Shown: positions 1 to 64,000 of the stretch, in pieces
How the letters are laid out: the number at the start of each line of letters is the position of its first letter
Position numbering within the stretch: the first letter of the stretch is position 1
Made by a program: the position numbers and the translations under genes
NCBI GenBank assembly: GCA_903813345.2
Contig: CAIIXF020000005.1
Location: 22,323,375 to 22,387,374 of the forward strand
Direction of reading: 5' to 3'
DNA from: Owenia fusiformis
Lineage: Eukaryota > Annelida > Polychaeta > Sabellida > Oweniidae
DNA length: 64,000 nt
Notes under the pieces: model-generated
The model's input: the letters and a program-made list of their open reading frames with translations, nothing else
What the model was told of the DNA's origin: nothing
Database searches by the model: none

Positions 1-235
1 CAGCGTTCAGTCAGGGGGGGTTGTATGATCACCAAAAGATTTTGGGGTTTTCAGTCAGGGGGGTGCGAGCCAAAAAAACTTTTTTAAAGGTTTGTTTTGC
101 TCTATTTCAGGACTTAGCTCAAGTTTTATCATTGATCTGGGAATAAGCATTTCAGATTCATGTGTTCCACTTACTGTAAGTCTTGGAATAGCACTGACAT
201 CCAAATAGGAATACTTGCACAAGTGAAATACTTAT
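1..235. other. Intergenic, no gene seen
   Basis: No coding or RNA gene is visible. Two short G-run words (cagtcagggggg) recur at about 8-20 and 53-64 and resemble the edge of a repeat that continues to the left of the window. Confidence 0.4.
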
Positions 236-290
236 CCCACCGAACGAAGTTTGAGGGGGATATAGAGAAGCCGTCCGTGCGCTACTTGCT
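230..290 (+). repeat. 5'-end fragment of the TCCG/ATGGC minisatellite element
   Basis: The segment cccaccgaacgaag followed by gggggatatagagaagc matches the left end of the element in the first plexin intron (41314 onward), where it is followed directly by the pyrimidine-rich TCCG-like tract. Here the tract resumes only at about 1115, so either about 800 bp was inserted or this is a separate fragment. Confidence 0.5.
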
Positions 291-1100
291 TTTCCTGCTT
301 TTCCTCTTTTCCTCTTTGCATGCTTAATTCCCTTTGTGGTTTGCACTTTCACCTTTTATTGACTTTGTGTACCAATATTGATGTGGCTGAGTTGGAGTAT
401 TTTGGTAAGTGGTCCGAAAATGACTTTAAACTATACAAATTTTTCCGGTTTCTACACATGGTGTATAGTCTAAATAGTCCATTAATCCCATACCCTAACA
501 GGTTAAACATATTTTTTAAATAAAATATATATATACATATGATTTTTTTAAATAGTTTAAAATACTGAGTAAATGGTTTAGATATATGAATAGAAAAATA
601 AAAAATGAAATAAATAAAAAATGTTAACTATAAAAATGGAAAACAAATGAAAAATGTTAACTATAAAAATACACCGTACACTGAAGCGTTCATGGACTTG
701 TTAATATAGTTCAGGGACCCAGTTATGTCTTACTTATTGAATCCATGCAGGGAAGGGGAGTGTTTCCATGGACTAAAACGTTAAACCCACCTATGCCCAG
801 TCACAAGCCTGAGGAACCTGCTTTTATATCTAATGTGGATTTTTATCTTACCAATCATGACTTAAATATTAATATGGGTATTTCCTATAATTGATATATA
901 CTGGATTTTAACTTACCAAATATGACTTCAATATTAATATGGGTTTAAACCTATAATAAATTAAATACTGGATATGACAAATAAATAAAATCAATTATAA
1001 TCTACCTACATGATGTAGATATCTAAATGTTGGTCTGAATTTATCTTTGTGGAAAGATTGTATGCTTCAGTTGCTCTTTAACAAAACATGTGGGACAGTG
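291..1100. other. AT-rich spacer, no gene seen
   Basis: AT-rich sequence with short local duplications, for example two neighbouring versions of 'aaaatgttaactataaaaat' at 620-670 and two versions of an 'aatattaatatgggt' word at 860-945. It separates two parts of a repeat element and may be an insertion in it. Confidence 0.3.
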
Positions 1101-1114
1101 TATCTACATATTAC

Positions 1115-1945
1115 AAGACATCCGTCCGTTCGTCCGTCTATCCGTCCATCCGTCCGTTCGTTTGTCCGTGTGTCCGGGCGATAACTCCAATACCAGTTGA
1201 CGGATTTGGTTCAAATTCTATAGGCTTATGCTTTATGAGTGTAGGAGAAGGAATTTTCAATATGGCCACTCAATTCAAAATGGCCACCATTTTTCGTAAA
1301 AAATGTAATCGTTGATAACTCAAATACAAGTTGACGGATTTGGTTCAAATTTTATATGATGATGCCTAGGGACAAAGGAGTTTCGCACAAAAAGAGATTT
1401 TCAAGATGGCCGCTTAATTTCAAAATGGCAGCCATTTTTCGTAAAAATATGTAATCTTTGATAACTCAAATACCAGTGAATGGATTTGGTTCAAATTTTA
1501 TATGATGATGCTTAGGGACACTGTTGCTATATTCGACAAAAATTTTTCAAGATGGCCGCTTAATTTCAAAATGGCGGCAATTTTTTGTAAAAAACGTAAT
1601 CTTTGATAACTCAAATACCAGTGAACAGATTTGGTTGAAATTTTATATGATTATGCCTAGAGACACAGTAGCTCTGTTCAAGAAATAATTTTCAAGATGG
1701 CAGATGAATTTCAAGATGGCGGCCAATTTTTGTAAAAAACGTAATGATAACTCATATACCAGTGAACGGATTTGGTTCAAATTTTATATGATGATGCTTA
1801 GTTCACAATGGTATAAACTAACTTTGTGCCAAATTTCATGCTTCTATCACAAAGTGCACAAACATTTCAACATTTACACTAGCTATAATAAGCATAATAT
1901 GTTTTGTTCGGTGGGATTTGCTACTCCGTGGCGTTGCTGTTTTTC
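1115..1945 (+). repeat. (TCCG)n tract plus roughly 115-bp minisatellite
   Basis: A TCCG/TTCG tract at about 1120-1172 is followed by about five degenerate copies of a roughly 115-bp unit. Each unit carries 'gataactcaaataccag', 'ggatttggttcaaatttta', 'atgatgatgcctagggaca' and 'caagatggc' with 'aaaatggc' words. The array ends with ttcggtgggatttgctactc, whose ggtggg is the inverse of the cccacc at the left end. ORFs across it are by-products of the repeat. Confidence 0.8.
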
Positions 1946-2425
1946 TAGTTTAAATTACAAATTCCCTTAGGATTTTCAAAAATATAGATCTGAAAATTGG
2001 CAGATTTTTAAATTGGCAGATTTCTTCAATCTGCCAATCCATCAAATTAAAATGGTAGCCAAATTAAGTGTATCTACAGTATCTGTTGATTTTATTTTGC
2101 AACCTGATGTATACCATGATTGTGGTATCATAAGCCAAGGTCATGAATTAATGTTTAACATTTAATGTATGCGGTGAATTACTGTTTATAGGATATTTTG
2201 ACAAGAACATTATCATTGCACTGAACAGACTAATGTGTATATGTTGCAATCAAAATAATTTCATTTATTACAGTCATGAGAATATAAGCAGAAATACAGG
2301 AGGATTAAAGTGAACACACAATTCAATGGATTCACAGATTTAAGGCAGACATTTTCTCAAATGAACAACTCTGTATACATAATATGAAAGGGAGGTAAAG
2401 TGGACATGAACTTATAGAGACTAAG
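1946..2425. other. Upstream region of the acetyltransferase gene
   Basis: No separate gene is seen. A possible 3' splice site (tttcatttattacag, ending at 2273) would open an exon holding the 5' untranslated region and the whole acetyltransferase ORF. A very short upstream ORF (ATG at 2276, 3 codons) lies in it. No clear core promoter is recognisable. Confidence 0.3.
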
Positions 2426-3109
2426 ATGGTCAAGGTCAATGAGGCAGAAGTTACAATTGTGCCATTTGACCCAGATAAACATGATTGGAAAGTGGTCCAA
2501 AAGGTGGCATACTTGGGAAATACTGAACCTGTCCAAGATGCATTATTATTACAACTGTTTAATCTTCGTCTTATGGTCCCTCTATTGATGTCCTCTCTTG
2601 CTGTTGGTATCTCTACATCATTGTGGTATCTAGGGATACTTGCATTTCTCTCCCAATGTCTTGGATTTTATCTTTACAATATGGAGTATGTTGTAAAGTA
2701 TCAACTATTCTCAACATATGCTGACTATAATGAGAAATTCACAAAGTTTTGGACAACATCTCCAAATTCATTGTGGGTAATGGAGTATCAAGGGAACATT
2801 ATTGGAACCATTGGATTAAAGTTAGATGATAAATATGAGTGGGAAATTACCAGAGTTGGAGTTAAGAAGAACTATAGAGGAAACAAACTGGCTAAATTAC
2901 TCTTAGGGACTGCTTTCAATCATTCCAAACAAAATGGATATAAAACAATAACTCTCAGTGTATCTGAAGTATATGGACATGTTGCATGTAAATTATACAC
3001 GAAAATGGGCTTTAAAGTCTCTGAAATATTCTGTATGCCAATTCCACATTTTCCAGTGTTACCATTAGTACCACCATCAAAAATGGTCTCAATGAAAAAG
3101 GATATCTGA
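2426..3109 (+). CDS. NAT8/camello-type membrane N-acetyltransferase (GNAT family)
   Basis: A complete intronless ORF of 227 residues, about the length usual for NAT8 proteins. Residues about 45-90 form a strongly hydrophobic, probably hairpin-like membrane segment, and residues about 115-198 form a GNAT fold: the WVMEYQGNIIGTIGL strand pair, then RVGVKKNYRGNKLAK as the acetyl-CoA loop, and KLYTKMGF near the end as the typical GNAT C-terminal motif. Family members act at the ER or Golgi membrane and transfer acetyl from acetyl-CoA to amino groups (cysteine conjugates or protein lysines in vertebrates); the substrate here cannot be told. One oddity is K154 where the loop (R-G-x-G) usually has its second glycine. 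The start is the first in-frame ATG, and a damaged paralogue downstream begins at the same place. Naming as GNAT is secure, NAT8-like subtype likely. Confidence 0.88.
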   Translation: MVKVNEAEVTIVPFDPDKHDWKVVQKVAYLGNTEPVQDALLLQLFNLRLMVPLLMSSLAVGISTSLWYLGILAFLSQCLGFYLYNMEYVVKYQLFSTYADYNEKFTKFWTTSPNSLWVMEYQGNIIGTIGLKLDDKYEWEITRVGVKKNYRGNKLAKLLLGTAFNHSKQNGYKTITLSVSEVYGHVACKLYTKMGFKVSEIFCMPIPHFPVLPLVPPSKMVSMKKDI

Positions 3110-3457
3110 TTTGGATTTTTAAATGAATTGCCTTTGATCTAAGAACATACCAAGTTATACATATTCTGATTTTATATATATGTGGATAGCCTAAGCATTA
3201 CGCAATTAGAAAAAGACTACAGTCACACTAATTTGACTTGATTTTTGTTTTGGCCTAATTATATAACTCCACTTGCGAATGGCCCAGTTGTTTATAAATG
3301 TAGGAAGTTCTTGTTTTCTTTGGTCTCCTTTTTTCTTTGAATGTATACTTAAATAATGTATACTTAAATACAAAACTGTGAACTTTCTGATTCAATGAAA
3401 ACTAGAATTAAGAAACATTTGTAAATTGTTTTTAATTTGTATAATTTAAAATGTTGA

Positions 3458-3463
3458 AATAAA
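3458..3463 (+). terminator. Polyadenylation signal AATAAA of the acetyltransferase gene
   Basis: A canonical AATAAA followed by A-rich sequence about 350 bases after the stop codon. No earlier canonical signal was noticed in the 3' flank. Confidence 0.5.
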
Positions 3464-3649
3464 AAAATTAAAAGAAAGTATTTTTAGAAACCGTTTTTAT
3501 GAATTCTTATTACACAATACAAAAGTAACAGCAAAGGCAGAATATGAGCAGGTACTGAGTATAGAGTTCAGTTGAAGAAACTTAAAAATTACAATATCAC
3601 CTTGATAAATATATGAAAGCTTGATTGCTTCCTCAATGTTGTGTCATAT

Positions 3650-4672
3650 AAGCGACGTTCACTCCAACGGCGCTTTGATGGCGCTTTAAAGCTGCTTGTA
3701 AAGCGGCACCAAAGCATAACAAAGCTTGATTAAAGCATCGGGGTCATAATAGGTCGTAGTAAAGCTCGGAGTAAAGCGGGATATTCGGCAAGAGCGCCAA
3801 AAAATTTTAAACTGTTTAAAAATTTTGGGGGCTCTGTTACGAATTGATTAAGCGCTGAAAGCGTATCAAAGCTTAATAAACCGTAACAAAGCTCAGCAAA
3901 GCTTGACCAAAAGTGTAGGAAAGCTTAACAGAGCTTGGTTCAAAGCGGGGACCCCAGTCTCTTCACGGTCTCAAGATGTCTCAAGATTTGCTACGATCTG
4001 GCATCAAGATCTGACACGAGGACAGACGTTTTCATCAATATTTGACACTCTTCGTTACGCTTTCATGAAGGACTCTCAAGCTTTCCAACGAATTGAGACG
4101 CTTCAATCAAGGATTGAAATGCTTTGTTAGGCTTTGTTACGCTTGACAAGCTTCCTCATGCTCTCTCACGCTTTTCACGCCGTGCGACAAATATCATGTC
4201 TTCTTCAGATAGGTCATGCTCTGGTCCATCTGAAATTTCTAGATCTTGTTGTTCTGCCATCGTGTTCTCGAGTCAAAGATGCAATGGTTTTATGGATCTA
4301 CTGCATCTTTATATAGTCATTGGATCAAAAGCAGCATGAAATCAGCCATCTCGACATTTTCCAATGTGTGACAAAGCTTAACAGAGTGTAACAATGCACA
4401 ACAGAGCTTGGCAATCGTATCAGAGCCTGATTTAAAGCGTCATAATCGCATCAAAGTGTTATAATGCTTATCAAAGCTTATCAAAGTGTGATTTCAAGCG
4501 TAACAAAGCCTGGTCGAAGCGGGGTCAAAGCGAGAGGAACCGTAATAAGTCTGGAAATCAGAGCGTATCAGAGCTTAGGGGATCGTGATATTTTTGAAAA
4601 AGTAAACAAAAATGATGGCGCTTTGCTCACCGATTTAAAGCGTGGTATTCGCCGTTGGTGTGAACATAGCTT
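3650..4672. mobile_element. Transposase-less element with ~21-bp inverted ends and AAAGC-rich interior
   Basis: The left end (aagcgacgttcactccaacgg, 3650-3670) and the inverse of the right end (4652-4672) agree at 17 of 21 positions. The interior is built from degenerate 10-15-bp words such as 'caaagcttaacaaagc', in one orientation in the left third and right third and inverted in the middle (4100-4200), so the strand can fold back. 'gatggcgcttt' occurs near both ends in the same orientation. No transposase reading frame is present. It lies between the intact acetyltransferase and its broken copy. Confidence 0.6.
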
Positions 4673-4740
4673 AAAGGAACATCATGTTTTTCTAGGTTAC
4701 TGCAAATGAAAAAATGATGCTGAACTTTCTAAACACTAAG

Positions 4741-5000
4741 ATGACAAAGATCAACAATGAGGCAGAGGTTACCATTACAAAGTTTGACAAAAACAAGCAC
4801 AAATGGAAAGAGGTCCAACTGTTTATGAACCTACACAAGATGCAGTGCTATTGTTGTTCAGCCTTCGTGTTTTGGCACTTTTATTGGTATTCTCTTTGGC
4901 TGTTGATTTTGCTATACATCATAATGGTATCTTGGGATATTTTCTTCACTTTTTCAGTGTCTTAGTGCATATTGAAAAAGGATTTTCCTTTAAAATGTAG
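4741..5000 (+). pseudogene. Truncated, frameshifted paralogue of the acetyltransferase
   Basis: It starts with ATG and a stretch that aligns with the intact gene at 2426 (NEAEVTI...FDKNKHKWKEVQ here, NEAEVTI...FDPDKHDWKVVQ there); similarity also reaches about 30 bases upstream of the ATG (…aacactaag). After codon 26 a short deletion shifts the frame: the matching continuation (EPTQDAVLLLFSLRVLALLLVFSLAV) is in the next frame. It then covers only the hydrophobic segment and stops near 5000. The catalytic GNAT part is missing, and I see no trace of it downstream to 5600. It is a relic of a tandem duplication. Confidence 0.8.
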
Positions 5001-8000
5001 ATTGCAGTCTGAATATTCCCCATACTGATTGTTGAAATCTTCTAATTTCCTTTAAATATAGATGAATACAACTAAAAAAGAAAAAAAACAGTCATATAAT
5101 TGAACTTGTAGATTTGTTTGTCTAGAAATATAAATTGGAGAAAAAGATATATTTTATAGTTTATCATGTGTTAGTATTTGGAAGATCCTGCCACCATGTG
5201 GTAATATCTTGATTTCTTGTTTTTGGAAGGCTGTCTATCCTTATGATAGCCCCAAATATATCTCACTTCTTAGGATAAAGGCCCCCACTTTTTAAAAATC
5301 ATTTTTTATATTTTGTATATGTTCATGGCATATTTCTTGCCAATTTTTAGATCCTTTCTTGAATTTAAACAAGCCACTTCCATTGTTGATCTAGAGTGAT
5401 GCAAATACATGTATACTAGCTTCTGTCTCATTGGCTCTTCAAGAAATAACCCTCTATTCAGAATCAATATGAACAATGATGTTTTTTGTTTATATCCACC
5501 TAAGGTCTAATATTACTTCATTGCTCTATAGATTTGGCATGAAAAAGCAATCTTGTTTTATCATGAAATCGTGATTGATGACAGACTTCGTTTCAGATAC
5601 CTGTGATGTTTGGATGTATTAACCAGAATTCAGATTCTGATCTTTTCTGTATTGTACATTCAATTGTTAATTTACGATTTTGTCATAAAGGAGTGGTATC
5701 AATATGGAGAACTTTTTGAACACACGTTTCTCTAAAACCAGTCATAAAAAAATCTACAAATTTAAAACATCGTCAATTTAATGGTCATCTTTTGAATGGT
5801 AACAATATAATTTGAAAAATATATATATACTTTCATCTATATTGTTTTAGAAAACACATCAAACACTTGTTTTGTTTTTAGAAAATAAGCCTAACATTTT
5901 TTAAAAAGTGCCCAGATGGGGTCCTAAACCATAATTTTTCATAGAGTTGGATAGATATTTTACTATCACGGGAACTTCACTTGAAAGAAAACATATTGTT
6001 TTTATAAAAACCACTGTTACGTATTTATGGCTGGAAAGTACTCATGGTGAAAGATATGACCATCTAAAATCTTGCCATACTGCACATGGACCTTTACGAT
6101 TTTATGGAATAAAAATAATACAGCGGAACGCAAGCTCTATATTATATTACGAATGTTGATGATTTAAAAACCCAATTTCAATAGCTCCATGCTCATGTTT
6201 CACATTCTAAATATCTCCCACTATTAATGAAATAAGAAGTTATTTTCTCAAGGGTACACACGATACACGCGAGGTATTACTACTTCTTGGTGTTTGAAAT
6301 GTTTGAAATCATTGTCCAAACCGTCCTAGTTTGCGACGTTAAAAACAAAAGACGACTAGGACAAGTTTAGGGAGTAATTCAGAATCAGTTTTAACATTTT
6401 TTCCATATAGTTGTCCTATCGTAAATTATTTACTGCAGAAATTTACGGAAATGTTCAGAATCGGACTCCTGTATCTCAACAGGATGATTGTCAAGTCTTT
6501 CTCATTCAGTGTTGTTATAGTATATACCAGCCAGTATAGCCACATACTGATTTATTCTTATTGGAAGAAAATTAATATCCAATAGCTTGGACACTTCTTT
6601 CTTTGGCTAAGCTTCAATTCACTTCATTGTTTGTGCATTAATTAGTTTTTCCAATTTATTTATAATATTACCACCAACCTACATGCTTTATAAATTATAC
6701 CAGATTATGGTCTCAGGATTATCTATCACTAAACACTCTCCTAATGCAACTAATGTCAGTGTAGTTGGTGAAATGTCCATACTACTCCACTATGTGAAGT
6801 ATCAGAATCCTAATTAAACTAAATAATCATACTATATCATAGAGAGTATCACTTCTGGGATCTAAAATTTCTTCATATATGGATTTTGAGAAGGGGGGGG
6901 GGGTAGACCAGGCGCAAAAGGCAAAGTATTAAATGGAATAAAATATAATAGAACCACCAAGAAATATTAAACACATGCACAGAGTGAATCATAGAAAGCA
7001 AGAAAATTGTATTCTTCTTAAAGATAGATTTGGGATGAAATATAAACAAGAGATATAAAGATATAAATATAGTGAGAATAACAGATTATCTTTCAACAAA
7101 AGGCAGTCTTACATGATATGAATCAAGATTTCATGATTCTTGAATGTCTACCTCATGCCTATTGCTGATAAGTTGTACAATTACATGCTGATTTCTCATA
7201 TTAGTACAGAGATAATATACTGGAAATGAGGTAAAAATACCAGCCAGTTCTTCATTGATGGAATATTTGAGATTGTATGGTACATCTGGATAGGATATTA
7301 TACACCAATGACATAATGTTATCATAGATCATGGATTTGTGTGCTTTATATCATTTGCTTTAGAAAGATTAGCATCCACTATCATACACTATCAAAATTC
7401 ATGATACACCAGGTACTTTTTTCTTGCTTTTTCATTTGTTTTTAGCTTTGTGTCTAAAAACTGATTTTTTAAAGTAGCATTATTACTAGCATATTAGTTG
7501 GAGAGTAACCTTCTGTATTACATACATGAAGTGTGTCTGTGAATCACTTTTGCATTTTTATATACTAATATTTGAATGGTTTATGGGTTGTATATGTTAT
7601 ATGCTGTTTATTCTTTGTCTTTTCATTATGTTGCCTCTAACATTTTCTCAGTCTGTATTTTTTCTCATTGCCCATATTATAAGGGTTAAAAAAGTGAATG
7701 AAGTACAAAAAATACAGTTTGTATTAATTGAACTATTCATTGTCTAATCTTTCCATATTTATTCTAAGATTATATTTTGTGCTAAAAGACTTTTTTTATG
7801 TGGTGACCATATATAACACAGGCTTGTAACAAGTGAAATTTTGTTAATCCTGAAATAAAAATGCTAAATGGACGCATTAAAGACAGAAATGCCAATGATA
7901 TGTAATGAATCTATTAAAAATGAACAATTCAAAATAGACAGAAAAAATCATCCTTGCTGCAAGGGTATTTTACAAGTATATACCCTTGCTTCTCTCAATT

Positions 8001-8060
8001 CAATTGTTGGACTTGTGCAAACAAACTGGACATTAAACAATATTAGCCTACACCACATAC
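5001..8060. other. Non-coding AT-rich stretch
   Basis: No supported gene on either strand. It contains short AT microsatellites (about 5820), a G10-12 run at 6893-6904 and short ORFs without recognisable domains. An AATAAA-like word at 7853 has no gene attached. Confidence 0.4.
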
Positions 8061-8067
8061 CCTAAGA

Positions 8068-10622
8068 GAACTACCATGTTTAAACGTAAACCATGATACC
8101 ATGGTATACCATGTTTACCATGGTCTATCATGATCGGCAATGAAATTACCATCAACTCTGACCATGGTGGCAATGATGTTTTTTTGGTCAATTTTTGACT
8201 ATGGTATACCATGGTATATCATGTTACACCATGTTTCATGGTATTTCATGTCCAAAGTTTGCCATCAAATACCATGGTATTTCATTGCTGTCAATCGGCC
8301 ACTAGGTGAAAAAGACCAATATTTGTTTTCTGCGCAGGTTTTCTGCGCACCTACTTTCGGTTGAAACATTAAGTCTATTTTCATCTCGAAATACTCTCCA
8401 ACTTTCAAACTACTCATAACCTACGTCTGGCGAATTAATTGAAGAACATTTTAACACCGAATTTGTGGAAATTGATCAATTATATCGAGTATAACTTGCC
8501 GATTGAATATTGTTTCGAAAAATTGATCTTCCGTTTTCGTTGATTCTGACTATACGCCGACTCTGCCCCGATTTTATTTTTGGACAAAACGATTGCCATT
8601 TATGTCATATATCCAAATAACGTAGAACCACAAGTATACCTTGAGTGGCCCGATGAAGATACACTTTTTCTTTTTCAGTTTTGTAGATTTATCGAAAAAA
8701 ACAAGATGGCGGCCGAAATAATTTTTAGAAAAGTCCAATTAAGAATTTATTTTCTTTGATACGAACATGCCATGTTCCTGACCACCATTTACCATGGTAT
8801 TACCATGGTATATCATGGTTGATTGCATTTCATGGCATTTCATTGTAAGATGTGACAATCAAATACCATGGTATTTCAATGCCATGTTCCTGACCATAAT
8901 TTACCATGGTATATCATGGTTGATGGCATTTCATTATAAGATGTGACAATCAAATACCATGGTCATACCATGGTATTTCATTGCCATGTTCCTGACCATC
9001 ATTTACCATGGTATTACCATTGTATATCATGGTTGATGTTATTTCATTGTACAATTTGACAATCAAATGTCATGGTCATACCATGATATTTTATTGTTAT
9101 GTACCTGACCATCATTTACCATGGTATTACCATTGTATATCATGGTTGATGACATTTCATGGCATTTCATTGTACCGTGTGACAATCAATTACCATGGTC
9201 ATACCATGTCATTTCATTGCCAAAATCATAACTCTCATTTATCATGGTTTTATCATTGCATTTCATGGTTGGTGGTATTTCATGGCATTTTATTGTCAAA
9301 CCTGACCATCAAATACTATGGTCACACCATGGTATTTCATTGCCATAATCATAACTATCATTTATCATGGCATATCATTACATTTCGTGGTTGATTGTAT
9401 TTCATAGCATTTCATTGTCAAACCTGACCATCAAATACCATGGTTATACCATGGTATTTCATTGCTAAAAAGAACTCTACAAGAGTCTCAAGTCTAAAAT
9501 TGGTCAGAGTTGAAATGGATCATGAAATGCAATGAAATACCACGTTTAACCATGAAATGCAATGAAATACAATGATTGATCATGATATGCAATGAAATGC
9601 AATGGTCTTTCTTGCAATGCAGTGAAATACAATGAAAGGCCATGTTCAAAAAGTATTTTTTAAATGAAATATCTTTATTAATAAATGTTGATTAGATAAC
9701 CAAATTATTATAATTAGTGATTCTGATATTCATCAAAATCACAACTTTATATACTTTTGTTCCTTTATTTAATAAATTAATTTCTATTATGAATAATTAA
9801 GTTCATAACCCTAGAAACAATTTTTTTTTTGTTAAACAAATATGCTTTACTTTTATTTGATCATTGTCAGTTAAATAGGAGATCAACTCAATATTTTGTA
9901 AGTCAAACCTCCAGTCTTCGATTAAACATCTTGACTGTACTTCATTGCATTTGATGGTTTGCAACCATGAAATACTGCAAAATAGCAGTATTATTAAATG
10001 CAAAATTTTAAGTATAGTTTCCACAGTACACTATGGTAGATCGTGATTATTAAATGGCTCCATAGCATATCATGGTTAAATGTCTAGACCATGATATCAC
10101 TGCATTTGATGGTATTTGACCATGAAATACTGTAAAACGGTGGTATTTTTTAGATACAAAATTACATGTTAATTGACCATGGTATACCATGGTATATCAT
10201 GATCGTTAAATGGCACCATTGCATTTCATGGTCAGGAGCGTTTTTTTAACATGGAGTTTCCCATTGAAAAAATACTGCCGTTTCACAGTATTTCATAGTC
10301 AGAAACCATCAAATGCAATGATATCATGGTCAAGAAACCATCAAATGCAATGATATCATGCCCGAGAACTTGACCATGATATCATTGCATTTGATGGTTT
10401 CTGACCATGAAATACTGCGAAACGGCAGTATTTTTTCAATGGAAAACTCCATGTTAAAAACGCACTGCTAACAATGAAATGCAATAGTGCCATTTAACGT
10501 TCATGATCGGCCATGGTATTACCATGGTATTTCATTGCATTTCATGGCCATATACCATGGTATGCCATGGTCATACCATGGTATACCATGGTATGGCCAT
10601 GGTCCATTTCAACATGGTACTA
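8068..10622. repeat. CATGG-rich foldback array
   Basis: Two and a half kilobases dominated by ccatggtat/ataccatgg words, which are themselves palindromic. Parts in order: a dense cluster (8080-8290), unrelated DNA (8300-8760), about six tandem units of roughly 110-120 bp with 'cctgaccatcatttaccatg' and 'tttcattg' (8765-9480), a 'gaaatgcaatgaaatac' cluster (9500-9650), an AT-rich spacer, and a palindromic right part (10080-10620). The outermost words at the two ends (ctaccatgtttaaa and the inverse of tttcaacatggtac) are near inverse copies, so the whole may be one foldback element. No transposase is seen. Confidence 0.7.
10178..10530. repeat. ~350-bp imperfect palindrome
   Basis: Left arm 10178-10335 and right arm 10368-10530 are inverse copies around a spacer of about 32 bp. 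About 95 bp next to the spacer differ by only a few bases (cgtttttttaacatggagtt on the left answers aactccatgttaaaaacg on the right). The outer parts (cgttaaatggcaccattgca against tgcaatagtgccatttaacg) also pair. A partial third copy of the arm is at about 10085-10165. Confidence 0.85.
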
Positions 10623-10701
10623 CACACAGTGTACAAGGGTAATTAAAATCCTGTTGAAGGGTCCACAAAGCTGTCTTTATACTATAGCAGTATGCCCTTA
10701 C

Positions 10702-11196
10702 CAGGCCTGTCAACTGTCCCGCAATTCGCGCATTTGTCACGCATTTGCTGAAGAATTTGAAGTCACGCCAGTTATTTTTGTGTGACAGAAAATGTCACGC
10801 AAATACACATTTTTCCTGGTAATTGTCAAGCAAAAATATTTCTGTAGAAAAATTTCTAAAAAAGATCGTCTACACAGCATTAATACGAACGCGAGAAAAA
10901 AAATGTACGCATTTCGTTCGGACTTTTCACGCGAATTACGTATATGTCATGCATTCCGTTCGAAATTTTTCGTAACTCCCCCCCCCCCCCCGTTGATGGA
11001 TGTTTGAAACGCGAGCGTAGCGAGCGCGAAAACTTTGAGGTGTTCAAAATTTGGCAAGATGTAATAAAATTTAAACCAAGGTGTTCAAAATTTGGATCAA
11101 GGTGTTCAGATTTGGACCAAGATGTCCACATTTTGAGGGGAGGTGTTCAACATTTCCAAGTCACTCATGTTAGGTGTTCCCAAGTTGACAGGCCTG
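10702..11196 (+). mobile_element. Short transposon with CAGGCCTGTCAACT inverted ends (copy 1, complete)
   Basis: Starts with caggcctgtcaact and ends with its exact inverse agttgacaggcctg. It is flanked by the 6-bp direct repeat ccttac (10696-10701 and 11197-11202), which looks like a target-site duplication. The interior has a CpG-containing part with gcgtgac/gtcacgc words, a C-run at 10979-10990 and repeated 'aggtgttcaaaatttgga' words. It has no transposase, so it is non-autonomous. The ends would suit a hAT-like superfamily, but the 6-bp duplication does not fit the usual 8 bp. Confidence 0.8.
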
Positions 11197-11202
11197 CCTT
11201 AC

Positions 11203-12040
11203 ATATCTTATGACTTAGAAGTTTGTAATCTGTAAAATAATCATAGGATTTATACAAATATTAGCTTAAGAATAAAACATCATCCGAAGAACTTTCTATA
11301 GTATGTCCAAAATTAAAATATTTAACCATTTCATGGAAAACAAAAAGAATACTGCAGAAATAAGGTGGTTTGAAGAGACACAAATGGTTAGATTATTCAT
11401 AAGTTCCAGGAAATGAGACATGTAATTGGACAATTTGCACAATGCATTCAGTCTGCGTTGACCACTAGGAAACTCAGCTTATATAAGGCCTCTAAAATGA
11501 AACTACTTGGGCTTGAGTGAAGGGCTGAATTTAAGCATAAATGAAGTCCTTTGAAGAAGGATCAGAAAAAATTCACTAAGCCACATCATACCATAATCAA
11601 TCAATAAATGTTACCTGTAACCTGTTTGAGATTGATTGAAATATTTGGGATTTATAAGTCCGTGATCTTACTGAATTAAAGTTATGCATTGTCAAAGCTT
11701 TTGTCAATTACATCATGCTTTTATTCAATATTTGCATCCTTAGGCATATATGTTAAATCATGGTTCACTGAGCATGATCCTTCAATAAAACAAATGCTCA
11801 TTTTCAATTAAGGTTTCAATTATGATATTCCATGGTGGTAATAATGCTTAAATCCAGTGTCGTAATAGCTTAATCACAGACGTATTGAATTTGAGCTGGA
11901 GGGTGAATCATTCTTTGTTTTAGAGTATTTCCCTAGTCTAACTGTTTCTTCGCTTCATTGTCAAATATGGACAAATCATTACATCCGTTGAGGCATGTTT
12001 AATTTAATCTTAGGATGTTGTTATCATTTTGAAGGAATGT
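11203..12040. other. Non-coding stretch
   Basis: No gene, element end or tandem repeat recognised; plain AT-rich DNA. Confidence 0.35.
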
Positions 12041-12435
12041 CAAAGGACGATTCTCGGTTTGGAGAACAGTCTCCTGGGCTAATAATTTTTTCATGAAAAA
12101 TATAGAAATATTACCCAAATTAAACTATAAATATTCAAAAGAGGACATTTAAATCCACAAGATGTAAAAATAACAAATTGGTCTGAAGCAGGGATAACGC
12201 TCAATTAGACCGATTCAATAAAATACAAGTCTCGATTTGGGGAAAGAAGTTCATCAGTGTACTGCGCTAATATTTTTTTGCGAAAAATCTGGAAATATCA
12301 CCCAAATTAAATTATGACTATTCAAAAGATGACATTCAAATCTACATTATGTGAAAAAATCAAACTTGTCCGAAGCAGGGATAATGCTCATTTAGATTGA
12401 TGAACTTCGTTCTCCAAACCGAGAATCGTCCTTTG
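12041..12435. mobile_element. MITE with perfect ~27-bp inverted ends and an internal duplication
   Basis: Left end caaaggacgattctcggttt (12041 onward) continues for 27 bases that are the exact inverse of 12409-12435. Inside are two diverged direct copies of a roughly 185-bp segment (about 12065-12220 and 12240-12400), each with 'acccaaattaaa', 'tattcaaaaga' and 'gaagcagggataa'. No coding capacity. Confidence 0.8.
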
Positions 12436-13200
12436 TCAAGAGCTTGGCATTGGGGGCTTAGCGTATTATTGAATATGTATGACATCAGGAGGGAATTATG
12501 TATTAGTACGAAAGAGAATACATTGTGTTGTAATATCATTTATAGCAGCATATATGTAGCTTTGTGTAATACTAAGATTAGCAAGCTGTTCTTCTCAAAG
12601 GGGTACTGTTTTAACATGCAATGGTGTTGAAATCTTTGACACTCCCAACATTGCCCCTCTCATAAATCCCACGTTTACAACTTACCCTTTTAATTGCTTT
12701 AGCTAGATTTCTCTTTTTTAAAAGGAGAGCCACTAGCACCTATGCGAAACCTATTATTTTCGTCTTCAAACACATCTTTGTGACAATTCTTCTGCTATTA
12801 ATACAAGTTGGAAAAACCGAGAATACAGAGGGAGTAAGAGGGCAACCTGTTATAAAATGTAACTTATTATAATTTCATCTGATTTGAAAAGCAGGAGATA
12901 ATCTTTTAATATGATTGTTTCCAGGAGCTTGATATTCAGTCTAATTCAAGATGTGACACTTACATGCAACATATATTATGGTAATATCTCATTGTATTTC
13001 CCAGCTTCCAAAGTGTCTCGAGTGCGAATGATTCCAAAAATATCTCATTGCTAAGCCTTGGGAGACATCTTAACAATCATTATGATAAGTGCACTTGCAT
13101 GCAGACAGTATTTTATTTTTTGTTTTCTTGTTGAAAAAATTAGTATTTTTTGTTGGCTTGAAGAGCCACTATACCATAAGATGCACAATCAATACTCCCT
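12436..13200. other. Non-coding stretch
   Basis: No supported gene. Ordinary AT-rich sequence between a MITE and a 21-bp minisatellite. Confidence 0.35.
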
Positions 13201-13207
13201 GGGTCTC

Positions 13208-13352
13208 TGCTGGACCACATATTCATTTACCTGGACCACATATTCATTTACCTGGACCACATATTCATTTAGCTGGACCACATATTCATTTACCTGGACC
13301 ACATATTCATTTACCTGGACCACATATTCATTTACCTGGACAACATATTCAT
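13208..13352 (+). repeat. 21-bp minisatellite, about 7 copies
   Basis: Unit tggaccacatattcatttacc repeated almost without change. Because 21 is divisible by 3, the array is open in several frames on both strands and gives a 7-residue periodic ORF; I do not regard this as a gene. Confidence 0.92.
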
Positions 13353-13359
13353 TGAGACC

Positions 13360-15460
13360 AAACTTAATGCTAGTAAAATCAGTGATGAGATTAAAGAACA
13401 AAGCTGAGAGGAGGTATATTATATAAGGATAAAGTGATGATTAGTTTCAAGTACATCCAGCCCTCATCATAAACAATGGTGGAAGATATATACTTCTGGA
13501 TCTGAATCTGGCAAACCCTTGAATGAAATATCAGAGAGTTACATACTTTTTATTTTTTAAAATGATCATGAATTATTACGGAATGAAGTAAAATGCATGT
13601 GAACTCAGTCATGTCATCTAAATTGTCTGAAGAATTGCTGAAATAAGACAGGAAGATATTTGAGGTAGGATAGTAAGGATACTTGTATGGTAAGCAAGTT
13701 TACAGGTTTGTAGGGTCCCCCTGGCCAAAAATTCTTTCAAAATCATGCAGTTTTTCACCATTTTGAGCACTTCTCAAGTGATTTTAGCCATATTTGGGCC
13801 AAAATTGTCAACTGAACCCCCCCCCCCCTTTGGCTAATCCTGGCTAGGCCCTGGTATATTAGCAATAGTTGGTTTGATTACACATTCTAATTGAATTTTC
13901 TGATAATGGGATTTATGCTTAGGCATGGAAACCCCAAAGATTATCTAAATCCTGGAGGTCAATGACATTTGGTTGACCAGTCAGTCTATCTCCATATATC
14001 TGTTGCAGGCTATTATTACCCTTTCTGCAAGGAATATTATAAGACATTAAGTGCACACTTTACATAGGTGTAGCCATGGGGGGTGCAATGTAATAATCAT
14101 TAGATAGAAGAAAACAGGAAGAAAAGAGGTTTAAAATGCTTTTTATTTGAACCTTCCAGCTTAATTTTGAAGGAAGTTGCATCAATTTTTGTAAAATTCA
14201 AAATAAATCTTAATTTTTGGCTTGTATATGCCACAATCGCCCCCCCCCCCCCCCCGACTGAAAGCTGTAGGGCAGCTGGGTACTCAAGGTTTTAGAGGTG
14301 TTATCATTCACACCCACATCATTGTTTTTATGATATCAACCAAAGTTATTTCAATACCACATCCCAAAATCTGCATCTGTCATTCTTGTGGCTAATTAGA
14401 TTATGTCTGGAAATAGAATATACATGTATATGAGGAAAAACTGTATAAACAAAATATAATTACCTATAACAAATAAATATTATTATTTTGATGTTAGTTA
14501 GTTACAGTATGTAATACATTAAGCTCATAAATAAACAATGTTAACTAGGTTCTATTTTAAGTTGTATGTACTTTTCAGTGTTATTTTCAAGATTTATAGG
14601 AATTTGCACATTTTGTGTGATTCTTTCATGTTTGATTTTTTCATGATAAAGATATCAACAATTCCAAAGGATATCTGTAATAACAAATGCAACAGTGCAA
14701 TATCCAAAACAACAGCAGGAAAATAAGAACTGATTGAAGCATTTGCTTTGCTACAGCTATCAACAGTAATATTGCCAGTTAGTAAGGTATACATGCTCTA
14801 AAGGGTGTTTGCCAGTGAACCAATAGGTTTTGGAGCTATGCTTTTGGTGGTGCAATCAGTGTCTTGCTGGCTGTGGAAACAGCAGTATGGTTGTTGAGGA
14901 ACTGTGAATCGTACACCATAGCGCACTTACACGGTCATTACATGATATCGTGGGCTGTAAATGAATAATTGGAGATATTTAGAACATTTATGAGCGCTAG
15001 GGAAGTGTATTGTCAAAGTTAGATTTGGGAGTTGACTTGTATTATAGGAACATACAGGATTTGATTGTGCAGCTTTACTTTGGATTTCAGGATTTTGTTT
15101 ACTATGTTATTGAAATTAGGTAAGTGAAACGAACAGCATGATAAAATATGTATCCTGTTTGAACTTTTTTAGTTGGCATTTGTTTTAGTAATTTCATAAG
15201 AGCCTAATTTGCCTCAAGTGACATTTAAAAGTACATGTTTGATTGTTTAATGTTTTTTAGGCTAAAACAAATCACTCAAGATTGAAACAAACCATATTGT
15301 ATTTTTTGTCTATTTTGTACATATTTTTTATCCATATTGTTCAATTTTTCAAAAACTGTCCACAGTTTATTCATGCTGAGTTAGATAAGTTTGGGCCTTG
15401 TCATCATAATTGTAATATAGCATGTTATCCAGTATACAAAATGTCATGATGGTCATGCAT
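13360..15460. other. Non-coding stretch with C-runs; possible leader exon at its end
   Basis: C-runs lie at about 13819-13829 and 14240-14256. A strong 5' splice site (attag then gtaagt, exon end 15119) closes a less AT-rich segment (about 14820-15119) that could be a leader exon, but nothing proves transcription. No ORF of note. Confidence 0.3.
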
Positions 15461-15600
15461 TAAAATGCAAAATAGGGTGGAAAGGAGAGGACAGAGCAAG
15501 AATTAAAATACATAAGGATGAAGTTGATACTCTAAATCATACAGAAATGCAAGAAAATCAATTAGGTTATTCAAATTTTAGAGAGAAATGGAGCATTCGG
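15440..15600 (+). repeat. Dispersed ~200-bp repeat, copy near 15.5 kb
   Basis: Shares in order 'catgcattaaaatgcaaaat', 'gatgaagttgatactctaaat', 'agaaatgcaagaaaatca' and 'ttattcaaattttagagaga' with the copies listed below. Confidence 0.7.
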
Positions 15601-18600
15601 TAGATGCCAGTTTGTTATTTAAAGGGTGTTGTTTAACTGCAATATTATTTGAGGATACCCTTTGGTGGTACATGGTCATGCTAATTGTGCTTTGTTGGAA
15701 ATTAACTAACATTACAAATAGACTTTTTATATTTGGGAAGATGATGCCTTTTCAAAAGTTATGTGACAATCTAGAGAGTGGAGCAGGTGTAAAAAGTGAA
15801 CATCTGTATTATATTCATAAAAACTACATTTTGCAAAATTCAACAGTAGGCTTCTTTGTTTACATATGGCTTAAATAATGATTGATTTTACAATAATGAA
15901 ATCTTGATATAAGTTATTTATTTTTCAAAAATTAAATTGAGCTACATATACAAGTTCTCATGTTTTTTCCTTGGGTTGTTAATTGTATGTTAAGTTGCCA
16001 GGTATATCTTTTTGCGTGTAATTAACGTCTTGGAAGGTGAGGGTCCAAATGCTTAAAGCAAAAGTCTTAACCCCTTGTTGTGATTATAAAGATACATACC
16101 ATCCCATAAATAAAATGTAGTAGGCAGTCATGTTTCAAAACAAAGAATATGAATGAAAATATAGGAATTCGCAGGAAATAAAATGAATAGACATGAAGCT
16201 GATACTTTTAATTATATGAAAATGTTAAAAATACTTTAGAGTATAATATCTGAAAATGTACCTGAGCAGCCAGATAATATCAAATGGGTATATCTCATCT
16301 TAGGTTGTACACATCTTGGCAATTATTGTTGTCATGTGATTTTGTTGATTGCAGAAAGAGGAAATAACTAAAAAAATAAAGTACACTTACAGTAGATGAA
16401 AATATAAACGTACTGTAGATCAAGAACTCTGTTTTAAACTGTAAATCAAATTTTTTTCTTCAAATTGATTGCTATACATGTAGTTTTGTTATACTGCACA
16501 GTTGTACTAATTCTAAATGAAAGTACAATTAGATTATATCATCTCAGCTGGAAGTCAATATTTGGTTTTATTGGTTAATATGGTATATTGGGGTTTGCAT
16601 GTATTACTCCAAGCACTTCCTAATTATATTTGTTGTTAACTGGAAAAGCAAGGTCAACTTTTAGTTTGACTTTGACAATACATGTTGTCCATATTAGGGC
16701 ACGAAGTATCTGACTTTTGGTCAAAATATTTTGAATTTTTCTGTTTTACACAAGTTAAGTACATGTAGGTTTGTTATAAATTTATTACATTATTTATGCA
16801 TTTTGACAAGTTTATAAGAGATTGTCACATCTTTCTGTTTTTAAAGTTTCAAATGGATTGTTTCCTTCTAACAGCAATGGGTTGGATATGAACTAACCTT
16901 TTCATGGTTTACGGTGCCTGGCAATAGATATTTTTGGATGATATTGTTTCTATAGCAACCTTGCATCTTTTGAGACACAAATACCTTGATGGACCAAGAT
17001 ATGAAGCACAACCAGTTGCCTCATTGCTGGACATTCCAGGAAAATTAGCTTAATAGTATTTAGTAGACTTATTAATAGAAGGGCCTACTGGGACTAAATA
17101 TAAGCTAGGAAAATAAACATTTGTGTTAATACCCAAGGTCTTAAGAATTCTCATTGATTATAGATTCATTGATATCTCTGAGAGATGTTTTTTTCTTCAT
17201 GTACAATACAGGTTGGGGAATAATTTCCATCTTTATGTTTGGTACTATGTTTGGCTATGTGGATCCCCTAATGATTCAGACTTTATTTCATGCATTTATT
17301 TCATAGTTTGGTTCTGCTTTAACCCATCAGGGTCAGCATTGACATTAGCCATGTTAGATGATGTGGTGCTTCAAGGTTGTCTGGGATTGTTAGATTCTTG
17401 TTGAAATAATAGCATTGTGTTCATATTTTAGAATGCAATGTAAGAATGAGAATGATAATTGTTAATTGTTAATAAATGCATGAAAATGTCCCTTTCTATA
17501 GTTTTTTGATTTTGCTTTTTTAAAAGAGAGCTTTATCTACACTCTTGGCCTCTAGGCCTTACAATAGAAATGAGGTAATTTGGCCCAAGTTTAGTAGGAA
17601 ATGTGTTGCAAACATGTCTATTTTAGATGTGGGAATGTTCATGATAATTGTTAACATCTTCTTCAGATGGTAGTCCTGGCTTGAATATCCCTCATCTTAT
17701 CACATGTCTAAATTACACAAATGGTTAATTTTCATAAGTTATCTGTGCTAATGATTATAATACATTGATATGGCATAATCTGATAATCTTTGCTAATCCA
17801 AGGGGGATAGCACCCCTATGTCTTAATGGTGATATCTACCACCCATGTCTGGGAACTTAAGATGTGGTCTATGTGACCACTGGCCAGAATATTTCTCATG
17901 TCTCCCAGTGATGAGACTTGATGGAATCTTTCCATGAAGTCCACAAAGATAGCCATCCTCATCAGTTTGATTTTCAATCAAAAACACTTCATTCCTTGGT
18001 TACCCAAGATACAAGATAGCAACTCAAACAAAAACCCTAGGTCAACAGTAACTGATTATAAGAATGAGGGAGGGGTGGGTTGTTAACGGTTCAAATGCTA
18101 AACTCAATCTTATTAGTATATCATAACTATTAGTGTTAAGTTGCAGATGATCTGTGTTTTTATACTAAAAACATGTTCTGGATATGACACATTTTCCTGA
18201 TGAAAACATATTGTACAAATTGATTCTTCATGACTTGCGAATATATTCATGACTCTCTATATATGACTTGTGCCAATTTTAAAATTATTTGATACTAGCA
18301 AATTATGTGGTCAAGTTTTAAAACATGAAATATGGTAGAAAATAGTGAAATAGGCATGAACTATCGTTAACAGGCATATGGTTAATACTCTAATTTTTAT
18401 AGAAGTCTAAAAACAGGTACTTTATTCAAATTTAAAGAGGCACTCATGCAAAATAAATTGGAGCAAAATCTATTCAAATGCTAATTTGGTAATTATTTTT
18501 CAGCTGATGGGTCTGATATTTGGAATATAACAAATGCACAACTTGAGGTTTCTCTACATGAGGAAACCAATCATGATCTTGGGTAGTTTTAGGATCCGTT

Positions 18601-19740
18601 ATCAGAGGAAGCAGAAGTCTATTTCAAGTATCAGTCTTGACATGACACAGAACAGTTTGTGTCCTTCTGACATACAGATACGATGGTCAAGGTTTGCATT
18701 TGTATTGTTATCAGTTCCAGTAAAAAGTACAGATATACATATACAAAATATATACATTGTATATTACACACAAAATATTCTTGTTTCTGGATCACACTGC
18801 CTTGTTACAAAAAATGTCTAGAAAAAGATGAATTTTAAATAAAGGGACCATGAAACAAAATTTTTTTCCTGACCTTATGGTGAAAAGAATGTTATTCCAG
18901 CTTAACAGAGTCACATTTGTCTTATAACCTTTCTTTCCTTTGAGAATTGAAATGAAATAATTGGAACTGAATCTTTATCAAAGTAGTAAAACTCTTCTAA
19001 TTTCCAATTCATTTATTTCTAACAGATTTCCCTTTCTATCACTTTTCTATTCTTTTGTTTATGTTATTCTTTAGGTGATAGGCAACATGTCTCCTTTTTG
19101 CAATTACAGAGCACTTGAGATAAATTTTCAATTGTTTTAACTCATTGGCTTCTACAGGTTATAAAGCACATGTTTATATAACATTAACAGCTGTATAAAC
19201 ACAACAAGATTTATTTAGTTTTTCATTAGAAGAATCTCAGGTTTTGATAATTCTAAATATTGTTTTAAGGAGTTTATTAAGGGGTCTATTGTGATTGTTT
19301 CTATTATTCAAGGAGTCTCCTTTGTTTCTGTTAATCCTCTTATATGTACCTTATCAGCAATTTGTGTTAATCCTGTGTTATTATGCTCTTATAATGTTTG
19401 TTAATCCCTTGTTATGGCATTCTTGGAGCATTTAGCTTCTGAGACAGGGCTATAAATGAATTGTCATGGTGACCCCATTTTAAATGTGAAATATAGTTAC
19501 AAATAGTGATGCAGTTCAAATGGAGGGAATAGACATAAAGCAAAAAATTATACAGAAATGCAAGAAAATCATATATACTTCTTTCTAATTTAACATTTTA
19601 GAGTTGAGTAGAATAAGCTTGTTATTTTAAAGGCACATTTCTGAAGCTATTGGTCAATATATATATATCTTTTATTGACTCTTTTAGATGTCATATCAAT
19701 GACATATTAGTCACTAAGGTAGAGCATTTCTTCCCATTGT
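15601..19740. other. Non-coding stretch with two weak copies of the dispersed repeat
   Basis: No gene recognised. Degenerate copies of the dispersed repeat appear at about 16130-16235 ('aataaaatgaatagacatgaag') and 19475-19640 ('acagaaatgcaagaaaatca'). Everything else is plain AT-rich sequence. Confidence 0.4.
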
Positions 19741-19955
19741 CGAGTTGAAGAACTGGTATCTTTATCCTGGCTAGAACCATAGACAATTCTAGCCAGCGCC
19801 AGCCTTTTATCGAGTTAGCAGCACTCTAGTAATCGCCGGTACAGGTCAGCAGTCATAGGTCAAAGACAAATCACAAGAAGTGCTGTGACCTGGGTTTGAA
19901 CCCAAGACCTCTACTTTTAAATCCAAGACACATAAAGACATGACTCAAAGCAACC
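19740..19955 (-). repeat. Possible tRNA-derived SINE-like element
   Basis: The - strand carries ggtcttgggttcaaaccc, close to a polymerase III B-box/T-arm (GGTTCAAANCC). The segment is richer in GC than its surroundings and also has a perfect 10-bp hairpin (ctggctagaa at 19767-19776 with ttctagccag at 19787-19796). I could not fold a full tRNA, so this is a relic or a SINE head at best. Confidence 0.35.
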
Positions 19956-22260
19956 TCCTTATTAATGGATCATTTTACTATGAGAAACATTTTCACTTAT
20001 TTTAAAATGATCTGCTTGTAAATGGAAAATCTATAGCAAAAAGTCAAAGTTTTGAGCTACTTAGTTGATCTATAGCCCTGAGTTCTTCATTTGCAGCCAC
20101 ACAGTATTAAATAATCAAAGGTTTGTTGTTTTAGCTTCTACCAATGAAATCCTATGATTGAACTTCCAATGTTCAAAGTTTCCTCAATCGCTGATATAAC
20201 CGGAAATGATTCACGAAACCTGATTAAAACTCAAGGATTTACTTTCCAATTATTTGCATGGAAAATTGATGACCATTGTCAGCCTCGCTAAATTACAACT
20301 CATATCAAAATGAGTTAATTCCAAAAAATGAAAGAAGTCGGGGAAATAATGAAGTTGACTCCAATATATTTGTGAATCTCTGAAAGGTTTCAATAAGAGG
20401 CTGAACTAAGAAAATACTTATACATGCATATGTTATTAGGAACACTTATTGAAGAAAAAATTAAGGAGTAATTGAAGTAAAGGAGTAATTAACATAAAAG
20501 TAAGCTCGAGATTTATTTATTTTTATTGATGCAAACATAAGAAATTGAATCATTGCATAATTTGGGGAATTTTCAGTTTGTGGTCATTAGACCATGTTCT
20601 CCTTCTCAAGAGAAGTGGTATATTTCCTCTCTGAGAATAGTAGTTTCTGAAAGTTAAACGTGGGACATGTAATATATCTGTTAGACAGTGTTGAGAAGAT
20701 TCTTTCTTATAATTTTATTTTGGATCTTTAAAAGAGAACTTCATCTAATGTATACCCAGTGAAGTATTTTAAAGAAAGTAGCTTATAAAGCCAATGATAT
20801 TCTACCTTAATAGTATTTGGTGTTGGCATGCAAAGTGACTTTGTTTCTCTTTGCTACTCCCACCCCATGTTTGGTTCCACAAACACTGGTTTAGGATATG
20901 TTACATATGGGGGTGAAAATGTTTTGTAACAATGAATTTATACATTGGTTTCCCCTAAACAAATATAAATCATATTATTGATGATATAAGCCTATTACTA
21001 TAAGTAAACTGGAGACTCTCAAGACTGATTAGAGACGGGACCTGAATACAAATGATAGCATCATTTACAAGTACAACAAATAAAACATTGACATTCTTAC
21101 GTCAAGTCTCTGATCCTGAGTCTTTATCTGGATCCTGAACCAGAATATGTTTGGAGTAGATAATGTCAAGTATAGGGGTGATATATGCACTTAATCCATA
21201 ACTATGTATTGGCAAATAATCATTTCAAATATGTATGTATTCTGAAATGTTTTCTTGTTATACCTCTTGTACTGACATCTTTTAAAATTTGAAACCTGTT
21301 TCTGTATTTTTCAAAGGTTGCCTCCTATGCTTTCTGATCTATATTGTGTGTCATTCCTATGACATTTTTGCTTTGAGTATTTTATGAGAACATACAACAT
21401 AATCCTCACATACAAAAGTTACAGTTTATTTATGTTTATTTCAAGCACATAGTCCTGTCTATGACCTATCACTCACTGACATTCTTTATGTACATTTACC
21501 AGGTCTGTTTATTTTTGCTGATTAGCAAGATTTCATTTTGACAGAAGTACATGATGCAGAAAACAGCAATACAACTACTGGATATACTGTCTGCATGTTC
21601 ATGTCTGTCCGTATGCTTTTACTCATAGTGGGTGATGTAGATCTAGTGATAAACATTCTGGAGGATCTATTTTGGCTGTTTTACCCTGTAAATATCCATT
21701 CTGGTGCATCTCTAACATATAACCTCTTGGCCTCATTGAGGGCATGGAAAACTATGCAGTTAAATCTAGAAAGATTAGGAAGGAAGAAACCACAAGATGT
21801 CATTATGACCAGTCTATTATGTTGCATGAGAATATATTGTACATGTTCATTGTGTATTATTTTTTCTCTGAGAGAAACTCCAGATACCAGATTGTAAGAC
21901 TATAGGAATCTTTTCAACTTTCAAGTGGTCTTATTGTCATATGGAACAACTTTTCAAAAGATTTCAGCCAATATAACATCAATTAGCTCCTTTTCTCAAA
22001 TATATTTCCAGAAATCAGGAACTGTTCAAACTTTGGTAAGCAGCACTAGATCAACAGAGAAGTTGCAATCCGCAATCCATCATTCCTCATGGACTAAACA
22101 AATATTATTCACTTAGCAGAGCCTAATTTCCTAATGTCCTGAAGTTGATTTCATCTTCTACAAACATTCATGAAGAAGGTAAGAATGAGATTCACTTTTG
22201 AGATTTTTTGTAATAACACAAATAAGTTTGTAAAACCATCTTAAATGAATTGGAGTAATT
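19956..22260. other. Non-coding stretch
   Basis: ORFs of up to 119 codons (21538-21897) have no recognisable domain and begin at a non-ATG codon. Nothing else stands out. Confidence 0.35.
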
Positions 22261-22267
22261 TACTGTA

Positions 22268-22890
22268 TGATAATAGAAGGGCAGGAGAGGTATGACATAT
22301 AAACCACTGAAATGTGTATAAATAGAGGGGCAGGAGAGGTATGACAGATAAACCATTGAAATGTGTATAAATAGAGGGACAGGAGAGGTATGACATATAA
22401 ACCACTGAAATGTGTATAAATGGAGGGGTGGGAGAGGTATAACAGATAAACCATTGAAATGTGTATAAATAGAGGGGTGGGAGAGGTATGACAGATAAAC
22501 CATTGAAATGTGTATAAATGGAGGGGTGGGAGAGGTATGACAGATAAACCATTGAAATGTGTATAAATAGAGGGACAGGAGAGGTATGACATATAAACCA
22601 CTGAAATGTGTATAAATAGAGGGGTGGGAGAGGTATGACAGATAAACCATTGAAATGTGTATAAATAGAGGGGCAGGAGAGGTATGACAGATAAACCATT
22701 GAAATGTGTATAAATAGAGGGACAGGAGAGGTATGACATATAAACCACTGAAATGTGTATAAATAGAGGGGTGGGAGAGGTATGACAGATAAACCATTGA
22801 AATGTGTATAAATAGAGGGGTGGGAGAGGTATGACAGATAAACCATTGAAATGTGTATAAATAGAGGGGCAGGAGAGGTATGACAGATAG
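22268..22890. repeat. 49-bp satellite, about 13 copies
   Basis: The unit contains aatgtgtataaatagagg, ggagaggtatgacagataaa and ccattg. Two variants, 'agataaaccattg' and 'atataaaccactg', recur in a mixed order, together with ggcagg, gacagg and ggtggg versions. Each unit holds a TATAAATA word. Since 49 is not a multiple of 3 and no stop falls in the unit on the - strand, all three - strand frames are open for over 600 bp. Confidence 0.95.
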
Positions 22891-23594
22891 AACACTGATG
22901 ATTATTATTTGATGTAGCCTGTCTGCATTTGGAATATATAGCCAGAAGGTTATGAATACACCCCCCCCCCCCCAACCTGCAATTTTAAATTTACATTCAA
23001 ACTCCCTTTAAGCCACATTTGAGATAACATCTTCTTCATAGTTTTAACTAAAGTAGTCAGAGGAGAATATGACTAGCTGATCTCTTGGGTAAAGGGATTG
23101 ATACCTGTGTTCCTTATGTCAGTAACAAATAATGCAACATTTTGGTGGCAAGTAGCATTGATCTCATGGAGAAGGCGCATAAACTTTTGGGTTCTGACCA
23201 GTGATTATGTCTTAGATATCCCATCATGCATTGAATACCTTGCAAGATTTTTCAATTATGATTGGTTTAGAAAGGTCACATGTCTAGTGATTTAACTTAA
23301 CATTCTGTTCCCATCAGCTTTCACTTGAGATATCAATTAAAGAAATGATTCCATTCATTTTAAACAAATTGAAAATAAATGGTCATATTTATTTACCTGC
23401 GAATTTGTTCACATTCACAGCATGTGAACAAATGATGGGATTTTCAAGTGGATTTCAAAAAATTGTTTTGTTTTGCATTGATACGATCTAATGGAACAAA
23501 AATAAAACCTGGGAGTTTTGTATTTAGTAAAGATTCAATAGTATAAAAGCAAACAAAGTCTGTTTCAGTTATAAACCTGTAAGTAATATTTCAT

Positions 23595-23760
23595 GGAAGC
23601 CATGTTTTGAATCATCAAATTTTAAGGTAGTGTAGAAATAGCAAGAAATTCGGTGAACAGGCATGAAGTTGACATTTAAAATTGTATAAAAATGAGAACA
23701 AATGAGTTCATTCATGAGAGAAATGGCATGGAATAAGCATGAGCAGACATAAGCTGGGCT
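23595..23760 (+). repeat. Dispersed ~200-bp repeat, copy near 23.7 kb
   Basis: One of the best preserved right halves: 'gtgaacaggcatgaagttga', 'attcatgagagaaatggcat' and 'ggaataagcatgagcagaca' in order. Confidence 0.75.
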
Positions 23761-24044
23761 CAAATATGAGAATGTGTCTAGTAAACTTAGAACTGAACAT
23801 GCCTTTGGCCATTCATCCATTGAATAGTGTGTTCATTTCAGAAAATATAAAAAATAAAAGAGCTTTGATCTCAGTGGCGGTAAAAGACCTGGAGAGTAGT
23901 GCTACATTGATGAGACACCCTTCAATGAGCTGAATGTAAAAGATTTTTAAAGGAAGCTAGGCATCCAAAGGAACTATTTCTTCTGAAGGATTATTTGACT
24001 TATCTAGAGATTACATTAACTTAATTATGCTCAAGATTTCTCTC

Positions 24045-24195
24045 TAACCATGTTATATTCCATGCTGTATCTCTCTGAAAGTGACTTATGTTTTACAATT
24101 TAGAGTGTAGAATATATATATACTTCATGCCTATTTAATACCTTGCTAAGTCTTTCTAATTTCCCCTATTTTGCATTCCAAAATGTGTTGACTTA
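24045..24195 (-). repeat. Dispersed ~200-bp repeat, inverted copy near 24.1 kb
   Basis: Read on the - strand it gives 'gaatgcaaaataggggaaat', 'agcaaggtattaaataggca', 'tgaagta' and 'actctaaattgtaaaaca' before 'agagagatacagcatggaat'. Confidence 0.7.
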
Positions 24196-24984
24196 CAAAA
24201 GAAGAAAATAACCCTTGAGACAGCTGACATAATTTCTATAAAATGAACTTTACAGTGAAGATCTCTAATAGCAAGTTAATTACTATAAAACATCATTCAA
24301 TACTGCTTTATTTAACATTGGAGACCCTTAATTATACTTTCAGGATCTACTTTTTCCCAAAGTAACATATTGTATATAGAAAGATTACTTTCTTAATAAC
24401 ACAATTTATCAAGAGAAAATGACTGAGTGAATAGTTATAAAAATGATATTTCTGGGACAAGTGTAGAAGTATTGACTAATATGCAGTGTATGCCCTAAGG
24501 ATTCCAGAGCTGCTGGTCAAAAAGGCATTACTGACCAGTTAGAATGTTATTTTCCTATACCTAGTGAAAAAATCAACTGGTCAGTATCAAAAGTAACCAG
24601 ATAATGACCAGCTGTCCGACGCTTAAGGCGTGCCCTGCTAATATGGGCTGTAAATGATTCCTGAGAAAGTTCAAAGTTACTGAAAAATATAAGTAGGTAA
24701 GACTGTGTAATTCTTATGTGGCATCCCTTTGTTTGAAATATGCATCTGGTCATGTTTATTCCACTGTACTTATGTAAAGTTTGAATGAAATCTATATTTT
24801 CATTTATGTTGTTTACTTCATGGATGTTCTTGTTGTTCTCTTAAATCATTTTAGATTCCACTCTTTTCCATTTTTAATTACAAAATATGAGCAGAATATT
24901 ATAATTAATTGGTTGAATGGTATATTGATTGACATTGAGTAGGTTGTCATTTTTACCAAGTTGTCCCCTAAAAATATGTTTTGG

Positions 24985-25135
24985 TAGTTCTTGGATGTTT
25001 TTGAAGGTAATGTAAAATAAGAAACACTAAAATGACGAAGGAATAAAGTAAACAGGCATGAAGTACAATCTCAAAAGTGTATAATTATTCCCAAAAATCG
25101 TTCCTTTTATTAAAATTTTAGAGAGAATTTGCAGA
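24985..25135 (+). repeat. Dispersed ~200-bp repeat, copy near 25.0 kb
   Basis: 'gaaggaataaagtaaacagg' and 'catgaagtacaatctcaaaa' are followed by 'attaaaattttagagaga'. Confidence 0.65.
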
Positions 25136-25549
25136 TGTTTGCAAAGAAGAGAAGCACCAGAAGATACTCTGAACTATGTTAGTTGCAATATTTTAATATA
25201 TTTCATATTGATATCCACTGGATATTGTCAACATTAGACGTCAGCTAGAAGAACTTGGATGGACTTACATTTTCTGTTAAAATTCTACTCATGTATTAAA
25301 GATGTTATTTTGGAATATTCCTTCATGTTTGGTATACTATCACTTCGTGCATTCTTATTTATCAGTGAGTCCCATTCTGATACTCATAGCATCTTTCTGT
25401 TTCACCTGAAACATGTCAGGGCTGAGAAGAAATGAAATGTCATGGTTTATCATGATGAGTGAGTCCCTCTTTATCTAAAGCTTGTGAAGGATAGTGTGGA
25501 ACCTACAATGCCTTCCCTGTATTGTGGTATATCCATGTATCCATTGATC

Positions 25550-26745
25550 ATACCATAAGTTATTGAATGATTTGAAGTGCAATACAGGATATATTCTGCT
25601 CGAGAAATTCTGTATTGGAACGAGACGAAGTCGAGTGCCAATACAGAATATTGAGACAGAATATATCCTGTATTGCACTTCAAATCATTCAATAACGTTT
25701 TTATCGTGTGATCCTCTGTATTGCGACGGAGATGATCAACAGGGACTATCTCAGTAGCAATACAGACTGGTACAGCACAAGAACTGACCAATCAGAGGGC
25801 TTCATTTTACAGATCATACGATAATATAAGTTATTGAATGATTTGAAGTGCAATACAGGGTATATTCTGCTTGAGAAATTCTGTATTGCGACGAGACGAA
25901 GTCAAGTGCCAATATAGAATATCAAGAGCAGAATATGTCCTGTATTGCACTTCAAATCATTCTTAAACATTTTTATCATGTGATCTTAGACCAATACATT
26001 TTACTTATCCAGTAACAATACAGATTGGTACAGCACAAGAACTGACCAATCAGAGGGCTTCATTTTACAGATCATACAATAATATAAGTTATTGAAATGC
26101 AGTACAGGATGTATTCTGCCCGAGAAATTCTGTATTGGCACAAGACGAGTGCCAATACAGAATATCGAGAGCAGAATATATCCTGTATTGCACTTCAAAT
26201 TGTTTTATAACATTTTTATCATGTGATCTTAGGCCAATAATCCCTAGGAAATATTTTGTATTCTGTATTGCTACTGAGATTGTCCCCTCTGTACCAATAT
26301 TTTCTGTATTGCTACGGAGATGATCAATGGGGACAATCTCAGTAGCAATACAGACTGGCGCAGCACAAGAACTGACCAATCAGAGGGCTCCATTTTATAG
26401 ATCATAAAATAATATAAGTTGCTTGAGATATTCTGTATTGGAATGAGACAAAGTCTAGTGCCAATACAGAATGTCGAGAGTACAATATATCCTCTATTGC
26501 ACTTTCTATACCGTTTTTATCGTGTGATCTTGCCCGTGCATTGTACTGAAATAATCCCATGGAAATATTCTGTATTCTCTGTATTGCTACTGAGATTGTC
26601 CCTTCCACCAATATTTTCTGTATTGCTACGCAGGCGATCAATGGGGACAATCTCGGAAGTAATAAGTGAGATTGGTAGAGCAAAAGAGCTGACCAATCAG
26701 AGGGCTTCACTTTACAGATCATACGATAAAGACACAAACTTGGAT
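25550..26745. repeat. Tandem array of four hairpin units
   Basis: Four diverged units of about 260-330 bp. Each has a first hairpin (gaagtgcaatacagg and, inverted, cctgtattgcacttc, around inner arms with ctgtattgg/ccaatacag) and a common tail 'gaactgaccaatcagagggc'. From unit 3 on a second hairpin appears (ctgtattgctacggagat against atctcagtagcaatacag). Unit 4 has lost part of its left arm. The arms explain the mirrored ORFs on both strands. No transposase; it looks like a foldback MITE that was amplified in tandem. Confidence 0.8.
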
Positions 26746-28560
26746 TTAATAACAACAAGATGGTAGTTGTCATCAAAGGAACTTCAAATGTTGGAAACAT
26801 TTCTGATTGACCCTTTGATAGTGTGCTGTCCTTAATTTTTCTAAACTTAAGTTTCCTGCTCAGGTTCAATAGAATTGCCTTCTCCTGAGTTGATACATCT
26901 CTGATCATTAATATAGCAGGAATATATAGGAGATATTTTGTATTATACCTTACATACATATTTAAAAGACCCAATTTCTAATTTCCTTTGTCCATATTTC
27001 CCCCAAAAGGAAAAGAATCAACTTGCAAGACTAAATCACACTGGAAATGAGAAGTCTAATACTCATTTTCTGTGATTTGCTTTGAAACCCTCATATTGAA
27101 ATTCAAGATTCTGGTTCTCAGATAAACAAATATTTTTAATCTTTCTTCATTTAATTCCAAAAACAGGTATTTCATTCGGGCAAGTTGTTGGATGTCTTAT
27201 GGACTGCCCTATTCCCAGTTTAGCAATGGTGTTTAGCTTCAGAAGTGGGGATAGCAGGTGATTGACACAGATATAGCTTACAGACTGCCGATTTATTATC
27301 AGTGTTAATAGTTTGTTTTATCTTGTTATGTGCTATCTGTACATGGCTTTCTGCTACTGGAAGAATATCTTTATTACTAATTGTTATCATTAGTATCATC
27401 TGAAGGGCCAAGAGTACATTTGATTCACCAGGGTTTCCTTTTATATGTATCTATAATGCAAGACTACTTTAAGGAATGTAGAGGCTATGGATACCACAAT
27501 GAAGCTATAGGTAAAGGTGAGAGTGAGAAAATTGCTCAAACAAGGCAGATGGTACTTTGAAGAACTTAGACCATAATATGAGATAACCCAATGTGTAGAA
27601 CAGGAGCAGCCTAAATAGAAATAGACAGTAATAGGGAATTCTACCAGTTAATTAGCGTAATCACCTCAAGGGGTTAGGAAGTGTGGAACATACTAGTATT
27701 CTGGGAATCTTTCAACAAGATGTTAGGAAATGAAGTACAGGTATTTCTTCAAGAAGCTTACAATATCATATCAATATGAGTAATGAACAGTCTGGTTTTG
27801 TATTGTTCAGCTAGGCAATAACTTTGCAGCTAAATGTCCCTGAATCTCCTGATGAAAACTCTTACCATTCACTAGTATTCTTCAATGTATATACATCTAC
27901 CATATTTATTTATATAGCGTTTTGTCCAAAAGTATTTATAAGTTCTTTGATGCTACATTATGTCTCTATTCAGCAGGTAGAACTCCCAAAGTCTCCTGTT
28001 GGAGAAAGCAGCACTAACATTTTAGAAACCTTCCTTAAAGCTACCCTGTACATGCATTACAAAAGGAAAAAATTAATCTACGGACAGTTACTGGATTCCT
28101 TCAGAGTTTCATCTGATAATTAATATGATTATCAGATGAAAATCTAATGGTGCGAAAGAATAGGTTCACCTCCTACTATTTATGTTTCGTGGATAAATTG
28201 ACTTTTCAGAAGAGTACAAATGTACTTGAATGTGTGATTAAAGACAGGTGTATAATTGTAGCCTAAAATACAAAGCTAATTCAGTGTCTTTGAAACTTCA
28301 CATCATAAGTTACTTCAAAAGTTAAGTAAGGTTATAGAAATGTCTAAGATAAGTGAGGTGAAAGATAAGAAGAGGCATGGTTATAATCTGCTTCTGCATA
28401 CTAGATCAAATAGACTTCTGTTTGGCAGTCAACTTGCCTCCCAACCTATTCTCATCAGCTCTAAAACAATCCCTTACACATATGTTGACATATCCAACTT
28501 TTTGATACCCTGCGTGCAGAGTCTAGTTAAACTACACTCTGCCTAGTAGAGACCATATTA
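26746..28560. other. Non-coding stretch
   Basis: No gene, element end or tandem repeat recognised. Short ORFs (for example 27824-28123) show no domain. Confidence 0.35.
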
Positions 28561-28564
28561 CAGT

Positions 28565-28790
28565 TTAGTAGCTCCGCCCCCACGACGGGTATCCGTGACA
28601 GTTTGGGTAAATCACGCGCTGACCTTCCACGAATCAGCGAGCTTGAAGAAACATACGCCAAAAGCGTTCTAATTAAATATGCGCATGTCATTGGTCAATC
28701 CCTGGCTCAACGATGACGTAAGAAGGAATGACCATATATAGAACGTCGGTCAAATTTGGCCGACGAACACTGATTGGCGCGGTGAGTTCA
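28565..28790 (+). promoter_or_regulatory. Candidate core promoter with a 5' splice site just downstream
   Basis: A locally GC- and CpG-richer island in AT-rich DNA. In order: GC box (ctccgccccc, about 28572), two ATTGG boxes (28690 and 28772), a CRE-like tgacgtaa (28714), a TATA box (ccatatataga, about 28733) and, about 30 bp further, the expected start region. A 5' splice site (gcg then gtgagt, 28782) would end a very short first exon. A near-perfect 20-bp palindrome (gtcggtcaaatttggccgac, 28745-28764) overlaps the start region. It could be a distal plexin promoter, but no transcript links it. It could also be a repeat. Confidence 0.4.
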
Positions 28791-28830
28791 CAGGTTTATT
28801 TTAGTTTGAAAGAGTGAAGACGGAGCTCTC

Positions 28831-29636
28831 TTTTAAGAAGTGAAGTCAAACGAATGCAAAGGGTAACTTTTTGAGGACAAATTTCACTTTTTCCATCACA
28901 TGGACTTGGCCCACTTTTTATGTTTTCACAAGGTTTACAATATTGTTTTCCAACTTTTTCCATGGTTATTTCAAACTTTTCATTTGAACTTTTCAAACCA
29001 TTCTTGGTGTTTCTTATTAATAAACAAATAGATTTAGAAAAAGTCAGGAAACCTGAGAAATCACAAAACAGATGCAACTAGAAGAAAGAAAACCTCAGCA
29101 TGGTTATTATATCTAATCATTGCAGAGATCTTAGGATCAGTGAATCAGATAATGTGGCACCAACTGGTCCAACTGCTCCATGTTGTGTATTATACCTACC
29201 TCATCTTATGAGATAATCTTACATCTCTTATTGAGTGCAACCTGAAGGGACAATTCAGAATAGTCTTTCTTGTGTTTGTGTGTTTACATCCCATCTCTAT
29301 TTCCAGTCTCAAATCAAAAGGATGTCAACCTTCCCATGTTCAAGTGATTGAGACTATGCACTCATGATAATCTTTTTAACAACACATATTGTAACTTATT
29401 CTTTAAAGCCTTGGAGAAGATACAGTTTAAAAGGTTCATTTTGAGAGCTCCCCTGCATTATGTATATAGGATAGAAAGTTTGAATGTGATCTCATATTTC
29501 TTGATGATGTCATATAAATAAACAATCATCATTGAAATGTCTTAGTCAGAGCAAGGAAGTAAGGGGAATGGGGCAGGACATTCTGAGTAAATGTTTCTAA
29601 CTTTGACATTTTGAGAATTAGGCCAACATTTAATAC
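28831..29636. other. Non-coding stretch
   Basis: Nothing recognised apart from short ORFs without domains. Confidence 0.35.
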
Positions 29637-29674
29637 CCCTCTCTCTCTCTCTCTATACGTATATATATATATAT
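29637..29674. repeat. CT and AT microsatellites
   Basis: A (CT)n run followed by an (AT)n run; the transposon that follows is inserted directly in the AT run, which continues as tatatata after it. Confidence 0.9.
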
Positions 29675-30002
29675 CAGGCCTGTCAACTTGGGAACACCTA
29701 ACATGAGTGACTTGGAAATGTTGAACACCTCCCCTCAAAATGTGGACACCTAATATTTCGAACGGAATGCGTGACATATCCGTAATTCGCGTGAAAAGTC
29801 CGAACGAAATGCGTACATTTTTTCCCGTCGTACGTATTTTTGCTGTGTAGACGATCTTTTTTTGAAAATTTTGCTTGACAATTACCAGATAAAATGCGTA
29901 TTTGCGTGACATTTTCTGTCACGCAAAAATAACTGGCGTGACTTCAAATTCTTCAGCAAATGCGTGACAAATACGCAAATTGCGGGACAGTTGACAGGCC
30001 TG
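29675..30002 (-). mobile_element. CAGGCCTGTCAACT element, copy 2 (inverted, internally shorter)
   Basis: It has the same inverted ends as the element at 10702-11196 but lies in the opposite orientation and is 328 bp long: the C-run and several 'aggtgttcaaaat' words are missing. The gtcacgc/gcgtgac section is well conserved between the two. The target-site duplication cannot be read because the flanks are (TA)n. Confidence 0.82.
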
Positions 30003-33000
30003 TATATATACATGTATAAGCAAATACATTTGTAGTTTGTTGGTTCACTTTTGAACTTCTTTTACGAGCATTGATATGATATACTCATACAAAGTGTTAA
30101 AATGTGGAAAGTAAGATAAGAAATAAATTATGGATCCAATAACATTATTATTAGCAAATTGTGTTGAGAAAATGTGAGATATGTCAAGTGAAACTCTTGT
30201 TCTCTTCATGGAGCATTGCTGTATAAGTTGAACACCTGCAAGTGAACACTTTTATTGGCCTGTAAGATATAAACTAACATATATATGTTTTCATACAGTA
30301 TAATATTGAGAGTTACACAGAAATGTTGTAGATGAATTGTGGATTCCAAAGGATTCTTGCACTTGGTTCTTGCGGCTGTTGAAGGCTTCAGCAGCTGGCC
30401 TAAAATACCTTTACATATTGATATACTTCATTGCAATTTTCATCTGGTCATTATTTGCTCATATAGTGTCATAGATTCTACTTCTGACTAATTTGGGGAA
30501 GTTTTTTCAGATTTTTTATGATTTATTTCACAAGATATTCCAATTAAAAAAAATTGATGCAAAATAGGTCCAAATTTTGATAATAGTAGCCCAAAATTGA
30601 TGTTGCAATGTTGGTCTGTGTTTAATGTTCATCACTTCTTCTTGCATGTACTTTATGAAAAAATATACACATATCTGGTTAATGTAATCTGCTCCTAATA
30701 TTGCCTGGGTGAATGTTTGTTCAGTATATTGGCATAGACTTTTGGGAAAACCCTCCTCTGTTTTGGTGACTATTGGTATGGTATACCTCCTCTGTTTTAA
30801 TTTGATGGTTATGTTTATGGGTTCATGTGCCCCAAGAGATTTGTCCCCATAAGTTCAACGCACCATCATATTACATTAGTCATTAATCTGATACATTTTT
30901 GTACAAATCGTAGATATTGCACCATAAATTCAAGCCATTCATAGATTTCTGGCATTATATTTCAATATTAATGAATCAGCTTGGTTGCTATAATTATTGG
31001 GTACTACCCATTAATATAATCTTGTGAAGGCATTATTTTTGGTTATCAAGTCAATAAAGGATTACTTTTTATAAGATACCTATGATGATGTATTATGTAA
31101 ACTGTTCACAAGAACGAATTTGATACATCATCATAGGTATAGGTTGTATAATAGGTTGTACCTATATCATAGGTTGTAAGATAAATCGTTTTATGTCACT
31201 ATCGGCCATATATCACTGAGACCTCGGGCACTTATGCCACGACAGTGACATAACCTCCTAATATATACAGGATACATGTATTTAAACTCAAAATTTTGAG
31301 AAAGAAATGATTTACAAACAGTTGACAGGCATTTTTTAAATTATACAAAACTAAGAAAAACAGACAATACATTCAAAATCTAGAGAGAAATTGCACAAAA
31401 TAGGCTAAGCAGACGGATAGTGTCCACATGGGATATGTTAAACTCATCACTTATCTGCCTCATGTGATAAGTAAAGCTTGAATTATTACATGTTCCAACT
31501 GATAGGATCAATTTGTAAGTCTCCAGGCCAATTAACTGATTTGTCCAGCCATATTTTCCATCATCTTTAATTCTCTGCTTCAATTCCTGATTTAAAATGA
31601 TCTCCATTAGGGCGTCATAATAATATTACTTTATTGATATATCTTTAACAACAAGTTCAACATTTATAGCATGTTTAAGACACATCCACTTCATTTGGTG
31701 ATTTGATCTTTGATCTTCGGATTACTTAATCTGGAAGAAAGGTTCAACCTTTATAGCTGTCGGGGACATAGTGCTGTTGATTTGATATTTTGAAAAATGA
31801 GATCAAATCAGTGAGATTTACTTCTGATATCAATCAAAGTTTGTGAATAAGATGTTTTTACGCTCATGTTTTGTATTCAAATAAAGAAATAAAGTAACTT
31901 ATAGTAAAGAATGTGTCTATTCTTTATATGGATTCTAAGAAGCAATGCTACATTAGCGTTTCGTTAAATGATAACTCAGTTACACTTTATGTAAGGTACA
32001 AAGATGGATAAAGTAGATTTGGAATTTGTTTTTTGTAATTGTTAATCTGAAGGTTGTTTTACACATATCCGCAAAAATATCTCAAACCGCACAAAAATAT
32101 CTATTACTTAAGGAAGCGCTAAATCTAAAACAGATAAACACAGCATGGTAACTTGTAGAATCTAACTAGCATTCAATATCCACCTTTGTTCGAAACCTTC
32201 AGATTTCATTACAATCTGGATTGAATTCTTCTCAGGTCAAAAAAAGAATGCCTCCATGTATTGACATTGACAGTTTCATCGGGCAAGCATTGACTTTGCT
32301 GTAAGACAAGAGGCGATACTTTCAGTGTTAATTATTTCCAATTGATCATTGGCTGAAAAAATATACCACAATTTTTTCAGTGAAATTTTATCAAGATGTG
32401 TGGAGATTGAATAAATAGTAGGGCGCATCTTTATAAACATGGAACACATGGTGAAAAGTGGGCTAGGGGGAATAAATATAAAACCATGATAAACAGTCAG
32501 TTAGAATTTTCACCTGTTGGGAATACTGAATGATATCTTGCCAGTAATATTTTTATTAGTACGTTAAGTAAACTTTACTGTAGAAAGCTCACCATGTGGA
32601 GAAAGTTTCAGAGGTGATGTGATCTTTGAGGTTTTCAGGATCACTAGTTCAAGTGTTAAAGTATATTTTACAATGAGATATTATAGAACTGATATAAGAG
32701 TCATATGATATAAGAGTCTCCTAGAAAAATATATTACATAATAATTTTTTCATTTGTGGCATTGTGGGAGTTGATTTCAGTTTTTTAGTTTTTGTTAAAA
32801 ATGAAAATTAGGCATTAATAGGAAAATATGTGATCAATACAAAGCTCAAGGTGTGACACATTAGCTTGATAAAAATCAAATTCAGTGATTTATTCATCTT
32901 CTTAGTATGTCCATTCTGGTGAAAAATGATTTTACCTTAACATTCAAGTAAAAAGGAAATTAGAACATTTATCCTGGTTTCCTTTGGTATATCTGGTTTC

Positions 33001-33510
33001 TGTGCCTTATGGAGATCTAGTACTGAATAAATGATACTTACTTTTTGGAGCAGGCAGATATGTTAGAATTATCAAGAAATTCCAAGCCAACAAAGTCTAT
33101 CAATATGTTTTTTCTTATGTAATTACATTTATTAAAGTTAAATAGTTGTAGTAGTAGTTTGTAGTGTTTTAGTGACTAATGTATCATGTAACTGATATAA
33201 ATTGTCAATAAAAGATATAATAATAATGTAGATGTTGGAGGTTTATCTTTAGAGTATTTTGGTTTTTCTGTGATTATTTCTTTATTTCTGTTGAAAATAA
33301 TTGAATTTTATAATGATGTCCTGCACATGTGGAGATTCTCCTTATTACTTTGATGATTATGGGTGATTAGTCTAAGAAGCCATATAGATACAGGAGCAGG
33401 TGAAGGACACATCAGTCCACATCATGTGTATACATCAAAGAATTCAAACTTAAATCTTAAAAATATGTGTATAATGAAAGGTAGGTTATAATTGATAAGA
33501 TGCAAGATTC
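30003..33510. other. Non-coding stretch
   Basis: No gene recognised. It includes an 18-bp perfect inverted repeat at 31076-31140 and a poor copy of the dispersed repeat at about 31290-31435 ('cattcaaaatctagagagaa'). Confidence 0.4.
31076..31140. repeat. 18-bp perfect inverted repeat
   Basis: atacctatgatgatgtat (31076-31093) and its exact inverse (31123-31140) enclose a 29-bp loop. The words cctat and ataggttgta recur just downstream to 31171. Confidence 0.75.
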
Positions 33511-33876
33511 CTGCACTGTCACCCCGGAATAGCCTGACAACTGTAAAGTCAGATACTGTTGTCACAAATGGCGGACATAACCGTCACTTCAATTAGATTT
33601 TCATGAACTGTATGTTTAATAGAGCACCTAGACTAAATTCCTTTGGAACAACAATCAATCAAAGTGTCTTAATACTCATTGAACAGTTAATAATGTTCTA
33701 CAACATGAGATACGGGACAACGGACACTGTAATTACGATATGCCTTTGTCTTTCTAAATTACTCAAATTCAGATTCCGTTGTCAACGACGATATCGAAGA
33801 CGCTATATTGTTGTGATTCACGACCCAATTTGATCGAAATTGGGATTTCATATGAAACATCATCACAAGAGCTTAA

Positions 33877-34571
33877 CCTTTAGCGTGCTCTTGGCGGACT
33901 CGTCCGCCGAGACTAAAATGTCTCTCACAACTGTCGGCGGACCCGTACGCCCGATTTCAAACTTTTAAAAACTTTACTTTTTCGCGCCATTTGTATTGTC
34001 CAATTAGATTGCCCGATTTATTCAGTGCCTAACATGACTTCCTGTTGACCTAGAAATGGCGATATTTCGAAAAATAATTCTCAATTCAACAATTTGAACA
34101 GTGTTTTAGTCGTTTTTAGTAAACGAATCGTACAAAATGGTGGACAAATACGATCACAACGAAAATGTGGAGGAAATAGATTACGATTTCGAGCTCTTTA
34201 GGCTCTTGGAAGCCGATAACGGTCATCGAAAATAGAAACTAGAATATTTTCTGAATTGAAAAATTGAACATTCGATCGCTGCAAATTCAGATTTGGATTC
34301 TGACCAGACGAAGAGGCGGAGCGGCGGATTCCGGAGGAGTATTCATGGTATATTTATGCCCAGTCGTGTTAATGTACGAAAAAATTCATGAGAACATTTT
34401 TTTTCATGAGCCAGGCCACTGTATCTTCCCTTTGTGAAAATTTTATCCAGATTCATTCAGTAGTTATTGAGATATTAATTATTTAGTCCAGGCATATCAT
34501 TTTTTGCACTCTTTGAAAAATAAGCCAGTTGCGTGGGATATATTTGCTGAAATAAGGCAGCATGGTAAAGG
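33877..34571 (+). mobile_element. Non-autonomous piggyBac-type element, TTAA-flanked
   Basis: TTAA (33873-33876) precedes cctttagcgtgctc, and the inverse of the other end is cctttaccatgctg, followed by TTAA (34572-34575). The TTAA duplication with inverted ends beginning CC is the signature of piggyBac transposons. The subterminal part has a gcggacTCGTCCGCcg palindrome (about 33894-33910). Near the middle a short ORF (34137-34235) may be a remnant of the transposase N-terminus. At 695 bp it cannot encode a transposase. Confidence 0.8.
34137..34235 (+). pseudogene. Short acidic ORF inside the piggyBac-type element, possible transposase start relic
   Basis: ATG followed by 32 codons with an acidic composition (MVDKYDHNENVEEIDYDFEL...), then TAG. 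Acidic N-termini are common in piggyBac transposases, and its position after the left end fits, but there is no diagnostic domain. Confidence 0.3.
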
Positions 34572-34889
34572 TTAATACATGCACAGAATTTTAGCGACGA
34601 TAAAATCCCATGAACTGAGGACCAAGTGATTAAACAGTTGAAGTGACGGTTATGTCCGCCATTTGTGACAACGGTATCTGACTTTACCGTTGTCAGGCTA
34701 TTCCGGTGTAACTGTAGAAGTAATGTTTTTAACCTTTATTATGGAGGAACATGAAATTATGTTCATCTGGGGACACATATGTATGCTAATTATCAACATG
34801 GGATATGAAATATATCCAGATTATTGTCATGAACCTATATCTATAAATAATATCTTATATTGGAAGGGGTAATATTTTTAAACTTAAAA

Positions 34890-35010
34890 AAAGAATAAAT
34901 ATTCAAGTTGGAAACAAGGAATTAAGTGAACACATGAAGTACATACTCTAAATTATTTAGAAATGCCAAACAATCAGACACTTCAGTTAAGAGAGAAATT
35001 AGACAGATAT
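34890..35010 (+). repeat. Dispersed ~200-bp repeat, copy near 34.9 kb
   Basis: 'caaggaattaagtgaacaca', 'tgaagtacatactctaaatt', 'tagaaatgcc' and 'aatcagacacttca' in order: a good copy of the central part. Confidence 0.75.
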
Positions 35011-36300
35011 TTTAAAAGTCTTTAATTGGTTGAGTAACAAGTGGTAACCTGCTACACTGGCAGACACATTAATACACTCATGATATGATTATTTCCGAAA
35101 GTTCCTTGCTAAGTGGAAAGTGATAACAATTATTGGGATAGATGTTTTGCGATGGATTATAGCTTTTTTGCTTCTGGTTATGGGCTTATAGCTGATGGTT
35201 ATTAAATTATACAACATTGCTGGAGCCTTTTAGCTGTATTATTTCCATGTATTGATTGGAAATTTCACAGCATTAGATGATTGAGGGAGAATTTTACTTG
35301 CTCCCATTTGTCTTGAATGATTCTTTTATAATGTTTCGATTTCTCAATTCTAAGCACTTTTGGATGTCTTTATAAAAAGATTCATTTTCAGAGATCACAT
35401 TAATCTGATGAAAAATGATAATCTTGCAACTCGATTCAACACATTCATGAATTGCACATCTTTTCCATTATGGCTTAATTAATTAGATTAGTGATGGAAG
35501 TGAAAAAAGTTATTTTGTAATTTAGGTATAGCAGTCATGTGCAAAGTGTAGCATTCATTTTTATGTTATGTTTCTTTTTATCTCATTTTTAATTTGACCT
35601 ACATAAAACAGCTAAAAAGGATATGAAGATATCATTATGAAATCCCAAGTCTTCTATCAGATTCAATTCATAGCAAAGTTTAATAAAATGCTACATTGGT
35701 CTTGTTAAGTAATAGTTGATTGGCAAGGAATACAGTCATAGTTGAGATTTATTCTCTAAATTATATTTATTTATTTATTTTATTTTATTCATTTATTTAT
35801 TTAGATATACACTTTTTAACAGTGGCACTCTTACATTAAGGTGCATCTAATCGAAAAATATCCACAATGCCATGTTGGTTAAAAACAGCACATTTTGTCA
35901 AACTAAAATGAGTCTTAAAAAGAATTAAAACATAGGTATGTTAATATTTACTTAAAATCTTATTTAGAAAGCTTTTTACTAAAGAGTCGAATAAAACACC
36001 ATTTTCGTGTCCCACAGAAAATCACAGAATGGGGTATTAACTTGTACATTTGCCCATTTATATGTTTCACCTTTAAGCCCTAGTTTCCCGGCCTGAGCAA
36101 GAAATTTTAATGCACTTGCAAAATCAAAGCCATTTCTTAAATAGTACTGTTAACCTTAATGTTTAAGATCAATAAGCTGTCTATACAGTGTCAAGGAAGA
36201 TTTTCCATTCATTTCAGTTTGTATAAATAAAATGCAGTAAAATCACGTTCTTCATCAAAAGATTAGTAGAATAATCACATGATAAGAGGCAGAGATACAC
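35011..36300. other. Non-coding stretch with ATTT microsatellite
   Basis: An (ATTT)n/(TTTA)n tract at about 35763-35806. The sequence after it (tagatatacactttttaaca) might be the edge of a retroelement tail, but I cannot identify a family. No gene. Confidence 0.4.
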
Positions 36301-36306
36301 AAATAA

Positions 36307-37065
36307 GGTACCGTATTCTCTCTAATAAACGCACAGTGCACATCCCAAATTCTCCTGGAGGAGATGTCTCAAATGAATATATTAAATTAATACATGGGCG
36401 ATAATCAGGTATTTCATGATTTACCTCTTTAAAACTGGATTAATTTCAACTGGACAACATACTTGTAGTATCATACCTCGATGTTTTCCTCATGCATTAT
36501 TGATCTGCTGAATGTGTATTCGTGGGTTAATCGACATATATGTGTCACATTTCGATAATAAAACATTCCCTCTCCTATCGTTTCGGGCTGCCATTTTGGG
36601 ATCTGATGCCGATAGCCGAGTCTAAAGGTCTTTTGTTACTGACCCGCCTTCCTAGTCAGAGAAAATATGTTTTATATTCATATAATACTACAACACGTTT
36701 AAAAATGAATGAATGTTTGAGTGTTTGGAGGGGAAAATCTGGAATCGGAAACTCCCATGATGCACTGCGAGTGTCAAATGGCTTGCGTCAGATTTAGCGT
36801 TCATTATGGCTTTACCTCATCACTAGAAGGTTATCATGATCGTACTTATAGCTCTAAAGGTTTCGGAGACACGTCTGTAACAGCATTGTGCACATAAATT
36901 ACTTAATCGAGAGCGATAAGTGAATTAATTATCGATAAGTGAATTGATTATTTATTAATTTTCGATTTTTTTCATGAATTTTGTTACTCAAGTTGCAGAG
37001 TCTTTCATGAAAAAGTTGGGTATGCGTTTATTGAAGTATGTGCGCCTATTAGAGATAATAATGTG
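36307..37065. mobile_element. Possible diverged TA-flanked MITE of the CCGTATTCTCT family
   Basis: The left end taccgtattctctctaataa agrees with the ends of the complete element at 46526-47131. Near the other side, gtgcgcctattagagataat is an inverse version of its 'ctctaataaacgcac' part, but the very end is eroded. No coding potential. Confidence 0.45.
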
Positions 37066-38400
37066 GGTGGTGAAGGTTAATCTCTGCTGGAGAATACCCT
37101 CAAATTAAACATCAGTCATATATGTATTGTAATTATTTTTCTATGAAAGGGGAATTCAAATGAGAAATATACTGTACAAGGGGCGATCCATATATTCTGA
37201 TAAAAATGCTCTCACTTTGTGATTTTTTCACATATCCCTCTCATTTCTTCAGAACATATTGATTATGTAATTACACATACAATGCTAAAATATTATAGCT
37301 ATATCTAAAATAATTTTAAGATAAGGATGTAAATGTAAATTAAATGTTTCATAAGAAACAATGATATCATTGCAGGGAACAATCATTGTAGGCTTCATCA
37401 TGACTGGGGACTGCTCATAAAAAATCTGATGGCACTCATGTTTTTAAAAGTAAAATAAAATGTAGATTAGCTGAATAAACAATTAATAAAGCTAACAAGC
37501 ATGACATTCAAATTCTAAGTTGTTTTAAAATGAAGCATTCACACATGGCTAGGCAAGGTGTGTCCGATTCCAGCCAATCGGAACACAGTCTTTTTACATG
37601 ACAGCAGTGCATGAAATAATCAATAACGCATTTGTTGTGTATGGTTGCTAAGGTGATGAGATTGCGATTGATGCTTTGCCAATACTTGACCCTTGCAAAA
37701 AGTTTCATGGAAAATATGTTCTTTTAGTGATTTTCTATGTTTAAGGTGATTTTGTAGAAAATATTTTGCAATGTGTGAAAAGAATTTTAGCACAAGACTC
37801 AATGCATTGTAGCTGCTTCATTACACTCAGGCGTTGTTTCCTAAACTTTGCATTCTTGCTGCGTGATGATGCAAAGATTTGGAAACAACACCTTCATGTT
37901 ATGATTCAGCAAACAATGCACAATGCTCCAGCTCTTAAATTCTTAAACAAAACCAAACACTTCATTCAGAGAGGAATTGATATTTATTGAAGGTTGAGTT
38001 CCTGGTGGATTTAATTACCCTCCTCTTAATATTGTCTCTATAATAATTGCCTGTAAATTGCAAAAAAAAATAAACCAATTTATATTTTTATGGTTGCATA
38101 TTTTTGATATTTTCAACATATTTCTGCTCGTTTAAATGCATGAATCGTTACAGATTTGCATTATTATTAGATTTCCACAAAGTCTTCAGTTGCTTCCTAT
38201 GGGCACAGAATTCTGATATGATTGATGAACCTGTTTGCAAAAGAATTATGATTAGCCCATAGAGCTCCATCACATGCAGAATTTTAAGAAGGAAATGGTA
38301 TTTCCCTCAGTTTTATGGTTTTGAATCGGTGCCTTTTTCTATATACTGTTTTCCACACCATTTGCTTCAACTTATCTAACCAAACTTATTTTTATATTTT
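37066..38400. other. Non-coding stretch
   Basis: No gene recognised. Short mirrored ORFs (37508-37990) have no domain. Confidence 0.35.
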
Positions 38401-38403
38401 CAG

Positions 38404-38474
38404 CTGGTGATTCTTCCAGAAAACTTTCATACTTGAGTGGCATAAACCATAGGATTTGAACGATAAATTAAAAG
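38404..38474 (+). other. Candidate 5' untranslated exon of the plexin gene
   Basis: A pyrimidine-rich 3' splice site (atttttatattttcag) precedes 71 bases without any ATG, which end in a strong 5' splice site (aaag then gtgagt). The next acceptor, at 40083, would join it to the exon with the plexin start codon. Only the splice signals support it. Confidence 0.4.
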
Positions 38475-38644
38475 GTGAGTGACAAATACTTAAGAAATAG
38501 AGACTGGGCATTTATGATTTTTGGCATAATATACAACCGAAAATTTTATTCTGTTAATTGTTAAAAGAGCGAAATCGCATAGCAATGGCCAGAATAAAAT
38601 TTAAGGTAATATATTTGCCTTAAATCATGAAATTGAGGTCTTTG

Positions 38645-38790
38645 TTATGATTTGAATGTGATAAACAGGCAAGAAAAACAACTTTTTGCATTTTATAGAT
38701 TTTAGCGGTTATACATACTTTAAAATAGACCAGTAGCTGAATTGTTCTAGCTATTCTGACGTTACTATCATATTACAAGAGCACTCTATT
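38645..38790 (+). repeat. Second dispersed repeat family, copy A
   Basis: Shares 'gataaacaggcaagaaaaac', 'tgcattttatagattttag', 'catactt', 'gaattgttctagctattctg' and 'cgttactatcatatta' with 63695-63830. Both copies have the same orientation. Confidence 0.6.
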
Positions 38791-39334
38791 TGAAAGAAAG
38801 ATTTGGACATTTCCAGTGCAACATTTTAAAGAGACACTATTAGATGGGAGAATTGTGGTACTCCTGTATCTATGGTATATGCTGTCAGATGTTAAAGGTG
38901 GTGATTTTTGAAGATGACCCCATCTTTTTTTTATTAGATCAAATTGTAAGCGTATTTGTAAAATATAGTAAAAGCAACTTCACCCAATCATTATGGGCTT
39001 TTTGTTAGATGCATCAAATCTTAAAATACATTGGATCTTTCCAAGATCATCAGAGATTACAAACTTCAATCAAACATTTTAAATTATTATTGAGCAAGTT
39101 ATTTTGAAAAGAATCCTGATGTCAAAGTAGAAACGAGAAAAATAGCTCACTAAGAGGGCATCAGACAGAATGTCTACTTTATTTTATTGGGATATTTGCG
39201 TTAGGTCTCGTCTCTTGACATTTATTGAAATAAATACCAAATGTTGTTATCACATTGGTGCAGTAATATTCTGGGGATAACTGGATTTGATACATTATGG
39301 ATCTAATATATGTATCCCTTGTTTGATTTTCAGA

Positions 39335-39515
39335 AAGTCATGTTTTTAAATGCAAAACATAGTGGAAATGAGGGAAATTAGCAAGAAACAAAACATACAG
39401 ACATGAAGAACATATTCAGAATTACTTAGGAATACCCAAATATGAATGAATTCATACAAATAATATCAAAAAATAATTCGAAATAAGCATGAACAAATGA
39501 CATTTTACGGATCTA
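39335..39515 (+). repeat. Dispersed ~200-bp repeat, copy near 39.4 kb
   Basis: It shows the left part well: 'catgtttttaaatgcaaaac', 'gaaatgagggaaattagcaa', 'acagacatgaagaacatatt', then the poorer right part with 'ataagcatgaacaaatgaca'. Confidence 0.7.
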
Positions 39516-40083
39516 TATTTTTCGCTAGTGGGTTGGAGCGTTAAGTTGATGAATTCAGGGGAGCATAAATTGATCAATTTTACATTAGTTCCTTTCAGAA
39601 ACTATATCAACTAAATTGATAGAATGCACTTATGTAATGAATATTTCTTTGTTTGCAGCTATATTTTAGACCTTAATGTTGATCTTGGTATTTCACTCTT
39701 TCTGCTCTGATTCAGAATGAAGATCAGTCTTGATAGAAGATAAATATATTACCATAATTCAGTACAGTATTGTGATTACAAAAGATCTTAGATCTGATTA
39801 ACTAATGAAATGAAATATTGTTTATTGAACATTATCTAAAAAAAAGGATGGTTATAACTTTTCTTGGAATTTAATACTCTATTTGACAGGGGATGAAACT
39901 TTTTATTCAATTTTTCGTGCACTGGGACATCAAATTGCAAAACAAATCAAATCAAATTTCTATCAGATAATTTAATCAAATCGATATGTATACGATAGGT
40001 CTGAATATGAAACTATTACTATGTCTTTACTCATTATTTTTTGGCATATAAAAGTAACTATATTGTTTATATATTTTTTCCAG

Positions 40084-40185
40084 ACTGAGTGACAACTTAT
40101 ACATGCAAGATATATGACCATGGGCTGTGGCTTTCTTAGGATAAATACCAGATTATGAAAACCTGACTTAGATGTGATATTCATC
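40084..40185 (+). promoter_or_regulatory. Plexin 5' leader with overlapping upstream ORFs
   Basis: After a 3' splice site (tttttccag, ending at 40083) lie 102 bases before the plexin ATG, with short upstream ORFs: 40103-40117 (4 codons), 40114-40158 (14 codons, with a second in-frame ATG at 40120 in strong context), 40155-40166 (3 codons) and the start-stop ATGTGA at 40172-40177, only 8 bases from the main ATG. None is in frame with the plexin ORF without a stop. Such a set usually lowers translation of the main ORF. Confidence 0.55.
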
Positions 40186-41301
40186 ATGACACCAGCGATG
40201 TCTTTTTACAAATTGGCTGCCATTTTCTCACTTGGGGCATCATGGGTTTCATCTGTAGAGATCGTAAATACATTTCAAACATATGACCCATCAGTGACGT
40301 TTAATCACATGGCAATTGATGAGAACACTGGGAAGGTATACATAGGTGGCATTAATAGGCTATACCAGCTCCAGAATGATTTATCGCTGGAAGTTGACAT
40401 TGTGACAGGTCCTGAGCTTGACAATCCACAGTGCCAACCCCATGTGACATCATGTGCCTCTTCAAAGTTTTTAACAAACAACCACAATAAAGTTTTAGTT
40501 ATTGATGAAACTAACAATCAACTTATAACTTGTGGGAGTATATTCCAAGGAACCTGCCAGGTGCGCAGTCTTGGAAATATCACAGATTCAACAGCGTATC
40601 TCTCTAAAGATGAGTATTACATTGCGGCCAATAATGCGACTTTGTCAACTGTAGCTTATGTGGTTCCTGGACCAGATTCCAGAACGTATCTAAATGTTGC
40701 GTCAAGTTTTGTGAAATTAACCAAGGATGTAGTGTTCAGAGATGAAGTTCCTGCTGTTAGTACTAGAATACTAGATATATCAGGAAGATATATGTTTAAC
40801 TACGCACACTTAGTGGAAGTCAGAAATCTTGGGTCTCGGATATTTATGGACAAAAGTGTACGAGATACGTTCATAGTACATTATGTAACAGGATTCGCTA
40901 CTGATAAACATAACTATTTCTTATCTGTACAGAAAGAATCCACAGACATTAACGCAAAGTATGTTTCTAAATTGATACGACTCTGTCAAAATGATGATTA
41001 TTATAGATCATATACTGAGATACCCATTGAGTGTGGCGATTACAATCAAGTCCAGGATGCCCATTTTGTTAAGCCAGGGTCAACCCTTGCCAGAAATATG
41101 AACATTTCTAGTGATGATAATATCTTAGTGGGTGTGTTTGCAAAAGGGAATGGCCCATTTAGTGTGACATCATCAGTGGCTGTTTGTTTTTACTCCCTAA
41201 GTGAAATTACAAGCAAGTACACCTTCAATATACAACGTTGCTACCAGGGATCTGGGGAACGTGGAAAAAAGATCCTACCAGCTGTAGATGGATGTTTGAT
41301 T
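40186..41301 (+). CDS. PLXNB: Plexin exon 1: signal peptide and most of the sema domain
   Basis: 372 codons, phase 0 end at gtaagt. After a hydrophobic leader ([14 protein letters not shown]) comes the sema propeller: [21 protein letters not shown] is the first blade, the plexin wording NRLYQL is typical, and paired cysteines at PQC...SCAS and [13 protein letters not shown] follow the family pattern. The exon closes with [11 protein letters not shown] and DGCL, which match the plexin sema end region. The reading frame runs on to 41400 only because the intron happens to be open. Confidence 0.95.
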
Positions 41302-44300
41302 GTAAGTTTAATTATACCACCGAATGAAGTTCGTGGGGGATATAGGAAGCTGTCCATTCGTCTGTCCTTTTGTCTGTCTGTTCGTTTGTCTATGCTATAA
41401 CTCAAATACTGATTTACGGATATGATTCAAATATTTTAGACCTCTGCTCGAGAAGCAATTTTCAACGGACACTCAATTCAAAATGGCTGTCATTTTTCAT
41501 TAAAGAATGTAATATTTGATAACTCAAATACCAGTAGATGGATTTCGTTCAAATTTTATGTGCTGATTCCTGGTGAGATTTTCAAGATGGTCACTGAATT
41601 TCAAAAGTTCAAATTTTGTGTTCTGATGCCTAGGGACAAAGGAGTTTTGCTTGGGAAGAGATTTTCAAGATGGCCTAAAAATTCCAAATTGGCTGCCTGT
41701 GCCATTTTTCTTAAAAATGTAATCTTTGATTACCAGTTGACGGATTTTTTCCAATTTTTTATACTGATGCCTAGGGACACGGGATCTCGTTCAAGAAGAA
41801 ATTTTCAAGATGGCCACTTCTGAAAATGATTTGTTCGTTGGGACTTGCTACTCCGTGGAGTTACTGTTTCCTAGTTGATAGTTAATGAAAGTGAATGAAA
41901 ACACAGAACGAAATCCTATGCTAATACAAATATGTATATAATATGCAATATTCTACTTTAAAAGTTCTTAACTATATTGCAGGAAGCTAGCACATCTGTG
42001 ACTGATGATTTCTGTGGAGATGGTACAAACTCACCAATAGGTGGAACCACTGCCATTCGATCTGAACCTACACACATAGATGCCAATCTTACTTCAGTAA
42101 CTGTTACTACATCAGCTACGCACACCATTGCCCATCTTGGTACAAAAGATGGGCATCTAAAAAGAGTACGTTTTTTTAAAGATTTGGAATGAGTGTTAAT
42201 ATTTGAAATTTTTGATCCTAATTAGTCATATGAAATATCTAAATGGATCAAGAAGAAAGTGCATGTTTACTTTTGATGACTTTTCTTCTTTTTTTCTTGC
42301 TTCACATCTCAAGACCCCCCCCCCCTCAAGGACTTGAAGCAAGGGTATAACTTTAACATCTTTTGACTTGTACTTCTTCAACTTAATCCCCATCAGACAC
42401 ATTTATTTATTCATTGTTTCAGGTGTTACTGACAAATGCAGGTGAGGCTGTGGAATATGCTGACATCTCGGTTGACTCTGGTTACCCTGTCAGCCAAGAC
42501 ATGAAGACAGATCCTGATGTAGAAAACATTTATGTGATGACACAGCACAGGGTAGGTTTGTATAAAGTAACACAGGCACAGTTTTTAGAACATATTGCCA
42601 ATTGAGTTGTACAAGGGCAGTCTCCCAGGATATTGTTCAACTGTATTGTTTGATCATGAGATGTATTGATTCTCTAGATGTATTCTTCTTTTCAACTTAG
42701 TTAGACAATCAACATTCTTGGTTTATTTTGTAAGTTGAACACATTTACAAAAAAATTGACAGAGAAAAACATTTGGAATTTTTCAAGATTTTTTGCACCC
42801 TAAATGACATCACAATTTTTTTTAATATGCTTAAACATTTAAGTAAATTTGGTTAGAAATACAAAGTTACTAACACTCTCAATGTACAATTTCAAATATT
42901 TTTGACAATATTAAATCATGTACCAGTTTCTTTTATATAAATACATGTATTTAATATTTAGGTGAGCAAAGTTGCCTTGGAAACATGTAGGGAGCATACA
43001 ACATGTGATAGTTGCTTGGCAACTAAGGACCCTCATTGTGGATGGTGCTCTCTTGAAAACAAGTAAGTTAACAACCAACTGTATTGAAAGCATACTAATT
43101 TATTCATTTATTCTGATTCAAAATGTCACTATTGAATTTATATACTTTCTCATTCATGCGGTATCACAGTGTTTGTTCTGAACACAAGAGTCATACCAAT
43201 TGGTGATCTCTAAGTTGGTGTCATATCTTGTAATTATTTCACATTTACAAGTGGTGACATATTGTTATGGTCTCCGTTTTTTTGAGGGCGGTTGTTGGTT
43301 GGTGGTCTGCGGTTGGCGATCGACGTCCTTAACAAATTCTTACAACTTCCAATAACTTAACAAATACTGTTTAGACTGACTTCAATTTTTTCAAAATCAT
43401 CTACAAGTTTTCAGAAGTTTAAATCTGACTTAATATTTTTTAAGAGGTCAAAAAGGTCTTTTTTCAACTTTCTTCAAATTGACCTTTTTTTCAAAATCAT
43501 CTACAAGCTATCAGAAGTTCAAATCTGACTTAAGATCTGAGATTTGACCTTCAATGACCTTCTGAAGGTCAAAAAAGGTCAAAAGGTCTTTTTTCAACTT
43601 GCTTCAAATTGACCACTTTTTTTCGAAATCATGTACAAGTTCTCAGAAGTTCACATCAGGCTTTACATTTGACCTTCAATGGCATTCACAAGGTCAAAAA
43701 AGATATGACCTTCAATGACCTTTCCAAGTTCAAAAAGGTATTTTTTCAACTTGCTTCAGATTAATTTTGACCAAAGTTTTTTTAAGATCATCTACAAGTC
43801 ATCAGAAGTTCAAATCTGGCTTAAGATTTGAGATTTGACATTATCAGAAGTTCAAATCTGACTGAAGATCTGAGAATTGACCTTCTATGACCTTCTCAAG
43901 GTCAAAAAAGGCCAAAAGGTATTTTTTCAACTTGCTTCTTATTGACCAATTTTTTTCTTCAATGACCTTCTTAAGGTCAAAAAGGTCTTTTTTCAGCTTG
44001 CTTTAAATTGACAAATTTTTTTAAATGATCTACAAGTTATCAAAAGTTCAAATCTGACTTAAGCTTTGAGATTTGACCTTCAATGACCTTTTCAAAGTCA
44101 AAATATGTATTTTTTCAACTTGCTTCAAAAAAGGTCAAAAGGTCTTTTTTCAACTTGGTTCAAATTGACCAATTTCTTTCAAAATCATCTGCAAGTTCTC
44201 AGAAGTTCACAACTGGCTATAAATTTGACCTTCAATGACATTCTCAAGGTCAAAAGGGTATTTTTTCATTTTGCTTCAAATTGACCAGTTTTTTTCAAAA

Positions 44301-47300
44301 TCATTTACAAATAGTTTTTTTTTCAGAAATTCACACTGACTTTAGATTTGAGATTTCACCTTCAATGACCTTCTCAGGGTAAAAAAAGTATTTTTCAACT
44401 TGCTTCAAATTGAATAATTCATTTTTTCAAAACCATCTACAAGTTCTCAGAAATTCAAACGTGACTTAAGATTGAACTCATAATATTGTGAGCAACTAGG
44501 TGGTGACATTTTGTCATGTTAATGCCTTGTTTTGATTTGGTATGATAGTGCTTAGTACATCCCCAATATAAAATTATCATACATTCAAGGATCTTACTAG
44601 AATGAATTGTTTTTGGGCATATATGAACCAGAAGAGGTGTTTTTTAAATACTTCAAAAGGAAAAAATATTATTCACTGTACTGTAGAGTAAATAGCTAAT
44701 CTGTCTCAGGTGAGAAGACACTTATATTCAGGTAGGTAGTCAGGTGATACACATGGCCAGGTAGATTCACTAACAGATTCATCTAGCAGGTGTATAAATA
44801 ACACTCTGATATCTTATCCATTGACCCTCAAGACCACCTGGTTGATCCAAGATGTTCACAAATATTCACTTTTAACAAATCTGCTGGAAATTCGGAAAAT
44901 TCATGAGAGGTGATTTTGGGTAAGAACTATAAATAAATGATTAACATCCATTACATCAATAATTTTTCCATTAATAATTGCTTAGATTTCGAAGTAGCTT
45001 GATTGTTATATAATTTGCTTGATTGTTATATCATTTGCTTGATTCAGGAATATCCTTGAAATGATGCAATGTTATTTGGACATGTTTTGAATGCAAAATA
45101 AAGTAGAAAAGGATGGAAACAGCAAGGATTAAAGCACACATGCATGTCATATTTAGTGTTATTTACTCTAAATTGTATAGAAATGCAAGAAAATGAGACA
45201 CTTCATTCAAATTCTAGAGAGGTATTACAGGAAAAAGCATGGGTAGACAGACATTTTGAGGAAGAACAGACTCCCAGGGCAAGGTGTAAAAATTGCTGGT
45301 TAATATGTTATTCTTGACATCTAATATGTTGATTTTGACAGTTTAACTTGTTATTTTTGACATACAAACCTCTCCTTTATTCACTGAACCCCTCTTAAGA
45401 AAGCCTATTATCTTAAACTCCCGGGTATCTTTTACAGAATATTTGTTTGACTTAATTGGATATATTTTTGCTTTTAGCTCTTTCTTGATAGTAGACAAAT
45501 ATCCCTTTCACTTGAAACAAGTCTTGCATGTTGAATTTAAGATTAATTCACAATCTGTCTCAAAATTTTGCACTTCATTTTAAACTATGAAAATCAAAAA
45601 CTGTCTGAGTATGAGGTAAAATTCTTGTTATTGACAAGCTGATAAATTGCATTGGTCACTCAGGGCTGTTGAGTTCTCATGTTCTGAAGTTCTTTAAAAC
45701 ATATGTTTTCTAGAAACAATTAGTTCCACAGACTGCATTCTAAAGTCTAAGATAACCTGAATATTTTTGCCAATGACGTTAGGAAATGTATATCTTCGTT
45801 TAATTAGCTTTGAGAGAGAAAGACAGGTTGGGTGTTTTGTGTATTAGCCTACCTCAAAATAAAATATTACTAAAAAGAAAGCATTCTAAGATATCTGACT
45901 GAACGGTGGTTTTATTTATACAATATGGCATTTTAAAGTTGAAGAGATACTCATGTTGGCCAAGATTTTTTATTCAAGTTTGATATGGTTGGTAGGTGTT
46001 GTGTTGCGGTATTTCCAGTTTGCTGTAAGTTTAATGTAAGGGTACCCTTGGCTAAAATGTGATGGTGGTCACATTTTCAAACTAGAAATATTGTAGAAAA
46101 GAATAGAAGTAACAATAAATGAACTATACATGCATGAAATGCTAACTCTAAATTGTAGAAGAAGACAGGAAAATCAGACACTTCTTTCAAATTTTTAAGA
46201 GATCTTTGAGAAGAAGTATTGAGCAGATGGACAGTTCAAATTTGGAGAGTTCTGACATTTAGAATGTCTTGTGAATACCTTTCAAGTCTCATCCCTGCAG
46301 AGCATAACATTCATTCTTCTTTTAGTATGTTCATTTACATCTATCTTACTAATGTACCTGTATATATTACTAGTTGGCAAAGTGAGATTCAGGAATGTCA
46401 GAATACATAAAGTGAAGAGATGGAACTTTTGAGTCAATTTCTGTTTTGGAAATTGAGTCATTATGGCTGGCTTCCATTTTACTTTCCATAGCTGGTATAG
46501 TTGAGATTCCTTCAGGTGAAATAGTTACCGTATTCTCTGTAATTAGCGCCCAGGGCGTTTAGAAAATTGAAAATACATTATTTAGACCATTCTAATAAGC
46601 GCCCATGTATGAAAGGAATCAGAAATCCCGAGGAATTTCATGTATGGCAATTTTTCTTGACAAGAATGCATTTTCTTCAACATATTTTTATAATAATATG
46701 ACAAGTGCTGTTATTGGAGAGAATACGGTAAAGATCGCTTAGACAATATTGACAGTGGTTGAAGACCCGTCTATGTCTAATTTATTTCCGGCACGCCCAC
46801 TTTGTCATTATCGCCGATTACCTTCAATATTTCCACTAGAGACTGCTGGATATCGATCTAAAGTTATACATTATTTCTAATTTGATGAGAGATCATCATT
46901 ATTCGTGCAAAAGTCGTGTAAAAGTCGAGAAACATGAAAAAGAAACCAGAAAGTTCACGACCTTGACATGCGCAGAACATCTGCGCAGTAGCTTTTGAAA
47001 TTTCTGAATGCCGATAAAGAACAATTCCTTCATTCATTATGGATTATTATGATTCCTCAATGTTTCTTGAACTTTGTGAAGCGGGGTGGGCGCTTATTAG
47101 AGAGTGGGCGGTAATTACAGAGAATACGGTACATGTAATTATAAAATAGTTTTTTGTTCAGTTCAAGGAGTTATCAACAAGGAGTTACTCTTAAATTACA
47201 TATTGAGGGTGGTTCATAAATTAAGGTGCACTTTGATCTCATTTGAAAAGTATACATTCAATCAGTGTTAAATTTTCAGAGTTGATGATTTATGGAAGTG

Positions 47301-50300
47301 GCAACATTTCTGTGAGCTTTGATTACTATACCTGCTTTATGTTGTGTGTTCAATGTTTCTAAAATAACTGTGCTGTTATGCTGTCATAAGGTGCTTTGTG
47401 TATGGAATATCATTTTGACAAACAGACACCAAATTACACACCTGGCCCAGAAAATCAGCCATTTTGGGTCAAAATGGAAGGCCAACCAAAAAGAAAACAA
47501 AGATGACTGATAGAACACTGTGTATATCAAGGTAAGACACAGTTGGATACCCAGAGAGAGTCTAGATAATGCTTTAGGGACGAAAGGTTTGCAAGAAAGA
47601 AGGTGTACAGGTGGTACAAACACTTTAAATCGATGAGGCACAAGAATTGAAGATTTGCCCATATCTGGCAGGAACACTATCACAATAACGGAAACATGCC
47701 TCATTTGGATGGTTTTTGCCTTTCACTGTTGAAAATTGTAGAAAACATTCCTTAATATTATGTTAACAAGTGTATGAAGTATCTAAAATAAATATTAGAA
47801 ACTCTTGAAATTAGATCAAAGTGCACCTTACTTTATGAACCACCCTCGTATTTAATTAACTCATCGGTCTTTAAAACACAAAAATGGGAGTTGTGAATTC
47901 AGTTTGATATTTTTCATTTCTAGACCTTTTATTTTGAAATGTGTGAGAGATAAGTTGAATGGTAAAGATATGCTAAGATAGGGATGAGACTTTTATTTAC
48001 ACACATTGTGTTAACAATATCCACCTGCGGCTTAGAATAGAACTAGCTCATTTATCATTTATGGCCAGATGAAAGTCATGCTTATTCCATGCCATATCTC
48101 TCTAACATTTCAATGAAGTGTCTCATTTTCTTTCATTTCTGTAGAATTTAATGTGTTGATTTATGTCTAGTTTGTTGATTCCTTGCTGATTTCTCTCTTT
48201 TGTTTTTTAAAACATGCCAGCAAGTTGGGTTAACACTATGCACCTAAGAATAGAATTAGCTGATCTATCAACTTCCACATTCAAGAACTTGACAACTGAT
48301 TCATTGAAACACCAAATTAGACTGCTTCTGTAAGAACACAGTTTTCGAATGAGCCCTATTGCACAAAGGTACCCCATCATGATATCTACTCCATTTTTAA
48401 GCAGAAAGGAAGGGTTCTGATGAACTAAAAATAAAAATGGGTAAACTTAGCTAGAAAGCATATCAGATTTGCCTTGCCAGTTTCAAGAGAGAAGGCTCTG
48501 TACTCTGTATGGATATAAATTGGATCCAACAGACTATATGTATAAACCCTGTTTACTTGTGTGTCACTCTTATTTTTTCATTGTTAAATTGGTATGTCTA
48601 ATTGTATAACAGGTATATCTCTTGGATACTATGCCAATGGGGATAACCAAGAGTCCCGGGTGTTCACTGTGTACAAAATTTGGCGGGGGTCCTAGGTTTA
48701 ACCCTCAGATATTAATATATTCCCATACCAAAATGTCAAATTTTTATGTGTTCCCATACCAACCAATATTATTTGTGCCCAAAAGCCATACCAAATGCCC
48801 AAATATGAGACCAATGTCATACCAAATGTCAAAATACAGGACCAATGCCATACCAATGCTATGACCGGTCCAAAGTAGATGGGTCATTTAGTTTATCTTA
48901 ATTTCTTCCCTTCCCTTCTTTCCTTTTCGAGAACTGGCCTCTGCGCTCACAAAAATCATCAGCATACCATTTTATATGTGTATAATTCGTATGTTGTCTT
49001 CAGCAATATTGTGAATTCCATCACGGTTATACCTCTTGTAATTTCAAACTGTGGTATAACATATTTACAATATGTGGTGTTACACAGAACAAATAACATA
49101 CAAACATTCAATAAAAATCAACCTCTCTTGTACAAACAAATAACTATTAGGTACATTTTTTGACCAAGCATATATGTCCTTTCCTCTCTAGCTGAAATGT
49201 ACTTTTTGACCCTCAAATATAATTCAAGGCTCTTATTGCCTCTTCTTTCCCTCAAACTTGGTTGGGATACAGAACCATAGACAACCACGGGACAACATTG
49301 GTTGTGATGCAGAACCATGAAATGGGACAACATTGGTTGGGATACAGAACCATAGACAACCACGGGACAACATTGGTTGTGATGCAGAACCATAAAATGG
49401 GACAACATTGGTTGGGATACAGAACCATAGACAACCACGGGACAACATTGGTTGTGATGCAGAACCATAAAATGGGACAACATTGGTTGGGATACAGAAC
49501 CATAGACAACCACGGGACAACATTGGTTGTGATGCAGAACCATAAAATGGGACAACATTGGTTGGGATACAGAACCACAGACAACCACGGGACATTGGTT
49601 GGAAAATGGTAGAAACATAGTCCTTAATACCTGGTTCATCTATGCCTGGGGTAGAGTTCACATGTAATGTACATGACTTCTTTATTTAAATGTTTGTAAT
49701 TCTAGGTGTTCTACAAAGGCTGATTGTGCTGCAAGTGCAACAGATCTGAGGTGGTTGGGATATGGTACAGACATGTGTCTAAAGATACAGTCCAAATCTA
49801 AAGATCAGACACCAGTAGAAATACAAACAACGGTAAATAAACTTCAACATATCATAAAAGTCTTTGGTATGAAAACATTGCTGTTATATCTTAGAGAAAA
49901 TTAGAAAAACTCTAAATTGATCAAATTAATACGATGTTAGTTCATGCATTCCTTGCTGAACCTCACAAAACAGTCAGAATTCTAATATCTGTGATTTTGA
50001 ATTTTCATTGATAGTCACCGGGCCTCTCCTCTCCACTACTATATCTATATCTATAAGACAAGGGGAGAGACCTATGGGCTTGTAAATTGTAATATTATTC
50101 CTTGTATAATAATTACTTCTTAGTCTTAAGTGCCAATTTGATTCAGTGAAGAGTTTAAGCAGTTAGTATGATTTTGTGTCGAATCTTTAGATTATAAACC
50201 AATGTTTTTATAGACATTTAATCAGCCAAGCTTTCCAGAAACACTTTGAGACAACTTTGAAACATCTTCCAGTGTAATAAACAAACTTTGCAGCAAAAAT

Positions 50301-53300
50301 AAACAATTGTATAGAATCAACTGTATTCTTGAACTTTATACTCAACCAGTGAGTGAAATGCCATTGTGGTTATGCTTTCAAATGGGAACTAGGGAGGAAA
50401 ATGTTGGAATAAGCAAGGAATGAAGTTAACAGGCAAGAAATTAATACTCTTCACTGTAAAAATGCAAAAAATGAATGAAATGTATTCAAATTTCAGAGAG
50501 AAATGCAATGGAATAAGCATAAGCAGATGGACATTTTAACTCTTGAGAACTCCCCAGAAAGTAGTTCTTAACCCTTGTAGAAGAGTCCCAATTTTATCTA
50601 TATGTCTCATAATAATAAAAAAAGATTCGTGAACAATGTTGAACAAACTGTTTTTGAAATATTTTAAGACTTGTATATTATTTACAAAATTTTCCAATGG
50701 TCTTATAATGTTTGAATATTACAAAGATTTTGAAAAGGTTGACAGTTCTCATCAAATCCAAATTTAAGTCAATATGAAACACCTTTCAAGTTGAGAACTA
50801 TGGTATCTTTTACTTGACACACTCTTTAGGAATCTTAATCCATATATTATCACCAGGGGGCCAGATATTGATTGAATTGTTGACCACCTACTGGTAATTA
50901 GACAACCAGTTGTATGAACCAGGAGAAGCTCTAAATAATGAAACTGAGGTACAACTCACTATTTATCAATCTCTATATCTTGCAAAATGGAGTGGGGTAG
51001 AGCATTCTGATATTCATCACATCTCTTCTTATAACTGACATCAATCTGTATTTCCAAATGAAGAGATTGCCATGGTAATTCATGATGGGAGTAGGGTTCA
51101 CCATGGTAATTTATGATGGGGGTAGGGTTCGCCATGGTAATTCATGATGGGGGTAGGGTTTGCCATGGTAATTCAGGATGGGGGTAGGGTTTGCCATGGT
51201 AATTTATGATGTGGGTAGGGGTCACAGACAAAAACTGGTTTCTTATCTGACATTAATCTTTTGACAGCTTCCCCTAGTTTCATGAATAAGAATCTTGTAA
51301 CTGCCATACCAAAATAGACCCTTAGGCATTGGGATCATCTTAACCTATTCAATAAGCACCCCATCTTGTCAGTTATCATTTCACCTTCCAAACATAGGCA
51401 AGTTGAGGTTTGTATGAAGTTAATTTTTCACAGGAATTAAAGACATGAGATTACACTGTGGTTGTAATAGCATCCAGTAGAACATAATAGTGTGGTTGAA
51501 TCACATTGTGCATGTCACAAAAGTATCTCTTGAGGTTGTCTATGAAGCATTTAGTCATTTCAACCAGTCTCCCATGCAGAAAAATACATCTGCTCTGTTC
51601 AATAATTAGTTAATGCATACCCTAGAAATATGTCATCTTGGGTCTCTACCCCCACTCTTCTACTTCATCTCTGTAGAGTGGAGGTGCCTAGGGGGGGGGG
51701 GGGTCACGCGGAATTGAGGCTATAAGGTTGAGGAATATGATGATATTTTCAATATTTAATATCCTGAGTATGAGATTCTCACTTTTCATTATTGTTGGCT
51801 TAACTTTTACTTTCTTTTTGGTGTTGAACTAACATGTAACAAATATGTTTGCAATGCTTTATTTTGATATCTTCTAAATGTTAATGGATGAATTGTATCT
51901 AAACAACTTATAAAAACAAAGCAAATTTTAGGAAGATGTTTTGCCTCTGCAACATTATTTTGAAACATTTCCTAAAGTTGTGAACTATTTAAGTGCTATT
52001 TTCCTAACTAAAATAAGTGGTGGTTTTTGGCCATGCAAAATTATTTTGAATTATTTTCCCAAAGTTGTGATTTCTAGAAGTGTTGTTTTCATAACTAAAA
52101 TTGAGGGAAGTTTGTGGCTGTGAATCATTTAGACTTTACTGGCTACTGTTGATGATAAGTTAGTTTTACAATTTGCAAAAATAGCAATAAAGATTGAAAT
52201 GTTTGTATTTAACTTATGTGTTTAGATAAAGTAATGAGCTAATTATTTCTTTATCTGCTGTAATTAGTAATCCCATAGCATAACTATAACAAAGAAATCA
52301 ATCCCTGAATAAAATTCCATTCCATAGTTTTACAATATAACAGAGTGACAAATTATGGATTCGACAAGAAATAAAATAGTTTATAATATCTGGATTATAA
52401 ATCATTGAAAAATGCAAAACAAACTGTCATTTCATTCAGATTATAGGGAAAAGTTGGTGAAATAATTAGAAGTAGCATGGACTTTTTACTACAAAAGCAA
52501 AGGTAATTACATATCCCCTTAAGAAGTGCTTATTCAGCAGAAATGACTAATTTCCTATGTTTTGAAATATGATCAATTGATTTCTCAAAGGCCACACAAA
52601 GTATCAATAAGATTTATACAGCAATAAATAGACTACCTTTGCTTAAATGTCCATTTGCTTGTGCTATTTCTCTCAAAAATTTGAATAAAGTGTCTGATTT
52701 TCTTTGATTTCTATATAATCTTGAATATTAGCTGTGTGCCTATTTACTTTATTCCTTGCTGATATCCCTCATTTTCACTTTATTTCATTCTTAAAAACAT
52801 GACCATCTTTGCATTTTCTCATACAGGTGAAAAAACATCCAGCAATTTAACCACTTGAGCTCCTTAGTAATATAATACTATGGAATCAATTCTGAAATGA
52901 ACAATATTTAGTTGAACTGAGGAAACATATTAAAATTCCTCAGATTAATTTCCTAAATTTATACCTGGTTAATGATATTGAAGAGAGCAATTTAAGATCA
53001 ATTGTATGTTTTTAATAACACTCATTCAATCAACTCAGTATAATGACAAGTATACTCAAGGAACATTATTCCTCCATATAATCCTATAAGAATTATTGAT
53101 ATCACACCTTGAGTTCCCATTTTGTAACTCTCCACCAAATGGATGGGTAATGTTTGAAATTGTTTGTAATTTGTAATTTTTGTGTGCCATTTGATATCTG
53201 TAACAAGTTATTACATTTTTGTAACCATTTGCAGGTGGTGACATTTTGTCATTAATTGTTTTAATATTAATGATATGTTTATTCTTGGTATATTTCCAGA

Positions 53301-56300
53301 TTGATTTTTCAATAAGTCAGTTGCCAGCCAATCAGGAGTATTCCTGTGTATTTGGAGATGAGAATGAGGGCCCTGTTGCTATGGCAGCCACTGTGACATC
53401 ATCAGGCTTGCAATGTCAAACGCCACCAACTGCAGAACTGCCATCTGTCTCAAACACAACGGGTACACCCAGAAATTATATTTTGTTTGATTAACTAAAC
53501 TTTGACAAATAATGGCTTAAAAAGGTGAGATGTCATATTTACATACTTCCATCATTCCCAATTGGTCGCTTCATGATGTAACACTGCAATATGGCCAATT
53601 CAGGAAAATAACAAGGCAAGATAAATCAATGTATATTAGATAGTCTTACATTGCCATAGCAGTTTTTGGGGCATCTGTGACATATTGTCACATTTATTCC
53701 TCGTTTAACTACTGTTTTTTTTTATTCCAGATCACATACTTCTATCCCTGTACATCAGATCAGAGACAACCGAAATTGCCTTTCTTAAGACACACTTTAC
53801 ATTTTTCAACTGTGGAGTTCATACAAGGTATATATAATACATGGTGTCATATCTTTTCATACAAGGTATATACAATACATGATGTCATATCTGTTCATAC
53901 AAGGTATATACAATGCATGATGTCATATCTGTTCATACAAGGTATATACAATATATGATGTCATATCTGTTCATACAAGGTATATACAATACATGATGTC
54001 ATGCATTTTCCACTCTATTTCTCTTTTATATGACAGTCTATGGAATTTAACATTTCTCCTCTGACATGACTAATAACTATGAAAACTGGTCAACATATCC
54101 TATTTTTCTCCCGAGGTACCTGTCATTATTTTGAATCCTTTTTTACTTTTTTTAGTTGTTCTTCCTGCGTAACTAGAAGATGGGCATGTGACTGGTGTAT
54201 CAATGACAACAAGTGTAGGAGTAATCAGAAATCGTATTTGTGCCAAGTTGATGTTGTTAAAAGTAAAGAGGTATGTCATAATTATATATCATGTATATAA
54301 AGTTGAAAGTTCTATATTGTAGGATAAAGTGTTTCACTGCAGTATTTGCCAAATTAGTCAGAATATCTAGGACTAGGACTTCATAGTTCCAATGTTAGGT
54401 TCAAAAGTAGTAGCTTGCATGTGTAGAACTATTAATGGGAGTTGATGTAAATGGCTATTAATTAATGCTTAACTACTCTAGGTTAAACGAGTCTGAAGTA
54501 AATCTGAACATTATTGTTGGCTTATTATCTTGAAATATGAAATGCCCAGACTGGTAGTTATTATAAGATATATTTGATTTGTCTGAATTGTAAAGGTCTT
54601 AATAAATAATATCACTGTCTTTAATTAAACATGTGACGTGTTTCTTTGAAATGAACTGTGAATTTGATGCTCTTTGCTGTCTAGTTGTCTCTTTGATTTG
54701 ATTAATGTTTATTTATTATGTTTACTACAATAGCAGGAACGCATTACATGCTATAACAGTGAAAATCGAAAAGGTTTATTTGTTTAATGAATGACCGCTT
54801 ACGCTTATTCCCTACACTTTCCCTCTAAAATTTGACTGAACTGTCTGATTTTCTGACATCTTTATACAATTTATAGTATCAACTACATACCTGTTTATTT
54901 CATTCCTTGCTAATTTCACTCTTTTCTATTCTATTTTCCAATTTAAATCATGATCTTTTTATATATGGGGAAGAATGATTAATGCATTGTGTCTAGGGGT
55001 TTTACACTCTATTGTTGTCAGATTTGATAGAGTAGGTTCAAAAGTGAGACATTCTTGGTAATTAGATATCATTTAATGTAATGGACTAAGAGAAATGTTC
55101 ATTTACTACTATCCATCAGTTTACCTTGCTTTATTATGTTTATCATATTCCTTGGTAGTTATTAACATTGACTTTTATATTTCCAGGATGATATGTGTCC
55201 ACGTCTAGAGCCATTCAAGGACCCGTTACTCCTCCATAATGGCCATAGACAGTCCATCACCCTAGAAGGAAACTACCTACCTGAACCTTTGGTATGTCAT
55301 TCTCTTATTATTTTCTTTGAATAAATAGTTTTTCTCAAATGAAACATTTTTCAAATCATTTTCCACTTACATGTTTACTTTATTATTTTTCTGTTGCAGG
55401 ATAACCAGGGAGGTTATGAGTGTCTTGTACATATTGACCCTGATGTCCCCGTGAGAGTCCCAGCCACAAGACGCAATGAAAAAGAGCTGCAATGCCACGC
55501 AAATGCTGTACGTTTGCTGTACCATATGGGAGGGTTCAATTTTGGCAGATTGCATTGATATTTCTTTTGTTATACAAATAGTTTTTGATTTATTTTAATT
55601 CATTTACACATATTTTCTCTGACTATTTACAATAGTGCTACTTTAAAGTTATCAGTGTGATAAATTTACATATGTATTAGAATAAAATAATTTCATTTTC
55701 AGTACACCTACCCAGAGAATGTTGGGGAAAGGGCAGTTGAGATAAGTGTGGTTTGGAATGGCAACCATGTTATAGATAGGCCACCTAACTATCAAGGTAG
55801 GGCACATGATGAATGATGATATTATATAATTCTCTTTTGTTTAGCTGGCCTTATATCAGGGACGTGAAATATCATAATCTACAAATCATGTTACATTTAC
55901 TTTTATATATGTATTATTGTCTGATTCATACTCTAAATGTGAAAATATATTACTAGTTGCAGATTTTTAAGGCCAATTTACCATCAGTTTTGACTAAAAG
56001 CACTTTTGGTTTGTATTTCTAGGAGAAATCTACAAGTGTGATTTGCTAGGACCAGATTGTAGTATATGTCTCAGCCTGCAACACAATCCTACTCCCAAGT
56101 ATAAGTGCTCCTGGTGTGACGGTTCATGTCATTATAATGCTACATGTGTAAATCCACCCCTAGATCAATGCCCCCTCCCAATTTTGAATAGTGTATATCC
56201 TCTATCAAGCCCAAAAGAGGGTGGCACTGAGATTACAATTCTCGGAACAAATCTTGGATCTAGATTTTCTGACGTTGAAAACTCTGTAGTGATTGCTGGG

Positions 56301-59300
56301 AAACCTTGCATCGTCCTTGAGGAAAAATATGAAATATCAAAAAAGTAAGTAAATAGTATCTAAAAGATTTGTCCCTAAATGTTGGTCCTGTCTTGCATGC
56401 AAATATGCCACTTGAAGACTTTTTAGTTCTAGTATCATTCTAAAAGATTTGCTTGTGAACATGACAAAGGCACACTTTTATTCATAATTCTGTTCAATAA
56501 ATATGATTTTTTTTATTTTGCTCAGGATTGTATGCAGAACTGGCAGTGCTCAGGTGAAGTCTGGTACTGTGAAAGTTTCAATAGGTGGCAACACTGTCAC
56601 ATGGCCCAAATTCCACTATAAGGTAATAAAAATATAATCTGCATTATCCTATTTATTGCATCATTTCTATTTCTAAAGCAATACAAAGTACTGTAAAACA
56701 TTTGCTTTGAATTCCCATTCTCTATGCACATACAGCTTATAACAAGACTAGCTTTCAATTTTATCTTATTATCGTTTTATCTCAATTAGGTCACCGTTTT
56801 TATAGCTAGTATATTACTAAAGGGCTAATTGGAAACACCTTAACATCTTAATTTTATTATTCAATACAATTTCTGAATTCTGAAATGAAAACTAAAAAGA
56901 AAGGAAAGATGACAGCAGTGTGTAATTCATCAGCCTGTGTAGCCAGAAAAAAAATTAGATTTTGTGAAGCTTGTAACTGAGGTGCCTTATATAGAAGCTC
57001 ACATCTGAGCTTTATTCCCAGTTTATATGCGGCACTACATGCAAAAACTTGTTCCAGGATCCCAAGATTTTGAATGTGCTGCCATCTAAAGGTCCAAAGT
57101 CTGGAGGCTCTAAGATCACAATCACTGGGAATGACTTTGACACTGGCAACTCTGTACATGTCAATATTAAAGGAGTAGCCTGCCCTATTGTAAGGTAATG
57201 GAATATTCTCAATTACCCTTTGTTTTGTAAGCTACATTTAACATTATATCCCAAGTTAGCATTTATTGTCTGATTATAGCTTTCTCCTTATTAAATGTCT
57301 TCACACCAAAATAATCCTGATCTATCAATTCATTATATTCAATTTGGTTGTGCTAGAAACCATTTACTGGGTGAAGGTTTCATAAATAAAAAGATCGGTC
57401 TTAATATCAATACATTTTAGGGGGACCCTTGAAGCCAACAGATTGGTGTGTCTCACTGGCAGAGTCCCAGTGGCCGCAACAAAGAAAGAATATGTTTGGA
57501 TGACGTTTGATGAGCAGACCCCTCGTACTAGTGAACGACCAGCCTTTATGTATACAGAAGACCCTGTGGTCACACTTATTTCTCCATTGGTCTCTTTTGC
57601 AAGGTATCTCATTAATATTGTTATTACAACTTGCTCAAGTACTTATTCTTGACTTAAAAATTGTTTTAAGTTTCATTTTAATGTGCACATGACTGACATT
57701 AAAATGCCCTCAAATTTCATTTACCTTGAGTTTTCTAAATGGATATATCCAAATAGTAATTACATAAATAAATAATACGATTTTAGAGAGTTATGTGGAG
57801 CATCGGTAGAAGACAGATGCACAAAAATATTTACTATATTTACTATATTTTATAATTTATTGTGTTAAACAGTGGAGGAAGGATGATAACAGTAACTGGA
57901 AGTAGTCTAAGCTCTGTTCAGTACCCAGAGATGTTCATTGTATCGAATGGAAGGCGCTCAAACACAACAGTAAGAACCTATTTGAATTAGAAATGTTCCT
58001 TAGTTACCATATTTATTTTTCAAGTTTTGGGTTTTGTTCAACATTATTGAATTCTTTTAAGGTCTGCTCCATATTGGCTGACACTAAGATGAAATGCCCA
58101 ACGCCAGAGGCCCCACAAGACATACAATCATCCCTCCTGAAGGCACCTATCGCTAGAGATAGGAGACAAACAACACCAAATATGGTAGAGGTCGGGTTTA
58201 TCATGGATGGAGTATTAAATGTTCAGAATTTGACACAAAACTTTCCCGATGTTGATGCAACCATTGAGTATGTGATCGATCCAAAATATGACCAGTTCGT
58301 TGACAATAAGAAGGTGCACAAAGGTTCCTCCCTAATATTAGAGGTATGTTATATGTTAATTCCTGAGTGTTTTTCATTTGTCAGGCCTGTAACACAGTTG
58401 TAACTGAAAATCTTTGACTCTTAGTATCAGCATTGGCCCTCTAAGTTGGGTATAACTAGTAAATCATTTTCTGACTGGTGATGAAATGTTCACCTTTTTG
58501 TACTGGTCCCTTCCCTTACCCAAATTAACATCAATATAGATTGAAGAAATGAGCTGCTTAGTTTATGAGAAATAAGATGCTGCATTCAGTGGGATGAGAT
58601 GCACATATAATGCTTTGTTACATTTAAAGCATTTTGTTACTTTCAGGGCAATAATCTTAACATTGGGTGTACAAAGGATGACGTACATGTTAAAATAGGC
58701 AAAAGTGACTGTGATGTGACGTCATTAGCACTGTCCCAGCTCGTATGTACACCCCCTGAGACACAACCTCTGGCCATTGATGAAGATGGCAAAGAAATAC
58801 CCGATAAACTACCTGAAGTCACTGTATGTTTTTTTATGTATAAAGTATTTCACTGATAGAATTGTGATGTTACTGTTCATGCATTTCTTTACATATATCA
58901 ATAAATCTTCTCAATTAAGTCCATCCCAGGCAGGGTCAATCTAAATTGAATTTAAAATCCTATATTATACACTGATATTGTATTGACTAAATAAAATATA
59001 TAATAAAGAATTAAACATGATCATATTTTAATACTATAAATATGTGCTATAAAGTAGGCTTTTGCATATTGTATATGAACTTGTAGTTTTAAACAAATCT
59101 TAACTTTCAAAAATAAACATTCTTCATTTTTTACTTCCAGGTGTATGTTGGCAACCTTATATTCAAGTTAGGTGAACTGGAGTATGAAATCCTACTGCCA
59201 TATACTTTCCCCCTTGAGGCCATCATTGGTATATGCACTGGCGGGGGCTTCTTGATCCTTGTTATCATTATCATTTGTGTTGTGTATATGCGTCACAAAA

Positions 59301-62300
59301 ATCGGGCAAAGCGGCAATACAAGAAGATTCAGATCCAGCTTGATACGCTAGAGAGTAACGTCCGTAATGAGTGTAAACTTGGTGGGTATTTTTCCGAAAT
59401 TCAGTTATCTTTCTATTATTATACACGTGTATCGTACTGTCATAATAATTACACAAAGTTGTATGTATTTCAAGACTGTATTGTCTTAACTATGCAATCT
59501 TGTACCTGTTTCTAACTAATTCTTCTTTTTAACATTCCACCATTTTCAATTTCCTGAAAAGTCCTCTTGCGAATGAAAACCTAACTGATTAAAATTGTCC
59601 TCCAGAAGTTGGCCATTACTGGTTGACAATTGTATCATAAATGGTCTTCCTGTGCAATGGATTATGGGAACTTACACAAATGGTGGATTTTCTTGTCATT
59701 GACATGTTTTGTGTTGTATTGCCTTTAGCGCTCACTCATTGACACAATAATCACACCATTCCTACCCATGCAGAAATATTTTCAAAATTATTTCTGATCT
59801 GATGAAATAGCATTCTGAGATCTTAAGTTTGGCACATTTTTAGGGGCTGTATTTACATCCCCAAAATTTGGATTATTTCAATGTGATTCTAGATTCAAAA
59901 TTGCTATATCACCGCAGAACAGGTTGTTATGAATTTGAATTTGTTATGGATCAGATGTTGTAATTACAATTTTTATGAAAATAAGTTTATCTGCATGAGA
60001 AGGAGTAAGCAATCATCTAGTGCCTTAAGAGCTAACATCTTGCTATATTACACAACTAAGATTTAAAAACACTTTGATACACCCAATTTCAATGTAAATA
60101 AAGAATATAATATTGTAAATTAATATTTCTATTCTGTTTGATCATTTGCAATTGCATAGTTATTTGCATAATTTTCCTACCCATTGCATGTCTGTTGAAT
60201 GTTTGCCATTTTGAATGACGGCCATTTTGAATGTCGGCCCTTTTCTTTTTTAAAGCCTTTGCCGAGCTGCAAGCAGATCTATGCGCGTGTGAAAATGAAC
60301 CTTTATTAGGGCGGCAAGGTACCCTGCCATTTTAGATAGGTGGCGCTAGGCTTGCTCTTATAGGTGGCAATGTAGCTTGCGTGTGGGTTCGGTGGCTTGC
60401 AGTGCATTATGGGTGCTTCCCACCCACCCACCCATTTAAGTAAACTCTGGGTGCTGTACAGATTAAGTCCCTTATTGATATTTCAATTCTTTTCCCGTAT
60501 TATAGTTACTCATCTCTTTTTCTATAGTTTTCATATACCATAATTAACTCCATTTATTTAGGTTATTTTCAGGGGCTGCAGTAATGAATCTCTTTTATAA
60601 TTATAAAGATGATAACATAATTCAAAAACTGATTTTAATTCGCTTTTTATTGAACAAATAAATAGACATACATGTAGTGAATATCAGTATACATATATCA
60701 CTTGTGGTATATGTGCAATTATATATTAATTAATAGTAATTCTGGGAGATAAGCTATTTTAATGAGAGTAGAATGCACTTCTAGAATCACACTTCATTTA
60801 ATGTACACAAAAATCACATATACAGAACAAATCAATGCACATCCATAAATAGTTCTAAACATTAGTTGCACAACTCTTGTAACATAACTTTTCTCACTTC
60901 TGTATCACATCTAAAGAAATCTAGATATAACTCCCCTGAGTCTTAAAATAATATAATGTAGAAATAATCCTCATTGTTATCTCTAAAATTAAAGTTACCA
61001 AATAATAAGTTAATAGCATGGGGCAGCATTAAAGGGATCTTAGGTTGCAAGCATGCATGCTCAGAGCAATTTAAATTGCATGCGCGGAGGGTGGTTTGCC
61101 TCAAAGGTAATATAGCGCTGCATGGAGGGTGGTTGGCTGTTTATAATTGAAATGTCTCACTGGTCATGTTTTTCTGTGAGATAATATCAAAAATTTAGTG
61201 AGATGAGCAAGGAATTAAGTGAACAGGGACATAGAGCATACTTATAATTACAGTGTACATTGGAATGCCTGAATCAGATCAGATGTTTCATCTAAATTTT
61301 TGAGAAAAAACTCATGGAATAAATTTGACTAGCGAAGAAAATTGTGATATTTCAAATATTGGGAACTTTGTGTGTAAAAAGGGTGTTGGTCAATAACTTG
61401 CATGTGTTTGTTTGTTGTGTGTGTTCCATAACAACATTATTCCATCAAATACATTTTATTTTAATTATTAACACGCCTGGTGATCGGACAGAATGAACGG
61501 AAGGGGAATGCTACACAGGCCGTCCAACTGTCCCGCAATTTGCGTATTTGTCACGCATTTGCTGGAAAATTTGAAGTCACGCCAGTTTTTTTTTCGTGAC
61601 AGAGTATGTCACGCAAATACGCATTTTACCTGATTATTGTCCAGCAAAAATATTCCTGTAGAAAAAATTTCAAAAAAGATTGGCGATACACCACAAACTA
61701 AACTTAACTAAAAAAAACTAAACGCATTTCGTTCTGACTTTTCAAGCGGATACCGTATATGTCACGCATTTTGCCTGAAATTTTTCATGCCTACCCCCCA
61801 AGGGAAAAATTATGATTGAATTACAAAATGAATAGGTTCATGGTATGGTGAATTATGTTAGGTTTTCCAGGATTTTTTGAGGCGATGGGCTTCTAAGATA
61901 TGAGATCTATTAAAAAAGGCACATCGTCATCAATTTGCAAAAGTCAATCTTTTTGCTATAAATCAAGCAACAATGGTCTACACGATCTGTAATAAATATC
62001 TCAAATCTTAAATGCCCATTGGTAAGAAAAAAAATCAAAATCACCTAACATATTTAGCTTACCGAGCACCTGTTATTAAGCAATTCAATCAGAATTTTTC
62101 TATTCAAAAAATGAATGTTCCAGATTTGTTGAATTTTCTTGCAGAAATCGCTGCATTACCCCTCCGTTCTTTCTGTCCAATCACCATGCATGATTAAGTA
62201 TAATTGTGAGGCCTGTACAAAAAGTTTTGAGAATTATTGAAATTTCTAAATGGTAATTTATGGTTGTAGCATTTGCTGAGCTCCAAACTGAGATGTCTGA

Positions 62301-63410
62301 TGTGACCAGTGATTTGAGTTCCCAGGGCATACCATACTGGGACTATAAGACATACACTATGAAGATACTATTCCCAGGTCAAGTTGAGGCACCTCTGCAG
62401 TTTAAACCTGATGTAAGTCTTAAATAATTATCATATTAATACTCTATTTGCAATGTTCTCCTCAGTTTTATATTTCACCCAGTTTAAAATTATACAATAA
62501 ATGATATATTTTTATCATACCTGAATAAAAGTATGAAATTGTTGTCATTTTGTCTATTTTTGTAAATGTTTTTTTTACCCAGTTGAGGATATTTCTTGTA
62601 GGTGAAACTTGTGAATGCAACTGAAGAAATTCTAAGCAAGATACTGATTTTTGTACATTATGCCTCTGAGTGTACAGTGTAGTTCATAAGTTCAACTCAC
62701 ACATTTATTTACAGGGACGTCAGAGCAAGGTCATCAACTTTGAGCATGGCATGCATCAATTTTCCCAACTACTGTGCAACAAACATTTCCTTAAACTTTT
62801 TATACGCACCCTGGAGGCCCAGAAAACATTCAGTATTAGAGACAAGGCAAATGTTGCATCTTATCTGATGATCTTTATGCAGGATAAGATGGAATATGCC
62901 ACTGAGGTTCTTAAAGGTTAGTGTTCCGTTGTAGCACTTGATTACACATATTATTAGATTTAAGTTATGATTTTTATGTGTGATTTTTCCATGAATATAG
63001 ATGGATGGGCGTTGGCTCAAAAACCTATTATTTACACTTAAATACCACATCAAATATTGATTCGTACATAGTATTTTAGTAATACTTGAAAAATCAATGG
63101 TGGAATCTTCTCAATCTATTCAGGTATTTCTTGTGTTATTGAGTTAGACTGCATTCTTATGTTCCATATCATAAAATTATAACTAACATTTGCTTGTGGT
63201 GTCATAGTGCATATAAATACTGCATTTATGTTTTATTGAAATTAAGTTTTGAATTTAAAATTGACTGCATTTTCAGAACTGATGGAAGAGTTGATTAAGA
63301 AAAATTTAGAGAAAAAACAGAATCCTAAGTTGATGTTGAGACGTACCGAGTCTGTAGTTGAAAAGTTGCTAACAAACTGGTTGTCACTCTGTATGTACAA
63401 TTATCTAAAG
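40186..63410 (+). CDS. PLXNB: Plexin receptor, probably plexin-B class (3' part beyond window)
   Basis: Plexins are single-pass semaphorin receptors that turn ligand binding into Rap-GAP and Rho signalling in axon guidance and cell migration. I joined 22 coding exons with consistent phases: 40186-41301, 41983-42165, 42423-42551, 42962-43062, 49706-49832, 53300-53462, 53731-53827, 54156-54270, 55187-55291, 55400-55507, 55703-55796, 56023-56344, 56526-56622, 57058-57194, 57421-57603, 57873-57969, 58062-58343, 58647-58823, 59141-59381, 62270-62412, 62715-62916, 63277-63410. They give 1451 residues: signal peptide (about 1-24), sema (to about 475), PSI1 (about 485-520), PSI2 (about 638-665), PSI3 (about 784-820), four IPT domains (about 825-1210), one membrane helix (about 1236-1258) and the first GAP segment with the RR of LMLRRTES. 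A full plexin has about 1900 residues, so roughly a quarter is missing. The class B call rests on [27 protein letters not shown] and a furin-type RDRR at 1090-1093; 'plexin' itself is certain. The start is ATG 40186; ATG 40198 would still leave a signal peptide. Confidence 0.93.
41314..41875 (+). repeat. TCCG/ATGGC minisatellite element in plexin intron 1
   Basis: It begins 12 bases after the splice donor with accaccgaatgaag and gggggatataggaagc, then a short TCTG/TTCG tract, then about four diverged units with 'gataactcaaataccag', 'atgcctagggaca' and 'caagatggc'. It ends with tcgttgggacttgctactcc. Both ends match the copy at 230-290 and 1115-1945, which shows that the family is one element with defined ends. 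Confidence 0.8.
41983..42165 (+). CDS. PLXNB: Plexin exon 2: sema domain
   Basis: 61 codons, phase 0 on both sides (ttgcag / gtacgt). [14 protein letters not shown] and [15 protein letters not shown] match the conserved plexin sema stretch that ends in a G-T-x-D/S-G-x-L/I motif. Confidence 0.95.
42423..42551 (+). CDS. PLXNB: Plexin exon 3: end of the sema domain
   Basis: 43 codons, phase 0 on both sides. [11 protein letters not shown] is the last sema strand (family wording: L-Y-x-M-T-x-x-x-V). Confidence 0.94.
42962..43062 (+). CDS. PLXNB: Plexin exon 4: PSI domain 1, first part
   Basis: 33 codons plus 2 bases. The cysteines of [21 protein letters not shown] are those of a plexin-semaphorin-integrin domain. 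It ends at a strong donor (aa then gtaagt). Confidence 0.95.
43330..44475. repeat. ~120-bp minisatellite rich in AGGTCA/TGACCT words, plexin intron 4
   Basis: About nine diverged units, each with 'ttttttcaacttgcttcaaa', 'ttgaccaattttttt', 'aaaatcatctacaagtt', 'cagaagttcaaatctgactt' and 'tgaccttcaatgaccttctc' followed by 'aaggtcaaaaaggt'. Unit length varies because of internal deletions. The part with tgacctt and aaggtca is the most conserved. Confidence 0.88.
45085..45265 (+). repeat. Dispersed ~200-bp repeat, copy near 45.2 kb
   Basis: The most complete copy: 'gaatgcaaaataaagtagaa', 'aacagcaaggattaaagcac', 'tactctaaattgtatagaaa', 'tgcaagaaaatgagacactt', 'cattcaaattctagagaggt' and 'agcatgggtagacagacat'. 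Confidence 0.8.
46080..46240 (+). repeat. Dispersed ~200-bp repeat, copy near 46.2 kb
   Basis: 'tacatgcatgaaatgctaac', 'tctaaattgtagaagaagac' and 'aaatcagacacttctttcaa' in order, with the end reading 'gagcagatggacagtt'. Confidence 0.75.
46526..47131. mobile_element. TA-flanked MITE with 26-bp inverted ends
   Basis: TA, then ccgtattctctgtaattagc at the left; the right end is its inverse (one difference in the first 26), followed by TA. Another inverted end (ggagagaatacggta, to 46728) lies inside, so one element may sit in another or a shorter version forms the left third. No coding potential. A TA duplication suggests mobilisation by a Tc1/mariner-type transposase. Confidence 0.8.
47205..47848 (+). 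mobile_element. Decayed mariner/Tc1-type transposon
   Basis: Inverted ends of about 40 bp: gagggtggttcataaattaa with ggtgcactttgatct at the left, and the inverse at 47810-47848 with a few changes; TA lies next to both. The middle (about 47530-47665) reads, with one stop, as a stretch resembling a transposase helix-turn-helix: GKTQLDTQ...[16 protein letters not shown], where VxxWYKxFK is the typical end of the mariner DNA-binding region. The catalytic part is missing. Confidence 0.7.
48070..48225 (-). repeat. Dispersed ~200-bp repeat, inverted copy near 48.1 kb
   Basis: On the - strand: 'agcaaggaatcaacaaacta', 'gacataaatcaacacattaa', 'agaaatgaaagaaaatgaga', 'cacttcattgaaatgttaga' and 'gagatatggcatggaataag'. 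Confidence 0.75.
48690..48865 (+). repeat. Degenerate short tandem repeat of ccataccaaatg words
   Basis: About seven irregular copies of 'cataccaaatgtc' or 'cataccaatg' words at spacings of 15-40 bases. The ORF across it (48622-48864) is a by-product. Confidence 0.55.
49258..49600. repeat. 75-bp dimeric minisatellite (40 + 35 bp), about 4.5 copies
   Basis: Two related half-units alternate: one with 'gggatacagaaccatagaca' and 'accacgggacaacattg', one with 'gtgatgcagaaccataaaat' and 'gggacaacattg'. The higher-order unit of 75 bp is divisible by 3, so up to four frames are open. It lies about 110 bp upstream of plexin exon 5. Confidence 0.93.
49706..49832 (+). CDS. PLXNB: Plexin exon 5: end of PSI 1 and linker
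   Basis: It completes K510 and carries CSTKADC, the last PSI cysteines, then [13 protein letters not shown], as usual between PSI1 and the next module. It ends in phase 0 (acg then gtaaat). A 6.6-kb intron precedes it. Confidence 0.9.
50395..50545 (+). repeat. Dispersed ~200-bp repeat, copy near 50.5 kb
   Basis: 'aagcaaggaatgaagttaac', 'aggcaagaaattaatactct', 'gtattcaaatttcagagaga' and 'aatgcaatggaataagcata', then 'agcagatggacatttta'. Confidence 0.78.
51069..51222 (+). repeat. 31-bp minisatellite, 5 copies
   Basis: Unit of 31 bp containing ccatggtaattcatgatggg and ggtagggtt, with few changes between copies. Confidence 0.9.
52645..52805 (-). repeat. Dispersed ~200-bp repeat, inverted copy near 52.7 kb
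   Basis: On the - strand: 'atcagcaaggaataaagtaa', 'ataggcacacagctaatatt', 'agaaatcaaagaaaatcaga', 'cactttattcaaatttttga' and 'gagaaatagcacaagcaaat'. Confidence 0.75.
53300..53462 (+). CDS. PLXNB: Plexin exon 6: Ig-like/IPT-type linker before PSI 2
   Basis: 54 codons plus 1 base. [13 protein letters not shown] and [14 protein letters not shown] follow the plexin pattern of a strand-loop-strand module (Y-x-C-x-F, then G-x-x-C-x-T/S-P-P). Confidence 0.9.
53731..53827 (+). CDS. PLXNB: Plexin exon 7: module leading into PSI 2
   Basis: Reads [20 protein letters not shown] then FFNCGVHT, matching plexin D-H-V-x-V-x-L-x-V-R-S and F-Y-D/N-C-S-V-H. It ends after 2 bases of the next codon at caag/gtatat, the first of five copies of this donor. 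Confidence 0.9.
53819..54000 (+). repeat. 38-bp tandem repeat that includes the exon 7 splice donor, 5 copies
   Basis: Unit ttcatacaaggtatatacaa plus tacatgatgtcatatctg. The first copy starts inside exon 7, so the exon end and donor (gt at 53828) are repeated at 53866, 53904, 53942 and 53980. Use of any later donor would pass the TAA met within 6 bases of the intron start. Confidence 0.93.
54156..54270 (+). CDS. PLXNB: Plexin exon 8: PSI domain 2
   Basis: [21 protein letters not shown] shows the PSI cysteine pattern C-x2-C-x6-C-x2-C-x5-C. Phase 0 at its end (gag then gtatgt). Confidence 0.93.
54795..54960 (-). repeat. Dispersed ~200-bp repeat, inverted copy near 54.9 kb
   Basis: On the - strand: 'tgaaattagcaaggaatgaa', 'ataaacaggtatgtagttga', 'tactataaattgtataaaga' and 'cagttcaaattttagaggga'. 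It lies within plexin intron 8. Confidence 0.75.
55187..55291 (+). CDS. PLXNB: Plexin exon 9: start of the module after PSI 2
   Basis: 35 codons, phase 0 on both sides. [20 protein letters not shown] and [11 protein letters not shown] match plexin C-P-R-L ... I-T-L-x-x-x-N-L-P-x-P. Confidence 0.93.
55400..55507 (+). CDS. PLXNB: Plexin exon 10
   Basis: 36 codons, phase 0 on both sides. [11 protein letters not shown] and ELQCHAN are the paired-cysteine strands known from plexins (G-Y-x-C-x-L-x-I ... V-x-C). Confidence 0.93.
55703..55796 (+). CDS. PLXNB: Plexin exon 11
   Basis: 31 codons plus 1 base. It starts [20 protein letters not shown], like the plexin Y-x-Y/F ... V-x-V-x-W-N stretch that ends this module. 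Confidence 0.92.
56023..56344 (+). CDS. PLXNB: Plexin exon 12: PSI domain 3 and IPT domain 1
   Basis: [17 protein letters not shown] then [16 protein letters not shown] is the third PSI domain. [19 protein letters not shown] then [11 protein letters not shown] is the first strand pair of an IPT/TIG domain (I-x-x-I/V-x-P-x-x-G-P-x-x-G-G-T). Confidence 0.95.
56526..56622 (+). CDS. PLXNB: Plexin exon 13: IPT domain 1, end
   Basis: [20 protein letters not shown] and FHYK: C-x-T closing strands, phase 0 at its end. Confidence 0.92.
57058..57194 (+). CDS. PLXNB: Plexin exon 14: IPT domain 2, first part
   Basis: [20 protein letters not shown] then [17 protein letters not shown]. The acceptor used (gttccag, 57057) restores the family wording FHYK-DPKI; an earlier acceptor (attcccag, 57021) would insert 12 extra codons. 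Confidence 0.92.
57421..57603 (+). CDS. PLXNB: Plexin exon 15: IPT 2 end and IPT 3 start
   Basis: [20 protein letters not shown] closes IPT 2, and [19 protein letters not shown] opens IPT 3. It ends after 2 bases of a codon (aag then gtatct). Confidence 0.92.
57873..57969 (+). CDS. PLXNB: Plexin exon 16: IPT domain 3
   Basis: [20 protein letters not shown]: the S-G-G-x-x-I-T-V-x-G motif expected at this place in plexins. Confidence 0.93.
58062..58343 (+). CDS. PLXNB: Plexin exon 17: IPT 3 end, furin-type site, IPT 4 start
   Basis: MKCPTPEAP ends IPT 3. RDRR (residues 1090-1093, bases 58155-58166) fits the furin consensus R-x-K/R-R and sits in a hydrophilic loop; plexin-B1 is known to be cut by proprotein convertases in its ectodomain. 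[16 protein letters not shown] and [12 protein letters not shown] are typical plexin segments before IPT 4. Confidence 0.93.
58647..58823 (+). CDS. PLXNB: Plexin exon 18: IPT domain 4
   Basis: 59 codons, phase 0 on both sides. [20 protein letters not shown] then [11 protein letters not shown] continues KGSSLILEG from exon 17 as the G-x-N-L strand and C-x-P-P end of IPT 4. Confidence 0.93.
59141..59381 (+). CDS. PLXNB: Plexin exon 19: membrane helix and juxtamembrane segment
   Basis: 80 codons plus 1 base. Membrane helix [20 protein letters not shown] (helix continues VVYM), a basic stop-transfer run [12 protein letters not shown], and the start of the juxtamembrane helix [18 protein letters not shown], which agrees with plexin L-E-x-x-V-x-x-E-C-K. 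It ends in phase 1 (ttg then gtgggt). Confidence 0.95.
60256..60318 (+). CDS. PLXNB: Candidate plexin cassette exon (21 codons) with an acidic dileucine motif
   Basis: Preceded by a strong pyrimidine tract and acceptor (cttttcttttttaaag) and followed by caag/gtaccc. It enters and leaves in phase 1, so it can be included between exons 19 and 20 without a frame change. It reads [21 protein letters not shown]. The first nine residues match exon 20 (AFAELQTEM) while most third codon positions differ, as expected for an old duplication kept by selection. ENEPLL fits the sorting signal [DE]xxxL[LI]. If the donor is not used, translation stops at TAG after five more codons, giving a receptor without GAP domain. 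The donor is weak (C at +4), so expression needs proof. Confidence 0.55.
61190..61340 (+). repeat. Dispersed ~200-bp repeat, copy near 61.3 kb
   Basis: 'gagcaaggaattaagtgaac', 'gatcagatgtttcatctaaa' and 'ttttgagaaaaaactcatgg' in order, in the intron before exon 20. Confidence 0.7.
61516..61800 (+). mobile_element. CAGGCCTGTCAACT element, copy 3 (right end missing)
   Basis: Starts caggccgtccaactgtcccg, so its end has decayed by two changes. The gtcacgc/gcgtgac section and 'gcatttcgttc' words match copy 1 up to the C-run, where the similarity stops; no right inverted end is seen. Confidence 0.8.
62270..62412 (+). CDS. PLXNB: Plexin exon 20: juxtamembrane end and first GAP segment
   Basis: [20 protein letters not shown] then [17 protein letters not shown]: highly typical of plexins (D-L-T-S-D-L ... 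G-I-P-x-L-D-Y-x-x-Y-x-x-x-x-F-F/L-P-G). The pyrimidine tract before its acceptor (atggttgtag) is poor, so recognition may be weak. Phase 0 at its end. Confidence 0.95.
62715..62916 (+). CDS. PLXNB: Plexin exon 21: GAP domain, first segment
   Basis: [20 protein letters not shown] then [14 protein letters not shown] and [10 protein letters not shown] match the plexin L-L-x-N-K-x-F-L-x-x-F-I-x-T-L-E ... R-D-R-x-x-V-A-S-x-L motifs. 67 codons plus 1 base. Confidence 0.96.
63277..63410 (+). CDS. PLXNB: Plexin exon 22: GAP domain with the double arginine
   Basis: [20 protein letters not shown] then [17 protein letters not shown]. The RR pair corresponds to the catalytic arginines of plexin GAP domains, whose replacement abolishes activity in vertebrate plexins. 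[16 protein letters not shown] is the plexin-B wording (plexin-A: LLLRRTESVAEKMLTNW). Phase 0 end (aag then gtgggt); the following exons are outside the window. Confidence 0.96.
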
Positions 63411-64000
63411 GTGGGTGTTATACTATATTCTTATTGTCTTTTATGTTGACATCATACAGTTCATGTAGACAAAAATCTGCTCAAGTCTGCCCTTTTTCCA
63501 TAATTTCATTTAGGAATTTTCAAAAAACATATTTTATTGATTGTTGCATTTTAAGCTAATATCAATACACAGTGTTCAGTAACTTCTTTAAAAATACAAT
63601 ATTTAGGAATAAAGACTAAGATTCTATGATTTATGAATATTTGACTGAAAATATTATTCTGTACATTTTTAAAAGAACAAAATTGTGTAGAAATTGTCTA
63701 TTCTAATATGATAAACAGACCAGAAAGACAACTATATGCATTTATGAAATTTAGTCATACATACTCATACATTAATAAGTCAATTGTTCTAGTAATTGTA
63801 ACGTCCACATATCATATTAGAATCATGTATAAAACCTGATGAAATGATGCAAACACAAATGTGTTATTATTTCAAATACACTGTACATAATATGTGAAAT
63901 ATTATAGAAATATTTTGCTTTATTGTAGAATAAGTATCATAGTGAAACATTGCAATTTATTTTATGTCATGCGATGTGTTTTCAACCAATCAAAGAATAA
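63411..64000. other. Plexin intron 22, start
   Basis: No exon is seen before the window ends. Copy B of the second dispersed repeat (63695-63830) lies here. Confidence 0.6.
63695..63830 (+). repeat. Second dispersed repeat family, copy B
   Basis: 'gataaacagaccagaaagac', 'tgcatttatgaaatttagtc', 'caattgttctagtaattgta' and 'cgtccacatatcatattaga' parallel copy A at 38645-38790. Confidence 0.6.

Follow-up and report, generated by a model that had tools for sequence, protein, structure and literature searches.

A candidate cassette exon at the juxtamembrane helix of a plexin gene of Owenia fusiformis, with a comparable copy in the homologous intron of its A-like paralogue

The window analysed here, a stretch of 64,000 nucleotides of the Owenia fusiformis genome, contains a plexin gene: the profile PF08337 matches its exons in a profile search, and its juxtamembrane peptide and joined exons match solved plexins. 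Genome-wide, PF08337 gives 12 matches, confined to two loci of C5, which leaves one other plexin besides the window gene. The exon that carries the membrane helix of the window gene, whose juxtamembrane peptide was identified by PDB comparison, is separated from the next one by an intron of 2888 nt (between 59381 and 62270), in which a first-pass annotation had placed an additional exon of 63 nt. Its coordinates, its frame, phase 1 on both sides and its position in an intron of ~2.9 kb are borne out by the sequence, and the feature is real and unusual. The elements discussed below are as follows (a slash marks a splice boundary):

59141-59381, plus strand: upstream constitutive exon with the membrane helix and the first part of the juxtamembrane helix; ends in ECKL plus 1 nt, phase 1 (ECKL G/gtgggt)
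60256-60318, plus strand: candidate cassette exon, 63 nt, phase 1-1, open frame; AG/CC at its start and AAG/GTACCC at its end
60256-60281, plus strand: copied part; read together with the final G of the exon before it, it gives AFAELQADL, the homologue of AFAELQTEM
60291-60308, plus strand: ENEPLL, an exact [DE]xxxL[LI] match; ENEPLLG resembles EETPILG of the paralogue copy
60319-60324, plus strand: weak 5' splice site GTACCC, score 1.13 (1/32 native donors as low)
60333-60335, plus strand: in-frame TAG, met when the donor of the 63-nt form is unused; the frame ends there
60383-60388, plus strand: better alternative donor GTGGGT, score 6.17 (6/32 native donors as low or lower)
62270-62412, plus strand: downstream constitutive exon, acceptor ttgtag/CATTTGCTGAG, ending in FKPD, phase 1 in and 0 out; taken as the source of the copy

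Splice-site scores were compared with those of native sites from both genes, 32 of each type (donors and acceptors), located near alignment ends with a seed matrix.

The other plexin is closest to class A plexins and is referred to here as A-like: its joined cytoplasmic exons reach 510.5 bits with Plexin-A1 versus 369.5 with B1, and its juxtamembrane peptide 90.8 bits versus 55.0 for Plexin-B1. The affinity of the window plexin (cytoplasmic exons 62272-69239) is mixed, the juxtamembrane part being nearest to Plexin-B1 and the remaining tail to Plexin-A1. Its juxtamembrane peptide matches Plexin-B1 best (81.4 bits, versus 74.0 for Plexin-A1), while its eight joined cytoplasmic exon pieces match Plexin-A1 best (444.7 bits, versus 407.1 for B1). 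As one of its exons taken alone also fits Plexin-A1 better (54.8 bits, versus 43.7 for B1), a class B label considered for the window gene was dropped. In that single exon (62742-62906) the two plexin genes are 52% identical, and they have thus long been separated. In the tree of a survey of plexin evolution, the A/B relations of protostome plexins were reported with weak support (PMC6374515).

Repeated elements were also observed in both loci. A related AT-rich repeat array lies at 43386-44355 of the window, with a TRF period of 157 at 43973-44280, and at about 33387-34894 of the oriented paralogue locus (C5:13295107-13296614). A dispersed element with the degenerate frame RNKVNRHEV..NC..M...YSNFRE, probably the remnant of a mobile element, was found in the window at about 15448, 23632, 25039, 37428, 39327, 45156 and 50456, and in the oriented paralogue locus at 18641 and 35741. 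In the locus of the A-like gene, GACGTTTCGTAGGATGTCCATCCTACTTC and its complement form an almost perfect inverted repeat (L004, 350-540), which looks MITE-like by eye. No Rfam family reached its gathering score in the window, and no signal of RNA structure was detected in the four stretches tested (z -0.94 to +0.85).

The candidate exon begins as the downstream exon does. The copied part is identical to the real exon at 18/26 nt, whereas the nucleotides immediately upstream agree at 5/20; past codon 9 only 8/30 nt are identical and there is no evident similarity to the source exon. By its sequence, 60256-60318 is an old partial duplicate of the start of the next exon, and the proposal of an old duplication that was kept is upheld by the comparison of AFAELQADL with AFAELQTEM, in which changes lean towards synonymous ones (see below). 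With a 271-nt query around the candidate, in a genome search that leaves out very common words, the sole match was the candidate itself. The segment combines homology to a neighbouring exon with a length that is a multiple of three, phase symmetry and an open frame.

The resemblance was set against several controls. When AFAELQ was searched in phase after the 6709 AGs of the window on both strands, the full score of 28/28 was obtained only at the real exon and at the candidate, the next best score being 20. Across the 498 Mb genome, AG followed by AF[AT][DE]LQ, a pattern widened post hoc to take in the paralogue copy described below, occurs at 16 places, four of which are the two canonical plexin exons and the two intronic copies. 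The introns of both genes were also scanned for copies of the first nine codons of the next exon (31 rows and 3433 AGs, of which 33 are counted twice; two rows have a common acceptor exon, a few span an unplaced exon, not all ends are exact and the rows leave out a few introns whose flanking exons were unpaired). The two intronic copies score 27 each, and the runners-up 17, with stop codons, and 16. As 27 is reached only in the homologous intron, the duplication appears specific to that intron in both genes, within the introns scanned. In favour of a chance resemblance within the intron it can be said that the paralogue copy came second and that the genome-wide pattern was then fitted to it; however, four of only 16 genomic sites fall in two plexins, and the next best scores remain far below those of the copies both in the window and in the intron scan. 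Chance was rejected on these three controls and is considered extremely improbable.

The A-like gene provides independent support for the duplication reading. Its homologous phase 1 intron (C5:13290241 to 13289077, minus strand) holds a similar copy (beginning AFTDLQTNIVSTIADVSAISAIY), which is phase-compatible at 69 or 120 nt. From C5:13290016 the copy reads AFTDLQTNIVSTIADVSAISAIYGGYSNIEETPILGVLLS, in an open frame of 112 codons, and the in-phase donors after 69 and 120 nt rank first and second among the 60 GTs of the intron. At the exon start, this copy is identical to its own canonical exon at 14/26 nt, against 7/20 immediately upstream. The two intronic copies agree with each other at 4/9 of the first residues and the window copy agrees with the canonical exons at 6-7/9; F, [DE], L and Q are retained in both intronic copies.

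Over the nine copied codons, in which synonymous sites make up about a fifth to a quarter of the sites compared, the window copy differs from its canonical exon by 4.5 synonymous and 3.5 nonsynonymous changes, the paralogue copy from its own by 8 and 4, and the canonical exons of the two genes from each other by 5 and 3. In the first six codons the corresponding counts are 3 synonymous and 0 nonsynonymous for the window copy, and 5 and 3 for the paralogue copy. In a simple simulation over 27 nt (400 runs per time), in which the canonical copy changed synonymously only and the duplicate was neutral, the observed combination was obtained in at most 1.5% of the runs for the window copy and in 0% for the paralogue copy at each time simulated. 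Taken by itself, the nonsynonymous count is unremarkable at short times and stands out only once about 0.5 to 0.8 substitutions per site have accumulated. Over these nine codons and with this simple model, the synonymous lean favours selection on the copied peptide. Codon usage was compared with that of open intronic frames (3/29 exon segments were left out for frame errors) and did not clearly set the copies apart: P was 0.09 in the window copy, and 0.05 (69 nt) and 0.11 (120 nt) in the two forms of the paralogue copy; for the tails alone, it was 0.55 in the window and 0.05 and 0.27 in the two paralogue forms.

These observations bear on the alternative that both copies are dead, unspliced exon duplicates in slow decay. 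Each copy is weak at one of its splice ends, its codon usage looks neutral, and the window copy has lost evident similarity to its source beyond codon 9, all of which would be expected of relics. On the other hand, the changes lean towards synonymous ones although the upstream flanks do not align, and the same segment has been kept in the same intron of two genes. We regard the relic explanation as unlikely.

The splice sites themselves are uneven. The candidate had been described as lying between a strong acceptor and a weak donor; the acceptor, with a score of 3.37, is in fact below average (6/32 native acceptors are as low or lower, and it ranks 17th among the 125 AGs of the intron), while the donor is indeed very weak and ranks 53rd among the 147 GTs. 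In the paralogue, none of the 32 native acceptors is as low as that of the copy (-0.17), which ranks 20th among the 47 AGs of its intron; the two donors, at 7.48 and 6.84, lie within the native range (15/32 and 10/32 native donors as low or lower). Weak splice sites would fit regulated exons as well as relics. The hexamer TGCATG, the RBFOX-type motif, occurs 7 times in the window intron (59382-62269), versus ~1.2 expected from the 30 copies in the 71-kb locus, a post hoc comparison; two copies precede the candidate, by 71 and 264 nt. The homologous intron of the paralogue contains a single TGCATG, 9 nt upstream of the acceptor of the copy. This excess could mark regulated splicing.

Splicing at 60256 could also lead to a different product. 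If the exon ran to 60382, it would be 127 nt long and would hold the stop, and such a poison exon, or a terminal exon ending at an intronic poly(A) site, would yield NMD or a receptor devoid of the GAP domain, acting in dosage control or as a decoy. The donor after 60382 scores 6.17 versus 1.13 for that after 60318, and the stop at 60333 is met on the way. The G+C content of the 150 nt past the candidate (60319-60468; 0.507) is equal to that of the candidate (0.508) and above that of the intron (0.337), which fits the 127-nt form or some other element; no unusual RNA fold was found in 60319-60468. AATAAA is present at 60657 of the window and, in the oriented paralogue locus, at 40295, but the signal is common in AT-rich introns, and 6 and 4 AATAAA/ATTAAA lie past the two acceptors. 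Furthermore, a poison or terminal exon would not need selection on AFAELQ, and the copy in the paralogue has a 112-codon open frame with two good in-phase donors. We consider this outcome improbable, slightly more so than that of relics.

A pair of mutually exclusive exons was rejected, since phases 1-1 and 1-0 make an in-frame replacement impossible. We lean, with moderate confidence, towards reading the 63-nt stretch as an optional (cassette) exon, born when the first part of the following exon was duplicated and made phase-symmetric by the gain of a donor. Homology, phase symmetry, single copy and the similar paralogue copy are features of the sequence, whereas inclusion in some mRNAs is inferred.

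If included, the cassette exon would insert 21 residues, as had been proposed from its 63 nt in phase 1-1. The further suggestion that these amount to three heptads, taken as an insert that preserves the helix register, was rejected: Pro and Gly occur in the window insert, and that of the paralogue would be 23 or 40 residues long.

The second half of the exon had been credited with an acidic dileucine sorting signal about 40 residues after the membrane helix. ENEPLL does match [DE]xxxL[LI] exactly, and its first E is residue 43 past the helix by our own count, the helix end having been placed by eye. It fits the acidic dileucine consensus [D/E]XXXL[L/I] as given in the source (PMC2882754) and would be cytosolic. 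A strict match is also present in 32 of 2041 open 21-aa windows of non-coding stretches. None was found in the eight translated downstream cytoplasmic exon segments of this partly assembled gene; one EYEILL, in the membrane exon, is on the extracellular side. Both tails carry a similar ExxP[LI]LG, and the ungapped alignment of ENEPLLG with EETPILG scores 23. This score was reached by 30/20000 shuffles of the 31-residue paralogue tail, by 193/10000 with the whole open frame shuffled, and by 10/1902 open 31-aa and 27/6133 open 12-aa real non-coding windows; when both tails were shuffled, 0/3000 reached it, which looks stronger than the fuller controls, and the latter are preferred. The paralogue motif thus lends the dileucine idea modest support, but EETPIL differs from the strict consensus (PMC2882754) and would be absent from the shorter 69-nt form. 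An acidic dileucine signal in the candidate exon is plausible on the basis of the motif.

The position of the copied piece in the protein can be approached through the active dimer of zebrafish PlexinC1, for which the structural passages of PMC3787391 describe a four-helix bundle core formed by Ile571, Ile575, Phe579 and Leu582, with Asp581 peripheral and Phe579, Gln583 and Thr584 touching the activation segment. The F-x-D-L-Q-T of PlexinC1 at 579-584 agrees with the motif F-x-[DE]-L-Q-T in its spacing (residues as named in those passages). In the PDB matches, position 5 of the PlexinC1 chain 4m8n is the partner of residue 8 of the juxtamembrane peptide, and position 31 that of the F of AFAELQ, which comes 26 residues later; as the spacing is the same in both, there is no net gap between the two pairs. 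If chain position 5 is residue 553, as the naming of Gln553 in the paper suggests, residues 579 and 582 correspond to the Phe and Leu of AFAELQ. As F, [DE], L and Q lie on this interface numbering and are kept in both copies, the copied piece would be, by numbering, the helix segment used in the active dimer, and the earlier placement of the candidate within the plexin segment controlling dimerisation is supported.

From this, a mechanism can be proposed. A partial exon duplication and a new donor would have produced a phase-symmetric exon. With the exon included, the membrane-side helix would run into an alternative AFAELQ with its interface residues intact, followed by a 12-residue acidic linker containing Pro and Gly and then by the normal AFAELQTEM leading to the GAP domain. 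The membrane helix would then be coupled less rigidly to the GAP domain, which would change dimer geometry and GAP activation, with an AP-adaptor (dileucine) signal through ENEPLL as a possible secondary effect; the paralogue copy would do likewise with an insert of 23 or 40 residues. According to Wang et al. (PMC3787391), GAP activation varies strongly with register in direct coiled-coil fusions, a shift by one residue can be accommodated, and activation is still possible across flexible linkers; the expected effect would therefore be a looser, less register-dependent coupling rather than a loss of activity. Single juxtamembrane substitutions have been reported, in passages of PMC4286236, to alter plexin oligomerisation and function.

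Among known systems, the closest analogue of the plexin copy appears to be the H2d-H2a duplication of COE/EBF, as described in passages of PMC2394523. There too, the exon of a dimerisation helix was duplicated within an intron; because its source lacked phase symmetry, a new donor was required, and both copies can be read in series. Unlike the COE copy, which is always included and vertebrate-specific, the plexin copy is short and seems to be optional, has acquired a new tail and is present in two paralogues. The conserved microexon of Robo1 and Robo2 (PMC6687390, in part) is likewise a small alternative exon in paralogous axon-guidance receptors, in a different receptor. Tandem-duplicated mutually exclusive exons, as outlined in passages of PMC9741552 and PMC9013439, resemble the plexin case in that a copy of a neighbouring exon is kept in the intron, but differ in that phases 1-1 versus 1-0 bar an in-frame swap here. 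In relation to the plexin helix described in PMC3787391 and PMC4286236, the insert would repeat residues of the active-dimer core and of the contacts with the activation segment; the juxtamembrane helix passages of these two papers mention no alternative exon. The chains of Plexin-A1, -A3, -B1 and -B2 run through the insertion point without an insert, among the matches listed. By titles and the starts of abstracts, no juxtamembrane alternative exon in plexins was found among the publications listed as matches, subscription literature and predicted-isoform databases being outside this scope, and the words intron and splic- are absent, by term search, from the main text of the survey of plexin evolution (PMC6374515). 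A scan of prokaryote genomes and viral contigs with the plexin exon alignment gave 83 and 75 pattern matches, none of which was confirmed; these collections contain no animals and a null result was expected.

The presence of the copy in both genes may be explained by inheritance from a common ancestor or by independent duplications, favoured by a useful helix start or a prone intron; this concerns the origin only, and either would be compatible with the cassette reading. The window copy resembles the canonical exons (6-7/9) more than the paralogue copy (4/9), and the lengths of the two inserts differ, as would be expected from independent events; against this, the copies share the same intron, the same phase and similar ExxP[LI]LG tails. 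Independent origin is a serious contender, to which we give somewhat less than an even chance.

A further-reaching interpretation, which we hold to be possible but rather unlikely, is that of an ancient splice switch at the junction of the membrane helix and the GAP-regulating helix, predating the duplication behind the two plexins of this animal, perhaps the A/B-type split. Its inclusion would duplicate the dimer-interface segment and bring in a linker bearing ExxP[LI]L; GAP activation would be uncoupled from the helix movement that the ligand drives, and the receptor would be rerouted, so that one gene would make both rigidly and loosely coupled guidance receptors. Dropping the class B label of the window gene made this interpretation slightly less likely.

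The activation of plexins is sensitive to the register of the juxtamembrane helix and to how straight it is, according to passages of PMC3787391 and PMC4286236. An insert occurring naturally at this site would offer a ready-made means of testing how the geometry of the membrane helix is transferred to the GAP domain, and a further level of regulation in axon guidance. Two long-separated paralogues sharing such an insert would argue for an old, selected switch.
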